This document shows, in pieces, positions 1-64,000 of a DNA stretch of 64,000 nt; the first letter of the stretch is position 1; each line of letters starts with the position of its first letter. The notes under the pieces are model-generated. The model did no database searches and had not been told where the DNA came from. It was given only the letters and a program-made list of their open reading frames with translations. Made by a program: the position numbers and the translations under genes. The stretch lies in NCBI RefSeq assembly GCF_025717535.1, contig NZ_JAJIRO010000003.1:744001-808000 (forward strand), in the 5' to 3' direction. Source of the stretch: Paucibacter sp. Y2R2-4 (GTDB taxonomy: Bacteria > Pseudomonadota > Gammaproteobacteria > Burkholderiales > Burkholderiaceae_C).

Positions 1-136
1 CGTTCGCCGCGGCGGGCTTGGCCACAGGCGTGGGAGTGGCAGTGGGAGTGGAAGAGGGGGTTTGGGCCAGCGAGGTCAGCGGGCTTGCCAGCAGCAAGGC
101 GCCGCACAGGGCCATCAATTGAACGGGAGACTTCAT
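1..136 (-). CDS. Secreted Ser/Thr/Pro-rich protein, N-terminal fragment
   Basis: Only the first 45 codons are inside the window; the gene runs off the left edge. The ATG at 136 is followed by Lys and a hydrophobic stretch (ALCGALLLASPLTSLA) ending in an Ala-X-Ala-like site, so a Sec signal peptide is clear. The next residues are Thr, Ser, Pro, Ala and Val rich (TPSSTPTATPTPVAKPAAA), typical of a flexible linker at the start of a periplasmic or surface protein. It lies 44 bases downstream of the FadL-like gene on the same strand and may be the next gene of that operon. The function cannot be told from this fragment. Confidence 0.6.
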   Translation of the reverse strand, partial: MKSPVQLMALCGALLLASPLTSLAQTPSSTPTATPTPVAKPAAAN

Positions 137-180
137 GGGCTTTGGACGTTAGCAAGTGAGAAAGGGAAGCAGGGGGCGAA

Positions 181-1812
181 TCAAAATTCATGTGACATCG
201 AGATGCCGGCATAGCGAATGCGGATGCCGCCATTGATGTCCAGCCCCGCATAGGGGTTGTAGATCACGTTGAAGAAGTTGTTGCAGTTCAGATTGCAGCT
301 GGTGTTGGCGGGCAGATCGAACTTGCCATGGGCATAGCTGGCGGTGGCGTCGAAGCGGGTGCCGCTCTTGGTGGTGTAGCCAATGCCCACACTCTTGACG
401 GTGAGGTCTGGCATGGGCGCGATCAAGTCCATGGCCGAGCGCGGCACCGAGCTCTTCCGCGGCTCATAGCCGGCGCGCAGATGAAGGCTCTGGCCGATGC
501 TGAGGTCCATGCCATAGCCAAAGTGCAAGGGGCTTTGGTAGCCGCGCGGAATCACCAATTTGCTGGCATCGGGCTGGCCGAACAGGCGCGCCATCTGCAG
601 CAGCGCGACCTGCTGGTCGAACTGAAAAGTCATCTTGTCCCAGCGCTTCCAGTTGGTCCAGTTGGCGTCCACATTGAATTGCAGAAAAGACAGGGGCTTG
701 ACCTTGATGCCCACCTGCGCATGTTCGGGGAAGGGCAACACCAGGGTGACGTTGCCGCTTTGCACCGCCGGGATGGAGGTCGGCATGCCAAAGGTGGCCG
801 CCAGGATGGGCCCTTGCAGGCTGGCATACATGCCGTCTACAAATTTGCGCAGCATGGGGTCGGCTTGGAAGCTGAAACGGCCCGTCATGGCCGTCTTGCT
901 GCCGAACTGATAGCTGGCGCCCAGCGCAAACCAGTCCTTGGGCTCCCACAAAACGCCCAGGTTCAGCGTGGGGTCTACCGGCGCGGTCAGCTCAAAGTCC
1001 ATATTGCCGGCCTTGTTGAAGGGGCGCAGTCGGCCCTCTTTGCCGCCGCCGCACAGGCCAAAGGCCAGGGTGTCCAGCGGGTTGCCTTGGTCACCGCACC
1101 AAGCATCTTGCAGCTTGCCGATGATGCCCAGCAATTGGTTGGGCATGCGCATATCGGTGTTGAGCGCAAAGCCCTGGTGAGCAATGGGCACGCCAATGCC
1201 AAAGCTCAGCGTGTCGCTGTATTGGTAGGCGGCGGTCGGTGAGAGATAGACCAGGCGCTGAATGACGATCTTCTTGCCGTCAAAGCGGGCCGGGTCGTTC
1301 GGGTCTTCGGTGCGGTCAATGCCCACGGCCATGGGCACATAGGACGCGGTGCCAAAGGTCCATTTGGAGTCGGGCGCATGAAAGGCCAAACCCAGACCCG
1401 CACCCACGGCCGAAGGCAGGGGCCGCTTGATCGGGCCGTAGAGCGGCAAAAACAGCGAAGCGTTGACCTTGTCGCCGGTGCGCGTGCCGTTCAGCGGGTC
1501 TTCTTTCCAGCCGCCGATGTCAAAGTCGGGCGGCTGCGAGAAGCTCGCATAGGGCTTGATGGAGGCGCCGAACACCGCATCCTGGCGCCGATTCGCCTTC
1601 AGTCGCGCCAAGCCGGCGGGGTTGAAGTGGATGGAGTCCAGGCCCGGCGGGTCGGCCACCACCGCATTGCCCATGGACATGGCCACCACGCTGGCGCCCA
1701 GGTTGTCGGTCAGTGCGGCTTGGGCGTTTGGCTGGGCCCAGAGCAGGGCCGCGCCGGCCAAAGCCAGCCAGCCGCCTGCGGGCCTGGGGCGGCCCACTGC
1801 AAAACTGCGCAT
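181..1812 (-). CDS. FadL/TodX-family outer membrane porin
   Basis: The 543-residue product has a signal peptide ending near AQPNAQA and then the N-terminal segment typical of the FadL/OmpP1/TodX family: residues predicting a plug (ALTDNLGASVVAMSMGNA) and the family signature DSIHFNPAGLARL. Many alternating beta strands follow and the C-terminus is ...GISMSHEF, a terminal Phe as used by the BAM machinery. The family forms 14-strand barrels that let hydrophobic compounds such as long-chain fatty acids or aromatics cross the outer membrane. Only 10 bases separate it from the upstream barrel gene, so the two are probably co-transcribed with the C39 peptidase locus. The substrate is unknown, and the gene may serve the export locus rather than fatty acid uptake. 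Confidence 0.85.
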   Translation of the reverse strand: MRSFAVGRPRPAGGWLALAGAALLWAQPNAQAALTDNLGASVVAMSMGNAVVADPPGLDSIHFNPAGLARLKANRRQDAVFGASIKPYASFSQPPDFDIGGWKEDPLNGTRTGDKVNASLFLPLYGPIKRPLPSAVGAGLGLAFHAPDSKWTFGTASYVPMAVGIDRTEDPNDPARFDGKKIVIQRLVYLSPTAAYQYSDTLSFGIGVPIAHQGFALNTDMRMPNQLLGIIGKLQDAWCGDQGNPLDTLAFGLCGGGKEGRLRPFNKAGNMDFELTAPVDPTLNLGVLWEPKDWFALGASYQFGSKTAMTGRFSFQADPMLRKFVDGMYASLQGPILAATFGMPTSIPAVQSGNVTLVLPFPEHAQVGIKVKPLSFLQFNVDANWTNWKRWDKMTFQFDQQVALLQMARLFGQPDASKLVIPRGYQSPLHFGYGMDLSIGQSLHLRAGYEPRKSSVPRSAMDLIAPMPDLTVKSVGIGYTTKSGTRFDATASYAHGKFDLPANTSCNLNCNNFFNVIYNPYAGLDINGGIRIRYAGISMSHEF

Positions 1813-1822
1813 GAGCCTGGCC

Positions 1823-2848
1823 TCAGAAGTTCAGGGGCAGATTGAAGCCCAGGGTGAAGGCCGGCGAATCCGGGCCCAAGCCCACGCCGACCGACACGTT
1901 CACCGTGGTTTGCGGCGAGGCGCGCACGCCCAGACCAAAGCTGATTTGACCCGAGGTCTGCGGTGCGGTCATGCTGGTGCTGCCGTCGGCCAGATGCAGC
2001 TTGGTCTTGGCCGAGATCGTTTCCTGGAAAGACACCGTGGTCGAGACCTTGTAAGACAGGGCGTAGGCGAAGCCCATGCCGAAGCCGAAGCTGGCGCCGG
2101 GGTCCACGCCGGTCAGCGTGGCGCCGTTCAACTGCTGGCTCAGATGCCGCACCGGCACGCCCAACGTCAGCGAGACCGAACCGAACAAGGCCACCGGGTC
2201 CATCACCTTGGAAGTGTTGGCGCCCAGGCTGAGGGCGGTGTAGCCCGAACCGGTGCTCAGGCCTTGGCCAGCCACCACCTTGAAGGGGCTGCGGCCGCTG
2301 GGCACGCGCAGCGTGGCCGAGGTGGTCAGCGAAGGCAGATCGCGGCTCATGGCCATGGGTTGCCAGCGCAGGCCCATGCCGATATCGCCAAAGCCGTTGA
2401 CATTGCCGGAGAACTTGTCGGACTCCGAGAACTTGCTGACCAAGGGCAGCGAGACATTGGCGGTCAGGTTGTCCATCACCCCGTAGTCGGCCGAAACCGT
2501 GTTGGTGACGGTGTGGGCGCGGGTGTTTTGGATGCTGAACAGCGTGAGACGGCTGTCGTCAAATTTCGCATCGATCTGCTGGGCGCCGATATAGGCGTAG
2601 CTGAAGTCATAGGTCAGCGAGGTCTTGCCCTTGCGGATCAGCGAGTACTGCTTGTCTTGCGCGGTCAGTGCGGCTTTCAGCAGGGCGGTTTGGTCGACGT
2701 CACCTTCTTGCTTGGCCAAGGCCTCGCGCGCGGCTTGTTTGCTGGTGTCGGTGCTGGTTTGTGCCTGTGCTTGGCCTGCGGCAAGGCTCAGAGAAAGTGC
2801 CAGCGCGGCGGCGGCGAGCGAGGAAAAACGGGTGTCGAGAGAGTTCAT
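1823..2848 (-). CDS. Outer membrane beta-barrel, possible FapF-like export pore
   Basis: The 341-residue protein starts with a signal peptide ending AAGQAQA. A charged, probably helical stretch of about 45 residues (KQAAREALAKQEGDVDQ...) leads into KTSLTYDFSYAYIGA and a run of amphipathic beta strands ending FNLPLNF. A short helical N-terminal part followed by a C-terminal barrel, next to a gene for a lone C39 peptidase, recalls the FapD/FapF pair of Pseudomonas functional amyloid export; that resemblance is of layout, not a measured homology. The stop is 5 bases before the FadL-like gene's leader and the start is 5 bases after the C39 stop, so it sits in the middle of the operon. It could equally be a generic outer-membrane transporter-like barrel. 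Confidence 0.7.
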   Translation of the reverse strand: MNSLDTRFSSLAAAALALSLSLAAGQAQAQTSTDTSKQAAREALAKQEGDVDQTALLKAALTAQDKQYSLIRKGKTSLTYDFSYAYIGAQQIDAKFDDSRLTLFSIQNTRAHTVTNTVSADYGVMDNLTANVSLPLVSKFSESDKFSGNVNGFGDIGMGLRWQPMAMSRDLPSLTTSATLRVPSGRSPFKVVAGQGLSTGSGYTALSLGANTSKVMDPVALFGSVSLTLGVPVRHLSQQLNGATLTGVDPGASFGFGMGFAYALSYKVSTTVSFQETISAKTKLHLADGSTSMTAPQTSGQISFGLGVRASPQTTVNVSVGVGLGPDSPAFTLGFNLPLNF

Positions 2849-2853
2849 GGTCT

Positions 2854-3618
2854 TCAGCGGCGGAGATTGAAAATGCCAAACTTGGCTTGGACCGCGTTGC
2901 GCAAGGCTTCGGTGGTGTCCAGGGGGAGGAGACTGGCTTGGCGGCGTACCAGGTCGTCATCAATGACGCCCAGTTCTTCGTCGCCCAGGGCCAGCAGGGA
3001 AAGAGGCTGCGGCTGTCCCTTGCCGGGAGTCAGCAGGAACAGGGTGTTGCGGTCCCAGAGTTCTTCAAACTCGTGAACCGAAAAAACGATGTGACCGATG
3101 GCGGGGTCGGCCAGAAACACGCGACCGTTGCGCATGCCGCGAAACACCACAAAGTGTTTGAAACCGGCGTAGTCGATGGGCACGATGGCCGGCTGCGTCA
3201 ACTCGGCCAGGTCCTTCATGCTGGCGCGAAAGCCCGCGCCCTCGGCGCCCAGACTGAGGACATAGCGCTTCATGTCCAGCAGCGAGAAGCCGCGCCGGGC
3301 AATGATCTTGTCGCGTTCGCCAAAGGCCAACATGCCTTCCATGGCCTGCTGCTCATTGACCTTGATGCCAAGGTAATTGTTGATGACCGTCACCAGCGCG
3401 GCCGAGCCGCAGCTGTAGTCATAGGCCTGGTGCACGATATTGCGGAACTTGATCTCGGAGAGCGGCTCGATGCGCACCGACATCGGCGATACCCCGCCGC
3501 CCACCTGCGCCATCGGCAGTTCAAACTGCTGCTCGGGCACGTTCTGGATGGGGTATTGCGTCTCCACCGTGGCGCCGCCAATCCAGGCCGCCAGCGCGCC
3601 AAGAAAAATCATCCACAT
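2854..3618 (-). CDS. Periplasmic C39-family cysteine peptidase (FapD-like)
   Basis: The 254-residue protein has a short N-terminal hydrophobic segment (MWMIFLGALAAWIGG), probably an uncleaved anchor or signal, and a single C39 domain. The triad is visible: Cys70 in YDYSCGSAAL, His155 in FKHFVVFRG and Asp171 in FLADPAIG. There is no ABC transporter part, unlike bacteriocin exporters, so it is a stand-alone peptidase facing the periplasm, as in FapD. The C39 family cuts leader peptides after Gly-Gly type sites. The five upstream genes of the same operon encode exported proteins carrying a DxxLxx(V/I)xG(Q/R) motif, which are the obvious candidate substrates. The C-terminal 60 residues after the domain are of unknown role. 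Confidence 0.85.
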   Translation of the reverse strand: MWMIFLGALAAWIGGATVETQYPIQNVPEQQFELPMAQVGGGVSPMSVRIEPLSEIKFRNIVHQAYDYSCGSAALVTVINNYLGIKVNEQQAMEGMLAFGERDKIIARRGFSLLDMKRYVLSLGAEGAGFRASMKDLAELTQPAIVPIDYAGFKHFVVFRGMRNGRVFLADPAIGHIVFSVHEFEELWDRNTLFLLTPGKGQPQPLSLLALGDEELGVIDDDLVRRQASLLPLDTTEALRNAVQAKFGIFNLRR

Positions 3619-3681
3619 GTCCAGGTCTCCATACTGCCTACTGCTATTTCTTTGACTGCTGCTGTCTTGGGCTCAAACCCT

Positions 3682-4167
3682 CTACCTGGACCAAAGCAAG
3701 ACCTGACCCTGCATCTGCAGCGAGCCATTCAGCTGAATCTGACCGAGGCTGTTCGAGAGCGGCGCCAGTGGGTCGGTCTGCACGCCCAGGGCCTTGACGC
3801 CAAAATCCTTGAAGCCGAGAAAACTCGGCAGCGTCAGCTGGATCACATCGCCGACTTCGGCAGGGCCGGTCACGGCTTGCACCGTCAGGCCGAGCAGATC
3901 CAGCGTGCCGCTCAGGTTGTTCAGCAACAGATAAGTGGTGGTGGCGCCAACCTTGAAGCCCAGGCTGATGCGGTTCTCCGATTGCGGCCCGGTGTTCAGC
4001 TCTAGGTGGGCGTTCAAGACGATGCCGGCCTGGCCGCTGATGCCGCCCAGTTCCTCATCGGACAGCGCTGCTTTCAAGTTGGGGCCGGCCAGCGCCGCGC
4101 CGCCGCTGCCCATCAGCAAGAGGCTCAAGCTGATGCTGAAGAAGAAGGAGCGCAAGCAAGGTTTCAT
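3682..4167 (-). CDS. Small exported protein with leader-like motif (DUF6160-like)
   Basis: The 161-residue product has a signal peptide (SISLSLLLMGSGGAALAG) and then the motif ALSDEELGGISGQAG at about residues 34-48, which looks like the double-glycine leader consensus LSxxELxxIxGG with the last Gly replaced by Gln. The mature part is rich in beta strands and hydrophobic residues (LGFKVGATTTYLLLNNLSGTLDLLG) with no Cys. It is the last of five such genes before the C39 peptidase, 63 bases upstream of it, and its own start lies 5 bases after the stop of its upstream neighbour. I recall the family as DUF6160/Acinetobacter fil-type, but this needs a profile search. Likely a surface or periplasmic structural protein. 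Confidence 0.7.
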   Translation of the reverse strand: MKPCLRSFFFSISLSLLLMGSGGAALAGPNLKAALSDEELGGISGQAGIVLNAHLELNTGPQSENRISLGFKVGATTTYLLLNNLSGTLDLLGLTVQAVTGPAEVGDVIQLTLPSFLGFKDFGVKALGVQTDPLAPLSNSLGQIQLNGSLQMQGQVLLWSR

Positions 4168-4172
4168 GGCAG

Positions 4173-5120
4173 TCAGGGCCCTGTCTTCACGCGCACATCG
4201 AGGTATTGGATTTGCATGCTGCCGATGCGGCTGCTGCCCAGATCCAGGCTGGGGCCAAGATCACTCTTGAAGCTGATGTTGTCGATCACCAAGCTGCCAG
4301 CGGCTGCGGGCCCGGCGCTGGGCCAGGCCAGGTTCAGGTGCAAGAAGCTGTTGCCCTCGGGCGTGGTGATGGCGTTCAGCAAGAGGCGCTGGCGGTCCAG
4401 ATCGGCCAGGCGCCAGGGCTGATCGCTCAGGCCGCCCGCGGCGCTGGCTCCGGCCAGATGCAGTCCCCGCAGGCTGAACTGTTCGGGCGCGGCGGGGCTG
4501 TCGAACAAGGTGGTGTCGCCGCGTCCGCGCGGGCGCAGCAGCACTGCACCGGCGTCCAGACGCAGGCCCAGGCCAAAGGCGATGCCTTGCTCGACCGGGT
4601 CGGCATTGGGCGCGATGCTGAGGCTGCCGCCATAGCTGCGCAGGTCTTGGATCAGCAAGGCGCCGGCGTTGAAAGTTTCACTTGAAGCGCCACTGCGCTT
4701 GTCGATCAGGCTCAGGTCGGCGGCGAACTGCCAAGTCAAGCGGCCCAGCGCATTCAGCGGCTCGCTCAAGCTGACGCGGTCGGGCATGCCAGCTGGGCCT
4801 TTGAGCAGACTCAGCACATAGGGGTCAGCGTAAGTCGCGGCCAAGTCGTCGGCGCGCGACAGCGCGAAGTTGGACAGGCTCAGGCCCGAACCCTCGGCGC
4901 TGCCCAGGCGCAGGGTCAATGGGCCCTGCAGTGCAAAGCCGCGCAGATTGAAGGCAAAGCCGTCGCGCCCTTGCACATGGGCCAACTCTTCGTCGGAGAT
5001 GGGGGTCAGCGCCCAGCTAGGGCCCAGCGCGAGTGTCGCAAGCAGAAACACCAAAAGGGCTGCGAAGCCCTTGCTGTGTGTTGACTGCGGATCACGCCGC
5101 TGAGGCTGCTGCCTGACCAT
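4173..5120 (-). CDS. Exported protein with leader-like motif (DUF6160-like)
   Basis: Starting at the ATG at 5120, with GGAGG seven bases upstream inside the preceding gene, the product is 315 residues. A longer upstream in-frame stretch lacks a signal peptide and is not used. After a Lys/Arg-rich n-region and the hydrophobic segment AALLVFLLATLALGPSWA comes PISDEELAHVQGRDG, the same leader-like motif as in the four sister proteins but with Arg after the Gly. The mature region is beta-rich, with repeated L-x-L-x patterns (FNLRGFALQGPLTLRLGSAEG) and no membrane helix. It lies 2 bases after the stop of the upstream gene, so translation is probably coupled. The function is not recognised beyond membership of this exported set. 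Confidence 0.65.
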   Translation of the reverse strand: MVRQQPQRRDPQSTHSKGFAALLVFLLATLALGPSWALTPISDEELAHVQGRDGFAFNLRGFALQGPLTLRLGSAEGSGLSLSNFALSRADDLAATYADPYVLSLLKGPAGMPDRVSLSEPLNALGRLTWQFAADLSLIDKRSGASSETFNAGALLIQDLRSYGGSLSIAPNADPVEQGIAFGLGLRLDAGAVLLRPRGRGDTTLFDSPAAPEQFSLRGLHLAGASAAGGLSDQPWRLADLDRQRLLLNAITTPEGNSFLHLNLAWPSAGPAAAGSLVIDNISFKSDLGPSLDLGSSRIGSMQIQYLDVRVKTGP

Positions 5121-5122
5121 CG

Positions 5123-5959
5123 TCAGCCTCCGCCCGGTTTCACCAGCCCAGTGGGCATCGTGGGCGGCAGATTGGGCGGCACGAGGCCGCCCAGATTGGT
5201 GGCCGTGAGCTTGTCGCGCCAGTTCATCCAGAGCCCGGCTTGAGCCAAGTCCGGCGCCGGCATGCCGGCGACTGCGGCCGGAAATTGCACCGCCTGCTTC
5301 AAGACCGACAAGAACAAATCTCGGCTCGCTCCGCTGCTGTCGCCCGCTTGCAGCGTGCCGATCTGCGCCAGCGTGAAGGGGCAGGCGCTGGCACCGCAAG
5401 TGCTGCCGTCCCATCGCTTGCCGCCCAGCGGGTCGCTGCGGGAGTCCAGCGTCAGACCCGCGCCATCGCTGATGGCCAAAGACCCGCTGATGGCTTTGGC
5501 GCTCAGTCCAAAGGCGCCGCTGACGCCTTCAAAGCCCAGGCGCATGCCGATGATTTCGCGGCTGTTGGCGTCGCCCACATTGCGGTAGACCAGTTCAAAG
5601 AAGGGGTTGCTCAAGGCCACGGTGCGCTGGGCGCTGCCCAGATCGCTGCGGCCGAACTGCAAAAGGTTCAGGTCGATATCGGCGCCGCTGCCATTGCGCG
5701 GCGCATGGGTATATTCGCCCAGACGCAGCTTGGAAAAATTGGCGCTCAAAGACAGATCGGCGTTCAAGGTGAAGCGCGAAAAGTCCAGCCCATTCAAGCT
5801 GCTATTGCTGATGGACACCATGGCCTGGCCCCAGACGCCAGCCAGCTCGGTATCGTGCAGCGCGCTCATCTGCGCGTGTGCCGCGGGCGCGATCAGCAGG
5901 GCACACAGACCCAGCACTTGCAGGCGGTTCATCAGCAACTTGATCATCTTCATCACCAT
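5123..5959 (-). CDS. Exported protein with leader-like motif (DUF6160-like)
   Basis: I chose the ATG at 5959 because it overlaps the upstream stop as ATGA, giving 278 residues; in-frame ATGs at 5971 and 5953 are alternatives. The signal peptide ends near APAAHAQ and is followed at once by ALHDTELAGVWGQAM, the leader-like motif of this operon. The mature part is beta-rich and contains one close Cys pair (STCGASACPF) that could form a disulfide in the periplasm. The tail LPPTMPTGLVKPGGG is Pro/Gly rich. It is the third of five tandem relatives. A structural surface protein or fibre component is the likeliest role, but this is inference from context. Confidence 0.65.
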   Translation of the reverse strand: MVMKMIKLLMNRLQVLGLCALLIAPAAHAQMSALHDTELAGVWGQAMVSISNSSLNGLDFSRFTLNADLSLSANFSKLRLGEYTHAPRNGSGADIDLNLLQFGRSDLGSAQRTVALSNPFFELVYRNVGDANSREIIGMRLGFEGVSGAFGLSAKAISGSLAISDGAGLTLDSRSDPLGGKRWDGSTCGASACPFTLAQIGTLQAGDSSGASRDLFLSVLKQAVQFPAAVAGMPAPDLAQAGLWMNWRDKLTATNLGGLVPPNLPPTMPTGLVKPGGG

Positions 5960-6507
5960 CAATGCGCCCACATCCAGATCTTGGAACCTTGCAGGTCGAT
6001 ATTGGTGATGGCCAGGCTGCCCATCGAGGCGCTGCTATTGCCCAGGGTGATGGAGCCAATGCCCAGACTGGGGCTGAGCCGGTGGTCCAGGCCGGCATTC
6101 GGCACGGCAAACTGGATCACATCGCTGCGGCCGTCATAAGTGCCCGAGGCCAGCAAGCGGCTGATGCCCGCGGCCCCATCGGCGCCGTAAGCCGCCATCG
6201 CATTGCCCATGGCCGTGCTGAAGCCGGAGGAATTCAAGATGTCCACGGTCATCACGAATAGACCACGCAGGCTGATGTTGTTGAAGGCGATCGAGCCGCC
6301 TTCGGGGTTGCTGGCGCTCTTGGTGCTGTAGACGAAGGAGCCGACCCGGATGTCCAGGTCCGCCGCCAGCGTGACCCCGTCTTGTCCATGCACTTCGGCC
6401 AAATCGCTGTCCTCCAGCGCGCTCATGGCTCGCGCTGCACCGGCCTGCAAGAGCAAGGCGGGGAGCAGGACGAACAGGGCGATGAGCAACAAGTGCAGCC
6501 GGTTCAT
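5959..6507 (-). CDS. Small exported protein, paralog of the 6646-7254 gene
   Basis: The ATG at 6507 gives 182 residues beginning MNRLHLLLIALF, a clean signal peptide ending AGAARA. A longer TTG-started version lacks sense as a signal peptide. ALEDSDLAEVHGQDG follows, the shared leader-like motif. The mature part is a clear paralog of the neighbouring product at 6646-7254: both have a GGS(I/V)(A/S)FNNI segment, F-V-M-T-(V/I)-D-I-L, a P-N-A-G-L-D segment and the same end, LQGSK(I/F)W(M/V)WAH. No good SD is visible before the start, which fits read-through and coupling from upstream. The stop overlaps the next start as ATGA. Probable minor subunit or adaptor of the same surface structure. Confidence 0.7.
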   Translation of the reverse strand: MNRLHLLLIALFVLLPALLLQAGAARAMSALEDSDLAEVHGQDGVTLAADLDIRVGSFVYSTKSASNPEGGSIAFNNISLRGLFVMTVDILNSSGFSTAMGNAMAAYGADGAAGISRLLASGTYDGRSDVIQFAVPNAGLDHRLSPSLGIGSITLGNSSASMGSLAITNIDLQGSKIWMWAH

Positions 6508-6546
6508 GACAAGGGGATTTGAAAAAAGTGGATGAGGGTGTTTGAG

Positions 6547-6580
6547 AAAAAATCGGCCCGGCAAAATGGCGCCGGGCCGA
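6547..6580 (-). terminator. Intrinsic terminator between first and second small-protein genes
   Basis: Read on the minus strand, a perfect 9-bp stem CGGCCCGGC / GCCGGGCCG (6554-6562 and 6571-6579) with an 8-base loop is followed by A and six Ts. It lies 66 bases after the stop of the 6646-7254 gene and 39 bases before the next start. It would make the first gene the most abundant transcript, with the rest of the operon made by read-through. Confidence 0.8.
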
Positions 6581-6645
6581 GGGCTTGCTTGGCTTTTGAC
6601 GCTGCTGTTTTTCAAGCAGCGTTGTTCAGCTCAGAGCCAGGCAAA

Positions 6646-7254
6646 TTAGTGAGCCCAAACCCAGAACTTCGAGCCTTGCAGATTGATGTTGTTGATCTCA
6701 ACAGCGCCGAAGGAAGCGCCGTTGCTGTTGCCCATGGTGATGCCGGCGACAGAGACGCTAGGCGACAGCTTGGCGTCCAGACCAGCGTTGGGGAAGGCGA
6801 ACTGAACCACGTCGCCGCCAGCGTAGATGCCGCCAGTGACCAGCTTGACCAACTCGCCAGCGGTGGCGGAGGTCGGGGCGATGGCGCCGGTCTCGCCCAG
6901 GTGAGTTTGCATGGACTTACCGATGGTGTTGACGATGTTGCCGGCGGTGTTGGCAGCGGTCAGCAACTTGGTGGAGTCAGCGATGTCTGCAGCGGCCACA
7001 CCCTTCAGGATGTCGATGGTCATCACGAACATGCCCTTGACACCGATGTTGTTGAACGAGACCGAGCCGCCTTGTGCGTCCGTGTCGGTGTACTTGAAGG
7101 AACCGATATTGATGTTCAGGTCACCAGCGATGGACACGCCGTCCTGGCCGCTGACTTGCGACAGGGCGCTGTCGTCGATGGCGGTCATGGCCGAAGCCGA
7201 CAGGGAAGCGGCAGCCAGCAGAGCGGCGACGGCGGACAGTTTGAATGCTTTCAT
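6646..7254 (-). CDS. First, probably major, exported protein of the C39 locus
   Basis: The 202-residue product starts at the ATG at 7254 with a good SD (GGAG eight bases upstream). The signal peptide [22 protein letters not shown] is classic, followed by [15 protein letters not shown], the leader-like motif. The mature protein is small, Ala/Gly/Asn/Thr rich, beta-prone, without Cys, and ends [11 protein letters not shown]. It has the best translation signals of the set and is followed by a strong terminator, a pattern usual for major subunits of surface fibres or layers. The nearest relative is the next gene downstream. The family is possibly DUF6160. The assignment as a structural subunit is inference. 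Confidence 0.75.
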
Positions 7255-7619
7255 TTGGGTATCTCCAGGTTTATTAATGAATCGTTAGATGAAGTTTGAA
7301 GCGCTCACTTGCGCACGCTGGGCCGTGGTCTCTGGTCACGGGTTTTGCTCTTTGCAGCGCAGGAACTTGTGGGTTCCTTTGCGGCGCCGAGTTGTCAGCG
7401 GCGTGAACGAATGATGCGGATTAGTTGGCAAAAACAAGTGACTTTGGGAGCCAAGCTCTTGGCCTTGCGTGCCCTCCGTTCGACGGGGAGTGAGAACCCC
7501 GAGGAAGCTTCTTTCATGCAAACGAGATCAATCCATGGGGTACTTTTGGGTCAGTGTGATTAATGGGTTAGTCGCAGAGGCTGGCGGCTGGCATGGCGGC
7601 CGGCCGAACTTGCGCGCGA
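7255..7619 (-). promoter_or_regulatory. Upstream region of the C39/small-protein operon
   Basis: This 365-base gap separates the AraC gene from the first small-protein gene and must hold the operon promoter reading leftwards, unless transcription comes through from the AraC gene. Just before the ATG is an AT-rich stretch and the SD GGAG. An imperfect hairpin with GGAAC / GTTCC arms lies near 7360-7380. I could not pick a convincing -35/-10 pair by eye. Confidence 0.4.
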
Positions 7620-8669
7620 TCAGGCCAGACTGCGCAGGCGGCTCGGCGAATGGCCGAACCAGCGCTTGCAGGCGCGGTAAAAATTGCTCGGGTCCGCAAA
7701 ACCCAGCGCGAAGCTCATCTCGGTGGGCGAGATGCTGCCTCGCTTCAGATAAGTAGCGGCCAGTTCGCGGCGGGTTTCGTCCAGCAGCTTGTTGAAACTG
7801 GTGCTTTCTTCCAGCAAGCGGCGCTGCAAAGTGCGCTCGCTCATATTCAACATGGCTGCAATCGCCTCGCGCTTGGGGTCGCCCTTGGGCAGCTCTTGGG
7901 TCAGCAGCTGCCGCACCCGCACCTGGATGCTGCCGCCGCGCTGCACCATGGCTTGCTGGGCGCTGCGCTCGCACAAGGTGGCTACGCCGGCGTTGGCGGT
8001 GGGGATGGGGGTGGCCAAATCGGCGGTGGCAAAGGCGATGCAAAAGCTCTCGGCGCCGAAGCGCAGCTCGCAGCCAAAGGCCTTCAGCCAGGGGTCCATG
8101 TCCTGGGGTGCGGCAAAGGGGTAGTCCACATGCAAGGGCCGCACCCGCACATTGGTGGCCCAGTTCAGCGATTGCAGCAGCACATTGGCGATGAAGTCAT
8201 AGCGCTGCATCGGCGGCGGCTGCAGGCCTTTCAGAATCTCCACCTGCAGCAGGCATTGCTCGTCTCCGCGTTGCAGGTCCATGCAGACGGCAGGCGAGAG
8301 CAGGGCCGAGAAGCGCAAGATGTATTGCAGCGCATCGCCCAGGTCGCGCGCCGACAGCACCAGATGGGCCAGCAGCCCTAAGGCCACCAGCGGATGCGCC
8401 GGCACGCTCAGGCCAATGGCCGCATCACCGGTGCGCGCTGCGGCCAACTCCCAGGCGCTGCTGTAGGCATCGGACAGCACGCGTGGATCGGGCTCGGTCT
8501 CGTCCAGGCCCAGTTGTTCCAGCAGGCTTTGCAAACACAGGCCGCGCGTCGCCATGGCCTGGGCCATGGCGTTGTGCCAGCTCGACACCAAGCTGGTGGC
8601 CGCGCGCGATTTGGGTTTAGTCGCGTCTTGGCGGGGCGTGCTGGCGGCAATGAGGCTGGCGCTGGACAT
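7620..8669 (-). CDS. AraC-family transcriptional regulator
   Basis: The product is 349 residues from the ATG at 8669; a GTG at 8720 would add 17. The C-terminal ~100 residues are a double helix-turn-helix: EAIAAMLNMSERTLQRRL is the first recognition region and MSFALGFADPSNFYRACKRWFGHSPSRLR is the conserved AraC second HTH and signature. The N-terminal ~200 residues match the arabinose-binding-like domain found in OruR/ArgR-type AraC members (a Leu-rich segment PLVALGLLAHLVLSARDLGDAL). Such proteins sense a small ligand and activate nearby genes. Being directly upstream of, and on the same strand as, the secreted-protein operon, it is a candidate regulator of it; this is inference from position. 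Confidence 0.85.
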   Translation of the reverse strand: MSSASLIAASTPRQDATKPKSRAATSLVSSWHNAMAQAMATRGLCLQSLLEQLGLDETEPDPRVLSDAYSSAWELAAARTGDAAIGLSVPAHPLVALGLLAHLVLSARDLGDALQYILRFSALLSPAVCMDLQRGDEQCLLQVEILKGLQPPPMQRYDFIANVLLQSLNWATNVRVRPLHVDYPFAAPQDMDPWLKAFGCELRFGAESFCIAFATADLATPIPTANAGVATLCERSAQQAMVQRGGSIQVRVRQLLTQELPKGDPKREAIAAMLNMSERTLQRRLLEESTSFNKLLDETRRELAATYLKRGSISPTEMSFALGFADPSNFYRACKRWFGHSPSRLRSLA

Positions 8670-8845
8670 GGTGCTGCGAACGAGGCCGACGGGGCTCAGA
8701 TTGAGGGACGGAGCCCGCACTCTAGAAGCCGGTTTGGGGCCTGTCGCCGTCCGTCCGTCTAGGTCTCGCCTGTCCCAAGGGATAGTGCTAGCTAGCCGAA
8801 GGGATAGGTTTTACGGGGATACCCGGAGCCCGCTCCCCGGCCAGG

Positions 8846-9580
8846 CTAAGGCTGCGTCGCGGGCGAGGGGGCGGAGGCCGCTTGCGCGGCGCCTGGGCGC
8901 TTTTCTTTGGAAAGAAAAATCAGCGGAATCAGCAGCGGCGCCAAGGCCACGTAATAGATCAACAGCACCCCGTCTGAGGCGATGGCGACCGGCGTGGCCA
9001 GCTGTTCCACGGTCTTTTGGCCTGGGGCCTCTTCGGCCTCCATCGTGACGGTGTAAGACCGGTTCAGCTGATGCTGGCTGCGGGCCGCGCGGAAGGTATT
9101 GCCCACCACATAGCGCTTGCCCTGCAGCGGCCGCGCCAGCGCCCAGCCCGAGTGCTCTGATGTTGTCTTCATAAAGCCCAGGCTCTGGGCCAGCTCGGCT
9201 TCATCCTCATTCAAATCGGCCGGCAGAAAGACCTGGTAGCCGCCTTGGGTGCTGCCGTTCAGCGCGATATGAAAAGGCCCTATGGCCGCGCTCAAGCGCG
9301 CTTTCAGCGGCGACTCCAACAAGCGCACCAGATCGGCCGGCGCTTCGAAGACATAGTGGTACTGCTCCCCCAGCACGACCAGCTGCTTGCGGTCTTGCGA
9401 GATCAGCAGGCTGGCGACTTGCTCGGTGTAGATGCGCGGCTTGCGCTGCGGGCTTGCGGCTTTGGCTTCGGCATCTGGGCCGGTGGGCTTGTCGCTGCTG
9501 GCGCAGCCCTTGAGGCCTTCCAGACCAATGAAGAGCGGCAGCATGCCAGCCATTAAAAGAGTACGTCGTTTCGGATGCAT
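8846..9580 (-). CDS. Hypothetical lipoprotein with C-terminal membrane segment
   Basis: The 244-residue product has an Arg-rich n-region, a hydrophobic core (LLMAGMLPLFIGLEG) and a lipobox LKGC with Ser residues after the Cys, so it should be lipidated; Ser rather than Asp at +2 predicts outer-membrane sorting. The middle contains no domain I recognise (LVVLGEQYHYVFEAPADLVRLL). Near the C-terminus is a hydrophobic helix (GVLLIYYVALAPLLIPLIFL) followed by basic residues, unusual for an outer-membrane lipoprotein and suggesting a two-point anchor in the inner membrane instead. It stands alone between two regulator genes on the same strand. Function unknown. Confidence 0.6.
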   Translation of the reverse strand: MHPKRRTLLMAGMLPLFIGLEGLKGCASSDKPTGPDAEAKAASPQRKPRIYTEQVASLLISQDRKQLVVLGEQYHYVFEAPADLVRLLESPLKARLSAAIGPFHIALNGSTQGGYQVFLPADLNEDEAELAQSLGFMKTTSEHSGWALARPLQGKRYVVGNTFRAARSQHQLNRSYTVTMEAEEAPGQKTVEQLATPVAIASDGVLLIYYVALAPLLIPLIFLSKEKRPGAAQAASAPSPATQP

Positions 9581-9681
9581 CGGCCCGGTCTCAGTTCAGA
9601 ACTGAGCTGACTCTAGGGCTAGGGGCCGCACCTGTCGCCGTTCAATGGGATAGGTTGGGCTTTGGTGTGCTGCGGTGCGCT

Positions 9682-12474
9682 TCAGCTGACCCAGCCGCGT
9701 TCGCGGGCAATGAAGACCGCGTGGGTGCGGTTGCGCGCGTCGAGCTTGTGATTGATGTTGCGCAGATGGAACTTCACCGTCGGCTCCGAGATGTGCAGGC
9801 TGTTGGCGATCAGCTTGTTGGGCATGCCGGCGGACAAGCATTGCAAGATCTGCAACTCGCGCGGCGAGAGGCCGCAGTCGATCACTGGCGCAGCCAAAGG
9901 TGTGTCTGGCGGCATTGAGGAGGCAGGGTTGTCGAGCGCTGAAGCTTCCGGCGCGGCCTCGGGCATCGCCGCCCCTTGGTCGGTGATTTGAGCGTCGTTG
10001 CCCAGCACCAAATTCAACAGGGCCTTGAGGCGCGGTGTGTGGGCCGGGTTGCTGTGCCCCTGTTGGCGCAGGCGTTCCAGCAGGGCGATCAGCTGCGGCC
10101 CTTCTTCCAGATAAGTGGCTCGCAAAGCCAACTCGCCATCGGCCAGCAGCAGATCGGCCAGCAGCTGCAAGGCATCGCCTTCGTGCTGCAAGCTGGCCAG
10201 GGCCTGGGCTTGCAGCAAGCCCAGCTTCAGCTGGCGGCGCCGGCGGCCCAGTTTTTGTGCTTTGTCTCGCTTGGTCTGGCAGGCCTCCAGCACCTCTTCG
10301 GCGCGGCCGTCGCGCAGGCCCAAGCGCAGGCCGGCCAGTACCTGGTCTTCGACGTCGTTGATGGGCGTCATGCGGTCGGCGGCAAAGTCCCAGGCCGCCG
10401 GCAAGAGGCTCAGACGCTCGGGTGCCAACGGGTGGCCATGGTCAAACTGGTGCACCACCTGATATTGCTGCTCCAGACGCATTGGCGCCACGATGCGCGT
10501 CAGGCCCAGCGAGCGGCCCAACTCGGTGCCCGCATGGATCAAAGCCGCTGCTTCGGCATATTGGCCAGCGCGACACAGGGTGCGCGACAAAATCCGGTGG
10601 GCGATGACGATGGCATCCAAGAACACCAGCTCGGCCGACAAGTCCAAATACTCGCGCGCCAGGCTGGCGGCGCGCTCAAACTCGCCCACCTCGTAGAGCG
10701 CCCCGGCTAGGTAGATGCCCACATAAGCACTGCTGGCGCTGTGGCGGCCGCTGACGCGGCTCAGCTCCGCCAAGGCGGGCTCCAGCCGGGCAATCACCTG
10801 CAAGGCGCGGCCTTGGGCCAGCAGGGTGAAGGTGCTGATGCCGTGGCTGAAGGTGGTGCCGTAGATGCTGCCCATGCGCTTGAACAACTGCAGCGAGCGG
10901 TCGGCGTTTTCAATCGCCGCGTCAAAGCGATGCGAGCACAGGTCCACATAAGCGCTGATGGAGCGGAAAGTGGCCTCGCTCAAGCCGCCCAGCGCGGTGA
11001 CTTCCTGGTTTTGCAGTGCCGCCTCGCACTCGCTGAGCCGGTCCATCAAGACCAGTGACAAGGGGCTGAGCAAGCGGTACTCGGGCATGGCCTGCACGGC
11101 GGGCTCATGCTTGAGTTGCTCGGCCAATTCGCTGGCCTGGGCATATTCATAACGGAAGATATGCGCCCAGCTCAGCGCCACCAGCAGCTCGGGGTGGCGC
11201 AATTGCACGGCCGGCGGAATCTGCGCTAACCAATGGCGGCAGGTACTGATGTGGCCGCGCGCCAGCGCCTGCCAGACATGGCCGACCAGGATGGCACAGG
11301 CCTGCTCATGGTTGCCGGCGGCCAGCGCATGGTCCACGGCGGCACCGGGGTCACCGGCTTGCAAGAACCAGTCGGCCGCGCGCTGATGCAGCTCGGGCAG
11401 CCAATTGGGGTGGTCTTCGCCCAGCTTGCGCAGCAGGAACTCGGCAAACAGCGGGTGGTAGCGGAACTCGGTGCCGGCCGCGCCCATGCGCAGCACGAAG
11501 AGGCCTTGCTGCTCCAGCTGGCGCAAAAGGGTGGCGGCGTTGCTGATCTGGCAGACCGCATTGCAAATGCCCGGCCCCAGCTGCTTGATGAAGCTGGTCT
11601 GCAGCAAAAAAGTCTTGATCTCTTCGGCCTGATCCCAGAACACCTCTTCGTAGAGGTAGCGGCCAATATCGGCCGTTTGTTCGCAGAAGTTTTCGATGAA
11701 GCCGCGTTTGTCGCCGCGCGCCTTCAGCGCCAGGGCGGCCAGTTGCAGGCCGGCCGGCCAGCCTTCGGTGGCGTGCAAGAGGCGGCGCACACTGGCGGCG
11801 TCCAGCTGCAGCTGGTGGCGCTGGTTCAAAAACAGCTCGGCTTGTTCCAGATCGAAGCTCAGCTCGGCCATGCCAATCTGCAGCAAGCGCCCCTGGGCCT
11901 TGAGTTTGTACAGACGCAAGAGCGGTGCGCTACGCGCACTGATGAAGAGCTTGCACTGCGGCGGCAGGCGCTCGATCAAGCGCTGCATCAGGTCCACCGC
12001 GCGGGCCTCGCGCAGATGGTCGAAGTCGTCCAGAAAGATGGCGGTGGGTTGCTGCAGGGCGGCCACGGCGTCCAGCACATCTTGGCCCAGGCGCGAGCCG
12101 GTGTAGCGCGCGTCCATCAAGTTCGGCAGGGGCTGGGCCGGGCTGGCCTGGGCGCCGGCGGCCAGGGCCGAGTCGAGCAAGGCGCAGAGTCGCTCGACGT
12201 GGTTGTCGTCGGCGCTGAGTTGAATCCAGGCGGTGGCAAAGCCCTTTTCGCGCAGACGCTCATGCAAGCTCAAGAGCGCGGTGGTCTTGCCAAAGCCGGC
12301 CGGCGCAATCGCCAACACCAGCGAGACCTCGGCGCACTCTTCCAGCCAAGCGGCGAGGTTGGGGTTGTCGACCAGATGGCGGCTGAGTTGCGGAGCGGCG
12401 AGAAGGGTCATGGAGAAAACGAGCTGCTTCGGGCGGTTCGGCGCCGGCTGCGACCGCCGCGCACGAGTTTGCAT
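9682..12474 (-). CDS. MalT-like LuxR-family ATPase regulator
   Basis: A 930-residue STAND-type regulator. Near residues 57-64 is the Walker A motif APAGFGKT, then the Walker B-like PTAIFLDDFDHL, the ATPase and winged regions, a long central set of TPR/Ala-rich helices, and a C-terminal LuxR helix-turn-helix (LSPRELQILQCLSAGMPNK... SEPTVKFHLRNI) in the last 65 residues. This domain order is that of MalT and AlkS: ligand and ATP drive oligomerisation and activation of target promoters. The start is uncertain: the ATG at 12474 or the one at 12411, which better matches family N-termini (MTLLAAPQLSRHLV); neither has an SD. Its target and ligand are unknown; no maltose genes are in the window. Confidence 0.88.
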   Translation of the reverse strand: MQTRARRSQPAPNRPKQLVFSMTLLAAPQLSRHLVDNPNLAAWLEECAEVSLVLAIAPAGFGKTTALLSLHERLREKGFATAWIQLSADDNHVERLCALLDSALAAGAQASPAQPLPNLMDARYTGSRLGQDVLDAVAALQQPTAIFLDDFDHLREARAVDLMQRLIERLPPQCKLFISARSAPLLRLYKLKAQGRLLQIGMAELSFDLEQAELFLNQRHQLQLDAASVRRLLHATEGWPAGLQLAALALKARGDKRGFIENFCEQTADIGRYLYEEVFWDQAEEIKTFLLQTSFIKQLGPGICNAVCQISNAATLLRQLEQQGLFVLRMGAAGTEFRYHPLFAEFLLRKLGEDHPNWLPELHQRAADWFLQAGDPGAAVDHALAAGNHEQACAILVGHVWQALARGHISTCRHWLAQIPPAVQLRHPELLVALSWAHIFRYEYAQASELAEQLKHEPAVQAMPEYRLLSPLSLVLMDRLSECEAALQNQEVTALGGLSEATFRSISAYVDLCSHRFDAAIENADRSLQLFKRMGSIYGTTFSHGISTFTLLAQGRALQVIARLEPALAELSRVSGRHSASSAYVGIYLAGALYEVGEFERAASLAREYLDLSAELVFLDAIVIAHRILSRTLCRAGQYAEAAALIHAGTELGRSLGLTRIVAPMRLEQQYQVVHQFDHGHPLAPERLSLLPAAWDFAADRMTPINDVEDQVLAGLRLGLRDGRAEEVLEACQTKRDKAQKLGRRRRQLKLGLLQAQALASLQHEGDALQLLADLLLADGELALRATYLEEGPQLIALLERLRQQGHSNPAHTPRLKALLNLVLGNDAQITDQGAAMPEAAPEASALDNPASSMPPDTPLAAPVIDCGLSPRELQILQCLSAGMPNKLIANSLHISEPTVKFHLRNINHKLDARNRTHAVFIARERGWVS

Positions 12475-12568
12475 TTGTGTTGGGCCGCGAGCGTACCCGA
12501 TCAGACTGGCTTTGCTGCTGCGTGAAAGTCTGTAGAGCCGGTGCCGCTAAGGTTGGAATCCGCCCGTA

Positions 12569-12859
12569 TCACCCCGCCAAGAATCGCTCGAACGGCGCCG
12601 CTGCCATCGAGGGCAGGAACTCAATCAGCTCGTAGTCCGCCAACTGCTCGCGGTGAAAGGGGTCTCGCTCGATGATGGCCTGCACTTCGGCACGGCTGTT
12701 CGCCTGCGCCAGGATGATGCCGCCCGTGCGTGGCTCTTGGCGCCCAGACAAGAGGAACTGCCCTGACGCGTAGTGCCGTTCCAGAAAAAGCCGGTGCTCA
12801 GGCACCCAACGATCCACTTCGGTGAGGGGTTTTTTGTAGCGCAAGACGATCAGGAACAT
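12569..12859 (-). CDS. YciI-family protein
   Basis: A 96-residue product from the ATG at 12859, preceded by AAGGAG nine bases upstream; a longer form starting at 12886 lacks support. The sequence MFLIVLRYKKPLTEVD...HRLFLERHYASGQFLLSGRQEP...GGIILAQANSRAEVQAIIERDPFHREQLADYELIEF matches the YciI-like alpha/beta barrel family: an N-terminal strand, the conserved R-x-x-H-x-x-F/Y helix, the G-G-x-I/L strand and the D-P-F segment with a conserved His. Family members form dimers, and some have dehydrochlorinase-like or isomerase-like chemistry; most have no known role. It is an isolated gene, divergent from the downstream GNAT-Gph fusion. Confidence 0.85.
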   Translation of the reverse strand: MFLIVLRYKKPLTEVDRWVPEHRLFLERHYASGQFLLSGRQEPRTGGIILAQANSRAEVQAIIERDPFHREQLADYELIEFLPSMAAAPFERFLAG

Positions 12860-13032
12860 GCAGAGATCACTCCTTTGTCCCTGCACTGTAGCGCTGCCCG
12901 CGCTGGGGGGTGTTGGATAGGGCTCTCGCGCCTTGGGCTTGGCGGCAACGCGTTCTTGTGAGCGAGTTAAAGGTCTGGCCAGGGGCTTCCCCGCAATAAT
13001 CCGCCGCTAATGATTGCTTCCCCCAGTTCACC

Positions 13033-14154
13033 ATGACCGTCACCCTTCAACCGATAACGCGTGAGAACTTTGATGCGCTTGCCTGCTTGTCGGTCTTTGA
13101 GCATCAGCGAGATTTCTTGGCGAGCAACTCTTACTCCATTGCCGAGGCCAGCTTCAACCCGTTTCTGCGCACCCGGGCGATCTATCTCGGGGAGGAGCCC
13201 GTCGGCTTTTTGATGTACTTGGCGCCGGAGCCTCATGAGGAACCTGCCGGGGAATACGGTATCTGGCGTTTCATGATTGACGCCAAACATCAGGGCAAGG
13301 GCCTGGGGCGCCAGGCCTTGCAACTGCTGCTGGATGAGATACGCGCCTGCGGCGATGCCACGCGGATTTTCATCTCCTACATGCCAGACAACGCCGATGC
13401 GCAGCGCTTTTACGCGAGCTTTGGCTTTCGCGAAACCGAGATCGATGAAAGCGGGGAAATGGTGGCGGTGCTTGCGGTTGACGGCCGTGAACAGGGATCA
13501 GGGCAAGAGCGACCCCAGGCCTTCATCCTCGACCTGGACGGCACCATGGTCGACACCTTGGGCGACTTTGTGGCGGTGCTGGAGCGGGTGCTGACCGAGC
13601 TGGGCTTGCCGGTGGTGGACCGGGCTTTTGTCGAAAAGACGGTGGGGCGCGGCAGCGAGCATTTGATTCGCAGCTGCTTGGCGCAGGTGGGCGGCGCGCC
13701 CGAGCTTTATGAGCGGGCCTGGGCCTCGTATCAAGCCCAGTACCGTGCCTTGAACGGCCAGTACGCCGAGGTCTACCCCGGAGTGCGCGAAGGCTTGCAG
13801 CGCTTGCGGGCATTGGGTTTGCCGATGGCTTGCTTGACCAACAAGCCGGCTGCCTTTGCGCGCGAGTTACTGCGGGTCAAGGGGCTAGACGGCTTCTTTG
13901 ACAAGGTCTTTGGGGGCGACGATTTCGAGCGTAAAAAGCCCGACCCGCTGCCGCTGCTGAAGACTTGCGAGGCCCTGGGTTCAGAGCCGGCAAAGACCTG
14001 GATGATTGGCGACTCCAGCAATGATGCGCAGGCGGCTCATGCGGCGGGCTGCTCCGTGGTGCTGGTCAGTTATGGCTACAACCATGGTGAGCCGATTCGC
14101 CAGGTGCCGGCCCAGCAGTATGTGGACCGGCTGGATCAGATCGTGCTGAGTTGA
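13033..14154 (+). CDS. GNAT acetyltransferase fused to phosphoglycolate phosphatase
   Basis: One 373-residue frame holds two enzymes. Residues 1 to about 150 are a GNAT domain of the BltD/SpeG polyamine acetyltransferase type, with IWRFMIDAKHQGKGLGRQAL carrying the acetyl-CoA loop. Residues about 160-373 are a complete HAD phosphatase of the Gph type: DLDGTMVDT with the Asp167 nucleophile and Asp169, LTNKP as motif II, KKPDPLPLL with the motif III Lys, and IGDSSNDAQAAHAAG as motif IV. Gph removes phosphoglycolate and is normally the gene directly before trpE in Burkholderiales, as here. The GNAT part is the unusual addition. In-frame ATG/GTG codons exist only at the domain junction (EMVAV) without a proper SD, so a true fusion is likely, though internal initiation is not excluded. 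Confidence 0.88.
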   Translation: MTVTLQPITRENFDALACLSVFEHQRDFLASNSYSIAEASFNPFLRTRAIYLGEEPVGFLMYLAPEPHEEPAGEYGIWRFMIDAKHQGKGLGRQALQLLLDEIRACGDATRIFISYMPDNADAQRFYASFGFRETEIDESGEMVAVLAVDGREQGSGQERPQAFILDLDGTMVDTLGDFVAVLERVLTELGLPVVDRAFVEKTVGRGSEHLIRSCLAQVGGAPELYERAWASYQAQYRALNGQYAEVYPGVREGLQRLRALGLPMACLTNKPAAFARELLRVKGLDGFFDKVFGGDDFERKKPDPLPLLKTCEALGSEPAKTWMIGDSSNDAQAAHAAGCSVVLVSYGYNHGEPIRQVPAQQYVDRLDQIVLS

Positions 14155-14158
14155 TGGC

Positions 14159-14779
14159 TTAGCTGCGACCGGCGCGCTCGCGCACGATGCCCAGCAGGGC
14201 GTCTTTGAGTTGATCGTCGGCCGGTGACTTGCCCAGCCAGATGCGCAGCAGGGCCGAGAAGAACTCAGGCTCCTTGATCGGCGCGCCTTGGGGCTTGCCG
14301 TTCAAGAGCACCACCGAGCCGGTGCCGGGGATGTAATCGATGGAGAAGTGTTCTCCCGTCGTCAGGCTCTTGCGGCTGGCGAAGACTTCGGCCACGCGCA
14401 GCACGCCGTTGATGGCTTTGCCAAACTCTTCGCGCGGTGCGTTTTGCTCCATGCCCTTGGTGAAGAGGCGGCCCAACTCATTGCCGTCCACCTCGCGCAG
14501 CATCACGATGTGCAGGCGCTTAGGGCCAGGCGCGGCCAGCACGGCCTCGGTGCTATTGGCCTTGCTGCCCAAGTACAGGCCGGCGGTGTAGACCTTGAAG
14601 ACGGCTTTGTAGCGGATGCCGGCGCCGTTCAGTTGCAGAGTTTGCCCGCCGACGCTGAGGCTGCTGTCGTACTTGACGCCGGCCACCTCGACCACCGCAG
14701 CCGCGCTGGATGGCGCTTGCGCCTGCAATGCTTGGTGCGAGCCGAGGGTGAGCAATGCTGCAACGATGAATCCGCGCAT
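14159..14779 (-). CDS. Chalcone isomerase-like periplasmic protein
   Basis: A 206-residue product from the ATG at 14779 with a signal peptide (AALLTLGSHQALQAQA). The rest matches the bacterial chalcone-isomerase-like fold: VEVAGVKYDSSLSVGGQTLQLNGAGIRYKAVFKVYTAGLYL is the typical N-terminal strand pair, followed by PKRLHIVMLREVDGNEL, FSIDYIPGTGSVVLLNG and GAPIKEPEFFSALLRIWLGKSPADDQLKDALLG at the end. Bacterial members bind fatty-acid-like ligands or are uncharacterised; true chalcone isomerase activity is not expected. It is convergent with the GNAT-Gph gene, 4 bases apart. An in-frame upstream extension across trpE has no start or coding support. Confidence 0.85.
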   Translation of the reverse strand: MRGFIVAALLTLGSHQALQAQAPSSAAAVVEVAGVKYDSSLSVGGQTLQLNGAGIRYKAVFKVYTAGLYLGSKANSTEAVLAAPGPKRLHIVMLREVDGNELGRLFTKGMEQNAPREEFGKAINGVLRVAEVFASRKSLTTGEHFSIDYIPGTGSVVLLNGKPQGAPIKEPEFFSALLRIWLGKSPADDQLKDALLGIVRERAGRS

Positions 14780-14890
14780 AGAGGGAGTCCCCTTTTTTCC
14801 GTTGTTGTCTAGCGAGCCATTCCCCAGAGCGGGGCCTGTGAGTATGGCTTGAAGCCGCACAGCTTGTCTGCGCTGGATGTCACAGGAGGC

Positions 14891-14899
14891 TGATACACT
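14891..14899 (+). promoter_or_regulatory. Candidate extended -10 promoter of the trp leader
   Basis: TGATACACT fits the extended -10 pattern TGnTAnnnT. No good -35 lies 17 bases upstream (CGCTGG). Transcription would begin about 14906, only a few bases before the leader ORF, so the leader peptide would be nearly leaderless. Seen by eye only. Confidence 0.35.
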
Positions 14900-14908
14900 G
14901 ATTTCATC

Positions 14909-14989
14909 ATGTTCATCACGCGCAAGCACATCAAGGGGTCTCACGACCGGGGAGCCTGGCCCTGGCGTCGCCAGCCCGACTTCGTCTGA
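14909..14989 (+). CDS. trpL: Candidate trp leader peptide (attenuator peptide)
   Basis: A 26-codon ORF 232 bases before trpE starts MFITRKHIKGSH and contains Trp-Pro-Trp at codons 17-19 (TGG at 14957 and 14963), then RRQPDFV and TGA. Two near-adjacent Trp codons in a short peptide ahead of trpE are the mark of ribosome-mediated attenuation. AGGAGG lies 19 bases before the ATG, too far for a normal SD, and the candidate -10 sits between them, so a leaderless start as known for Sinorhizobium peTrpL is possible. A 13-base palindrome CTGGCGTCGCCAG overlaps the second Trp codon. The assignment rests on position, Trp codons and the inverted repeats; I have not compared it with relatives. Confidence 0.5.
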   Translation: MFITRKHIKGSHDRGAWPWRRQPDFV

Positions 14990-15217
14990 AGAAGACGCTT
15001 GCTGCTTGCCAGCCGCACCTTGCGTGTGCGGCGAAAATTCCACTGATCTCTCCTTGCGCCTGACCTGGCGCATTGTCTTGCGCAAGCTTGCGCCGAGCCC
15101 GACCGGGGCCGCCCAGAGATCAGGCTTGGCAGCCAAGCGCCCTGATGCATTGTTTCCGCGGCCTCTTGCGACCCCATGAAAAGGTGTCTGCCGGGCTGCA
15201 AGGGTTTGAAAGAACTG
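14990..15217 (+). promoter_or_regulatory. trpE leader region with multiple inverted repeats
   Basis: Between the leader ORF and trpE are GCCGCAC/GTGCGGC (15012-15018 with 15026-15032), GCGCC/GGCGC near 15056-15070, the palindrome GCGCAAGCTTGCGC near 15080, a long-range 9-bp pair CTGATCTCT/AGAGATCAG (15043-15051 with 15115-15123), and GCTTGG/CCAAGC (15124-15129 with 15133-15138). They could form alternative structures as in an attenuator. None is followed by a clear U-run, so an intrinsic terminator is not proven. Confidence 0.4.
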
Positions 15218-15220
15218 ATG

Positions 15221-16717
15221 ATGACCGAACTTGAATTCAAGAGCCTGGCGGCTTCGGGCTATAACCGCATCCCGCTGATCAGCGAGGCTTTTGCGGACCT
15301 CGAAACCCCGCTCTCTCTGTATCTGAAGCTGTGCGCGGGAGCCGGCGCTTACGGCGGCAAATCGGGCCGCAACAGCTTTTTGCTGGAGTCGGTGGTGGGC
15401 GGCGAGCGCTTCGGGCGCTATTCCTACATCGGCCTGCCGGCGCGCACCGTGCTGAAGAGCAGCGGGCAGCGCACCGAGATCATCACCGACGGTCAGGTGG
15501 TCGAGACCCATGAGGGCAATCCGCTGGACTTCATCGAGCAGTACCAGCAACGCTTCAAGGTGGCGCTGCGCCCCGGCATGCCGCGCTTTTGCGGCGGCCT
15601 GGCCGGCTACTTTGGCTATGACGCGGTGCGCTATATCGAGCCCAAGCTGGCTCACACCGAAAAAACCGGCGGCGTGGGCACGCCCGATGTGATGCTCTTG
15701 CAGTGCGAAGAGCTGGCGGTGATCGACAACCTGTCGGGCCGGCTCTATCTGATCGTCTATGCCGACCCTGCCCAGCCCGAAGCCTTCCACAAGGCCAAGA
15801 AGCGCCTGACCGAGCTGCGCGACAAGCTCAATTACAGCGTCTCGGCACCCACGGTGAAGCGCGGCCTGGCGCATCCGGTGGAGCGCGAATTCGCCAAGGC
15901 CGACTATCTGGCCGCGGTCCAAAAAGCCAAGGATTACATCGCCGCCGGCGACATGATGCAGGTGCAAGTGGGCCAACGCCTGCGCAAGCGCTACACCGAG
16001 TCGCCGCTGAGCCTGTACCGCGCGCTGCGTTCGCTGAACCCCAGTCCGTACATGTATTTCTACGATATGGGCGAGTTCCAGATCGTAGGCGCTTCGCCCG
16101 AAATCCTGGTGCGTCAGGAAACCACGGCAGACGGCGAGAAGGTCACCATCCGCCCCCTGGCCGGCACGCGACCACGCGGCGGCACGGTCGAGAAGGACCT
16201 GGCGCTGGAAAAAGAGCTGAAGGCCGACCCCAAGGAGTTGGCCGAGCACTTGATGCTGATCGACCTGGCGCGCAATGACATCGGCCGCATCGCCAAGATC
16301 GGCTCGGTCAAAGTGACCGATGCCTTTGTGGTGGAGCGCTACTCGCATGTGATGCACATCGTCAGCAATGTCGAGGGCACGCTTCTTGACGGCTGCAGCA
16401 ATCTTGATGTGCTCAAAGCCACCTTCCCGGCCGGCACGTTAACCGGCGCGCCCAAGGTGCGGGCCATGGAAATCATCGACGAGCTGGAGCCCGTCAAGCG
16501 TGGCATTTATGGCGGCGCGGTGGGTTGCCTGAGCTTTGCCGGCGATATGGATCTGGCCATCGCCATCCGTACCGGCATCGTCATGGACGAGACGCTCTAT
16601 GTGCAGGCGGCGGCCGGCGTGGTGGCCGACTCGGTGCCCGAGCTGGAATGGCAAGAAACCGAGGCGAAGGCGCGCGCGCTGATTCGCGCCGCTGAACTGG
16701 TTGAGGAAGGATTCTGA
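15221..16717 (+). CDS. trpE: Anthranilate synthase component I
   Basis: A 498-residue enzyme that turns chorismate and ammonia or glutamine into anthranilate, the first step of tryptophan synthesis, with TrpG. Visible marks: the LLES feedback-inhibition segment ([19 protein letters not shown]) near residues 47-66, and in the C-terminal chorismate-binding domain [32 protein letters not shown] and [18 protein letters not shown]. Length is normal for the family. ATG codons at 15218 and 15221 are both possible starts. TrpG follows after 2 bases, as usual for a two-subunit complex. Confidence 0.96.
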
Positions 16718-16719
16718 TC

Positions 16720-17304
16720 ATGTTGTTGATGATTGATAACTACGACAGCTTCACCTTCAATTTGGTGCAGTACTTCGGCGAACTCGGGGCCGAGGTCAAG
16801 GTCGTGCGCAATGATGAGATCTCCATCGAAGAGATCGCTGCACTCAAGCCTGACCACCTGGTCTTCTCGCCCGGCCCTTGCTCGCCGGCCGAGGCGGGCA
16901 TTTGCGTGCCGGCCATCCAGCACTTTGCTGGCAAGCTGCCCATCCTCGGCGTCTGCCTGGGGCATCAAAGCATGGGAGCGGCCTTTGGCGCCAAGATCGT
17001 GCGCGCCAAACACCAAATGCATGGCAAGGCCTGCGTGCTCAGCACCGACCAGAAAGGCGTCTACAAAGGCCTGCCGCGTGAGTTCAGCGTCATCCGCTAT
17101 CACTCGCTGGTGATTGATGAGGCGACGCTGTCGCCCGAATTTGAAATCACCTCGCGCAGCGATGACGGCGAGATCATGGGCGTGCGTCACCGTGCTTTGG
17201 CCGGCAGCGCCACGCCGATGGAAGGGGTGCAGTTCCATCCCGAGTCCATCCTCAGCGAGCATGGTCACGCGATGCTGAAGAACTTCCTAACCCTGGCCTT
17301 GTAA
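16720..17304 (+). CDS. trpG: Anthranilate synthase component II, glutamine amidotransferase
   Basis: A 194-residue class I glutamine amidotransferase that feeds ammonia to Trp[20 protein letters not shown] at the start, the nucleophile Cys in [11 protein letters not shown] and the His/Glu of [11 protein letters not shown] complete the triad. The oxyanion segment [12 protein letters not shown] is typical of TrpG/PabA. It starts 2 bases after trpE. In many bacteria the same subunit also serves aminodeoxychorismate synthase, which cannot be judged here. Confidence 0.95.
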
Positions 17305-17310
17305 TTCGCC

Positions 17311-18351
17311 ATGGCAGCCTTGATAGATCTACGCAGCGATACCGTCACCCAGCCGACGGCGGGCATGCGGGACGCGATGGCGGCCGCGCCGTTGGGCGAC
17401 GATGTGTTTGGCGACGACCCCAGTGTCAATGCCTTGCAAGAGGCCCTGGCCGAGCGCTTGGGCTTTGAAGCGGCGCTGTTCTTCGCTAGCGGCACGCAGA
17501 GCAATCTGTGCGCCCTGATGAGCCATTGCCAGCGCGGCGATGAATACATCGTCGGCCAGTTCGCCCACACTTACCGCTGGGAAGGTGGGGGCGCCGCGGT
17601 GCTGGGCTCTATTCAGCCTCAGCCCTTGAACCATCAGCCCGATGGCTCGCTGAGCTTGGCTGACATCGAGGCCAATATCAAGCCCGATGACTTCCACTTT
17701 GCCCGCACCCGCTTGCTGACGCTGGAGAACACCATACGGGGTCAGGTCTTGCCTTTGGACTATCTGGCCCAAGCCTCGGCCTTGGCGCTCAAGCATGGTT
17801 TGAAGCGGCACTTGGACGGCGCGCGTTTGTTCAATGCGGCAGTGGTGGGTGCTGGAGTCGGTGGCGATCCATACGCCGCCGCGCGCGCCATTACTCAACA
17901 TTTCGACAGCGTCTCGGTCTGCTTCTCCAAAGGCCTGGGCGCGCCGGTGGGCTCGGTCTTGTGTGGCTCAGCGGCGCTGATCCAACAAGCGCGGCGCTGG
18001 CGCAAGATGGTGGGCGGCGGCATGCGTCAGGCCGGCCTGCTGGCGGCTGCGGCGCACTATGCGCTCGACCATCAAGTGGCGCGTTTGGCCGAAGACCATG
18101 CGCTGGCCCAGCGTCTTGCCAGTGGTCTGCAAGGCATTGAGGCGCTGGCCGTGGAAGCGCCGCAAAGCAATATCGTGTTTGTGGGCGTCAAGCCCGAGGC
18201 GGTCGAGCGCGCCGCCGGTTTGCTGCCGCATCTGAAGTCGCGAGGCGTCTTGGCCACCGGCATTTATCAGCTGCGTTTTGTCACCCATTTGGATGTGGAT
18301 GCGGCCGGCATTGACCGCGCCGTGGCTGCCGTGCGCGAATACTTCGCTTGA
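17311..18351 (+). CDS. ltaE: Low-specificity L-threonine aldolase
   Basis: A 346-residue PLP enzyme that splits L-threonine or L-allo-threonine into glycine and acetaldehyde. The family marks are [13 protein letters not shown] at the start, [31 protein letters not shown] with the PLP-pairing Asp, and [14 protein letters not shown] with the PLP Lys. It is inserted between trpG and trpD with only 6 bases to trpG and 13 to trpD, so it is co-transcribed with tryptophan genes. A link to serine/glycine supply for tryptophan synthase or one-carbon metabolism is possible but not shown. Confidence 0.93.
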
Positions 18352-18364
18352 GAGGAAATTGACC

Positions 18365-19411
18365 GTGCCGATTACCGATACCGAAGCTCTGACCCGCGTC
18401 ATCGAACACCGCGAGATCTTCCACGACGAGATGCTGACGCTGATGCGCCGCATCATGGCCGGCGAGATGTCGCCCGTCATGTCGGCCGCCTTGCTGGCCG
18501 GCTTGCGGGTCAAGAAGGAAACCATTGGCGAGATCACCGCCGCCGCGCAGGTCATGCGCGAGCTGTCCAACAAGGTGCCGCTGCCGCAGCCCGTGAACCC
18601 CAATCTGGTCGATGTGGTGGGCACCGGCGGCGATGGCGCCCACACCTTCAATATCTCGACCTGCTCAATGTTTGTGGCGGCCGCGGCTGGCGCACAAGTG
18701 GCCAAGCATGGCAACCGCAGCGTCTCCAGCAAGACCGGCAGTGCCGATGTGTTGGAAGCCCTGGGCGCCAACATCATGCTGACTCCGGCCCAAGTGGCCG
18801 AGTCGATTGCGCAAACCGGCATCGGCTTTATGTTCGCGCCGAATCACCACCCGGCGATGAAGAACATCGCCCCGGTGCGCCGCGAAATGGGCGTCCGCAC
18901 CATCTTCAACATCCTAGGCCCGCTGACCAATCCGGCCGGTGCGCCGAATATCTTGATGGGTGTGTTTCACCCCGATCTGGTCGGTATCCAAGTGCGCGTG
19001 ATGCAGCGCTTGGGCGCTGAACATGCGCTGGTGGTCTACGGCAAAGACGGCATGGACGAGATCTCGCTGGGCGCCGCCACTTTGGTCGGTGAACTGAAGA
19101 ACGGCGAGGTGCGCGAGTACGAAATTCACCCGGAAGACTTTGGCCTGGCCATGGTGTCCAACCGCAGCTTGCGCGTCAGCGGGCCCGAGGAGTCACGGGT
19201 CATGCTGCTGGGTGCCTTGGCCAATGAAGAAGGGCCGGCGCGCGACATCGTCATTTTGAATGCGGGCGCCACGCTGTACGCCGCCAATCGCGCTGGCTCT
19301 ATTGCCGAAGGCATTGCGCTGGCTCGCGCGGCCATTGCCAGCGGCGCGGCGCGAGCCAAGCTGGACCAGTTTGTGTTCGCCACCCAAACCTTGGCGACCG
19401 CTCCCGCATGA
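18365..19411 (+). CDS. trpD: Anthranilate phosphoribosyltransferase
   Basis: A 348-residue enzyme that joins anthranilate with PRPP, the second step of tryptophan synthesis. The GTG at 18365 is the best start (AGAGGA eight bases upstream); a TTG lies two codons earlier. Hallmarks: [25 protein letters not shown] (glycine-rich PRPP loop), [21 protein letters not shown], the anthranilate-site segment [34 protein letters not shown], and GKDGMDEIS. The stop overlaps the next gene's start as ATGA. Confidence 0.95.
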
Positions 19412-19938
19412 AGTTAGGCTTCGGCTCCCAAGCGGGTTTGCTGCGTCGATTGACTGAAGAGGCGGAACAGCAGGGCCAAGTGATGTTGCCCATGCTGGAA
19501 CCTCATCCGCTGGGGCTGGCGGTGACCTTGCTCGGCACCGCCCTGGGTTTGGTCACGGTCCGCGTGGAAGGCGTACCCTTTGCCCGGGAGTTGGGCTGGC
19601 TGTCGCTGCTGATGGTCATGGCCGGCATGTTGATGGTGTTCATGCTGCAGCGCTCGGGTGTGGGTTGGTGCATCGGTTTGAGTGATGCGCGGATTGAGCC
19701 GGTGGGTCAGGCTGGTGCGCCGGCCGTGCTGAAGGGCGCGGGTTGGAAGCTGCTTTGTGTGGCCGGCTCTAAGCGTCGCTCGCTGGCGCTGGAGTTCCGC
19801 CACGAAGATGGCGGCCGGCCGCTGCGGGTGTTCCAAACGCGCGCCAATGCAGGTCGCAGCGAACATCAGCTGACCAGCCAACTCGCCGATGTGTTGGCGC
19901 GGCGCTTGGGTGTGGAGCGTTCAGGGCTGAGCCTTTGA
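19408..19938 (+). CDS. Hypothetical membrane protein inside the trp operon
   Basis: A 176-residue protein whose ATG overlaps the trpD stop (ATGA), so it is translationally coupled to trpD. Two adjacent membrane helices ([17 protein letters not shown] and [19 protein letters not shown]) around residues 36-82 are followed by a soluble C-terminal half with a beta-rich part and a final amphipathic helix ([18 protein letters not shown]). I do not recognise the family. It resembles the next gene's product in size, in having a two-helix membrane hairpin and in a C-terminal helix ending LA..LA(R/K)RLG, so the two may be diverged paralogs. Confidence 0.7.
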
Positions 19939-19981
19939 GCTCAGTGCGGGATATGCTTCCGGCGACAAGGAATAGGAAATC

Positions 19982-20506
19982 ATGATACTGAGTTTTAGGC
20001 CGCCACAGCAATATCACTTGCTGTCACAACTCGAGTCTGGAAGTTCAGATTTGTTTCTGTCTCGACGCGATATGTGGGCCAAATCAGAGTTCAAAAAGGG
20101 GATCAAGGGATTGTTCTTGGGTCCGCTGATGTCGGGGTGGCCGACAGAGTTGGCATTTCTTTGGTTTCCTTTTGCCGTGTTGGCCTTGCCTTTCTTTTGT
20201 CTTTGGTGGGCTGTTCGGCAGCGGCGTCCTCAAGCGGGATGGCGTATCGATTTGCCGGGGCTTCGCCTTGTGCCCGAAATGCAAGCTGAGCAAGTCGCTA
20301 TCGAGCTAACTTCAGAACTGGGCGTGCTATGCCATGGGGCCGTGATCGAGTTGACGCACCCAAAGCGAGGCCCTTTGGCGACGCTTCTTGAGGCCGCACC
20401 GATGAGCCGGGCGGATGCTGATCAGTTGAACCGTTTGGCCGAGGGCTTGGCCAAGCGGCTTGGTTTACGTGTGGTCGGACTGAGGGCGGACAGCCGTCTT
20501 GGATGA
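19982..20506 (+). CDS. Hypothetical membrane protein, possible paralog of upstream gene
   Basis: A 174-residue protein with one strong membrane stretch (TELAFLWFPFAVLALPFFCLWWAV) around residues 57-80, after a soluble N-terminus (RPPQQYHLLSQLESGSSD), then a C-terminal half ending DQLNRLAEGLAKRLGLRVVGL. The end matches in pattern the C-terminus of the preceding gene's product. Base composition is visibly less GC-rich than the trp genes on either side. The start has GGAA six to nine bases upstream. Function unknown; its place between trpD and trpC suggests a later insertion or local duplication. Confidence 0.6.
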   Translation: MILSFRPPQQYHLLSQLESGSSDLFLSRRDMWAKSEFKKGIKGLFLGPLMSGWPTELAFLWFPFAVLALPFFCLWWAVRQRRPQAGWRIDLPGLRLVPEMQAEQVAIELTSELGVLCHGAVIELTHPKRGPLATLLEAAPMSRADADQLNRLAEGLAKRLGLRVVGLRADSRLG

Positions 20507-20566
20507 TGGCTCTGCTCGACTTTCGTTTGATGCCTTTGTATTTGTTCTATTGAGGGCTTGATTGCC

Positions 20567-21355
20567 ATGTCTGACATCTTGCGCCGCATTGTTGCGGTCA
20601 AACATGAGGAGCTGGCGCGGGCGCGTCAGCATAGGTCGCTGGCCAGCTTGCGTGATGAGGCGGAGGCTCGGCACGATCAGCGCGGCTTTGAAGCCGCCCT
20701 GCGTGCCAAGATCGCCGCGGGCAAAAGCGCCGTGATCGCTGAGATCAAGAAAGCCTCGCCCAGCAAAGGCGTGCTGCGCGAGAACTTCCAGCCCGCCGCC
20801 ATTGCCGAAAGCTATGCCAAACACGGCGCGGCCTGCCTGAGCGTGCTGACCGATGAGCAGTTTTTTCAGGGGCAGGTGGCTTATCTGCAGCAAGCGCGCG
20901 CCGCGTGTGAGCTGCCGGTGCTGCGCAAGGACTTCATGGTCGATGAGTACCAGGTCTTTGAGGCCCGGGCCATGGGGGCCGACTGCATTTTGCTGATCGC
21001 CGCCTGCTTGGAGGACGCGCAAATGGCTGATCTGGAGGCGGTGGCGCTGAGCTTGAAGATGGACGTTCTGGTCGAGGTGCATGACGGTGCCGAGCTGCAA
21101 CGGGCTCTGCGTTTGAAGACGCCGCTGGTCGGCATCAACAACCGCAATCTGCGCAGCTTTGAAGTCACGCTGGACACCACGCTGGGTCTGCTGAAAGACG
21201 TGCCGGCGGATCGCTTGTTGGTGACCGAATCGGGCATCTTGAATGCGGCCGATGTGCAGACCATGCGTGCGGCCCAGGTCAATGCCTTCTTGGTGGGCGA
21301 GGCCTTTATGCGCGCGCCGGACCCGGGTGTGGCCTTGGCGGCCCTGTTTGCTTGA
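20567..21355 (+). CDS. trpC: Indole-3-glycerol phosphate synthase
   Basis: A 262-residue TIM-barrel enzyme that closes the indole ring in tryptophan synthesis. Visible marks: [17 protein letters not shown] (phosphate/catalytic Lys region), [53 protein letters not shown] with the catalytic Glu, [13 protein letters not shown] and LVTESGI. The ATG at 20567 gives the usual length; a TTG three codons earlier is not needed. It is the last trp gene here; trpF, trpB and trpA are not in the window. Confidence 0.95.
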
Positions 21356-21369
21356 TTTCTTTGCGTGAG

Positions 21370-22062
21370 ATGAATCTGGCGGCGAGCCTGGCCCAGGTCG
21401 ATGGCGGCTGGCGGCCGCTCCTCGACGCCTGGCGCGCTAGCCCGGCCGGCCAGCAGCTGCAGGCTTTTCTGACCGAGCGCGCTGCGGCGGGCGCCACCAT
21501 TTATCCGCCCGAGCCCTTTCGCGCCCTGCGTCTCACGCCACTGGCTCAGACTCGGGTCCTGATCTTGGGGCAAGACCCCTATCACGGCGCGGGCCAGGCC
21601 GAGGGCCTGGCCTTCTCGGTGCCGGAGGGCGTGGCGCCGCCGCCCAGTTTGCGCAATCTCTTCAAAGAGCTGCAGCGCGACCTGGGTCAGCAGCCGCCGA
21701 TGTCGCCCAGCCTGAGTGCTTGGGCCGAGCGCGGCGTCTTGCTGCTCAACAGCTGCTTGACGGTGGAAGAGGGCGCGCCGGCCAGTCACGCCAAGCGCGG
21801 CTGGGAGGCGCTGACCGATGCCTTGGTGCAAGCGGTAGCGCAAGAGTCAGCGCCCAAGGTCTTCATGCTCTGGGGCGCGTATGCGCAGGCCAAGGCGGGC
21901 TTGATCGCCGCCGCCGGCCCGCAGCATTTGATCTTGCAAGCCAACCACCCCTCGCCACTGTCGGCCTTGCGGCCGCCCGTGCCTTTCATCGGCTGCGGGC
22001 ATTTTTCTCTGGCGGCAGACTGGTTGGCTCAGCAGGGTCGGGCGATCAGCTGGGCTTTGTAG
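21370..22062 (+). CDS. ung: Uracil-DNA glycosylase, family 1
   Basis: A 230-residue base excision repair enzyme that removes uracil from DNA. The water-activating motif GQDPYHG holds Asp69 and the DNA-inserting loop is NHPSPLSALRPPVPFIG with the catalytic His. Also typical are PPSLRNLFKEL, WAERGVLLLNSCLTV and FMLWGAYAQAK. The ATG at 21370 was chosen; TTG codons at 21352 (overlapping the trpC stop) and 21361 are alternatives. It is on the same strand as, and almost touching, trpC. Confidence 0.95.
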   Translation: MNLAASLAQVDGGWRPLLDAWRASPAGQQLQAFLTERAAAGATIYPPEPFRALRLTPLAQTRVLILGQDPYHGAGQAEGLAFSVPEGVAPPPSLRNLFKELQRDLGQQPPMSPSLSAWAERGVLLLNSCLTVEEGAPASHAKRGWEALTDALVQAVAQESAPKVFMLWGAYAQAKAGLIAAAGPQHLILQANHPSPLSALRPPVPFIGCGHFSLAADWLAQQGRAISWAL

Positions 22063-22071
22063 CGACTGGGT

Positions 22072-23619
22072 TCAGCGCCGGCTCAGCAGCGCTTCAAACA
22101 GACGCGCCAAGTGGCTGGCTTGCAAAAGCTCTCGGCTGCTCCAGTCCTGCTCTTCTTGCTTGGGCAGGAACCAGAGCAAGGCGACCATCTGGGTGCCCAC
22201 CAGTAGCGGCAACTCCAGGCGAAGGGGCAGCACAGCGCCCGCAGGCGACAGCGTCGCTCGCTTGGCGGCGAGCAGCGTCGATTGGGCGATCAAGGTTTCA
22301 TGTGGGTGGGCGCCTGAGCGCTTGGTTTGCGCATGGGGCAAGGCTTGGCCCGCCAGCCAGTCCAGATAGGGTTGCAGGGGCGCTGGGTCGAGGCGAGGGA
22401 AGGTCTCGTCGGGCGTTGAGCCCGTGTCATCTGTCAGCGGCTCGGTCCACCAGAACATCACTTGCGACAGCGGCAAGATGCGCGCACTGGCGGCGCACAG
22501 CTGTTGCAAGGCGCGTTGTAAATCAGCCGGCTCTTGCAAGCGCCAACGCTGGTTGGACAAGGCCAGCAGCATCTCGTCCGCACGCTTTTGAGGTGCGGAC
22601 TGGCCGGGCAAATGAGCGGCGCTGCTGAGCCGCTCGATCTCGGCTTGCAGGGCCTGGTGCTGCCAGAGATGGCGCAGGGCGGCTTCTTTCTGGCCGCGCG
22701 CTTCTTTCAGCTTGGCCAGTTGCAGATGGGCCTGGCTTTGCTGCGGGCGTGAGTGGATGCGCTCGGCCAAGAGCAGGGCGTGCTCGGTGCTGCGGATGGC
22801 GCCCAGTTGGTCGCCGCGCGCCAAGGCGATATCGGTCCAGCTGCGGCTGGCGGCGGCCTCCAGCCAGCTGTGGCCCAGCTTGCTGGCGATGCTCAGGGCC
22901 ATGCGGCAGTCGGTGGTGGCCCAGTCGAGCCGGCCGCGCGCCAGGGCTGCACGCGCCAGCTGCCAATGCGCCTCGGCTTCGTACTCGCGATGCTGGCCGC
23001 GCCGCGCGGCGGCCAAGCCGTGGCTGAAGTGGCGCTCGGCGTCGTCCAACTCATGGGTTTCAAAGTGGCCCACGCCGATATTCAAAGCAAGCTTGGCAGC
23101 CAAATAGCTGTCATCCGCTGCGCCCAGCAAGGCGGCGGCCTCACCGTGCACTTCGCGACCATGTTCCCAGTCGCCAAAAGCGTAGTGAATTTGACCCAGG
23201 CCGATGCGCGCGGCGGCGCCCACCCGAGCGTTGCCCAGTTGCGCGGCCAAGTCAGCGGCGCGTCGCCATTGCTCGGTGGCCTCGTTGTATTCACCTTGCT
23301 GATAGGCCAAGCGGCCGAGCGCTTCGCACAAGCGCGCCACCTGCAGCGGCGCCTGCTCAGCCGTCAACTCGCGCTCGGCTTGGGTCAGGGCGGCTTGCAG
23401 CTCGAGGGCGCGACCGCGGTGCTCCAGCAAATAAAAGCGCGCACAAAGCGCATCGGCCGCCACCGCCAGTTCCCCGGCGGCACGGGCTTGTCGCTCCAAG
23501 GCCGCCAGGCGCAGCAAGGCGCTCTCCGGGTGGCGCTTGGCGACGGTGGACAGGCGCTTGAGCGTGCTGGAGGCGTCACAGGCGCCATGGGCACCAGAAG
23601 AAATAGAAGCGTCGATCAC
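22072..23619 (-). CDS. TPR-repeat protein with C-terminal GAF-like region
   Basis: The start is uncertain: a GTG at 23619 gives 515 residues; longer forms have no support. Residues about 30-330 are helical pairs with TPR spacing (LCEALGRLAYQQGEYNEATEQWRRAADLA and similar). The last ~170 residues contain DLQRALQQLCAASARILPLSQVMFWW and LPLRLELPLLVGTQMVALLWFLPKQE, which looks like a GAF-type sensory domain without any enzymatic or DNA-binding output. It is convergent with ung and divergent from nagK. A role as a protein-protein scaffold or sensor is inference. Confidence 0.65.
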   Translation of the reverse strand: MIDASISSGAHGACDASSTLKRLSTVAKRHPESALLRLAALERQARAAGELAVAADALCARFYLLEHRGRALELQAALTQAERELTAEQAPLQVARLCEALGRLAYQQGEYNEATEQWRRAADLAAQLGNARVGAAARIGLGQIHYAFGDWEHGREVHGEAAALLGAADDSYLAAKLALNIGVGHFETHELDDAERHFSHGLAAARRGQHREYEAEAHWQLARAALARGRLDWATTDCRMALSIASKLGHSWLEAAASRSWTDIALARGDQLGAIRSTEHALLLAERIHSRPQQSQAHLQLAKLKEARGQKEAALRHLWQHQALQAEIERLSSAAHLPGQSAPQKRADEMLLALSNQRWRLQEPADLQRALQQLCAASARILPLSQVMFWWTEPLTDDTGSTPDETFPRLDPAPLQPYLDWLAGQALPHAQTKRSGAHPHETLIAQSTLLAAKRATLSPAGAVLPLRLELPLLVGTQMVALLWFLPKQEEQDWSSRELLQASHLARLFEALLSRR

Positions 23620-23801
23620 GGCGAGGCGATGGGTTCGGGAATGGGGGCGGCAAACATCCACCGCAGCGGCACAGCGCCAAGGATAGCCGCAAGGATAGCC
23701 GCAACTTGGTGCTGAACTGGTATGTAAGACCCTGAGTTGACTTGCCGCCCGCCTCTGAAAACTGAGCAACTTCCAAGGGAAAACCCAAGGTAAACACCAA
23801 T

Positions 23802-23846
23802 GCCAGTTGCGTTGACTGGCCTTATTTTTGGTATTAGACTGGTATG
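23802..23846 (+). promoter_or_regulatory. nagK promoter and possible operator repeats
   Basis: TTGACT (23812-23817), 17 bases, TAGACT (23835-23840) make a good sigma-70-type promoter. An inverted repeat GCCAGT-7-ACTGGC (23802-23820) overlaps the -35, and ACTGGTATG at 23838-23846 repeats exactly at 23716-23724. These could bind the GntR regulator encoded downstream. The predicted transcript start falls at or just after the nagK ATG, so nagK may be leaderless. Confidence 0.5.
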
Positions 23847-24782
23847 AATATGTGGCCTCAAATCGACTTCTCCTCCACCCGCATCCTCGGTCAAGCCCAA
23901 GGCGCTGTTCAATACCTCTTAGGGGTGGACGGTGGCGGCACCGGCACGCGGGTGCGTCTGGCTGATTTGAAGGGTGTCTTGCTGGGGCAAGGCGAGGCCG
24001 GACCTTCGGCCCTGGGGCAGGGCGCCGAGCAGGCTTGGCGCCATATTCAAGAGGCCGCCCAGGCTGCTGCGGCTCAGGCCGGGCTGCCGACCTTGAACCC
24101 GGCGCAGTGCGCGATCGGGTTGGGTTTGTCGGGCGCGGGTGTGGTCGAGCAGGTCGAGGCTTTCTTGGCCTTGCAACCAGGCTATGCCTTGCTGGCGCTG
24201 GACAACGATGGTTTCACCACCTTGCTGGGCGCTCATGGCGGCCAGCCGGGCTTGGTGGTGGCGGCGGGCACGGGCTCGGTGGGCGAAGGCCTGCGCCGTG
24301 ATGGTTCGCGTGCTTATTCCAGCGGCTGGGGTTGGATTTGTGGCGACGAAGGCAGCGGCGCTTGGTTGGGCCTGCGCGCCATGCGACATGCGCAAAAAGC
24401 GCTGGATGGCCGCGCTGAAGTGAGCCCGCTGGCACGCGCCGTTTGGGGCGTGGCCGGCAGCGATCGTACGCAAATCCTGGCCTGGTGCGCCTCCGCAGGC
24501 CAACATGGTTATGCGAGCTTGGCGCGCTTGGTCTTTGACGCCGCGCCCACCGACCCGGTGGCGGCCGGCTTTGTCGCCGAGGCCGTGACCGAGCTGGAAA
24601 GCCTGGCGCTGGCGCTGGATCCCACATCTGAATTGCCATTGGCGCTGTGCGGCAGCATCGCCCAGCGAATGGCGGCTGATTTCTCAGGCACTATTCGTGC
24701 CCGTTGCGTGTCGCCCCAAGGCGACTCTGCCGAGGGTGCTTTGCACCTCGTCCGCATCGCACTTCAACGTAGGGAAATCTGA
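23844..24782 (+). CDS. nagK: N-acetylglucosamine kinase, BadF/BcrA ATPase family
   Basis: A 312-residue ASKHA-fold kinase that would phosphorylate cytoplasmic GlcNAc. The phosphate-1 loop LLGVDGGGTGTRVRLAD, the acidic LDNDGF, the phosphate-2 loop AAGTGSVGEGLRRDG, and WGWICGDEGSGAWLGLRAM are the marks of the BadF/NagK family. ATGs at 23844 and 23850 are possible and neither has an SD. It is the first gene of the amino-sugar operon and is followed after 5 bases by the GntR gene, so the sugar specificity is inferred from context. Confidence 0.85.
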   Translation: MNMWPQIDFSSTRILGQAQGAVQYLLGVDGGGTGTRVRLADLKGVLLGQGEAGPSALGQGAEQAWRHIQEAAQAAAAQAGLPTLNPAQCAIGLGLSGAGVVEQVEAFLALQPGYALLALDNDGFTTLLGAHGGQPGLVVAAGTGSVGEGLRRDGSRAYSSGWGWICGDEGSGAWLGLRAMRHAQKALDGRAEVSPLARAVWGVAGSDRTQILAWCASAGQHGYASLARLVFDAAPTDPVAAGFVAEAVTELESLALALDPTSELPLALCGSIAQRMAADFSGTIRARCVSPQGDSAEGALHLVRIALQRREI

Positions 24783-24787
24783 CCATC

Positions 24788-25519
24788 ATGGCCTTTCAAT
24801 TCAAAGCCGATCCTGATGCCGCCTCGCCGCTGTATATGCAGCTGGCTCACAAGTTAGCGCAAGCGATTCGCCAGGGCGAATACCACGCTGACGAGGCCTT
24901 GCCTTCGGAGCGGGTCTTGTCCGAAACCCTGGAGCTCTCGCGCGTGACGGCGCGCAAGGCGATCGATCGCCTGGTCGAGCAGGGGCTGATCATCCGCAAG
25001 CGCGGCTCGGGCAACTACATCGCACCGAAGCTCGAGCAGCCGCTGTCGCGCCTGACCAGCTTTTCTGAAGAACTGCATCAGCGCGGCTTCAAGCCCAGCT
25101 CACGCTGGCTGACGCGCGGCTTCACGCCCGCTGCACCCGATGAACAACTGAGTTTGGGCCTGGGCACCGGCGAGCGCGTGGCGCGGCTGGAGCGCCTGCG
25201 TCTGGCCGACTCGGTGGTGATGAATTACGAAGTGACGGTGATGCCCGAAGCGGTCTTGCCCGATCCCCAAGCGGTGCAGGCTTCGCTGTACGAACACTTG
25301 GCCACGCTGGGTGTGGCGCCGGTGCGCGCTTTGCAGCACATCCGCGCCATCAATGCAGACAGCAAGCTGGCCGGTCTCTTGGAAGTGCCGGTCGGTCAGG
25401 CGGTTTTGTTCATCACGCGGGTGGGGTATTTGGAGTCCGGTCATGCGGTGGAGCTGACCCATTCCTATTGCCGCAGCGATTACTACGATTTTGTCGCCGA
25501 GATGCGACGCGAGGCATAG
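24788..25519 (+). CDS. nagR: GntR-family (HutC subfamily) repressor of amino-sugar genes
   Basis: A 243-residue regulator. The N-terminal winged HTH is clear: SPLYMQLAHKLAQAIRQGEY, LPSERVLSETLELSRVTARKAIDRLVEQGLI and RKRGSGNYIA. From about residue 85 on is a UTRA ligand domain (LTSFSEELHQRGFKPSS...ERLRLADSVVMNYEVTVMP). NagR/NagQ and DasR members of this family bind GlcNAc-6-P or GlcN-6-P and release TGGT-type operators. Its place between nagK and nagA makes it the likely local repressor. The symbol is assigned by analogy. Confidence 0.88.
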   Translation: MAFQFKADPDAASPLYMQLAHKLAQAIRQGEYHADEALPSERVLSETLELSRVTARKAIDRLVEQGLIIRKRGSGNYIAPKLEQPLSRLTSFSEELHQRGFKPSSRWLTRGFTPAAPDEQLSLGLGTGERVARLERLRLADSVVMNYEVTVMPEAVLPDPQAVQASLYEHLATLGVAPVRALQHIRAINADSKLAGLLEVPVGQAVLFITRVGYLESGHAVELTHSYCRSDYYDFVAEMRREA

Positions 25520-25537
25520 GCGAGGCTTAGACGGGGC

Positions 25538-26668
25538 ATGGTTTCTTTTCAGCACATCGATGGCTATGTTCTGACGCCGCAGGGTTTTGTCCGCGGTTTC
25601 ATTGAACAAGAAAACGGCCGCATCACCCGCATCGAGGGTGAGCCGGTCAGCGAAAGCCAAGTTCGGCATGACGCGGTGGCCTTGCCCATCGTGTTGCCGG
25701 GTTTCATCGATGTGCATGTGCACGGCGGCGGCGGCCACGACACCATGGAGGGCGGCGAGGCCGCGCTGCAGATGTCCAAGCTGCATGTGCGCCACGGCAC
25801 GACCTCGCTCTTGGCCACCACCATGACCGCGCCGCTGGAAGACATCCGCAAGGCCATTGCCGCGCTGGCGCCGGTGTGCCGCGAGCGGGCCAAGAACGGC
25901 GCTCGCGTGCTGGGTGTGCATCTGGAAGGCCCCTACATCAGCCCGGCCAAGCTGGGCGCACAGCCCGACTTTGCCAAGCCGGCCAGTCTGGAAGAGATCC
26001 ATGCGCTGCACGCGCTGGCACCGATCCGTTTGATCACGCTGGCGCCGGAATTGCCCGGCACCTTGGAGTTGATTGCGCAGCTGCGCGCCGAGGGCTTCCA
26101 AGTGCAGATCGGCCACACGGCCGGCACTTACGAAGATGGCGTGGCCGCGCTGCAGCAGGGCGCGGGTGGCTTCACCCATTTGTTCAATGCGATGACCGGC
26201 TTGCATCACCGCGAGCCCGGCATGGTGGGCGCCGCCCTGGCACATGCCCGTTATGCCGAAGTCATCCCCGACCTGCTGCATGTGCACCCGGGCGCGATTC
26301 GCGTGGCGATGCGTTCCATCCCCTGCATGTTCTGCGTCACCGATTCCACCGCCGCCGCCGGCATGCCCGATGGCGACTACAAGCTGGGCAGCCACACGGT
26401 CACCAAGTGCATGGGCGGCGTGCGCCTGCCCGATGGCACCTTGGCCGGCAGCACGCTGACGATGGACCAGGCGCTGCGCAATCTGGTCGGCATGGGTCTG
26501 GAAATTGAAGACGCGTCGAAGCGGGTGTCCAGCTATGCGGCGGAATACATGGGTTTGAGTGATCGCGGCCAGCTGGCCGTTGGGGCTTGGGCGGATTTGG
26601 TGGTAATGGATCGCGCCCTGCAGTTGCAACGCGTGGTCGTTGAAGGAGAAGAAATTGACCTCGCTTGA
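25538..26668 (+). CDS. nagA: N-acetylglucosamine-6-phosphate deacetylase
   Basis: A 376-residue amidohydrolase that turns GlcNAc-6-P into GlcN-6-P and acetate. Metal and substrate motifs are visible: GFIDVHVHGGGGHDTMEG, HLEGPYISPAKLGA with the metal Glu, GHTAGTYEDG, THLFNAMTGLHHREPG and FCVTDSTAAAGMPDG with the catalytic Asp, then GTLAGSTLTMDQALRNLV. Length is normal. It follows nagR by 18 bases and its end overlaps the start of the deaminase gene. Confidence 0.95.
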   Translation: MVSFQHIDGYVLTPQGFVRGFIEQENGRITRIEGEPVSESQVRHDAVALPIVLPGFIDVHVHGGGGHDTMEGGEAALQMSKLHVRHGTTSLLATTMTAPLEDIRKAIAALAPVCRERAKNGARVLGVHLEGPYISPAKLGAQPDFAKPASLEEIHALHALAPIRLITLAPELPGTLELIAQLRAEGFQVQIGHTAGTYEDGVAALQQGAGGFTHLFNAMTGLHHREPGMVGAALAHARYAEVIPDLLHVHPGAIRVAMRSIPCMFCVTDSTAAAGMPDGDYKLGSHTVTKCMGGVRLPDGTLAGSTLTMDQALRNLVGMGLEIEDASKRVSSYAAEYMGLSDRGQLAVGAWADLVVMDRALQLQRVVVEGEEIDLA

Positions 26669-27698
26669 GACTAAGTACGCATCCAAGATGCAAGAAGAGG
26701 CGCTGTTGGCGCCGGCCGCCGTGGCCCGCCAACTGGCCCACGATCAAAACGCCTATGCCGAACTCGGCCAGGCCCTGCGCGACAACCCGCCGACCAGCTT
26801 GCTGACCGTGGCGCGCGGTAGCTCCGACCACGCCGCCCACTACATGGCCTATCTGATGATGGCGCGCATGGGCCGTCTGGTGACCTCTCTGCCGATGTCG
26901 CTGGTGACGCTGTATCAAAGCAAGATCGTCTGCGACGGTCTGGTCTCGCTGGCCTTCTCGCAGTCGGGCCAGAGCCCCGATCTGGTGGCGCCGACCAAGT
27001 TTTTCCGTGAAGGCGGCGCCCGCACGGTGGCTTTTGTGAACGCCGACAGCTCGCCTTTGGCCGATGCGGCCCAGTTCGTGTTCCCGCTGCGCTCGGGCCC
27101 CGAGCTGAGCGTGGCTGCCACCAAGAGCTATATCGCTCAGCTGGTGGCCGGCGCCCGCGTGGTGGCCGCCTGGAGTGGTGACGAAGACCTGCAAGCCGCC
27201 CTGCAACAGCTGCCGCAAGCGCTGGAACAAGCCGCTGCACAGCGTTGGGATGTGGCCGTCGATGTGCTGAAGAACGCCGACAAGCTCTTCGTCATCGGCC
27301 GCGGCACCGGCTTGCCCATCGCCATGGAAGCGGCGCTGAAGTTCAAGGAAACCTGCGGCATTCAAGCCGAGGCTTTCTCGGGCGCCGAAGTGAAACATGG
27401 CCCGATGGCCTTGGTCGAAGAAGGCTACCCGATGCTGGTGTTCGCACCGCGCGGCCCGGCCCAAGCCGGCCTGCTGGCCCTGGCCGAAGAAATGCGCGGC
27501 CGTGGTGCGCGCGTGCTGTTGGCTGCACCAGAAGGCACACCCGGCGCCGAGCTGCCTTTGAGCTGCACCGGCAATGAAGATCTGGACCCGATCGCCGTGG
27601 TGCAGAGCTTCTACCCGATGGTGGAAGCGCTGGCCCGCGCGCGCGGCCGCAACCCGGATTCGCCACCGCACCTGGCCAAAGTCACCAAGACCAACTGA
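26655..27698 (+). CDS. Glucosamine-6-phosphate deaminase of the SIS type (NagB-II)
   Basis: A 347-residue protein with two SIS domains, like the isomerase half of GlmS without the glutaminase. TVARGSSDHAAHYMAYLM and SFSQSGQSPD-like AFSQSGQSPDLVAP lie in the first domain, AATKSYIAQL after it, and VIGRGTGLPIAMEAALKFKETCGIQAEAFSGAEVKHGPMAL in the second. Such stand-alone proteins replace NagB in many proteobacteria, converting GlcN-6-P into fructose-6-P and ammonia. The TTG at 26655, with GGAG seven bases upstream, is the best start and overlaps the nagA stop; TTG 26640 and ATG 26688 are alternatives. Confidence 0.88.
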   Translation: MTSLETKYASKMQEEALLAPAAVARQLAHDQNAYAELGQALRDNPPTSLLTVARGSSDHAAHYMAYLMMARMGRLVTSLPMSLVTLYQSKIVCDGLVSLAFSQSGQSPDLVAPTKFFREGGARTVAFVNADSSPLADAAQFVFPLRSGPELSVAATKSYIAQLVAGARVVAAWSGDEDLQAALQQLPQALEQAAAQRWDVAVDVLKNADKLFVIGRGTGLPIAMEAALKFKETCGIQAEAFSGAEVKHGPMALVEEGYPMLVFAPRGPAQAGLLALAEEMRGRGARVLLAAPEGTPGAELPLSCTGNEDLDPIAVVQSFYPMVEALARARGRNPDSPPHLAKVTKTN

Positions 27699-27709
27699 GC
27701 CCGACCGTC

Positions 27710-29188
27710 ATGACTGCTTTTCATCCCGGCCAGCTCGTCATGGTCGACATCCAGGGCAAGTCTCTGGACGCCGCGACGGCGGCCTTCCTGCGCGAGAACC
27801 AAGTCCGCGCTGTTTGCCTGTTCCGCAAGAACCTGGGCACCGAGGCCGAGGTCCGCCAGCTGACTCGCGATCTGCGCGAGGTGATGGGCCCCACCGCTCT
27901 GATCGGCCTCGACCAAGAGGGCGGCTCGGTGGTGCGCGCCACCTTCTTGCCGCAAGCCCCTTCAGCAATGGCCTTGGGCGCGGCGGATGACGAGCAGCAA
28001 GCCGAGAACGTCGGCGCGGCGGTCGCTCGCGGCCTGGCCAGCATAGGCATCAACTGGAACTTCGCCCCGGTCCTCGACATCAACAACAATCCGGCCAACC
28101 CGGTCATCGCAGAGCGCAGCTTCTCTGAAGACGCCGATGATGTGACGCGTTTGGCCGGTGCTTGGATGCGCGGCTCGCTCAAGGAAGGCGTGGCTTGTTG
28201 CGTCAAGCATTTCCCCGGCCATGGCGACACCCATGTGGACTCGCACCTGGCCTTGCCCACCGTGGACAAGAGCCGCGCCGAGCTGGACGCGCTGGAGTTG
28301 CGCCCCTTCAAGGCCTTGCGTGACGAAGCGCCTGCGGTGATGACGGCGCATATCGTCTATCCGCAGATCGACCCCGAGCACCCCGCGACGCTGTCCACCA
28401 AGATCTTGCGCGACATCTTGCGCAATGAATGGGGCTACGACGGCGTGGTGATCACCGATGCGCTGATGATGAAGGCCATCTTCGAGCGCTATGGCTATGC
28501 CCGCGCGGCCGTGATGGCCATCCAGGCCGGTGCAGACATGATCCTGGCCCAGGGTGACCTGGAAGAGCAGGGCAAGTCCATACAAGCCTTGAAGGATGCG
28601 TTTGCACGCGGTGAGCTGACGGCAGAGCAAGGCCGTGTGGCCTGCGCGCGACTCGACAAGTTGGCCGCCGCTTACCCTGTGCGTCACGATGACTACACCG
28701 GCGCACCTCGCCAGGCCGATGATCAACTGATGCGCGCCGCTTGGGCCAGCGGCTTGACCGCCTTGCGCGGTGCTAAGGCTCCCGCCAAGGACGCGGCGCT
28801 GCGGGTCTTTGTGCAGCCCGAGGTGCCGACCGACGGCGTGTCTGAAGCCGGCCCATCGGGTCAGCAGATCGTCGACCTGTTTGCCGGTTTCCCCAATGCA
28901 AAGGTCGAATACGTTGACGACATCTTGGCCTTGGACTGGGCCTCGGTGCCGGCCGATGGGCGACTGAATATCGTCGCCTCTACGCACCGCATGCGTTATG
29001 CCGAAAACGCCAAGCAGTGGCGGCCGGATCTGCATCTGGTCTTGTGGAACCCCTTCCAAGCCTTGGATGTGCCCGGCCCGACCGTAGTCACCTGGGGTTA
29101 TGCCGATGGCGCCTTGGCCGGTTTGCAAGCATGGTTGCAAGGTGACTTGCAAGCCACGGCGCAAAGCCCGGTGCAACTGGGCGCCTGA
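27710..29188 (+). CDS. GH3 beta-N-acetylhexosaminidase (NagZ-like)
   Basis: A 492-residue glycoside hydrolase family 3 protein without a signal peptide, so cytoplasmic. ALIGLDQEGGSVVR, the catalytic loop KHFPGHGDTHVDSHLALP at about residues 165-182 with the Asp/His dyad of NagZ-type enzymes, and VVITDALMMKAI with the nucleophile Asp are clear. Beyond about residue 330 it has an extra C-terminal domain of some 150 residues, longer than the ~340-residue E. coli NagZ. In this operon it would free GlcNAc from imported chito-oligosaccharides or muropeptides. It lies 11 bases after the deaminase gene. Confidence 0.9.
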   Translation: MTAFHPGQLVMVDIQGKSLDAATAAFLRENQVRAVCLFRKNLGTEAEVRQLTRDLREVMGPTALIGLDQEGGSVVRATFLPQAPSAMALGAADDEQQAENVGAAVARGLASIGINWNFAPVLDINNNPANPVIAERSFSEDADDVTRLAGAWMRGSLKEGVACCVKHFPGHGDTHVDSHLALPTVDKSRAELDALELRPFKALRDEAPAVMTAHIVYPQIDPEHPATLSTKILRDILRNEWGYDGVVITDALMMKAIFERYGYARAAVMAIQAGADMILAQGDLEEQGKSIQALKDAFARGELTAEQGRVACARLDKLAAAYPVRHDDYTGAPRQADDQLMRAAWASGLTALRGAKAPAKDAALRVFVQPEVPTDGVSEAGPSGQQIVDLFAGFPNAKVEYVDDILALDWASVPADGRLNIVASTHRMRYAENAKQWRPDLHLVLWNPFQALDVPGPTVVTWGYADGALAGLQAWLQGDLQATAQSPVQLGA

Positions 29189-29249
29189 GTTCGGTTTTTA
29201 GCGACTGAACTTTCTCGGGCCCAGAGATTCAAAGAACAAGAGGAGACCG

Positions 29250-30578
29250 GTGATGAGCCGCCAGGAACCAGCCCCAAGCGCGCCCACGCGCAACCCGATC
29301 CACTGGGTGCCCAGCCTGTACTTTGTGCAGGGCATGCAGTTTTTTGTCGTCATGCTGATTGCCGGCCTGATGTTCAAGAATATGGGCGTCGAGAACGACC
29401 AGATTGCCCGCTGGACCGGCCTGCTGGGACTGGCCTGGGCCATCAAGCCGCTGTGGAGCCCCTTCTTAGAGCTGGCACGCAGCAAGAAGCTGATCGTGGT
29501 GGCCATGCAGTTCACTGGCGCCGCCGGCCTTGGCCTCTTGGCTTTGGCGCTGCAATTGCCGATGTGGTTTGCTGCGGCCATCGGCGTGCTCTTCGTGCTG
29601 GCCTATGCCTCGGCCACGCATGACATCGCTTGTGACGGCCTGTACATGGCGGCGCTGGATGCCAAGCAACAAGCGGCTTACGCGGGCTGGCAAGGCGCCT
29701 TCTTCAATGCCTCCAAATTCCTGACTCTGGGTGGCTTGTTGGTTTTGGCCGGCCACTTGGAGAAGCAGTTTGGCGTCTTCAATGCTTGGTCCATCATCTT
29801 TGTGCTCTTGGCCGTCTTGTTGGCTCTGCTGGCCAGCTACAACGCTTGGGCCTTGCCGGGAACGCTGAATACCGAAACCGCCGACATCAGCGTGGCCGGG
29901 GTCGCCAAGACTCTGCGCGAGGTGATTGGTGACTTCTTGCAAAAGCCGGGCATCTGGCTGGCGATTCTGTTCATCGTCTTGTTCCGCTTTGCCGAAGGCC
30001 AGGTGCAGACCATCGGCCCCTTGTTCCTGATTGAAGCGCGCGAGAAGGGCGGCTTGGGGCTGACCACCGAACAGGTGGGTGGCGTCTACGGCACGGTCGG
30101 TACAGCGGCTTTCTTGGTGGGCAGCATTCTGGGGGGCTACTTCACGTCCTGGCTGAGTCTGCGCCGCGCCATGCCCATTCTGATCTTGATGATGGGCGTG
30201 CCGAATGTCACCTTCTACTACCTGAGCTTGAGTCTGCCGCAAGACATGTTCCACATCAGCGCTGCGGTCGCAGTGGAGATGTTTGGTTATGGCTTTGGTT
30301 TCGTCGGCATGATTCTCTACATCATGCAGGCCGTGGCACCGGGCAAGTTCCAGACTGCGCATTACGCCTTGGGTTCTGGGGTGATGCAGCTGGGCTTTAT
30401 TTTCTCCAAGACCATCAGCGGCGACATTCAGGTGGCCATGGGCTATCAGCATTTCTTCTTGTGGACCATCGCCTGCGGTGTTCCTGCCCTGGTGCTGATG
30501 TTCTTCGTTAAGTTCCCCAAGCCGCAGTCGGCGCCTGAGAACAAGGCCGATTCGGCCGCAGCGGCTGTGACCTCCTGA
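29250..30578 (+). CDS. AmpG-like MFS transporter of the amino-sugar operon
   Basis: A 442-residue protein with about 12 hydrophobic helices. PSLYFVQGMQFFVVMLIAGLMFKNMG, KPLWSPFLE and LAYASATHDIACDGLYMAAL match the AmpG/acetyl-CoA transporter branch of the major facilitator superfamily; DIACDG-type motifs in helix 4 are usual there. AmpG imports GlcNAc-anhydro-MurNAc from the periplasm. In a nag operon the substrate could be GlcNAc, chitobiose or muropeptides. AAGAGGAG stands upstream of the ATG at 29250. Directly after its end comes a terminator-like hairpin inside the next gene. Confidence 0.85.
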   Translation: MMSRQEPAPSAPTRNPIHWVPSLYFVQGMQFFVVMLIAGLMFKNMGVENDQIARWTGLLGLAWAIKPLWSPFLELARSKKLIVVAMQFTGAAGLGLLALALQLPMWFAAAIGVLFVLAYASATHDIACDGLYMAALDAKQQAAYAGWQGAFFNASKFLTLGGLLVLAGHLEKQFGVFNAWSIIFVLLAVLLALLASYNAWALPGTLNTETADISVAGVAKTLREVIGDFLQKPGIWLAILFIVLFRFAEGQVQTIGPLFLIEAREKGGLGLTTEQVGGVYGTVGTAAFLVGSILGGYFTSWLSLRRAMPILILMMGVPNVTFYYLSLSLPQDMFHISAAVAVEMFGYGFGFVGMILYIMQAVAPGKFQTAHYALGSGVMQLGFIFSKTISGDIQVAMGYQHFFLWTIACGVPALVLMFFVKFPKPQSAPENKADSAAAAVTS

Positions 30579-30601
30579 TTGCCCCAAGGCCATACATCCT
30601 T

Positions 30602-31531
30602 ATGTTCAAGATGAACACCTTCAGCAAGGCGGCCGCGATGGCCGCCTTTTTTTGCTTGAACACCGTGGCGAACGCCGCGCAGCCCAAGCCGACGCAGATC
30701 TTTTTTGACGACTTCAATTACGCCGATGTGCCGGCCCTGACGGCCAAGGGCTGGACGCCACGCAGCAAAGCCGGCCACCCCGGCGTGCCCGGTGCGCAGT
30801 GGAGCGCCGAGCAATTCAGCCTGCATGAAGACCCGAGCCTGAAGGGCAACCGTGTGCTGCGTTTGAGCGCCAGCACCGATGGCAGCAGCGAGGGCACGCG
30901 CCAAGCGCAGCTCTGCCATGCGCGCAAGTATCTGGAGGGCACTTATGCCGCTCGCATCCGTTTCACCGATGCGCCGGTGGCAGGTGTGGATGGCGACCCG
31001 GTGATTCAGACTTTTTACGCGGTCACGCCGCTCAAGCATGACTTTGACCCTGAGTTCAGCGAGATGGACTGGGAGTACCTGCCCAACGGCGGCTGGGGCA
31101 GCGAGAAGACGCGGCTTTACGGCATTGCCTGGCAGACGGTGCAACTCGAGCCTTGGCAGGCGCACAACCAGCAACACGAAGAGTTCGGCAGCCTGAACGG
31201 CTGGCATGAGCTGATGATGCAGGTGTCCGAAGGGCGCGTGAAACTGTTTCTGGATGGCCGGCAAATCGCCACCCATGGCGGTCGCACCTACCCGGTGACG
31301 CCGATGTCGATCAACTTCAATCTCTGGTTCTCGCCCGGCGGTTTGTTGCCCAAGACCGAGCAGGCGCGCAGTTACGAGCAAGACGTGGACTGGGTTTTTC
31401 ATGCCCACAATCAGGTCTTGAGCCCTAAGCAGGTGAAGGCGGAAGTTCAACGTTTGCGTGCGAAGGGCATTGCCCAAATGGACACTGTGCCTGCGGCCGA
31501 GCCGGCGCTGAGTAGCCTGTGTGATTTCTGA
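30602..31531 (+). CDS. Secreted GH16-like glycoside hydrolase
   Basis: A 309-residue protein with a signal peptide (TFSKAAAMAAFFCLNTVANA) and a jelly-roll-like body. FDDFNYADVPAL and LEGTYAARIRFTDAP are typical of the N-terminal half of laminarinase-type folds, and SEMDWEYL carries the GH16 catalytic pattern E-x-D-x-E (Glu154, Asp156, Glu158). SINFNLWFSPGG and YEQDVDWVFH follow as in the family. The substrate is not predictable; a link with amino-sugar polymers is suggested by the operon only. ATGs at 30602 and 30611 are possible and no strong SD is visible. A terminator-like hairpin lies within the signal-peptide codons. Confidence 0.75.
   Translation: MFKMNTFSKAAAMAAFFCLNTVANAAQPKPTQIFFDDFNYADVPALTAKGWTPRSKAGHPGVPGAQWSAEQFSLHEDPSLKGNRVLRLSASTDGSSEGTRQAQLCHARKYLEGTYAARIRFTDAPVAGVDGDPVIQTFYAVTPLKHDFDPEFSEMDWEYLPNGGWGSEKTRLYGIAWQTVQLEPWQAHNQQHEEFGSLNGWHELMMQVSEGRVKLFLDGRQIATHGGRTYPVTPMSINFNLWFSPGGLLPKTEQARSYEQDVDWVFHAHNQVLSPKQVKAEVQRLRAKGIAQMDTVPAAEPALSSLCDF
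30628..30653 (+). terminator. Terminator-like hairpin inside the GH16 signal-peptide codons
   Basis: GGCGGCC (30628-30634), loop GCGAT, GGCCGCC (30640-30646) and seven Ts form a textbook intrinsic terminator 50 bases after the MFS stop. It falls within the first 18 codons of the GH16-like gene, so it may act as a conditional attenuator masked by translating ribosomes. Confidence 0.65.
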
Positions 31532-31551
31532 TTGAGAGCCTGGATTTTTAG

Positions 31552-32631
31552 ATGAGTGCCACCCCAAACAACAACCAACGATTCGCCTCCGTGGATGCGC
31601 TGCGTGGCCTGAGCGTGGCGGCCATGCTGCTGGTCAACAACCCTGGCGATTGGGGGTATGTCTATGCGCCGCTGGAGCATGCGGCCTGGCATGGTTGCAC
31701 GCCGACGGATTTGATCTTCCCCTTCTTCTTATTCATCGTGGGCGTCTCCATCGCCTTGGCCTTTGGCGCGCGCATTGACGCCCAAGCGCCACAAGCGCCA
31801 ATGGCCAGGACAGTATTGGTGCGCTCTTTGCGCATCATCGCCTTGGGGCTGGCCCTACATGCCCTGTCTTGGTGGCTGATGAGCAAGCCGGAATTTCGCA
31901 TCCCCGGCGTCTTGCAGCGCATCGGTATTTGCTTTGCCTTCACCGGGCTGGTCGCGATCTATCTGAAGCAAAGATTGCAGCTTCTGCTGCTGGCGGCCTT
32001 GTTGGCCGGCTATGCGGCGCTGCTGACTTGGGGCGGAAGCCTGGACAAGATTGGCAATATCGCTTCGCGGTGGGATGCAGCCTTGTTCGGCCGCTTTGCC
32101 TATGAGTGGGCCGCGAACACAGGCATTGGTCATGACCCCGAGGGCCTGGTCAGCACCTTGGGCGCCCTGGCCACCAGCCTGCTGGGGTTGCAAGCCGGCC
32201 ACTTTTTGCGCCGCGGTCAGCTGCAGAACCTGCTGATGTTGGGCCTGCTCAGCGCTGGTGGCGGTTTGTTGTGGGCCGAGTTCCTGCCTTTGAACAAGCA
32301 GTTGTGGACCTCGTCCTTTGTCTTGTGGACCGGCGGCTTGGGCGCCTTGACTCTGGCCTTGGCGCACCATCTGATCGATAAGTCGGGCGCGCCGGCGATT
32401 GGCCGCAGCTTCGGCGTCAATGCGATTGCTGCCTATGCTGGGGCTTGGATGTGCACCGTGGTCTTGGAAGGCTTCGGCTTGATGGCGCCGCTCTATGCAA
32501 ATGGCTTCGCCTGGCTCTTGCCCTTGGTGGGGCCTTTTGGGCAGTCGCTCGCTTTTGCCTTGGCTTTTGTGGCGGTCTGGGCCTTGATCGTTGATCAGAT
32601 GGACCGGCGCAAGATCTACATCAAGGTTTGA
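31552..32631 (+). CDS. NagX-like membrane acyltransferase (HGSNAT/DUF5009 type)
   Basis: A 359-residue integral membrane protein with about 10 helices. RFASVDALRGLSVAAMLLVNNPGDW is the family start, with the conserved D-x-x-R-G, then H-A-A-W-H-G-C-T-P-T-D-L-I-F-P-F-F-L-F-I-V-G, the loop holding the His thought to take the acetyl group in heparan-alpha-glucosaminide N-acetyltransferase. FRIPGVLQRIGICFAF is also conserved. In proteobacteria these genes are called nagX in GlcNAc operons and may acetylate glucosamine residues with cytoplasmic acetyl-CoA. It is the last gene of the plus-strand amino-sugar operon. Confidence 0.85.
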   Translation: MSATPNNNQRFASVDALRGLSVAAMLLVNNPGDWGYVYAPLEHAAWHGCTPTDLIFPFFLFIVGVSIALAFGARIDAQAPQAPMARTVLVRSLRIIALGLALHALSWWLMSKPEFRIPGVLQRIGICFAFTGLVAIYLKQRLQLLLLAALLAGYAALLTWGGSLDKIGNIASRWDAALFGRFAYEWAANTGIGHDPEGLVSTLGALATSLLGLQAGHFLRRGQLQNLLMLGLLSAGGGLLWAEFLPLNKQLWTSSFVLWTGGLGALTLALAHHLIDKSGAPAIGRSFGVNAIAAYAGAWMCTVVLEGFGLMAPLYANGFAWLLPLVGPFGQSLAFALAFVAVWALIVDQMDRRKIYIKV

Positions 32632-32740
32632 CTCGAACTATTGGCAGGCCTGAGCAGACTGAGTTTTTCAGCGGCGCTCAAGTGATGGGCGCTCAGCTCA
32701 GTTTGAGTCAGCACGCTGCCCGTCACTTCGCGTCGCCTTC

Positions 32741-33982
32741 TTACTGGGGCTTGGCGTTTTCCGGGCCAGATTGCTCGGCCTTCAAGGTGCTGGGTTCCAG
32801 ATCGCGAGCGAGGCGTAAACCGAAGAATACATAAGCGGCATCCGGCGTGTCGGCATTGCGGTGGCTGGCGCGCAAGAATTTGGGGTTGTCGAAATACGAG
32901 CCTCCACGAAGTACCCGCTGTTCCGGAGTGCTGCCGACCTGACGGGCCTGGCCGATCGGGCTGGCACCTTGGTAGTTCTGGTGCATGACGTCTTCGACCC
33001 ATTCCCAGACGTTGCCCTGCATATCGTGCAGACCAAATGCATTCGGAATTTTCTGGCCAACGGGATGAACTTCGCCACCGCTATTGCTGTTGTACCAGGC
33101 GAAGTTTCTGAGCGTTTCGACTTCTTGCTCCATCGGCAAACTGTTGCGACCCGCTCGGGCGGCATATTCCCATTCCGCCTCGCTGGGCAAGCGGTAGTTC
33201 AAGCCGGTGCGACTATTGAGCCGCTTGATGAATTCCTGGGCACTGCTCCAGCTGACGCGATCCACAGGGCAGTTGCGACCGCAAGTCTTGTTGGCGCTGG
33301 GGTTGCTCCCCATGATGGCTGTCCATTCCGCTTGGGTAACCTCATATTTGCCCAGCAAGAAGCCGCGCACCTTGACGGTGTGAATGGGCTGCTCGGTGCT
33401 TGCCAAGGCGCTGCCCATCTTGAAGCTTCCCGGCGGGACCGTCACCATACGAGGGCAAACATCGCAATCCTTGGTGCCCAGCCAAGCTGGAGGAAGTGGC
33501 CCCCCCAGAGTCGCCGTGCCGCCTGAAGCGCGGCCTTTAGTTTCGATTTCGAAACTGGTGGAGTTCAATTGAGCGCTTGTTCGTTCGACATCATTCGAGG
33601 GGCGATCGCCAAGCTTGTGGCTCGCGTTGGCGCGCCAATCAGGTTCGGCGTAGCGCTTGACCATCAAGCAGGCGCTGAAAACCTGCGCCCTAGCTTCGAC
33701 ATTGAGGTCTTCTTCAATGGCTGGGTATTTAATGCCAGGAATGGTGACGCAGTAAGTAGAGCCGGCCATGGAACCTGAAGTGCATTTCAGTTGGTCAGGC
33801 AAGGTCAATGCCGGCGTGACCACCACCATTTTGGGCGGCACTTCTGCAAGGCTTGAATTCCGGCAACTGTCCAAGTCTTTTTCGAGCGCCGCAGATTCTG
33901 CTGACAGCGGAGCTTTGACGCTTGAACAAGCGGCCAATAGAAATGCCAAAACAAGTGCGGCCGCCAATGCCAGATACTTCAT
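32741..33982 (-). CDS. SUMF1/FGE-fold lipoprotein lacking the catalytic Cys pair
   Basis: A 413-residue product from the ATG at 33982 with a lipoprotein signal (LALAAALVLAFLLAAC). Residues about 60-175 are not recognised and contain several Cys. From about residue 190 is a full SUMF1 domain: MVTVPPGSFKMGS, GKYEVTQAEWTAIMG, PVDRVSWSSAQEFIKRLN, YRLPSEAEWEYAARAG, GLHDMQGNVWEWVED, RVLRGGSYFDNPKFLRASHR and FGLRLARD. The region that holds the two active-site Cys in true formylglycine-generating enzymes reads SYFDNPKFLRASHR, without Cys, so this is a binding or scaffold member. No sulfatase is nearby. Base composition is less GC-rich than in the nag operon. Confidence 0.82.
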   Translation of the reverse strand: MKYLALAAALVLAFLLAACSSVKAPLSAESAALEKDLDSCRNSSLAEVPPKMVVVTPALTLPDQLKCTSGSMAGSTYCVTIPGIKYPAIEEDLNVEARAQVFSACLMVKRYAEPDWRANASHKLGDRPSNDVERTSAQLNSTSFEIETKGRASGGTATLGGPLPPAWLGTKDCDVCPRMVTVPPGSFKMGSALASTEQPIHTVKVRGFLLGKYEVTQAEWTAIMGSNPSANKTCGRNCPVDRVSWSSAQEFIKRLNSRTGLNYRLPSEAEWEYAARAGRNSLPMEQEVETLRNFAWYNSNSGGEVHPVGQKIPNAFGLHDMQGNVWEWVEDVMHQNYQGASPIGQARQVGSTPEQRVLRGGSYFDNPKFLRASHRNADTPDAAYVFFGLRLARDLEPSTLKAEQSGPENAKPQ

Positions 33983-34238
33983 TCTTCGCCCCGGACGTAG
34001 TAGAGTTGAATCGAAAATGCAAGCATTCTGGCGGGGAGCCAAAACTAGCACATCATAAATTCAAGTCTTGATTTTTATACTTTTTACCCTCTTCAGGGGG
34101 TGACTGTGTTCTCAAGAATGTTTTTCAAGCAAGAAAAGAGCAGCGCCGGAGTCTCCAATCCGTCCGATCTTTCGCTTTCTATCGGAAAGTCGGCAAGTCA
34201 TTGATTCGGCGTCATTCCTTTGTTATGGAAATTGTCTT

Positions 34239-35771
34239 ATGCGAGTAAAAAGAATAGCCATCATTGGCGGTGGAACTGCGGGTTGGCTGGCGGCGAATCA
34301 TCTGGCAGTGGAACTCCGTGCCGAGCAGGACGTCACGATCACAGTGATTGAATCCCCTGAGATTGGAATCATCGGGGTTGGAGAGGGGACGGTGCCCCAT
34401 ATCCGCAAGTCCTTGATGAAGTTTGGTATCTCAGAGGCGGACCTTCTAGCCTCCTGCGATACGACCTTTAAGGTCGGAATCAAGTTTGTAGATTGGATGG
34501 CGCCAAACGCTCTGGGGCATTCCAATTATTATTACCATCCATTCGCGAGCCCCTATCCCGCCGGCATCGACACCACGTCACTTTATTTGCAGCAAGCTCA
34601 GGCTATGGAGTTCGCGGCCGTTACCGAAGTGCCGGGACTGGCGGACGCGATGAAATCACCGAAAGAGATTGCTTCCGCCCCGTTTGAAGGCCCGGTTAAT
34701 TACGCCTATCACTTCAATGCGGTGAAGTTTGGCCAGCTATTGGCCAAGAATGCCAAAGAGAGATTAAGGGTTCAGCATCAACAGGCCACGGTGCTTGAGG
34801 CCTGCCTCAATGAGCAAGGGGAGGTCGACTATTTGCTGACTCAGGAGGGCGAAAAACTGTATTTCGACTTCTATGTCGATTGCAGTGGATTTCATTCCTT
34901 GCTGTTAGGTAAACGCTTACAAGTGCCTTTTGTCGATAAGTCGGATCAGATCTTGACGGATTCTGCTTTGGCGGTTCAGATCCCCACTGAGGCGGGCGCG
35001 GAAATACCACCTTACACCTTGGCCAAGGCGCACCAGGCAGGATGGCTTTGGGACATTCCCTTGACGAATCGGCGCGGAGTTGGCTTTGTCTATGCCAGCG
35101 CCCATATGACGGAAGCGCAGGCGCTGCAGGGTTTGGCGGCGCATGTCGGTGTGCCCGCTGACAGCCTCAGCCCGCGGAAAATCCCGATGAAAATTGGCTA
35201 CCGCGAAAAGTTTTGGTGCAAAAACGTCGTGGCGCTAGGCTTGGCCCAGGGTTTTGTGGAGCCCTTGGAAGCCACATCCATATTTGTGACGGATCTCGCC
35301 GCCGAACTATTCGCGCGCAACTTCTCGCTCGAGAAGGAGGGTATGTCGGCTGCTTCGGCCTATTGCAACAAAGTCGTGGCATACACCTGGGAGCGGGTGA
35401 TGGACTTTGTTCAACTGCATTACTGCATTTCAGATCGGCGCGATTCTGAGTTTTGGCGATTGAGCACCTTACAGCCTAAGTTGTCTGAGGTTCTTGCCGA
35501 GCGTCTTGCCATGTGGAAATTCAATGCGCCAAAGAAATCTGATTTTTTCAGTCGCTTCGATCTATTTGATGTGGAGAATTTTTTGTTTGTGCTTTACGGC
35601 ATGAAGTACAAGACGCTTGAAAAGGGCATGACCGGCGCCGAGTTGCAGGTCTTCAAGCAAGAACTCCAAAACGTCAAGAACCTAGAGAAATCTCTCTCTC
35701 AGAAATTGATGGGGCATCGCGAATGGCTTGACGGCTTTAAATCGGCTTACCAGAGTATGCAGCGAGCCTGA
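34239..35771 (+). CDS. Flavin-dependent tryptophan halogenase-family protein
   Basis: A 510-residue FAD halogenase-fold protein. The FAD motif IIGGGTAGWLAA (GxGxxG type) is at residues 8-19, the family's WxWxIP motif appears as WLWDIP (Trp269, Trp271), Lys78 in TTFKVGIKF matches the catalytic Lys of PrnA/RebH, and GFVEPLEATSIF holds the conserved Glu region. Such enzymes need FADH2 from a reductase, not seen here. Members in TonB-receptor loci are numerous but their substrates are largely unknown; free tryptophan is not assured. It is followed after 39 bases by the DUF6445-like gene. The gene is visibly AT-richer than the nag genes, suggesting transfer. Confidence 0.88.
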   Translation: MRVKRIAIIGGGTAGWLAANHLAVELRAEQDVTITVIESPEIGIIGVGEGTVPHIRKSLMKFGISEADLLASCDTTFKVGIKFVDWMAPNALGHSNYYYHPFASPYPAGIDTTSLYLQQAQAMEFAAVTEVPGLADAMKSPKEIASAPFEGPVNYAYHFNAVKFGQLLAKNAKERLRVQHQQATVLEACLNEQGEVDYLLTQEGEKLYFDFYVDCSGFHSLLLGKRLQVPFVDKSDQILTDSALAVQIPTEAGAEIPPYTLAKAHQAGWLWDIPLTNRRGVGFVYASAHMTEAQALQGLAAHVGVPADSLSPRKIPMKIGYREKFWCKNVVALGLAQGFVEPLEATSIFVTDLAAELFARNFSLEKEGMSAASAYCNKVVAYTWERVMDFVQLHYCISDRRDSEFWRLSTLQPKLSEVLAERLAMWKFNAPKKSDFFSRFDLFDVENFLFVLYGMKYKTLEKGMTGAELQVFKQELQNVKNLEKSLSQKLMGHREWLDGFKSAYQSMQRA

Positions 35772-35810
35772 CTTTGCGCAGCAATCGACTGATTTCCAAA
35801 AGGTAATTTC

Positions 35811-36518
35811 ATGAGTTCCGCTATCTCTCTTCGTATGCCGCCAGACATACAGTCGGTTCAGGTCGGTGAACATCAGGTCGTTTTCATTGATGATTTCTTG
35901 ACCGATCCCGATTTAATGCTTGAGGCTGCGAGTCAAAGCCAATTCCTGCCGTGCCCAGGTTTTGATCAGAAAAAGGGCTACCCGGGAGTTCGGGCAAGGG
36001 CGCCAGCTGAGTATTCCGCGACGCTGGTCGAGCTCTTGGATCCTTTGATCAAAGTGAATTTTCAAGTGCCGGAGCATCTCTCGCCAAACAAGAGCGCTTG
36101 TGAGTTCTCTCTGACCACGGTGGCGCCGGATGTTTTGGGTGCAATGCAAAGAACCCCGCATTTCGACTCCAGCTCAGCGCACCATATGGCAGTACTTTTG
36201 TACTTGTGCGGGCCGGAGCATGGCGGCACAGGTTTTTATAGACACGCGGCGACTGGGATCCAGAAGATTACGCCAGAGAATTTGTCGCGTTATTCAGATG
36301 TGTATTACGAAGAACTGCGGCGCCAGCCGCCCAAACCGAGGTACTTCGATGACTCAGATGAGCACTTTACTTTTCTCGGCATGATGCCCGCCCGCTTCAA
36401 TCGCTTGGTGGTCTATCCAGGAAGTTTGCTGCACAGCGCATGCATCAATCCTGGTATTGGTATTTGTGATGATCCTCGCCGAGGACGATTAACGGTCAAT
36501 ACCTTTTTCGACTATTGA
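35811..36518 (+). CDS. DUF6445-like protein, candidate Fe(II)/2OG dioxygenase
   Basis: A 235-residue cytoplasmic protein preceded by AAAAGG. I recall it as DUF6445. It shows the pattern of the double-stranded beta-helix dioxygenases: HxD as His117-Phe-Asp119 (TPHFDSSSAHHMAVLLYL), a distal His208 (PGSLLHSACI) and Arg226 (RGRLTVNTFF) that could hold 2-oxoglutarate. An early Asp-rich FIDDFLTDPDLML is typical of related prolyl-hydroxylase-like proteins. It is co-directional with the halogenase gene and ends before a bidirectional terminator. The oxygenase call is inference from the residue pattern. Confidence 0.7.
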   Translation: MSSAISLRMPPDIQSVQVGEHQVVFIDDFLTDPDLMLEAASQSQFLPCPGFDQKKGYPGVRARAPAEYSATLVELLDPLIKVNFQVPEHLSPNKSACEFSLTTVAPDVLGAMQRTPHFDSSSAHHMAVLLYLCGPEHGGTGFYRHAATGIQKITPENLSRYSDVYYEELRRQPPKPRYFDDSDEHFTFLGMMPARFNRLVVYPGSLLHSACINPGIGICDDPRRGRLTVNTFFDY

Positions 36519-36532
36519 TTTTTACGACCCAT

Positions 36533-36562
36533 AAAAAAAGCCCGGCAGTTGCCGGGCTTTTT
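36533..36562. terminator. Bidirectional intrinsic terminator
   Basis: A stem GCCCGGCA (36540-36547) with loop GT and TGCCGGGC (36550-36557) is flanked by seven As on the left and five Ts on the right. It serves the plus-strand halogenase/DUF6445 pair and the minus-strand TonB receptor, whose stop is 23 bases away. Confidence 0.88.
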
Positions 36563-36584
36563 ACTGTCAGAGGTTTAAACCTGA

Positions 36585-39236
36585 TCAGAACTTGGCGCTG
36601 AGGCCGAGGCGGTAAGTCGTTTCACCCATGAAGGACCAGGCGGGATAGCCTTCCTTCAAAGAAGAACGCAGGGTGGTGCTGGCACCGGCGGCGCCGTACT
36701 GGATGTCATCCTTCTTCAGCAGGTTGGTGGCGTCGAAGCTGACACGCAGCTTGTCGTTCACGTTCCAGCCCAAGCTCAGATCCAGCGAACCGAAGGCGTC
36801 GTGCATGCGGTTGCTGTAGTAGCCGGTTTCACGAACCATGTACTTCGAGCGCCAGTTGTAGGCCAAGCGAGCCGAGTAGGTCGAATCTTCCCAGTAGCCG
36901 ACCAAGTTCGCATTGTGCTTGGACGACAAAGTGAACAGATTCAACTCGTCTTGGTAGCTCTTGCCTGGGGCCGAAGCGTCGGTGTAGGTGTAGTTCACCG
37001 AGGTACCGAAGCCATTGCCAAAGCCGTGGTTGATCTGAGCTTCAATGCCGTTGATCTTGCCGCCACCAGCGTTTTTGTAGGTGTTGATCGTCCAGTTGTC
37101 CTTGCCGGTGTCTGGGCTGACCAAACCGATTTGCTGGTTGACCAGTGTGTCGGTGGTGATGAAGTTGTCGATCTTCTTGTAGAAGTAAGTCACTGCGACC
37201 AGGTTGCCACGGCCGTAGTAGTACTCCAGGCCCAAGTCGAACTGGTTCGACTTCATCGGCTTCAGTGCAACATTGCCGAAGGTCACGGTCTCATTGCCTG
37301 GCAATGTGTCATTCCAGCCAGCAGTGGAACCACCGATGAACATATTGTCGTAGTTCGGACGGGTGATGGCCTTCGAAGCGGCTGCGCGCAGCTTCATTTC
37401 CTTGCTCAGGTCATAGACCAGGTTCAAGCTTGGCAGCCAGTCGCCGTAAGACGCCTCGGTGTTCTTCTTGGTGGTGCTCCAGCCACGGTTGGCTTCCACC
37501 ACGGCCGTCAGGTCGGTCTTGCCGTCGTAGAAGTAGGAGGATGCCTTGGCGTCAGTGTGGATGTAACGCAGACCGAAGTTACCGTGCAACTGGTCTTTCT
37601 CGAAGTCGAACATGCCGTACAGGGCGGTGTTCTTCTCTTCCAGTTCACCGTAGCCACCGCGCGACTCGACCCAGTCCTTCACATTGGCCTTGGCCAGGTT
37701 GAACATGGCGGACAGATTCGGCTTCGGAACGCTCCAGCCGGGGGTGCCAACAGCCATCGAACCATTGAACAGGCTCGAAGTCGGAGCTGTCACAGGGGTT
37801 GTCACGAAAGTCGGACGGTACTCAGTCTTGGTGAAGGTGTGCGTTGTGGCGCGAGCACCGGTCTTGAATGAGGTCAGCACGCCCCAGTCCAGATCAACCG
37901 TGGCATCCAACTGAAGGAAGTTCTCTTTGTCCTTGTTGGGGCCGCGAGCGGTCGCCCAAGTCTCAGGACCGGAATCCTTCGGCAGGCTCGACAGAGGCAC
38001 GCTCATGTCCTTGCTCGGGGTCATGACGATTTGCTTGCCGGTGGCGTCAGTTGTACCTTGCCACTTGGGCATCAGCGGCGCATTACCCCAGCCGACGTAG
38101 CTGTAGTTGCTGGTCAAGGAAGTGCCGCCGTCAGCCTTGGTGGTGCCGGCCACGGCGTCCAGCTTGAAGTTGTCGCCCTTGAAGGAACCGTTCAGCACCA
38201 GGCTGTCCGAGCTCATGGTCGCGTCACGCGCCCAGGTCTGCATGAAGGTGCTGGATTCGTTCGAGGCGTCCAGCTTGGTCTTCAGGCACAAGAGGCCCTT
38301 TGTCGGGTTAGGCAAAGTGCAAGCGCCAGTCGGGGCATAGGCCTTGCCCGGATCTTCCAGCGTGAAAGCGTAGTGCGTGGTGTTGCCGGCAGGTGCCTTG
38401 TATTCCAGGCGGGTGTAGTTCAAGCCCAGTTCCAGGCCCGCGGTGGGGCGAGCTTGCAGGGTCACATTGACAGCAGAGCGCTGCTTTTCTTGGAAGAAGG
38501 TGCCCGGCACCACGTCGCCAGACCAACGGCCGTCGGCCTCGATACCGCGACGAATGTAATCACCCTTTTCGATTGCGCCGGCAACCAAAACACCGAACTT
38601 CTTCTGCGAATCGCGCCAGCTGTACAGCGCCGAGCCTTCCTTGTTCAGGTCGGTGCTGACGGTGCCCTTGCCCAGCTTGAGGCCGACAAAAGCCGTGTTG
38701 GGCGCCAGATCGAGAGGCTTGCGTGTCTTGACGATCACGGTACCGCCGATGCCGCCTTCAGTGATGTCGGCTTGCGAAGTCTTGTAGACCTCCATGCCGC
38801 CAATCAGTTCGGAGGGCAGCAAAGAGTAGTTGAACGAGCGGTCAATCGCTTTTTGGTCATACCAGCCGGTCGAGGCCATCGATTGGCCATTCAGCGTGGT
38901 GTAGGTCATTTGCGGGTCTGTGCCGCGGATGGACACCGAAGCGCCGACGCCGAAGTCACGGCCCACCGACACGCCAGGGATACGGCCGAGGGCTTGGCCC
39001 ACGTCGGCGTCAGGCAGCTTGCCCACGTCTTCGGCCGAAACGGCGTCAACGACGGCGTTGGCATTCTTCTTGATGTTCACTGCCGATTGCAGCGACGCAC
39101 GAATACCAGTCACGACCACTTGCTCCAGCTGAGCAGTGTCTTGCTTGGTCTCGGCCTGCTGGGCCTGGGCCGCCAGCGAGACGCTCAGCAGCGTCAGGGC
39201 GACGGCAGCTGCGATAGGGCTCTGTTTGACCTTCAT
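36585..39236 (-). CDS. TonB-dependent receptor
   Basis: An 883-residue outer-membrane receptor from the ATG at 39236 (GAGGAAGAG just upstream); longer in-frame extension has no signal. The signal peptide ends SLAAQAQ, the TonB box region reads LEQVVVTGIRASL, and the plug contains VVDAVSAEDVGKLPDADVG, ALGRIPGVSV and SIRGTDPQM. The barrel ends TTYRLGLSAKF. The pattern VVTGIRASLQ...AVSAEDVGKLPD is common to receptors for plant or chitin-type sugars in Caulobacter, Xanthomonas and Alteromonas. No SusD partner exists here. With the halogenase and DUF6445-like genes it makes a locus type common near such receptors. The ligand may be amino-sugar oligomers given the nag operon, but this is inference. 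Confidence 0.92.
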   Translation of the reverse strand: MKVKQSPIAAAVALTLLSVSLAAQAQQAETKQDTAQLEQVVVTGIRASLQSAVNIKKNANAVVDAVSAEDVGKLPDADVGQALGRIPGVSVGRDFGVGASVSIRGTDPQMTYTTLNGQSMASTGWYDQKAIDRSFNYSLLPSELIGGMEVYKTSQADITEGGIGGTVIVKTRKPLDLAPNTAFVGLKLGKGTVSTDLNKEGSALYSWRDSQKKFGVLVAGAIEKGDYIRRGIEADGRWSGDVVPGTFFQEKQRSAVNVTLQARPTAGLELGLNYTRLEYKAPAGNTTHYAFTLEDPGKAYAPTGACTLPNPTKGLLCLKTKLDASNESSTFMQTWARDATMSSDSLVLNGSFKGDNFKLDAVAGTTKADGGTSLTSNYSYVGWGNAPLMPKWQGTTDATGKQIVMTPSKDMSVPLSSLPKDSGPETWATARGPNKDKENFLQLDATVDLDWGVLTSFKTGARATTHTFTKTEYRPTFVTTPVTAPTSSLFNGSMAVGTPGWSVPKPNLSAMFNLAKANVKDWVESRGGYGELEEKNTALYGMFDFEKDQLHGNFGLRYIHTDAKASSYFYDGKTDLTAVVEANRGWSTTKKNTEASYGDWLPSLNLVYDLSKEMKLRAAASKAITRPNYDNMFIGGSTAGWNDTLPGNETVTFGNVALKPMKSNQFDLGLEYYYGRGNLVAVTYFYKKIDNFITTDTLVNQQIGLVSPDTGKDNWTINTYKNAGGGKINGIEAQINHGFGNGFGTSVNYTYTDASAPGKSYQDELNLFTLSSKHNANLVGYWEDSTYSARLAYNWRSKYMVRETGYYSNRMHDAFGSLDLSLGWNVNDKLRVSFDATNLLKKDDIQYGAAGASTTLRSSLKEGYPAWSFMGETTYRLGLSAKF

Positions 39237-39741
39237 TTCTCTTCCTCGATTTGGCCAAGATTTTCGGACTCGGCCTGTTAGCACGTGGAACCTAAACCAT
39301 ACCAATTGATGGACCATTTGGTAGGTGCTCGGTGCCGCCAATGACGTATCAATGCAACCAATGCCATGCCACTATACGATTCACTAGTGCCACTTTGCTA
39401 CCACTTTTCTTTGCGTGTTTTCCCTTGTTGTCGTGGCGCCGCCACCATGACTTTTGGGCTTGTCTTGACGAAATGTTTCAGCTTGGTTACGGGTTTATCC
39501 GGGGAGGGGTGTTGAATTTGCCCCTGTTTTGTGGGGTGTGGCGCGACTTGTGGGCTTGACCTTGTGCTTTTGGGTTGACCGAGTTACGGGGTGCTTCAGC
39601 TTGCCTGCCTGTTGCGTGGTGAGGTTGCCAAGCGGGTGGGGTCTGCCGTTGGAGTGCGGGCATATTGGGTTGCGGGTGGCCGGGTGAGCTCGGGTGCGGG
39701 GCTTGAAAATCGGCCTCTGCAGAAGAATTTCAAAAAATTGC
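39237..39741 (-). promoter_or_regulatory. Upstream region of the TonB receptor
   Basis: This gap of about 500 bases is T/G-rich on the plus strand and contains no convincing gene. At 39300-39323 is an imperfect 24-base dyad (TACCAA ... TTGGTA outer arms with an inner ATGG-CCAT core), 64 bases before the receptor ATG, which could be an operator. I found no clear -35/-10 pair for the receptor, and nothing else in 39420-39740. Confidence 0.4.
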
Positions 39742-39770
39742 TTGGGCTCGCAAAAATGCTGTGCTATAGT
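39742..39770 (+). promoter_or_regulatory. Promoter of the tRNA-tuf operon
   Basis: TTGGGC (39742-39747), 17 bases, TATAGT (39765-39770) with TGC before the -10 (extended -10). The expected start is about 8 bases before tRNA-Tyr. It should drive the three tRNAs and tuf. Confidence 0.7.
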
Positions 39771-39784
39771 TGCGGGCTTGCCTC

Positions 39785-39870
39785 GGAGGGGTGGCCGAGT
39801 GGTTAAAGGCAGCAGACTGTAAATCTGCCCGCTAACGCGTACGCTGGTTCGAATCCAGCCTCCTCCACCA
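39785..39870 (+). tRNA. tRNA-Tyr (GTA)
   Basis: An 86-base class II tRNA with acceptor GGAGGGG pairing with CTCCTCC, anticodon loop CTGTAAA giving GTA, a long variable arm (CCCGCTAACGCG region), T-loop GGTTCGAATCC and an encoded CCA end. Confidence 0.95.
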
Positions 39871-39951
39871 AGGCAAACACTTTTCGTGATTCGAGTCGTC
39901 GGTAAAAGCCGGCGACTCGATCCCTCGGAAGTGGAGAGGTAAGGCTCCCGG

Positions 39952-40025
39952 GCGGGAGTAGTTCAATGGTAGAACTCCAGCCTTCCAAGCTGATCACGCG
40001 GGTTCGATTCCCGTCTCCCGCTCCA
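39952..40025 (+). tRNA. tRNA-Gly (TCC)
   Basis: A 74-base tRNA, acceptor GCGGGAG/CTCCCGC, anticodon loop CTTCCAA giving TCC, T-arm GCGGGTTCGATTCCCGT and encoded CCA. Confidence 0.95.
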
Positions 40026-40091
40026 GTTGGTTGGTATTTAGTCGTCGATACCGGTTTGTTGTTTTGTTTGAGTCTGCAAACCCGTGTCGAT

Positions 40092-40166
<75 letters not shown>

Positions 40167-40224
40167 CCTATTTTCTCTGAGTGTTTTTCTTCTGATCTGA
40201 TCAGGTCCTCGCAGGAGCGCAGAA

Positions 40225-41415
40225 ATGGCAAAGAGCAAGTTTGAACGCACCAAGCCGCACGTCAATGTCGGCACCATCGGTCACGTGGACCATGGCAAGA
40301 CCACCCTGACGGCTGCGATCGCAACCGTGCTGTCGAAGAAGTTCGGCGGCGAGGCCAAGGCCTATGACCAGATCGACGCGGCGCCTGAAGAAAAGGCTCG
40401 CGGCATCACGATCAACACCGCTCACGTCGAGTACGAAACCGCTGGCCGTCACTACGCCCACGTGGACTGCCCCGGCCACGCTGACTATGTGAAGAACATG
40501 ATCACCGGCGCCGCTCAGATGGACGGCGCTATTCTGGTGTGCTCGGCCGCTGACGGCCCAATGCCCCAGACTCGCGAGCACATCCTGTTGGCTCGTCAGG
40601 TCGGCGTGAAGTACATCATCGTCTTCCTGAACAAGTGCGACATGGTGGATGACGCTGAGTTGCTGGAACTGGTCGAAATGGAAGTGCGCGAGCTGCTGTC
40701 CAAGTACGACTTCCCTGGCGACGATACCCCCATCATCAAGGGTTCGGCCAAGCTGGCTCTGGAAGGCGACACGGGCGATCTGGGCGAACAAGCCATCTTC
40801 CGTTTGGCCGACGCGCTGGACAGCTACATCCCTACGCCTGAGCGCGCCATGGACGGTGCTTTCTTGCTGCCGGTGGAAGACGTGTTCTCGATCTCGGGTC
40901 GCGGCACTGTGGTGACCGGTCGTATCGAGCGCGGCATCATCAAGGTCGGTGAAGAAATCGAAATCGTGGGTATCCGCGACGTTCAGAAGACCACCGTCAC
41001 TGGCGTGGAAATGTTCCGCAAGCTGCTGGACCAAGGTCAAGCAGGCGACAACGTAGGCATCTTGCTGCGCGGCACCAAGCGTGAAGACGTCGAGCGCGGC
41101 CAAGTGCTGAGCAAGCCCGGTTCGATCAAGCCACACACTCACTTCACGGCTGAGGTGTATGTGCTGTCGAAGGAAGAAGGCGGCCGTCACACTCCGTTCT
41201 TCAACAACTACCGTCCTCAGTTCTACTTCCGTACCACGGACGTGACTGGCGCTGTTGAGCTGCCGGCCGACAAGGAAATGGTCATGCCTGGCGACAACGT
41301 CGGCATCACCGTGAAGCTGATCGCTCCGATCGCCATGGAAACCGGTCTGCGCTTCGCGATCCGCGAAGGTGGCCGTACCGTCGGTTCGGGCGTGGTTGCA
41401 ACTATCATTGCCTAA
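40225..41415 (+). CDS. tuf: Elongation factor Tu, first copy
   Basis: A 396-residue GTPase that brings aminoacyl-tRNA to the ribosome. The G1 loop [10 protein letters not shown]2 [14 protein letters not shown]3 DCPGHADY and G4 NKCDMVDD are all present, followed by the two beta-barrel domains. It is preceded by AGGAGCGCAGAA. It encodes the same protein as the copy at 58382-59572; by eye the two genes differ at only about eight synonymous positions, mostly at the ends, which points to gene conversion. It lies between tRNA-Thr and tRNA-Trp. Confidence 0.98.
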
Positions 41416-41429
41416 ATATTTGACGCCAC

Positions 41430-41505
41430 AGGGGCGTAGCTCAATTGGCAGAGCGTCGGTCTCCAAAACCGAAGGTCGGGGGTTCGAGACCCTCCGCCCC
41501 TGCCA
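41430..41505 (+). tRNA. tRNA-Trp (CCA)
   Basis: A 76-base tRNA, acceptor AGGGGCG/CGCCCCT, anticodon loop CTCCAAA giving CCA, T-arm GGGGGTTCGAGACCCTC and encoded CCA. Between tuf and secE, the common arrangement. Confidence 0.96.
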
Positions 41506-41656
41506 GTAGCCGCTGATCACGGTTGCTGGGACAAGGCAAGAAAGCAATCGGCCCGCGGGAGTTCATCCCGGCGGGCTTTGCTGCTGATGGGTGCGGTCAA
41601 ATATCCGCCGAAAATACTGAATGCCCGCGCTGATGGCCGGGCATGGAAAAGAATCA

Positions 41657-42040
41657 ATGTCCAATTCTCAAGTTGAAACGGTAACAACCAGCGCAGACAA
41701 GGCGAAGTTGGCTGGCGCGGTCGTGCTGTTGGCTGCGGGCCTGGTGGCGTATTACGCGCTGGCCAAGCAGGGTCCAATCGCTCAGTGGGCGGCTTTGTTG
41801 GTCTTGTTGGCGGCGGCCGTGGCTGCGTTTTTCACCTCTGAAGCGGGCAAGTCCTTGATCGCTTACGGTCGAGATTCGGTCCGTGAAGTGCGCAAGGTCG
41901 TGTGGCCGACGCACAAAGAGGCGCGCCAAATGACCGGCTATGTGTTTGCCTTCGTGGTGGTCATGGCGCTGTTTCTGTGGTTGACCGATAAGACGCTGGA
42001 ATGGGTCTTGTACGACCTGGTCTTGGGCTGGAAGCGCTGA
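41657..42040 (+). CDS. secE: Preprotein translocase subunit SecE
   Basis: A 127-residue inner-membrane protein with three hydrophobic helices, as in the longer proteobacterial SecE, and the conserved cytoplasmic segment SVREVRKVVWPTHKEARQMT before the last helix. It clamps SecY in the Sec channel. The ATG at 41657 gives the usual N-terminus; upstream in-frame codons have no support. nusG follows after 43 bases, the standard pair. Confidence 0.94.
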   Translation: MSNSQVETVTTSADKAKLAGAVVLLAAGLVAYYALAKQGPIAQWAALLVLLAAAVAAFFTSEAGKSLIAYGRDSVREVRKVVWPTHKEARQMTGYVFAFVVVMALFLWLTDKTLEWVLYDLVLGWKR

Positions 42041-42083
42041 TCGCTTTGTGCTGTTCGCGTTTTAGAAGCGTTGAAGGATTGCA

Positions 42084-42674
42084 ATGACTGAAGAATTGGC
42101 AAACGTCGTGACCGAAGCTGCTGCGGCAGCACCGGTGGGACTTCCGAAGCGCTGGTACGTTGTGCATGCCTACTCGGGCATGGAAAAGGCGGTTGAGCGC
42201 AATCTGCGTGAGCGCATTGATCGCGCTGGCATGCAAGACAAATTCGGCCGCATCTTGGTGCCGACCGAAGAAGTGGTTGAGTTGAAGAACGGCAAGAAGG
42301 CCGTGACCGAGCGCCGTTTCTTCCCGGGCTATGTGCTGGTTGAAATGGTCATGGAAGATGACACCTGGCACTTGGTCAAGCACACCTCCAAGGTGACGGG
42401 ATTTGTGGGTGGCGCGAAGAATCGCCCGGCTCCGATTTCGGAAGCCGAAGTGATGAAGATCGTCAACCAGATGCAGGAAGGCATCGAGAAGCCGCGGCCC
42501 AAGGTCGAGTGGATGGTTGGTGAGATCGTGCGTGTCAAGGAAGGTCCGTTCACGGATTTCAACGGCGCCATCGAAGTTGTCAACTACGACAAGTCCAAGG
42601 TCAGCGTTTCCGTCACAATTTTCGGTCGTGCCACGCCCGTGGAGTTGGACTTCGCGCAGGTTGAAAAAGTCTGA
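42084..42674 (+). CDS. nusG: Transcription termination/antitermination protein NusG
   Basis: A 196-residue factor. The NGN domain is clear ([56 protein letters not shown]) and the C-terminal KOW domain carries [42 protein letters not shown]. It binds RNA polymerase and couples it to Rho or to ribosomal S10. Both length and order with secE are normal. Confidence 0.97.
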
Positions 42675-42826
42675 CGAACAATGTTCGTTTGACTTTCCGA
42701 CAAGAGGCCGAGAGGCCTCGAAGTCAAAAGGTCATCAAGAATCAAGAGCCTGACAGGGCTCGCCACAGTTGCAAGACTTTGGCCTCCTGTCCGTAGTCAG
42801 TTCACGACGAGATGTGAACAAGAGGA

Positions 42827-42861
42827 GCAAGGGTACGAGGTGTAAACCTCTAGCCCCTTGC
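42827..42861 (+). promoter_or_regulatory. Candidate L1-binding leader structure before rplK
   Basis: GCAAGGG (42827-42833) pairs with CCCTTGC (42855-42861), and inside it GAGGT/ACCTC pairs around a GTAA loop, leaving a small asymmetric internal loop (TAC/TAGC). Two short helices around such a loop resemble the L1 binding site that controls rplK-rplA. A second hairpin, GTTCAC/GTGAAC, lies just upstream. Seen by eye in the 239-base nusG-rplK gap. Confidence 0.45.
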
Positions 42862-42913
42862 GCTAGCACTCAAGGACGATGGCGAGGCCGCCGTTGTTCT
42901 GTAAGGAGAAATT

Positions 42914-43345
42914 ATGGCCAAGAAAATTGTCGGCTTTATCAAGCTGCAAGTAGCGGCAGGTAAGGCTAATCCCTCGCCTCCAGTGGGTCCTGCGCTGGGT
43001 CAGCGCGGCCTGAACATCATGGAATTCTGCAAGGCGTTCAATGCGCAAACGCAGGGTCATGAGCCAGGCATGAAGCTGCCGGTGGTGATTACCGCCTACG
43101 CAGACAAGAGTTTCACCTTCGTCATCAAGTCGGCCCCCGCGACCGCCCTGATCAAGAAGTTGGCCAAGATCGACAAGGGTTCTTCCAAGGCTCATCTGGA
43201 AAAGGTCGGCAAGCTGACCCGCGCCCAGTTGGAAGAAATCGCCAAGATCAAGACCAAGGACCTGACTGCTGCCGATATGGACGCAGCGGTTCGTACGATT
43301 GCTGGTTCCGCTCGCTCGATGGGCGTGCTGGTGGAGGGTGTCTGA
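42914..43345 (+). CDS. rplK: 50S ribosomal protein L11
   Basis: A 143-residue protein with the usual start [44 protein letters not shown] and the C-terminal RNA-binding part ending [22 protein letters not shown]. It binds the 23S GTPase centre and is the trimethylation target of PrmA in relatives. AAGGAG lies upstream. rplA follows after 1 base. Confidence 0.98.
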
Positions 43346-43346
43346 G

Positions 43347-44054
43347 ATGGCAAAGCTGACTAAACGCCAAAAGGCCTTGCAAGGCAAGGTCGAGACCACC
43401 AAGCTGTACTCGCTGACCGAAGCGCTGAACCTGGTGAAGAGCCTGGCCACCGCCAAGTTCGACGAGTCCATCGACGTTGCTGTGCAACTGGGTGTGGATT
43501 CCAAGAAGTCTGACCAAGTCGTTCGCGGCGCGGTTGTCATGCCTCACGGCATTGGCAAGACCAAGCGCGTGGCTGTGTTCGCCCAAGGCGCCAAGGCTGA
43601 AGAAGCCAAGGCCGCTGGTGCTGACATCGTCGGAATGGAAGACTTGGCTGAGCGCATCAAGGCTGGCGACATGCCTTTCGATGTGGTCATCGCCTCGCCT
43701 GACACCATGCGTATCGTCGGTACCCTGGGTCAAGTGCTGGGTCCTCGCGGCCTGATGCCTAACCCCAAGGTCGGCACTGTGACGCCTGACGTCGCAACCG
43801 CTGTCAAGAACGCCAAGGCTGGTCAAGTCCAGTTCCGCGTTGACAAGGGCGGCATCATTCACGGCACCCTCGGCCGTCGCTCGTTCGACACCGACAAGCT
43901 GGAAGGCAACCTGCGCGCACTGATCGAAGCCTTGAACAAGGCCAAGCCAGCCAGCAGCAAGGGTGTTTACCTGCGCAAGGTGGCTGTGTCCTCCACCATG
44001 GGCGTTGGCGCCCGTGTTGAAGTGGCCAGCATCAACGCTCAAGCTTCCGCTTAA
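43347..44054 (+). CDS. rplA: 50S ribosomal protein L1
   Basis: A 235-residue protein, [11 protein letters not shown] to the end, with the signature [43 protein letters not shown]. It forms the L1 stalk and in E. coli represses its own operon by binding the rplK leader. The ATG at 43347 is used; the longer frame that runs back into rplK is not. Confidence 0.98.
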
Positions 44055-44139
44055 TTGCGAAAAGTTTGCGCAGCGCGAGTCTGGCGCTGTGCTTAAAGAT
44101 TGGTGGGGCGAATGGGGCTTAGGTCCCGTTCGCGTCATC

Positions 44140-44230
44140 CAAGACCGCTGGCGTGAATGCTTTCGGGCATTCGCTTAATGGAAGGTTGAATTCCGGTTCG
44201 ACTTGAAGCCAGCGCAGATGGCGGTCCCGC
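44140..44230 (+). promoter_or_regulatory. L10-type leader of rplJL
   Basis: In the 298-base gap between rplA and rplJ, GACCGCTGG (44143-44151) can pair with CCAGCG...GGCGGTC (44209-44226) around an inner hairpin GAATGC-TTTCGG-GCATTC (44155-44172). This multi-branch layout is typical of the leader bound by the L10-L7/L12 complex, which represses rplJ translation. The rest of the gap shows no gene. Confidence 0.55.
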
Positions 44231-44352
44231 TGAAAAGGATTGATTTGTGTCCCCCTACAAGGTGGGCACAGGTTGCCTGGACAGAAGGTCGCTGAACCCG
44301 GGTGTGTCTGGAGTCGCAAGACAAAGGACACGTTTTTTGTGAGGAGTAGACC

Positions 44353-44880
44353 TTGAGTCTCAATCGCAACGAGAAAGCAGCCGTCGTTACGGATGTGGCA
44401 GCCCAAGCGGCAAAGTCGCAGACCCTGGCGTTGGCCGAATACCGTGGCCTCACCGTTGATCACCTGAACAAGCTGCGCGTCGAAGCGCGTGCCAAGGGTG
44501 TGTATCTTCACGTGCTGAAGAACACCCTGGCGCGTCGTGCTGTCGCCGGTACACCGTTCGAGTGCGCCTCGGAGAGCATGGTCGGCCCGCTGATCTATGG
44601 CTTTTCTGAAGACGCTGTGGCCGCGGCCAAAGTCATTGCTGACTTTGCCAAGACCAACGACAAACTGATCATCAAAGGCGGCGCCTACGGTGGCAAGGCT
44701 CTGGATGTCAATGGCGTGAAAGCCTTGGCTTCGGTGCCCAGCAAGGAAGTCTTGCTGTCGCAACTGTTGGGTCTCATGCAGTCGCCCGTGTCGCGCTTCG
44801 CGCGCGTCGTGGCCGCTGTGGCCGAGCAACGTGGTGGTGCAGCTGCTCCGGCAGAAGCCGAAGCCGCGCCTGCTGCCTGA
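44353..44880 (+). CDS. rplJ: 50S ribosomal protein L10
   Basis: A 175-residue protein starting at a TTG at 44353, supported by GAGGAG eight bases upstream and the conserved start [48 protein letters not shown] is the rRNA-binding part, and the last Ala-rich helix binds L7/L12 dimers. The rare start codon may help its autogenous control by the leader. Confidence 0.97.
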
Positions 44881-44926
44881 ACGATCTGCTGTTAAAGCAA
44901 CCATTAACTGAATCTAGGAGCCAAAA

Positions 44927-45304
44927 ATGGCATTCGATAAAGACGCATTCATCACCGCCCTGGACGCTATGACCGTTCTGGAACTCAATGACCTGGTCAA
45001 GGCCATTGAAGAGAAGTTCGGCGTGTCCGCCGCTGCTATGGCCGCTCCCGCCGCTGGCGGCGCTGCTGGTGGCGCAGCTGCTGCTGAAGAGCAGACCGAG
45101 TTCAACGTGATCCTGGCTGACGTCGGCGCCAACAAGGTGTCGGTCATTAAGGCTGTTCGCGAAATCACCGGTCTGGGCCTGAAGGAAGCTAAGGACCTGG
45201 TTGACGCCGCTCCTAAGGCTGTCAAGGAAGGTGTTGCCAAGGCTGACGCTGAAGCCGCTAAGAAGAAGTTGGAAGAAGCTGGCGCCAAGGTCGACGTCAA
45301 GTAA
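44927..45304 (+). CDS. rplL: 50S ribosomal protein L7/L12
   Basis: A 125-residue protein: N-terminal dimer domain ([34 protein letters not shown]), an Ala/Gly hinge, and the C-terminal factor-binding domain ([39 protein letters not shown]). It forms the ribosome stalk that recruits EF-Tu and EF-G. TAGGAG precedes the ATG. Attenuator hairpins follow before rpoB. Confidence 0.98.
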
Positions 45305-45312
45305 TGATCTTG

Positions 45313-45341
45313 CAAGCGGGCATGCTCGTCATGCCCACTTG
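45313..45341 (+). terminator. First attenuator hairpin after rplL
   Basis: CAAGcGGGCATG (45313-45324) pairs with CATGCCCaCTTG (45330-45341) with one mismatch and a 5-base loop, followed by TTTAGTTTT. Nine bases after the rplL stop. The interrupted T-run suggests partial termination that lowers rpoBC relative to the ribosomal genes. Confidence 0.6.
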
Positions 45342-45434
45342 TTTAGTTTTGACTCGCAAGCGGCTATGCTGCGACAGTCGCCCCTCCTGACGAGGGCCCA
45401 GGGCGACTCAGTGCACAGCAGTTTGAAGGGTTTG

Positions 45435-45463
45435 AAGGGGTGGCCTCACGGCCTCCCCTTTTA
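45435..45463 (+). terminator. Second attenuator hairpin before rpoB
   Basis: AAGGGG-T-GGCC-TCAC-GGCC-T-CCCCTT with a short T-run, at 45435-45463. Together with the first hairpin it fills the 417-base rplL-rpoB gap, which otherwise shows no gene. Confidence 0.6.
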
Positions 45464-45721
45464 GCGTTTTCAAGGGTTAATCCGCTTGAGGATAGTTGAA
45501 AGCTTCGCGCGAGGTATGATGCGCGGTTCTTTCAAGTGTTCTCTGATCCGACTGCAGAGAACCGGTTTGGTCGGACTTCGGTTTCACATGAGCATGTGGC
45601 CGGGGTTGTCCGCCAGCGGTTGGTAGTGGCCAACCACCAAGCGCGAGCGCAATGCTCGAGTAGCCAGTCGCCGACGAAGCCCGTCCCACGGCCAGGGGTG
45701 GGCTCTCGACACGGAGTGTTT

Positions 45722-48700
45722 ATGGCGCAAGCAACCCCCTATAGCTTTACCGAGCGCAAGCGAATCCGCAAGAGCTTCGGCAAGCGTGAGAGCGTTCTCA
45801 ACGTTCCCTATTTGCTCACCATGCAGAAAGAGGCTTACGTCGCTTTCCTGCAAAAGGATGTTCCTCCCGCCAAGCGTAAGCCCGAAGGCTTGCAGGCAGC
45901 CTTCCTTTCCGCGTTCCCGATTGTTTCGCACAACGGTTTCGTGGAAATGAAATTCCTCGAATTCAATATCGCCAAGCCACCGTTTGACACTCGCGAGTGC
46001 CAGCAGCGTGGCTTGACCTATGCAGCCGCCGTGCGCGCGCGCCTGCAAATGATCATCTATGACCGTGAATCGCCCCAGGCGAAGACCGTCAAGGAAATCA
46101 AGGAACAAGAGGTCTACATGGGCGAAGTGCCCCTGATGACCGACTATGGTTCCTTCATCGTCAATGGCACCGAGCGTGTCATCGTCTCGCAGCTGCACCG
46201 TTCGCCCGGCGTGTTTTTCGAGCACGACAAGGGCAAGACCCACTCGTCCGGCAAGCTGCTGTTCTCGGCCCGTATCATTCCTTACCGCGGTTCGTGGTTG
46301 GACTTTGAATTCGACGCCAAGGACATCCTGTTCTTCCGCGTTGACCGCCGTCGCAAGATGCCGGTCACCATCCTGCTCAAGGCCATTGGCCTGAACCCCG
46401 AGCAGATCCTGGCCCACTTCTTCGTCTTCGACAACTTCCGTCTGATGGACGTGGGTGCGCAGATGGAATTCGTGGCCGACCGCCTGAAGGGCGAAGTCGC
46501 TCGCTTTGACATCACCGACAAGAGCGGTGCCGTCATCGTCGAGAAGGACAAGCGCATCACCGCGCGCCACACCCGTCAGCTGGAGCAGTCTGGCACTCAG
46601 CACGTCACCGTGCCCGAAGACTTCCTGCTCGGCCGCGTGCTGGCCAAGAATATGGTCGACGGCGACACCGGCGAAATCATCGCCAAGGCCAATGACGAGC
46701 TGACCGATGCGCTGCTGAAGAAGCTGCGCGCCGCTGGCATCAAGGACGTCCAGTGCCTGTTCACCAATGAACTGGACGAAGGCGCCTACATCAGCCAAAC
46801 CCTGGCCACCGACGAAACCTTCGACCAGCTGGCTGCCCGCGTCGCCATCTACCGCATGATGCGCCCCGGCGAGCCGCCGACGGAAGACGCCGTCGAAGCG
46901 CTGTTCAACCGTCTGTTCTACAACGCTGACACCTACGATCTGTCGCGCGTGGGCCGGATGAAGTTCAACGCCCGTGCCGGCCGCGACACGCCGGAAGGCG
47001 CGATGACGCTGTCCAACGAGGACATCCTGGACGTCGTCAAGATCCTGGTCGAGCTGCGCAATGGCCGCGGCGAAGTCGATGACATCGACCACTTGGGCAA
47101 TCGTCGCGTGCGCTGCGTGGGTGAGCTGGCCGAGAACCAGTACCGCTCGGGCCTGGCTCGTATCGAAAAGGCCGTCAAGGAACGTCTGGGCCAGGCCGAG
47201 ACCGAAGCCCTGATGCCGCATGACCTGATCAACAGCAAGCCGATCTCGGCGGCACTGAAGGAATTCTTCGGTGCCTCGCAGCTGTCGCAGTTCATGGACC
47301 AAACCAACCCGCTGTCGGAAATCACGCACAAGCGTCGTGTTTCCGCCCTCGGCCCTGGCGGTTTGACGCGTGAGCGCGCAGGCTTTGAAGTCCGCGACGT
47401 GCACCCGACTCACTACGGTCGTGTCTGTCCAATCGAAACGCCTGAAGGCCCGAACATTGGTCTGATCAACTCCTTGGCTCTGTACGCACAGCTGAACGAG
47501 TACGGCTTCCTGGAAACGCCTTACCGTCGCGTCGTTGATGGCAAGGTGACGACCCAGATCGACTATCTGTCGGCCATCGAAGAAGGCAAGTACGTGATCG
47601 CCCAGGCGAACGCGACACTGAGCACCGAAGGCTCGCTGACCGACGAACTGGTGTCGGCTCGTGAGAACGGCGAATCGGTGCTGACCTCGCCCGAGCGTAT
47701 CCAGTACATGGACGTGGCGCCGACTCAGATCGTGTCCGTTGCGGCCTCGCTGGTGCCATTCCTCGAGCACGACGATGCGAACCGCGCATTGATGGGCGCC
47801 AACATGCAGCGTCAAGCGGTGCCAATCCTGCGTCCTGAAAAGGCCATGGTCGGTACTGGTGTTGAACGTGTGGCGGCCAAGGACTCGGGCACTGTGGTGG
47901 CCGCGCGTCGCGGCGGTGTGGTTGACTATGTCGACACCAACCGTATCGTGATTCGCGTTCGCGACGAAGAAACGGTGGCGGGTGAAGTCGGCGTCGACAT
48001 CTACAACCTGATCAAGTATCAGCGTTCCAACCAGAACACCAATATTCACCAGCGTCCGATCGTGAAGCGTGGTGATCGCGTGGCTGCCGAAGACATCATT
48101 GCTGACGGCGCCTCGACCGACATCGGTGAATTGGCGCTGGGCCAGAACATGCTGGTCGCCTTCATGCCTTGGAACGGCTATAACTTCGAAGACTCGATCT
48201 TGATCTCGGAGCGTGTGGTTGCTGAAGATCGCTACACCTCGATTCACATCGAAGAGTTGGTGGTCAATGCACGTGACACCAAGCTGGGCAGCGAAGAAAT
48301 CACCCGCGACATCCCGAACTTGTCCGAGCAACAACTCGGCCGTTTGGACGAGTCGGGCATTGTTTACGTCGGTGCTGAAGTCACCGCCGGCGACGTGCTG
48401 GTCGGCAAGGTCACGCCTAAGGGCGAAACCACGCTGACTCCGGAAGAGAAGCTGCTGCGCGCCATCTTCGGCGAGAAGGCTTCCGACGTGAAAGACACGT
48501 CCCTGCGTGTCGACCAAGGCACCTCGGGCACCGTCATCGACGTTCAGGTCTTCACCCGTGAAGGCATCCAGCGTGACAAGCGCGCTCAGCAAATTATTGA
48601 TGATGAGCTGAAGCGCTTCCGTCTGGACCTGAACGATCAGTTGCGCATCGTGGAGGCTGACTCCTTCGACCGTATCGAGAAGTTGCTGGTGGGCCGCGTT

Positions 48701-49843
48701 GCCAATGGTGGTCCGCAGAAGATCGCCAAGGGCACCGTGATCGACAAGGCCTATCTGGCTGGCGTTGAGAAGTTCCACTGGTTCGACATCCGTCCTGCGG
48801 AAGACGACATCGCCAATCAGCTGGAAAGCATCAAGAACTCGCTGGAGCAGACTCGCCACAGCTTCGACTTGGCCTTCGAAGAGAAGCGCAAGAAGTTGAC
48901 GCAAGGCGACGAGCTGCCCGCTGGCGTGCTGAAGATGGTCAAGGTTTACCTGGCCGTCAAGCGTCGCTTGCAGCCGGGTGACAAGATGGCCGGCCGTCAC
49001 GGCAACAAGGGTGTTGTGTCCAAGATCACTCCGATCGAAGACATGCCTTATATGGCCGACGGCACTACCGCTGACATCGTGCTGAACCCGCTGGGCGTGC
49101 CTTCGCGGATGAACGTGGGTCAGGTGCTGGAAGTTCACTTGGGCTGGGCCGGTAAGGGTATTGGCCAGCGCATCGGCGACATGCTGCAGCAAGAAGCCCG
49201 TGTGGCCGAACTGCGCAAGTTCTTCGACGAGCTGTACAACCAGTCCGGCGGCAAGAAGGAACACTTGGAGGACCTGAACGACGAAGAAATCGTCGAGATG
49301 GCCAAGAACCTGAGCAACGGCGTGCCCTTCGCAACGCCCGTGTTTGACGGCGCCAAGGAAGATGAAATCCGCGCCATGCTGAAGCTGGCTTATCCGGACG
49401 ACATCGCCCTGAAGAAGGGTCTGACCGAGACGCGCACTCAGGCTTACCTGTCTGATGGCCGCACCGGCGAGCGCTTTGAGCGCCCGACCACGGTGGGCTA
49501 TATGCACGTGCTGAAGCTGCACCACTTGGTGGACGACAAGATGCACGCCCGTTCGACTGGCCCGTACAGCTTGGTCACGCAGCAGCCGCTGGGTGGTAAG
49601 GCTCAGTTCGGTGGCCAGCGTTTCGGTGAGATGGAAGTGTGGGCGCTGGAAGCTTACGGCGCCTCTTACATCCTGCAGGAAATGCTGACGGTCAAGTCCG
49701 ACGACGTGAATGGCCGTACCAAGGTGTACGAATCCATCGTCAAGGGTGAGCACACGATCGAAGCCGGCATGCCGGAGTCGTTCAATGTGTTGGTCAAGGA
49801 AATCCGGTCGCTCGGTATCGATATTGAGTTGGAACGCAACTAA
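45722..49843 (+). CDS. rpoB: RNA polymerase subunit beta
   Basis: A 1373-residue subunit, normal for betaproteobacteria. The ATG at 45722 gives [21 protein letters not shown], the family start; the in-frame extension back to 45536 is not coding. The rifampicin region reads [53 protein letters not shown] in pieces, all wild-type in pattern. It forms half of the active cleft with RpoC, whose gene follows after 90 bases. Confidence 0.98.
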
Positions 49844-49933
49844 GAGCTTTGTGTGACAGAGCGCCGCTGCGGCGGCCGCTCTGTTCCTCTTTGTTTTTCA
49901 GATTCGTTTCCAACCACAAATTAGGAGAAAGCC

Positions 49934-52900
49934 ATGAAAGGCTTACTGGACCTGTTCAAGCAGTTCACCCCGGATGAACACTTCGACGCCATCAAGATCG
50001 GGCTTGCATCGCCCGAGAAGATTCGCTCGTGGTCTTTCGGTGAAGTGAAGAAGCCTGAGACCATCAACTACCGCACCTTCAAGCCCGAGCGTGATGGCCT
50101 GTTCTGCGCCAAGATCTTTGGCCCGATCAAGGACTATGAGTGCTTGTGCGGCAAGTACAAGCGCCTGAAGCACCGCGGCGTGATCTGCGAGAAGTGCGGC
50201 GTTGAAGTCACTCAGACCAAGGTTCGTCGCGACCGCATGGGTCACATCGACCTGGCCGCGCCTTGCGCTCACATCTGGTTCCTGAAGTCCCTGCCTTCGC
50301 GCTTGGGCTTGGTGCTGGACATGACGCTGCGTGACATCGAACGCGTGCTGTACTTTGAAGCGTATGTGATCGTTGACCCCGGCATGACCCCGCTGAAGAA
50401 GTTCGCGATCATGACCGAAGACGACTACGACGCGAAGCGCCTGGAATTCGGTGACGAATTCATCGCGCTGATGGGCGCCGAAGGCATCAAGAAGTTGCTG
50501 GAAGAGATGGACCTCGACATCGAGATCGATCGCCTGCGCAACGACATGACCGGCTCCGAGCTGAAGGTCAAGAAGAACTCCAAGCGCCTCAAGGTCATGG
50601 AGGCCTTCAAGCGTTCGGGCATCAAGCCGAACTGGATGGTGCTGGAAGTGCTGCCCGTGTTGCCGCCGGACCTGCGTCCGCTGGTGCCGCTGGACGGCGG
50701 CCGTTTCGCGACCTCCGACCTGAACGACTTGTATCGTCGCGTCATCAACCGCAACAACCGTCTGGCTCGCCTGCTGGAGTTGAAGGCCCCTGAGATCATC
50801 GTGCGCAACGAAAAGCGCATGTTGCAGGAAGCCGTGGACTCGCTGCTGGACAACGGTCGTCGCGGCAAGGCCATGACCGGCGCCAACAAGCGCGCACTGA
50901 AGTCCTTGGCCGACATGATCAAGGGCAAGGGCGGTCGTTTCCGTCAGAACTTGCTGGGTAAGCGCGTCGACTACTCGGGCCGTTCGGTCATCGTGGTGGG
51001 CCCAACCCTGAAGCTGCATCAGTGCGGTCTGCCCAAGCTGATGGCCCTGGAGCTGTTCAAGCCTTTCATCTTCTCGCGCCTCGAAGCCATGGGCATCGCG
51101 ACGACGATCAAGGCCGCCAAGAAGGAAGTCGAATCCGGCTCCGCCGTGGTCTGGGACATCCTGGAAGAGGTCATCAAGGAGCACCCGGTTCTGTTGAACC
51201 GTGCGCCTACGCTGCACCGCTTGGGCATTCAGGCTTTTGAGCCTGTGCTGATCGAAGGCAAGGCCATCCAACTGCACCCACTCGTTTGCTCGGCCTTCAA
51301 CGCCGACTTCGACGGTGACCAGATGGCTGTTCACGTGCCGCTGTCGATCGAAGCGCAGATGGAAGCCCGCACGCTGATGCTGGCTTCCAACAACGTGCTG
51401 TTCCCGGCCTCCGGCGAACCGTCGATCGTGCCCTCGCAAGACGTGGTGCTGGGTCTGTACTACGCGACCCGCGAGCGCATCAACGGCAAGGGCGAAGGCA
51501 TGGTCTTCTCGGACATCTCCGAGCTGATTCGCGCCCTGGAAAACGGTGCGGTTGAAATCACCGCCCGTATCAACGTACGCATGGTTCAGTACACCAAGGG
51601 TGCGGCTGAAGGCGAGTGGATCCCTGAGACCAAGCTGGTGAGCACGACCGTCGGTCGCGCCCTGCTGAGCGAAATCTTGCCCAAGGGTCTGCCGTTCTCG
51701 AACATTGACAAGGCGCTGAAGAAGAAAGAAATTTCGCGCCTGATCAATACTTCGTTCCGCAAATGCGGTCTGAAGGAGACCGTGGTCTTGGCAGACAAGC
51801 TGCTGCAAAGCGGTTTCCGTCTGGCCACACGCGCCGGTATCTCGATCGCTGTGGACGACATGTTGGTGCCGCCAGAGAAGCAAAAGCTGATCGAGCGCGC
51901 CGAGAAGGAAGTCAAGGAAATCGAGCAGCAGTACATCTCCGGTCTGGTGACAGCCGGCGAGCGCTACAACAAGGTGGTGGACATCTGGGGCAAGACCGGC
52001 GACGAAGTCGGCAAGGTCATGATGAGCCAGCTGTCCAAGCAAAAGACCACCGACCGTCATGGCGCACAAGTGGATCAAGAGTCCTTCAACTCGATCTACA
52101 TGATGGCCGACTCGGGCGCTCGCGGTTCTGCGGCTCAGATTCGTCAGTTGGCTGGTATGCGGGGCCTGATGGCCAAGCCGGATGGCTCGATCATCGAGAC
52201 GCCAATTACGGCGAACTTCCGCGAAGGCCTGAACGTGTTGCAGTACTTCATCTCCACCCACGGTGCTCGTAAGGGTCTGGCGGATACGGCTTTGAAGACT
52301 GCGAACTCGGGTTACCTGACTCGTCGTCTGGTGGACGTGACGCAAGACTTGGTGGTGATCGAAGACGATTGCGGTACCGACAACGGTATGGCGATGCGCG
52401 CCTTGGTCGAAGGTGGTGAAGTGATCGAATCGCTGCGCGACCGCGTGTTGGGTCGTGTCACAGCCATCGACGTGCTGCACCCCGAGACCCAAGCCGTCGT
52501 CTTGCCTGCCCTGAGCATGCTGGACGAAGACACCCTCGACATGCTGGAAACGCATGGCGTGGACGAAATCAAGGTCCGCACGCCGCTGACTTGCGCGACA
52601 CGCTACGGCTTGTGCGCTCATTGCTATGGCCGCGACCTGGGTCGTGGTGGCTTGGTCAACATCGGTGAAGCTGTCGGCGTGATCGCCGCTCAGTCGATCG
52701 GTGAACCAGGTACACAGCTGACCATGCGTACCTTCCACATCGGTGGTGCGGCTTCGCGTGCAGCAGTGGCTTCGAGCGTGGACGCCAAGTCTGAAGGTTT
52801 GATTGGTTTCAACGCCACCATGCGTTACGTGACCAACGGCAAGGGCGAGTTGGTGGTGATTAGCCGTTCCGGCGAAATCATCATTGCTGACCCGCACGGC

Positions 52901-54154
52901 CGTGAGCGTGAGCGTCACAAGGTGCCTTACGGTGCCGTGTTGAGCATCCGTGCAGATCAGGCCGTCAAGGCCGGTACCATCCTCGCCAACTGGGATCCGC
53001 TGACCCGTCCGATCATTACCGAATTCGCCGGTCAGGCGAAGTTCGAGAATGTGGAAGAGGGCGTCACCGTGGCCAAGCAGGTCGACGAAGTGACCGGTTT
53101 GTCGACTCTGGTGGTGATCGACGCCAAGCGTCGTGGTGCCGCCAAGGTCGTGCGCCCGCAGGTCAAGCTGTTGGACGTCAATGGCAACGAAGTCAAGATC
53201 CCTGGCACCGACCACTCGGTGACCATCGGCTTCCCGGTGGGCTCGCTGATTCAAGTGCGCGACGGCCAGGATCTGGCTCCGGGCGAAGTGCTGGCGCGTA
53301 TCCCGATGGAAGGTCAGAAGACTCGAGACATTACCGGCGGTCTGCCGCGTGTGGCCGAGTTGTTCGAAGCCCGTTCGCCGAAGGATGTGGGCGTGCTGGC
53401 CGAGATCACCGGTACGGTGTCCTTCGGTAAGGAGACCAAGGGCAAGAACCGCCTGGAAATCACCGACCCCGATGGCAAGAAGCACGAAGAGCTGGTGCCC
53501 AAGGAAAAGAACATCTTGGTGCACGAAGGCCAGGTGGTCAACCGCGGCGAATTGATTGTGGACGGCGCTGCCGACCCACAAGACATCCTGCGCCTGCTGG
53601 GCATGGAAGAGCTGGCTCGCTACATCGTTGACGAAGTGCAGGACGTGTATCGCTTGCAAGGTGTGAAGATCAACGACAAGCACATCGAGGTGATCGTTCG
53701 CCAGATGCTGCGTCGAGTTCAGATCGTCAACCCGGGCGATTCCAAGTACATCATCAACGAGCAGGTCGAGCGTTCGGAACTGCTGGATACCAACGATCGT
53801 CTGCGCAAGGAAGGCAAGCTGATTGCCACCCATGTGGACGTGCTGATGGGTATCACCAAGGCTTCGCTGTCGACCGACTCCTTCATCTCTGCGGCTTCCT
53901 TCCAGGAAACCACCCGCGTGCTGACCGAGGCTGCCATCATGGGCAAGCGCGACGAGCTGCGCGGCTTGAAGGAAAACGTCATCGTCGGCCGTTTGATTCC
54001 TGCTGGTACTGGTATGGCTTTCCACCGTGCCCGTTACGCCAAGGAGAAGATGGACGACGCCGAGCGTCGCGCCATTGCTCAGCAAGAAGCCGAGGAATTG
54101 GCTTCTGCGCAAATGGCGCATGTGGATGCAGGTGCCGAAGGATCGGCAGAGTAA
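49934..54154 (+). CDS. rpoC: RNA polymerase subunit beta'
   Basis: A 1406-residue subunit with the N-terminal zinc site ([22 protein letters not shown]), the catalytic Mg loop [12 protein letters not shown], and the second zinc site ([16 protein letters not shown]). TAGGAGAAAGCC precedes the ATG. The C-terminus is complete. A strong terminator follows, closing the rpoBC unit. Confidence 0.98.
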
Positions 54155-54204
54155 GCTCCAAAGAGCGGTGCTCAGCACTGCTCTTTTATCCGAACTCTTT
54201 CGGC

Positions 54205-54232
54205 AAAAGGCCGCCCTCGGGCGGCCTTTTTT
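54205..54232. terminator. rpoC terminator, bidirectional
   Basis: AAAAGGCCGCCC (54205-54216), loop TC, GGGCGGCCTTTT (54219-54230) and TT. A 12-bp perfect stem with T-run on the plus strand and matching As on the left, so it can also stop the minus-strand PIN gene whose stop codon overlaps its right edge. Confidence 0.9.
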
Positions 54233-54713
54233 ATTCCGGGAAGGATTTCGAGTGGAGGTGAATCCACTTCTCAGGACTCAGGACTTCCAATCCCACCTTG
54301 GCTGCTCGCTTGGCAAGAGCCAACACGGCTCGGTCCCTCGAAATCAGCCATCGCGAGCCCGAGGCCAGGGCTAGATCAATGAACATCTGATCGTCCTTGT
54401 CGCGGCAAACCAAACGTACCGCAGGCGGCGGGACTGAGGCCATCAGGTGGCAGTGCTGCTCGAACATGCGCACGATGTATTCCAGGTCGGGCCCATAGCT
54501 GCTCGCGATGCCTCGACCCAGGACGTGCAACATTTCCTCCCGCATGTTCATCAGCCCAAGCCATCGCAGCGCCCCTGATTCCACCCGTTCCACAATCGGG
54601 CTCACTGCCGGATTCTTGAACACCAACCAATCCATGACGACTTGGGTGTCAATGACCGTCTTAATGCCGCCGTCGTAACTCGGGTTTACTGGAGTAGAGG
54701 ATTGTTCAAGCAT
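54231..54713 (-). CDS. Orphan PIN-domain protein (putative toxin-like RNase)
   Basis: A 160-residue product from the ATG at 54713; a longer version is unsupported. VIDTQVVMDWLVFKNPA holds the first PIN Asp, EEMLHVLGRG the conserved Glu, and KDDQMFIDLALASGSRWLISRDRAVL the last acidic cluster, matching the PIN_3 type. The domain would be a Mg-dependent endoribonuclease. No antitoxin-sized gene lies next to it: it is framed by rpoC and the rpsL promoter region. It may be a single-gene nuclease or a relic of a toxin-antitoxin pair. Composition is less GC-rich than its neighbours. Confidence 0.75.
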   Translation of the reverse strand: MLEQSSTPVNPSYDGGIKTVIDTQVVMDWLVFKNPAVSPIVERVESGALRWLGLMNMREEMLHVLGRGIASSYGPDLEYIVRMFEQHCHLMASVPPPAVRLVCRDKDDQMFIDLALASGSRWLISRDRAVLALAKRAAKVGLEVLSPEKWIHLHSKSFPE

Positions 54714-54838
54714 GAACCAGGAGAAGGAGAGGGGGTGAATAAGGCGGCGGGGCGATAGGGAAAGATGGCTTTCCCTCCAGTCTTTAGACGCAAAAGCCCC
54801 GGGCACAAGGCCGGCAGGGGCCGCGGAAAGTACTGGGC

Positions 54839-54868
54839 TTGTATCTTAATAGTGATTTGGTCTACAAT
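54839..54868 (+). promoter_or_regulatory. Promoter of the rpsL-rpsG-fusA-tuf operon
   Basis: TTGTAT (54839-54844), 18 bases, TACAAT (54863-54868). It lies in the 321-base gap between the PIN gene and rpsL, which holds no other gene. The leader from about 54875 to rpsL is about 160 bases long. Confidence 0.6.
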
Positions 54869-55034
54869 CGCAGGCTCTTCGGCAGGCCTTGCTGCGCATT
54901 TCGCGTGGCCAAATCACCTTGTTGCGAGTGACTTCAAGGATTTTGAGGCCGGCGCGACACCGTTATTTCAAGGTTTGCGCTCATTCTGAGCGACTCTGCC
55001 GAAGCGTGTGACTTCAAACGGGAACAAGTTACCT

Positions 55035-55409
55035 ATGCCAACCATCAATCAGCTCGTGCGCCACGGCCGTCAGGCCGAGGTCACGAAATCCAAGTCGCCG
55101 GCAATGCAGAATTGCCCGCAGCGCCGCGGCGTTTGCACCCGCGTCTACACCACGACTCCTAAGAAGCCTAACTCCGCTTTGCGTAAGGTTGCTAAGGTTC
55201 GTTTGACCAATGGTTTCGAGGTCATCTCGTACATTGGCGGTGAAGGCCACAATCTGCAAGAGCACAGCGTTGTGCTCGTGCGCGGCGGTCGTGTCAAGGA
55301 CTTGCCAGGTGTGCGTTACCACATCGTGCGCGGTTCGCTGGACTTGCAAGGCGTGAAAGACCGCAAGCAGTCGCGTTCCAAGTACGGTGCCAAGCGTCCG
55401 AAGAAGTAA
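55035..55409 (+). CDS. rpsL: 30S ribosomal protein S12
   Basis: A 124-residue decoding-centre protein, [12 protein letters not shown] to the end KYGAKRPKK. The loops [13 protein letters not shown] and [13 protein letters not shown] carry Lys residues of the streptomycin-sensitive type, so no resistance change is visible. First gene of the str operon. Confidence 0.98.
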
Positions 55410-55579
55410 TCAAAGAGTCACCCGGTTCCTGCATCATGCGGGCGCCAGGCGTTTTTGCGGTTTCGATGTCATCCATTAAGGATGCAGCAAACCGAGTAAG
55501 TGGATGGTCCCAGATGTCGGTGATCGTCCAACGGTGCAGGGCATAAGCCCGTACCAACTGAAGCATAAGGAAGAATCCC

Positions 55580-56050
55580 ATGCCACGTCGTCGCGAAGTA
55601 CCCAAGCGCGAGATCCTGCCTGATCCAAAATTCGGCAATGTTGATCTGTCCAAGTTCATGAACGTCATCATGGAATCGGGCAAGAAGGCTGTTGCAGAGC
55701 GCATCATTTACGGCGCCCTGGAACAAGTCGAAAAGAAGGTCGGCAAGGACCCAATGGAAGTGTTCTTGGTCGCGTTGAACAACGTCAAACCAATGGTCGA
55801 AGTGAAGTCACGCCGCGTTGGCGGTGCGAACTACCAAGTTCCCGTGGAAGTTCGCCCTGTCCGCCGGATGGCTCTGGCCATGCGATGGTTGAAAGAATCG
55901 GCTCGCAAGCGTGGTGAGAAGTCCATGTCTCAGCGTCTGGCCAATGAACTGCTGGAAGCGGCCGAAGGCCGTGGCGGCGCCATGAAGAAGCGTGACGAAG
56001 TTCACCGCATGGCCGAAGCCAACAAGGCGTTCTCGCACTTCCGCTTCTAA
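55580..56050 (+). CDS. rpsG: 30S ribosomal protein S7
   Basis: A 156-residue protein, [20 protein letters not shown] at the start and [17 protein letters not shown] at the end. It organises the 16S 3' major domain and in E. coli controls str operon translation. A 170-base gap after rpsL, with no gene, could hold the S7 binding site. AAGGAAGAATCCC precedes the ATG. Confidence 0.98.
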
Positions 56051-56120
56051 ACTACTTCGACTCAGCCGCCTCGGGTTTCTACTGACCCGTTGGCGGCTCC
56101 TGCCTTTCTGGAGTGACATC

Positions 56121-58223
56121 ATGGCACGCAAGACCCCCATCGAGCGCTACCGCAATATCGGTATCTCGGCGCACATCGACGCTGGCAAGACCACGACGAC
56201 CGAGCGTATCCTCTATTACACCGGTGTGAACCACAAGATCGGTGAAGTGCATGATGGCGCCGCCACCATGGACTGGATGGAGCAAGAGCAAGAGCGCGGC
56301 ATCACGATTACCTCGGCTGCCACGACCTGCTTCTGGAAGGGCATGGACGCTTCGCGCCCCGAGCACCGCATCAACATCATCGACACCCCCGGACACGTTG
56401 ACTTCACCATTGAAGTTGAGCGTTCGATGCGCGTGTTGGACGGCGCCTGCATGGTTTACTGTGCAGTGGGCGGCGTGCAGCCCCAGTCGGAAACTGTTTG
56501 GCGTCAGGCCAACAAGTACAAAGTGCCGCGTCTGGCCTTTGTGAACAAGATGGACCGTACCGGTGCCAACTTCTACAAGGTCGTGGACCAAATGAAGGCT
56601 CGCCTGAAGGCGAACCCGGTTCCCGTCGTGTTGCCGATCGGCGCCGAAGAAAACTTCAAGGGCGTGATCGACTTGATGGTCATGAAGGCCATCTACTGGG
56701 ATGAAGCTTCCCAGGGCATGAAGTTTGACTATCGTGAGATCCCTGCTGAGTTGCAGGCTGAAGCTCAAAAGTGGCGCGACAACCTGGTTGAAGCCGCCGC
56801 CGAGTCGAACGAAGACATGATGAACAAGTACCTGGAAACCGGCGAGCTGAGCGAAGCCGAGATCCTGGAAGGCATCCGTGCCCGTACCTTGGCTGCTGAA
56901 ATCCAGCCAATGTTCTGCGGTACCGCGTTCAAGAACAAGGGCGTGCAGCGCATGCTGGACGGCGTGCTGGACTTCATGCCTTCGCCGATCGACGTGCCAC
57001 CAGTTCCGGGCACCGACGAGAACGATGCGCCTGACAGCCGTGAAGCGTCGGACAGTGCCAAGTTCTCGGCGCTGGCTTTCAAGCTGATGACTGACCCCTA
57101 TGTTGGTCAGCTGACTTTCGTGCGCGTGTATTCCGGCGTGTTGAAGTCGGGCGACTCGGTCTACAACCCGATTCGCGGCAAGAAGGAGCGTATCGGTCGT
57201 ATTCTGCAGATGCACGCCAACCAGCGTGAAGAAATCTCGGAAATTCTGGCCGGCGACATCGCTGCTTGCGTGGGTCTGAAGGACGTGACCACCGGCGAAA
57301 CCCTGTGCGATCCCGAGTCCATCATCACCTTGGAAAAGATGGTGTTCCCTGAGCCTGTGATTTCTCAGGCCGTGGAACCCAAGACCAAGGCTGACCAGGA
57401 AAAGATGGGTATCGCCCTGGGCCGTTTGGCCAAGGAAGATCCTTCTTTCCGCCTGCGTACCGACGAAGAATCGGGCCAGACCATCATTTCCGGCATGGGC
57501 GAGTTGCACCTGGAAATTATTGTCGACCGCATGAAGCGTGAGTTCGGTGTGGAAGCCAACGTCGGCAAGCCGCAAGTGGCTTACCGCGAAACCATCCGCA
57601 AGACCGCAACCGATGTCGAAGGCAAGTTCGTTCGCCAGTCCGGTGGTAAGGGTCAATACGGTCACGTTGTGCTGACCGTTGAGCCGCAAGAAGCCGGCAA
57701 GGGCTTCGAGTTCGTCGACGCGATCAAGGGCGGTGTGGTTCCTCGCGAATTCATCCCTGCGGTTGAAAAGGGCGTTATCGACAGCCTGCCGAACGGCGTG
57801 CTGGCCGGTTTCCCGGTTGTGGACGTGAAGGTCACGCTGACTTTCGGTTCCTACCACGAAGTGGACTCGAACGAGAACGCCTTCAAGATGGCTGCTTCGA
57901 TGGGCTTCAAGGAAGGCTGCCGCAAGGCTTCGCCAGTGATCCTGGAGCCGATGATGGCTGTTGAAGTTGAGACGCCTGAAGACTATGCCGGTAACGTGAT
58001 GGGCGACCTGTCCAGCCGTCGCGGTATGGTTCAAGGTATGGACGACATGGTCGGCGGCGGCAAGGTCATCAAGGCCGAAGTCCCGCTGTCGGAAATGTTC
58101 GGCTACTCGACGACCCTGCGTTCCGCAACGCAAGGCCGCGCGACCTACACCATGGAGTTCAAGCACTACAGCGAAGCTCCGAAGAACGTGGCTGACGCCA
58201 TCATTACCGCTCGCGGTAAGTAA
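56121..58223 (+). CDS. fusA: Elongation factor G
   Basis: A 700-residue translocase GTPase. The ATG at 56121 gives [35 protein letters not shown] with the G1 loop; [22 protein letters not shown] and NKMDRTGA are G2-G4. Domains II to V follow at normal length, ending AIITARGK. It lies between rpsG and the second tuf, the usual order. Confidence 0.98.
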
Positions 58224-58381
58224 GTCCTCTAAGGCGCTGGGCTCGAATCGAAGCCCGGCGCTTTTCCTCATTTGAGATCGTCTTCGTCAATGTCTACCCG
58301 GTTGCCAGTCGCTGGGATCAAAAGGCTTGATGGAAACGCTAAACCCTGAGACTGGCAAACTGTTCTTTTTGGAGCAATACC

Positions 58382-59572
58382 ATGGCAAAGAGTAAATTCG
58401 AACGCACCAAGCCGCACGTCAACGTCGGCACCATCGGTCACGTGGACCATGGCAAGACCACTCTGACGGCTGCGATCGCAACCGTGCTGTCGAAGAAGTT
58501 CGGCGGCGAGGCCAAGGCCTATGACCAGATCGACGCTGCGCCTGAAGAAAAGGCTCGCGGCATCACGATCAACACCGCTCACGTCGAGTACGAAACCGCT
58601 GGCCGTCACTACGCCCACGTGGACTGCCCCGGCCACGCTGACTATGTGAAGAACATGATCACCGGCGCCGCTCAGATGGACGGCGCTATTCTGGTGTGCT
58701 CGGCCGCTGACGGCCCAATGCCCCAGACTCGCGAGCACATCCTGTTGGCTCGTCAGGTCGGCGTGAAGTACATCATCGTCTTCCTGAACAAGTGCGACAT
58801 GGTGGATGACGCTGAGTTGCTGGAACTGGTCGAAATGGAAGTGCGCGAGCTGCTGTCCAAGTACGACTTCCCTGGCGACGATACCCCCATCATCAAGGGT
58901 TCGGCCAAGCTGGCTCTGGAAGGCGACACGGGCGATCTGGGCGAACAAGCCATCTTCCGTTTGGCCGACGCGCTGGACAGCTACATCCCTACGCCTGAGC
59001 GCGCCATGGACGGTGCTTTCTTGCTGCCGGTGGAAGACGTGTTCTCGATCTCGGGTCGCGGCACTGTGGTGACCGGTCGTATCGAGCGCGGCATCATCAA
59101 GGTCGGTGAAGAAATCGAAATCGTGGGTATCCGCGACGTTCAGAAGACCACCGTCACTGGCGTGGAAATGTTCCGCAAGCTGCTGGACCAAGGTCAAGCA
59201 GGCGACAACGTCGGCATCTTGCTGCGCGGCACCAAGCGTGAAGACGTCGAGCGCGGCCAAGTGCTGAGCAAGCCCGGTTCGATCAAGCCACACACTCACT
59301 TCACGGCTGAGGTGTATGTGCTGTCGAAGGAAGAAGGCGGCCGTCACACTCCGTTCTTCAACAACTACCGTCCTCAGTTCTACTTCCGTACCACGGACGT
59401 GACTGGCGCTGTTGAGCTGCCGGCCGACAAGGAAATGGTCATGCCTGGCGACAACGTCGGCATCACCGTGAAGCTGATCGCTCCGATCGCCATGGAAACC
59501 GGTCTGCGCTTCGCGATCCGCGAAGGTGGCCGTACCGTCGGTTCGGGCGTGGTTGCAACCATCATTGCCTAA
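58382..59572 (+). CDS. tuf: Elongation factor Tu, second copy
   Basis: A 396-residue protein identical in sequence to the first copy, with the same G motifs. The nucleotide differences from the first copy cluster in the first ~30 codons plus a few scattered positions (for example GTC for GTA near 59214 and ACC for ACT near 59560). The flanking DNA is unrelated between copies, so the similarity stops at the gene ends. It is the str-operon copy. Confidence 0.98.
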
Positions 59573-59668
59573 GACTTTTGCGTGACCGGTCCGGCTTGTC
59601 ATCTCGAGTGATGAGTCGGGCTTCACCAACTCCGCAGCTTCGGCTGCTCGCTCTTTGAAGGAATCGTC

Positions 59669-59980
59669 ATGCAAAAGCAAAAGATCCGCATTCGCCTGAA
59701 GGCGTTTGATTACAAGCTGATCGATCAGTCGGCCGCTGAAATCGTTGAAACCGCCAAGCGCACTGGCGCGATCGTCCGTGGCCCCGTGCCGCTGCCGACT
59801 CGCATGCAGCGTTTCGACATTCTGCGTTCGCCGCACGTCAACAAGTCGTCGCGCGACCAGTTTGAAATCCGCACCCATCAGCGTCTGATGGACATCGTTG
59901 ATCCGACCGACAAGACTGTTGATGCTTTGATGAAGCTCGACCTGCCTGCCGGCGTCGACGTTGAAATCAAGCTGCAGTAA
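59669..59980 (+). CDS. rpsJ: 30S ribosomal protein S10
   Basis: A 103-residue protein, [20 protein letters not shown] at the start, with the conserved [30 protein letters not shown]10 is also NusE, partner of NusB and NusG. Here it ends the str/tuf transcript: a strong terminator follows and the rest of the S10 genes have their own promoter. Confidence 0.98.
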
Positions 59981-60026
59981 TTTCTGACGGCGCCGAACCT
60001 CCGGGTGCGGCCGGCAGAATTGCGAG

Positions 60027-60055
60027 AAGGGCAAGTCGAAAGACTTGCCCTTTTT
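60027..60055 (+). terminator. Intrinsic terminator after rpsJ
   Basis: AAGGGCAAGTC, loop GAAA, GACTTGCCCTT and further Ts (60027-60055). An 11-bp perfect stem with a stable tetraloop, 47 bases after the rpsJ stop. Confidence 0.9.
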
Positions 60056-60077
60056 CATTGGATGCTGGCGCTAAGAC

Positions 60078-60107
60078 TTGCGTGACCTCTAGGGTTCACG
60101 CTATACT
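60078..60107 (+). promoter_or_regulatory. Promoter of the rplC operon
   Basis: TTGCGT (60078-60083), 18 bases, TATACT (60102-60107). It lies between the rpsJ terminator and rplC and would drive rplCDWB-rpsS-rplV-rpsC. Confidence 0.65.
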
Positions 60108-60114
60108 CGCCAGC

Positions 60115-60274
60115 TTTTCCGCGCTACTTCATTGTTGCGCGGGATTTGGCGCATCAAGCCAATGCCCTCCCGCAAGGAGGGCAAAGTCTTGGTGCACTGG
60201 TCAGCCCGGCCAATCGATGTCGGGTGTTTGCAAATGGCTTCCAGGGTCAAAACCTGTGGGGCTGGAGAAAAACC
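60115..60274 (+). promoter_or_regulatory. Structured leader of the rplC operon
   Basis: The roughly 160-base leader contains a strong hairpin GCCCTCC-CGCAA-GGAGGGC (60164-60182) and other G/C-rich arms, and no gene. In E. coli L4 controls the S10 operon through such a leader upstream of rpsJ; here a similar role upstream of rplC is possible but unproven. Confidence 0.4.
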
Positions 60275-60946
60275 ATGAGTCTAAGCAATCGTCTCGGATT
60301 GCTGGGCCGCAAGGTGGGCATGATGCGCATCTTCACAGACGACGGCGATGCCGTGCCTGTGACAGTGCTCGATGTGTCCGACAACCGCGTGTCCCAGATC
60401 AAGACCGTAGAAAACGACGGCTACACCGCCATTCAGGTGGTGTTCGGTTCGCGCAAAGCATCGCGCGTGACCAAGCCGGAAGCCGGCCACCTTGCTAAGG
60501 CAGGTGTTGAAGCCGGTCGTGTGATGAGCGAATTCCGCGTTGCCGCTGAAGTCGCCGCTGAATACAAGCTCGGCGCGCAAGTGCCTGTCTCGCTGTTCGC
60601 AGCGGGCCAACTGGTGGATGTGCAAGGCACTTCTATCGGTAAAGGCTTCGAAGGCACCATCAAGCGTCACAACTTCGCCTCGCAGCGTGCGTCCCACGGT
60701 AACAGCCGTTCGCACAATGTTCCTGGCTCCATCTCGATGGCGCAGGATCCGGGCCGTGTGTTCCCTGGCAAGAAGATGTCGGGTCACCTGGGTGACGTCA
60801 CCGTGACTACACAAAACCTGGACATCGTGCGCGTTGACGAAGCTCGTCAATTGCTGCTGGTCCGCGGTGCTGTGCCTGGCGCCAAGAACGGCCACGTTGT
60901 CGTGCGCCCGGCTGTCAAGGTCAAGGTCAAGAAGGGAGCCAACTGA
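60275..60946 (+). CDS. rplC: 50S ribosomal protein L3
   Basis: A 223-residue protein from the ATG at 60275 with GGAG eight to eleven bases upstream. [71 protein letters not shown] are the conserved parts; the last holds the Gln methylated by PrmB in relatives. The stop overlaps the rplD start. Confidence 0.97.
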
Positions 60947-61566
60947 TGCAGCTCGAGCTCCTGAATGAGCAAGGTCAGGCCACTGCCAAGGTGGACGCTC
61001 CTGACACGCTGTTTGCTCGCGATTACAACGAAGCCCTGGTTCACCAGGTGGTCGTGGCCTTCCAGGCCAATGCCCGCCAAGGTACCCGCGCTCAGAAGGA
61101 CCGCGAACAAGTTAAGCACTCCACGAAGAAGCCTTTCCGTCAAAAGGGAACTGGCCGCGCTCGTGCGGGTATGACTTCCTCGCCTCTGTGGCGTGGCGGT
61201 GGTCGGATTTTCCCGAACATGCCTGATGAGAACTTCACGCACAAGCTGAACAAGAAGATGTATCGCGCCGGTATGGCCGCCATCTTGTCGCAGCTGGCCC
61301 GTGAAGGTCGCCTGGCTGTGGTCGATTCGATCACTCTGGAAGCCCCGAAGACCAAGCTGCTGGCTGCTAAGTTCAAGGCTATGGGCCTCGAATCGGTCAT
61401 GCTGATCGCTGATCAGCTGGACGACAACCTGCTGTTGGCTTCGCGCAACCTCGCCAATGTCCTGGTCTGCGAGCCGCGTTATGCGGATCCGCTGTCGCTG
61501 GTCTTCTATAAGAAGGTTCTGGTGACTAAGGCCGCAATGGAGCAACTCAAGGAGATGCTGGCATGA
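60946..61566 (+). CDS. rplD: 50S ribosomal protein L4
   Basis: A 206-residue protein starting at an ATG that overlaps the rplC stop. The loop [31 protein letters not shown] reaches into the exit tunnel. It overlaps rplW by a few bases, indicating coupled translation. In E. coli L4 is the operon repressor. Confidence 0.97.
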
Positions 61567-61877
61567 GCGCCGTGAAATATTCTGAAGGCCGTTTGGCCTC
61601 GGTGCTGCTGGCTCCTATCGTGTCCGAAAAGGCCACGGCAGTTGCTGAGAAGCACAACCAAGTGTTGTTCAAGGTCCTGCGCGACGCCACCAAGCCCGAA
61701 ATCAAGGCCGCTGTTGAACTGATGTTCAAGGTCGAGGTTGAGGCTGTGAACGTTGTTCAGGTCAAGGGCAAGGTCAAGCGTTTCGGCCGTTCCATCGGTC
61801 GCCGCGACCACGTCAAGAAGGCGTACGTGTCGCTGAAGGCGGGCCAAGAGCTCAACTTCTCCGGGGAGGCTGCGTAA
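61563..61877 (+). CDS. rplW: 50S ribosomal protein L23
   Basis: A 104-residue protein with [39 protein letters not shown] and the C-terminal [24 protein letters not shown]. It sits at the tunnel exit and binds trigger factor and SRP. Overlaps both neighbours at its ends. Confidence 0.97.
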
Positions 61878-62701
61878 TGGCCGTCGTAAAAGTTAAGCCA
61901 ACTTCACCAGGCCGCCGTGCCGTTGTGAAGGTGGTGCACTCGCACCTGCACAAGGGCGCGCCTGAGGCGTCGCTGCTTGAGCCGCAAAAGCAAAACTCTG
62001 GCCGTAACAACAACGGTCACATCACAGTTCGCCACAAGGGCGGTGGTCATAAGCACCACTACCGCGTGGTTGACTTCAAGCGCAACAAGGACGGCATCCC
62101 CGCCAAGGTTGAGCGCATTGAATACGACCCGAACCGTACGGCCCACATCGCTCTGGTGTGCTATGCCGACGGCGAGCGTCGCTACATCATCGCTCCGCGT
62201 GGCTTGGAAGTCGGTTCAACCATCTTGAGCGGCGCAGAAGCCCCGATCAAGGCTGGCAACACGCTGCCTATCCGCAACATCCCCGTCGGCTCGACCATTC
62301 ACTGCGTCGAAATGCTGCCAGGCAAGGGTGCTCAGATCGCTCGCTCGGCTGGCGTGTCTGTGGTGCTGATGGCTCGCGAAGGCATCTACGCTCAGCTGCG
62401 TTTGCGCTCCGGTGAAGTTCGTCGTATCCACATCGATTGCCGCGCCACCATTGGTGAAGTGTCGAACGAAGAGCATCAGCTGCGCCAGTACGGCAAGGCC
62501 GGTGCGATCCGTTGGAAGGGCATCCGTCCGACCGTTCGTGGTACCGCCATGAACCCGGTGGATCACCCGCACGGTGGTGGTGAAGGTCGTACCGGTGAAG
62601 GCCAGGCGCCTGTGTCGCCGTGGAACACCCTCACGAAGGGCTTCCGCACTCGTAACAACAAGCGTACGCAGACGTTCATCGTTTCGCGTCGCAAGAAGTA
62701 A
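61877..62701 (+). CDS. rplB: 50S ribosomal protein L2
   Basis: A 274-residue protein; [46 protein letters not shown] and [19 protein letters not shown] with the conserved His are visible. It is needed for subunit joining and peptidyl transfer. Its ATG overlaps the rplW stop. Confidence 0.98.
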
Positions 62702-62711
62702 AGGGTAGGCC

Positions 62712-62990
62712 ATGACTCGTTCACTGAAGAAGGGCCCGTTCATTGACCATCACCTCTTGGCTAAGGTCGAGAAGGCAGTGGCCAACAAGGACAAAAAGCC
62801 TATCAAGACTTGGTCGCGTCGTTCGACGATCTTGCCCGAATTCATCGGTCTGACGATCGCCGTCCACAACGGCAAGCAACACGTGCCGGTCTATGTGTCT
62901 GACCAGATGGTTGGCCATAAGCTGGGCGAATTCGCGCTGACCCGCACCTTCAAAGGCCACCCGGCCGACAAGAAGGCCGGGAAGAAATAA
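62712..62990 (+). CDS. rpsS: 30S ribosomal protein S19
   Basis: A 92-residue protein, [21 protein letters not shown] to GKK, with [48 protein letters not shown] in pieces as in all bacteria. It contacts 16S rRNA in the head. 11 bases after rplB. Confidence 0.98.
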
Positions 62991-63001
62991 GGATGCCAAC
63001 G

Positions 63002-63331
63002 ATGGAAACCAAAGCAATCGTTCGCGGTGTTCGTCTTTCGTGTGATAAGGGCCGCCTGGTGGCTGACCTGATCCGCGGCAAGAAGGTGGACCACGCGCTG
63101 AACATCCTGGAATTCACCCAGAAGAAGGCGGCTGTCATCATCAAGAAGGCGCTGGAAAGCGCCATCGCCAACGCCGAGCACAACGACGGCGCTGACATTG
63201 ATGAACTGAAAGTCACCACGATCTATGTGGAGCAAGGTGCCACGTTGAAGCGTTTCTCTGCCCGCGCTAAAGGCCGTGGCAACCGCATCAGCAAGCCTAC
63301 CTGCCACATCTTCGTGTCGGTCGGCAACTGA
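63002..63331 (+). CDS. rplV: 50S ribosomal protein L22
   Basis: A 109-residue protein. The ATG at 63002 matches the family start [13 protein letters not shown] and has AAGGA eight bases upstream; an ATG at 62993 would add three residues. The tunnel loop and end [25 protein letters not shown] are typical. Confidence 0.97.
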
Positions 63332-63347
63332 AGGCTGAAGGAAGACT

Positions 63348-64000
63348 ATGGGACAGAAAATACATCCGACCGGTTTTCGCCTGCCTGTCACCCGTAACTG
63401 GGCGTCGCGCTGGTACGCGTCGAACAAGAACTTCGCCACCATGCTGGCCGAAGATCTGCAAGTTCGCGACTACCTGAAGACCAAGCTCAAGAATGCTGCT
63501 GTTTCGCGCATTCTGATTGAGCGTCCGGCCAAGAACGCACGTATCACCATTTACTCGGCACGTCCGGGCGTGGTGATCGGCAAGAAGGGCGAGGACATTG
63601 AAAACCTGAAGGCCGAACTGACCAAGCGTCTGGGCGTGCCAGTGGCAGTGAACATCGAAGAAGTGCGCAAGCCTGAAATCGATGCTCAGCTGATCGCTGA
63701 CTCGATCACCCAGCAGCTGGAAAAGCGCATCATGTTCCGTCGCGCTATGAAGCGTGCGATGCAGAACGCCATGCGTTTGGGCGCTCAGGGTATCAAGATC
63801 ATGTCGTCCGGCCGTTTGAACGGCATCGAAATCGCTCGTTGCGAGTGGTACCGTGAAGGCCGCGTGCCTCTTCACACCCTGAAGGCTGACATCGACTACG
63901 GCTTCTCCGAAGCCAGTACGACGTACGGCATCATCGGCGTGAAGGTGTGGGTCTACCGTGGCGACCGCCTGGCTAACGGCGAAGCGCCTGTGATCAAGAG
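63348..64000 (+). CDS. rpsC: 30S ribosomal protein S3, 3' end cut by the window
   Basis: 217 codons are present, [24 protein letters not shown] onwards, before the window ends. The KH domain segment [28 protein letters not shown] is complete and the second domain is under way ([31 protein letters not shown]). It forms the mRNA entry site with S4 and S5. Confidence 0.97.

What the first reader, a model, noticed from the sequence alone, without database searches (positions are those of the whole stretch)
2854..7254. Lone C39 peptidase next to five Sec-exported proteins that carry a bacteriocin-leader-like motif
All five small proteins (3682-4167, 4173-5120, 5123-5959, 5959-6507, 6646-7254) have a Sec signal peptide followed almost at once by one motif: [75 protein letters not shown]. 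The core is x-D-x-x-L-x-x-(V/I)-x-G-(Q/R). C39 peptidases recognise LSxxELxxIxGG leaders and cut after the second Gly. Here the last Gly is Gln or Arg, but the spacing, the D/E, L and V/I positions and the Gly are kept, and a periplasmic C39 peptidase with an intact Cys70/His155/Asp171 is in the same operon. Hypothesis: a two-step maturation, Sec cleavage first and then C39 trimming at the G-Q/R site in the periplasm, before surface delivery through the adjacent barrel. I do not know of this being described.
Basis: partly seen in the sequence, partly recalled or inferred. Interest (0 to 1): 0.88.

Follow-up and report, generated by a model that had tools for sequence, protein, structure and literature searches.

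The report
Periplasmic C39 leader-trimming of fimbrial subunits
These five exported proteins carry, just after the ordinary export signal, a second removable tag like those cut by bacteriocin-processing enzymes; a solved structure of a closely related natural bacterial fibre starts exactly after that tag, so the neighbouring enzyme probably trims the subunits before they form surface fibres.

Summary
Confirmed and strengthened. The locus is a Roseateles/Paucibacter-type version of the Fil fimbria operon, related to the Fap amyloid system. All five proteins carry L-x-D-x-x-L-x-x-V-x-G-(Q/R) right after the Sec signal; no other open frame of 100+ residues in the window does (5 of 220). The motif occurs in 76 of 80 homologous loci. 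In 370 class genomes, 6 of 6 genomes with the GQ-type motif have the lone peptidase (48 of 370 overall). In Moraxellaceae, 25 of 25 FilB-positive and 2 of 16 FilB-negative genomes have it. In orthologues of one window protein the last position is G, A, R or Q (16/13/13/7 of 49), so G-Q/R replaces the double glycine; related loci keep RGG, and Pseudomonas FapE beside FapD has RGK/RGR. Most telling, PDB 9xfv, a natural pilus-like fibre built of a FilA homologue, has a chain that begins at precursor residue 38, the residue after G36-Q37. Sec cleavage followed by trimming after GQ is therefore likely; that C39 makes the cut is inferred. In two genomes the tag sits on mostly unrelated, dispersed proteins, suggesting a portable periplasmic processing code.

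The parts
6646..7254 (-). FilA-like fibre subunit (DUF6160); Sec signal residues 1-22 (by eye), leader 23-37 ending G36-Q37 (P1 codon 7144-7146), mature domain from D38
   Evidence: PF19657 83.3 bits; 9xfv homologue E 6e-45, chain starts at residue 38; motif
5959..6507 (-). second FilA-like protein; leader ends G41-Q42 (P1 codon 6382-6384)
   Evidence: PF19657 60.9 bits; 9xfv E 1.4e-35, alignment starts at residue 43, just after GQ
5123..5959 (-). exported protein; leader ends G44-Q45 (P1 codon 5825-5827)
   Evidence: PF19657 borderline: 25.3 bits (cut-off 27), 27.3 in the genome search
4173..5120 (-). exported protein; leader ends G51-R52 (P1 codon 4965-4967)
   Evidence: PF19657 only 15.3 bits
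3682..4167 (-). exported protein; leader ends G45-Q46 (P1 codon 4030-4032); in 49 orthologues P1 is G/A/R/Q
   Evidence: PF19657 only 17.3 bits
2854..3618 (-). lone exported C39 peptidase (FilB/FapD-like); C39 domain about residues 65-205; C-terminal tail 206-254 with leader-like LALGDEELGVIDDD
   Evidence: PF03412 66.2 bits; NF050078 FilB 248.9 and NF058616 FapD 127.7 bits, both below cut-off; fold PCAT1/ComA, best Z 15.8; tail
1823..2848 (-). FilC/FapF-like outer-membrane barrel, likely export pore
   Evidence: NF050079 FilC 275 bits, NF058560 FapF 64.6 bits, both below cut-off; present in 80 of 80 homologous loci
181..1812 (-). FilD-like OmpP1/FadL-family outer-membrane protein
   Evidence: PF03349 136.1 bits; NF050080 FilD 408.9 bits, below cut-off

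Best explanation
A Fil-type surface-fibre operon with two-step subunit maturation. Step 1: each precursor crosses the inner membrane by Sec and signal peptidase removes the first ~22-37 residues (sites judged by eye). Step 2: the exposed 12-residue leader (L-x-D-x-x-L-x-x-V-x-G-Q/R), a periplasmic version of the double-glycine leader, is bound by the exported C39 peptidase FilB, which cuts after the G-Q/R dipeptide (P2 Gly fixed; P1 mostly Q, R, G or A). Step 3: the trimmed subunit, whose folded domain starts almost at the cut, leaves through the FilC/FapF-like barrel and polymerises into a fibre. Shown: the motif, its conservation and co-occurrence with C39, and the start of the homologous fibre chain at the predicted cut. 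Inferred: that C39 makes the cut, the order of cut and export, and the barrel as the route.
For: 1) PDB 9xfv (natural pilus-like fibre): FilA homologue, chain of 173 residues starting DGVSIAG at its own residue number 38; the closest precursor among the named loci (L186, 85.5% identical) is 210 residues long with D38 directly after GQ; 106 of 107 homologues aligned from chain residue 1 have GQ/GR just before it. 2) 76 of 80 homologous loci hold 274 motif proteins, 270 on one side of the C39. 3) Co-occurrence: 6 of 6 motif genomes against 48 of 370, Fisher 3.6e-6; 25 of 25 against 2 of 16 in Moraxellaceae, 3.4e-9. 4) P1 interchanges with the classical residues: G16, A13, R13, Q7 of 49 orthologues. 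5) Related lone-C39 clades have the same kind of tag in the adjacent gene: RGG in 13 of 17 loci, RGR/RGK (FapE-like) in 14 of 15 loci, and RGK/RGR in 8 of 8 Pseudomonas fap loci read, of 14 places found; exported genes near a GG- or FapD-type C39 15 of 36 against 1 of 70 far, p 1e-7; the three clades are separated by supported branches. 6) In the relative FapD the C38A change abolishes FapC secretion, and FapE lacks N-terminal peptides (PMC5557850, section 8 read). 7) AF2 FilA: the motif lies in a low-confidence arm, the fold begins at residue 40.
Against: No cleavage was observed with this enzyme. The 9xfv chain sequence may list only ordered residues, so its start might mark disorder, not a cut; no paper for it was found. 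P1 Q/R is not a C39 preference known to me. The barrel is about as strictly linked as the C39 (80 of 80 homologous loci; 54 of 58 wider loci, nine of them weak), so co-occurrence alone cannot tell which reads the motif. 42 of the 48 lone-C39 class genomes have no GQ-type hit; I read this as other clades with other tags, but not every one of their loci showed a tag. Two Moraxellaceae genomes (G467, G468; fragmented) have motif proteins but no FilB match. FapE mass spectrometry is only consistent, as trypsin itself cuts at K/R. In the near/far test the FilB group (0 of 6 near) and the 'other' group (2 of 27 near, 1 of 32 far) show no enrichment on their own.
Confidence: 0.83

Rival explanations
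1. The motif is a secretion or assembly signal read by the FilC/FapF-like barrel (or another assembly factor) and not a C39 cleavage site; C39 co-occurs because it belongs to the same machine and cuts something else.
For: The barrel is present in 80 of 80 homologous loci and 54 of 58 wider lone-C39 loci (nine weak), so linkage is much the same for both. FapD's substrate is unproven (PMC5557850, section 8).
Against: The pattern has the C39-leader spacing, and the last position swaps with G and A in orthologues. In the solved fibre the segment is absent from the deposited chain, which a retained export signal would not predict.
Confidence: 0.1
2. The leader is removed, but by another protease (a general periplasmic or surface protease), with C39 dispensable.
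For: Only the trimmed end is seen; no enzyme has been shown. Two genomes have the motif without a FilB match.
Against: Tight genome-level linkage to the C39; intact catalytic residues; catalytic Cys essential in the FapD relative (PMC5557850); RGG leaders in a related clade.
Confidence: 0.06
3. The leader stays on and is merely disordered in the fibre; the conserved residues serve as a flexible adhesive or regulatory N-terminus.
For: Cryo-EM depositions can omit unresolved ends (general knowledge).
Against: The chain starts exactly at the residue to which the double-glycine alignment points, a site reached before 9xfv was looked up; the chain sequence in the PDB copy starts there and the entry numbers it 38.
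Confidence: 0.06

Closest known systems
Fil fimbriae of Acinetobacter (NCBIfam FilA-FilD, NF050077-NF050080)
   Same: FilA-, FilB (C39)-, FilC- and FilD-like genes together; the same motif in Moraxellaceae proteins
   Different: All NCBIfam scores are below the curated cut-offs; the window has five motif proteins; no FilE/FilF match among the ten proteins scanned (whether such models exist in the library was not checked)
Fap functional amyloid system of Pseudomonas (FapD C39 peptidase, FapF pore, FapE)
   Same: Homologous exported C39 and barrel; FapE carries IEL(K/H)DQELA(Q/N)LRG(K/R) right after its signal peptide in 8 of 8 loci read
   Different: P1 is K/R instead of mostly Q; separate C39 clade; no FapA/B/C/E match among the ten window proteins scanned
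Double-glycine leader processing by C39 domains of ABC transporters (PCAT1, ComA)
   Same: Same fold (best Z 15.8), catalytic residues and leader spacing
   Different: Peptidase is free and exported, with no ABC transporter; leader lies behind a Sec signal; P1 is mostly Q/R/G/A
Type V pili (protease-triggered fimbriae of Bacteroidales; recalled, no call)
   Same: Would share the logic of a proteolytic step that releases the assembly-competent subunit
   Different: Different protease and subunits; donor-strand exchange was not tested here

Membership tests
Peptidase C39 | C39 domain over the curated cut-off with catalytic Cys/His/Asp and the oxyanion Gln | tested here: met
   66.2 bits, cut-off 22; Q64, C70, H155, D171; fold PCAT1/ComA best Z 15.8
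C39 bacteriocin/ABC export system | Peptidase fused to or beside an ABC transporter | tested here: not met
   254-residue stand-alone protein; none of the ten proteins of this stretch that were scanned matches an ABC transporter over its cut-off
Double-glycine leader | Hydrophobic, D/E, L, I/V and Gly(-2) positions at the right spacing (consensus recalled) | tested here: met
   5 of 5 window proteins; column counts over 122 distinct motifs
Double-glycine leader | Gly or Ala at -1 | tested here: not met
   Q or R in the window; but G/A in 29 of 49 orthologues of the 3682-4167 protein
Double-glycine leader | Cleaved by C39 after position -1 | tested here: inconclusive
   Deposited fibre chain of a homologue starts there; enzyme not shown
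Fil fimbria system | FilA, FilB, FilC, FilD genes over NCBIfam curated cut-offs | tested here: not met
   FilA 34.9/220, FilB 248.9/475, FilC 275/630, FilD 408.9/970 bits: homologues below the cut-offs
Fil fimbria system | Subunit forms a surface fibre | tested here: inconclusive
   Homologue solved as a pilus-like fibre; not tested for the window protein
Fap amyloid system | FapD and FapF homologues plus FapA/B/C/E | tested here: inconclusive
   FapD 127.7 and FapF 64.6 bits, below cut-offs; no FapA/B/C/E match at E<=1 among ten proteins; whether the library holds models for all of them was not checked
DUF6160 (PF19657) | Score over the gathering cut-off of 27 bits | tested here: inconclusive
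   Met by 6646-7254 (83.3) and 5959-6507 (60.9); 5123-5959 borderline (25.3, 27.3); not met by 4173-5120 (15.3) and 3682-4167 (17.3)

The most novel reading that the evidence does not exclude
A general, Sec-dependent 'second leader' code of the periplasm: one exported C39 peptidase matures a whole set of unrelated, dispersed exported proteins that share only a signal peptide plus ELxxMxDxxLxxVxG-Q; the P1 residue (GG, R/K, Q) has diverged together with the peptidase clade; and the FilB enzyme carries an uncleavable copy of the leader (LALSDxELGVVDxD, Gly replaced) in its own C-terminal tail as a built-in pseudosubstrate inhibitor.
Probability: 0.45. Interest if true: 0.9.

Novelty: new variant of a known kind. 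Interest (0 to 1): 0.84.

Why it matters
It gives a concrete, testable cleavage site to a class of periplasmic C39 peptidases (FapD, FilB); the target of FapD was called unclear in 2017 (PMC5557850) and undetermined in 2018 (PMC6173800). It links two biofilm-fibre systems by one maturation rule and predicts the mature N-termini of DUF6160/Fil proteins, including those of Moraxellaceae and Pseudomonas. If the tag really marks unrelated dispersed passengers, it is a protein-maturation code comparable in logic to sortase or exosortase systems (comparison recalled).

Tried and rejected
Chance: rejected; 5 of 220 open segments, exactly these five, and wide conservation.

Bacteriocins: rejected; no ABC transporter among the ten proteins scanned, Sec signals, precursors of 161-315 residues, one with a solved fibre homologue.

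Cut between Gly and Gln (giving an N-terminal Gln): less likely; the deposited chain starts after Gln.

Pseudosubstrate tail: supported for the FilB clade (the best leader-like window of the enzyme, from its catalytic motif on, lies in the tail in 72 of 79; shuffle p<0.05 in 55 of 79; P2 Gly in 3 of the 74 tails that fit one pattern, 5 of 79 did not fit). The same test reached p<0.05 in only 5 of 14 FapD-clade and 1 of 17 GG-clade tails, and in 0 of 15 and 0 of 18 control tails. AF2 did not place the tail confidently (pLDDT 59 and 46 for residues 211-220 and 221-230). Kept as a hypothesis only. The rows are related, so shuffle values are not independent.

Fusing the in-frame neighbour gene and the peptidase into one chain for a docking prediction was considered and not run, because coordinates are not returned; the second structure job went to FilA.

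In the open-access library I found no paper on 9xfv (one search gave only CryoSeek papers, of which one was opened for passages), none on DUF6160 beyond one passing mention, and none on a leader motif in FapE (listings; PMC5557850 and PMC6173800 in passages or sections). Subscription papers are mostly missing. No significant solved structure was found for the 3682-4167 protein (best E 0.16).
Full report
WHAT IS THERE. On the minus strand the window holds one gene set: a FilA-like protein (6646-7254), four more small exported proteins (5959-6507, 5123-5959, 4173-5120, 3682-4167), a C39 peptidase (2854-3618), a barrel (1823-2848) and a FadL-type protein (181-1812). NCBIfam recognises FilB, FilC and FilD (248.9, 275 and 408.9 bits), FilA weakly (34.9 bits), and the relatives FapD (127.7) and FapF (64.6), all below the curated cut-offs; Pfam gives DUF6160 for two of the five small proteins over its cut-off, a third being borderline. 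Named relatives place the window near Paucibacter and Roseateles in Burkholderiales (tree). So this is a Fil-type fimbria operon related to the Fap amyloid system.

THE MOTIF. Each of the five proteins has L-x-D-x-x-L-x-x-V-x-G-(Q/R) directly behind its signal peptide (judged by eye), and no other open segment of 100 or more residues in the window has it (5 of 220). In 80 named homologous loci (the best 80 of 497 kept), 76 carry at least one counted motif protein, 274 in all, 270 of them on the same side of the peptidase gene; the last residue is Q 170, R 68, G 21, A 11, S 2, K 2. The four loci without a counted motif are L192, L202, L220 and L253; in L192 my script had assigned no C39, and an orthologue of the 3682-4167 protein is there. 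In 49 orthologues of the 3682-4167 protein the last residue is G 16, A 13, R 13, Q 7: the window's Q/R occupies the place of the classical second glycine.

CO-OCCURRENCE. In 370 class genomes drawn evenly, the lone-C39 profile hits 53, of which I dropped 5 that were only transporters, leaving 48. DUF6160 (E<=0.01) hits 6 genomes, all among the 48 (Fisher 3.6e-6). A 43-position profile of signal plus motif (A2, built mostly from those same genomes, so not independent) gives 58 hits at E<=8.7e-5, all in the same 6 genomes; the next hit (3.2e-4) lies beside another lone C39; weaker hits, in 91 genomes at E<=0.1 in all, look like noise. The other 42 lone-C39 genomes have no strong GQ-type hit; they hold other C39 clades (below). 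In 41 Moraxellaceae genomes, 25 of 25 FilB-positive and 2 of 16 FilB-negative genomes have the motif (Fisher 3.4e-9). One genome with a weak, partial match to the FilB model (G466, 50.9 bits) was counted as negative; it has no motif hit. One genome of this set (G435) looks the same as G044 of the class set, whose sequences are in A2. The two exceptions, G467 and G468, are fragmented; no C39 was found on the four contigs read.

RELATED CLADES. I fetched up to 20 kb around 58 lone-C39 places. A tree of 82 C39 domains (56 of the 58, 17 of the 80 named, 8 Pseudomonas FapD, the window; no outgroup) puts each of three groups on one side of a well-supported branch: FilB, FapD and 'GG' (98/97, 99/96, 100/99). 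The groups had been listed by eye from scores, tails and motifs. In the GG group a neighbouring gene carries a signal-like segment followed by ...LxxxRGG in 13 of 17 loci; in the FapD group the gene downstream has ...LxxxRG(R/K) in 14 of 15. In the Pseudomonas fap loci read (8 of 14 places found) FapE has IEL(K/H)DQELA(Q/N)LRG(K/R)Y in 8 of 8. With one crude signal-peptide filter applied everywhere, 15 of 36 exported genes within 1.3 kb of a GG- or FapD-type C39 have the motif, against 1 of 70 more than 3 kb away (p 1e-7). For the FilB group alone (0 of 6 near, 1 of 14 far) and the 'other' group (2 of 27 near, 1 of 32 far) this test shows nothing.

THE MATURE END. An AF2 model of the window FilA (51 rows, mean pLDDT 79.5) has a low-confidence N-terminal arm with the motif and a beta-rich fold from residue 40. 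Foldseek finds one match at E<=0.001, PDB 9xfv, 'Pilus-like-alpha', a pilus-like structure from a karst cave, released 2026-02-18 (E 3e-17; VIA Z 13.3, rmsd 2.2, 145 aligned). By sequence the match is E 6e-45; the chain is 173 residues long and aligns from its residue 1 (D) to window residue 38, the residue after G36-Q37. The entry's own numbers run from 38 to 210. The closest precursor among the named loci, L186, is 210 residues long, 85.5% identical, with D38 right after GQ; 106 of 107 homologues aligned from chain residue 1 have GQ or GR immediately before it. The second window FilA-like protein aligns the same way. The double-glycine alignment had pointed to this bond before the structure was looked up. 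Caveat: depositors may list only ordered residues, and no paper for 9xfv was found.

THE PEPTIDASE. The C39 domain spans about residues 65-205; its best structural matches are PCAT1 and ComA peptidase domains (up to Z 15.8), with the inactive C39-like domain of HlyB at 13.3 (that HlyB's domain is inactive is recalled). FapD, its relative, needs its catalytic cysteine for FapC secretion, works in the periplasm, and FapE alone lacked N-terminal peptides by mass spectrometry; its target was called unclear (PMC5557850, section 8 read; PMC6173800, passages read). The tail of the FilB-type enzyme carries LALxDxELGV(V/I)DxD: 74 of 79 tails fit one pattern, the position of the P2 Gly being Gly in 3 of 74, and the tail holds the best leader-like window of the enzyme in 72 of 79. 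A built-in pseudosubstrate is possible, but the test is weak in the other clades and AF2 gives no confident placement.

A PORTABLE TAG. Counts at E<=0.001 are 17 in G159 and 21 in G259 (one of the 21 with a stop codon inside), spread over many contigs and none next to the one lone C39 found in each; the other four genomes hold 4-7. Of 16 such proteins that my filter read from the loci held for these two genomes, the parts after the motif form 13 BLAST clusters, the largest of 2, while signal and motif are shared and all 16 end in GQ. So the tag is attached to mostly unrelated passengers.

MECHANISM AND LIMITS. Best reading: Sec cleavage, then FilB cleavage after G-Q/R, then export through FilC and polymerisation; Acinetobacter Tol 5 Fil fimbriae with FilA as subunit are known (PMC3498257 and PMC11784438, passages read). 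Shown here: motif, linkage, interchange of P1 with G/A, the same kind of tag in related systems, and the fibre chain starting at the predicted bond. Not shown: the enzyme that cuts, the order of steps, and the barrel as the route (it is linked about as tightly as the C39: 80 of 80 named loci, 54 of 58 wider loci, nine of these weak). The double-glycine consensus is recalled from general knowledge.

NOVELTY. Fil, Fap and C39 are known; a double-glycine-like leader behind a Sec signal, cut after G-Q/R in the periplasm and carried by unrelated passengers, was not found in print in my searches (open-access library only). I rate it a new variant of a known kind.

Noticed in passing
L037 (G000:C1:1488867-1488965); own genome, outside the window: A sixth motif protein of the same genome: signal peptide plus LADDEMRGVNGGQ with a true double glycine and a FilA-like C-terminus (...TRLLMWHH), on another contig than the operon.
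   Followed up: partly
window 2854-3618, peptidase residues about 33-42: The peptidase itself has ELPMAQVGGG before its catalytic domain, largely conserved in its nearest relatives; it could be a self-cleavage site.
   Followed up: no
L110, L122, L125, L127, L129, L130 (upstream of FapD-type C39): Upstream genes carry a leader-like L-x-x-V/A-x-G-A segment behind a signal-like stretch (e.g. IDGNALSGANGA), i.e. a possible GA-type site in other Fap-like proteins.
   Followed up: no
G080 (L147-L152): One genome has seven lone C39 genes; two neighbours carry LSEEEMVEAEGK / MNDAEMAETQGR behind a signal-like segment.
   Followed up: no
L262 / G407 (Pseudomonas aeruginosa PA7): PA7 holds a FilB-type locus with a FilA-like motif protein and a second cluster of three motif proteins near 5.55 Mb, but is one of the two of 15 sampled Pseudomonas genomes without a FapD match at 1e-40.
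   Followed up: partly
window 7620-8720 and 9682-12474, both - strand: An AraC-family regulator (QhpR-like, below cut-off) and a 930-residue ORF that looks LuxR/MalT-like by eye lie upstream of the operon; possible regulators.
   Followed up: no
window 8846-9580, - strand: 244-residue ORF with no Pfam or NCBIfam match at E<=1.
   Followed up: no
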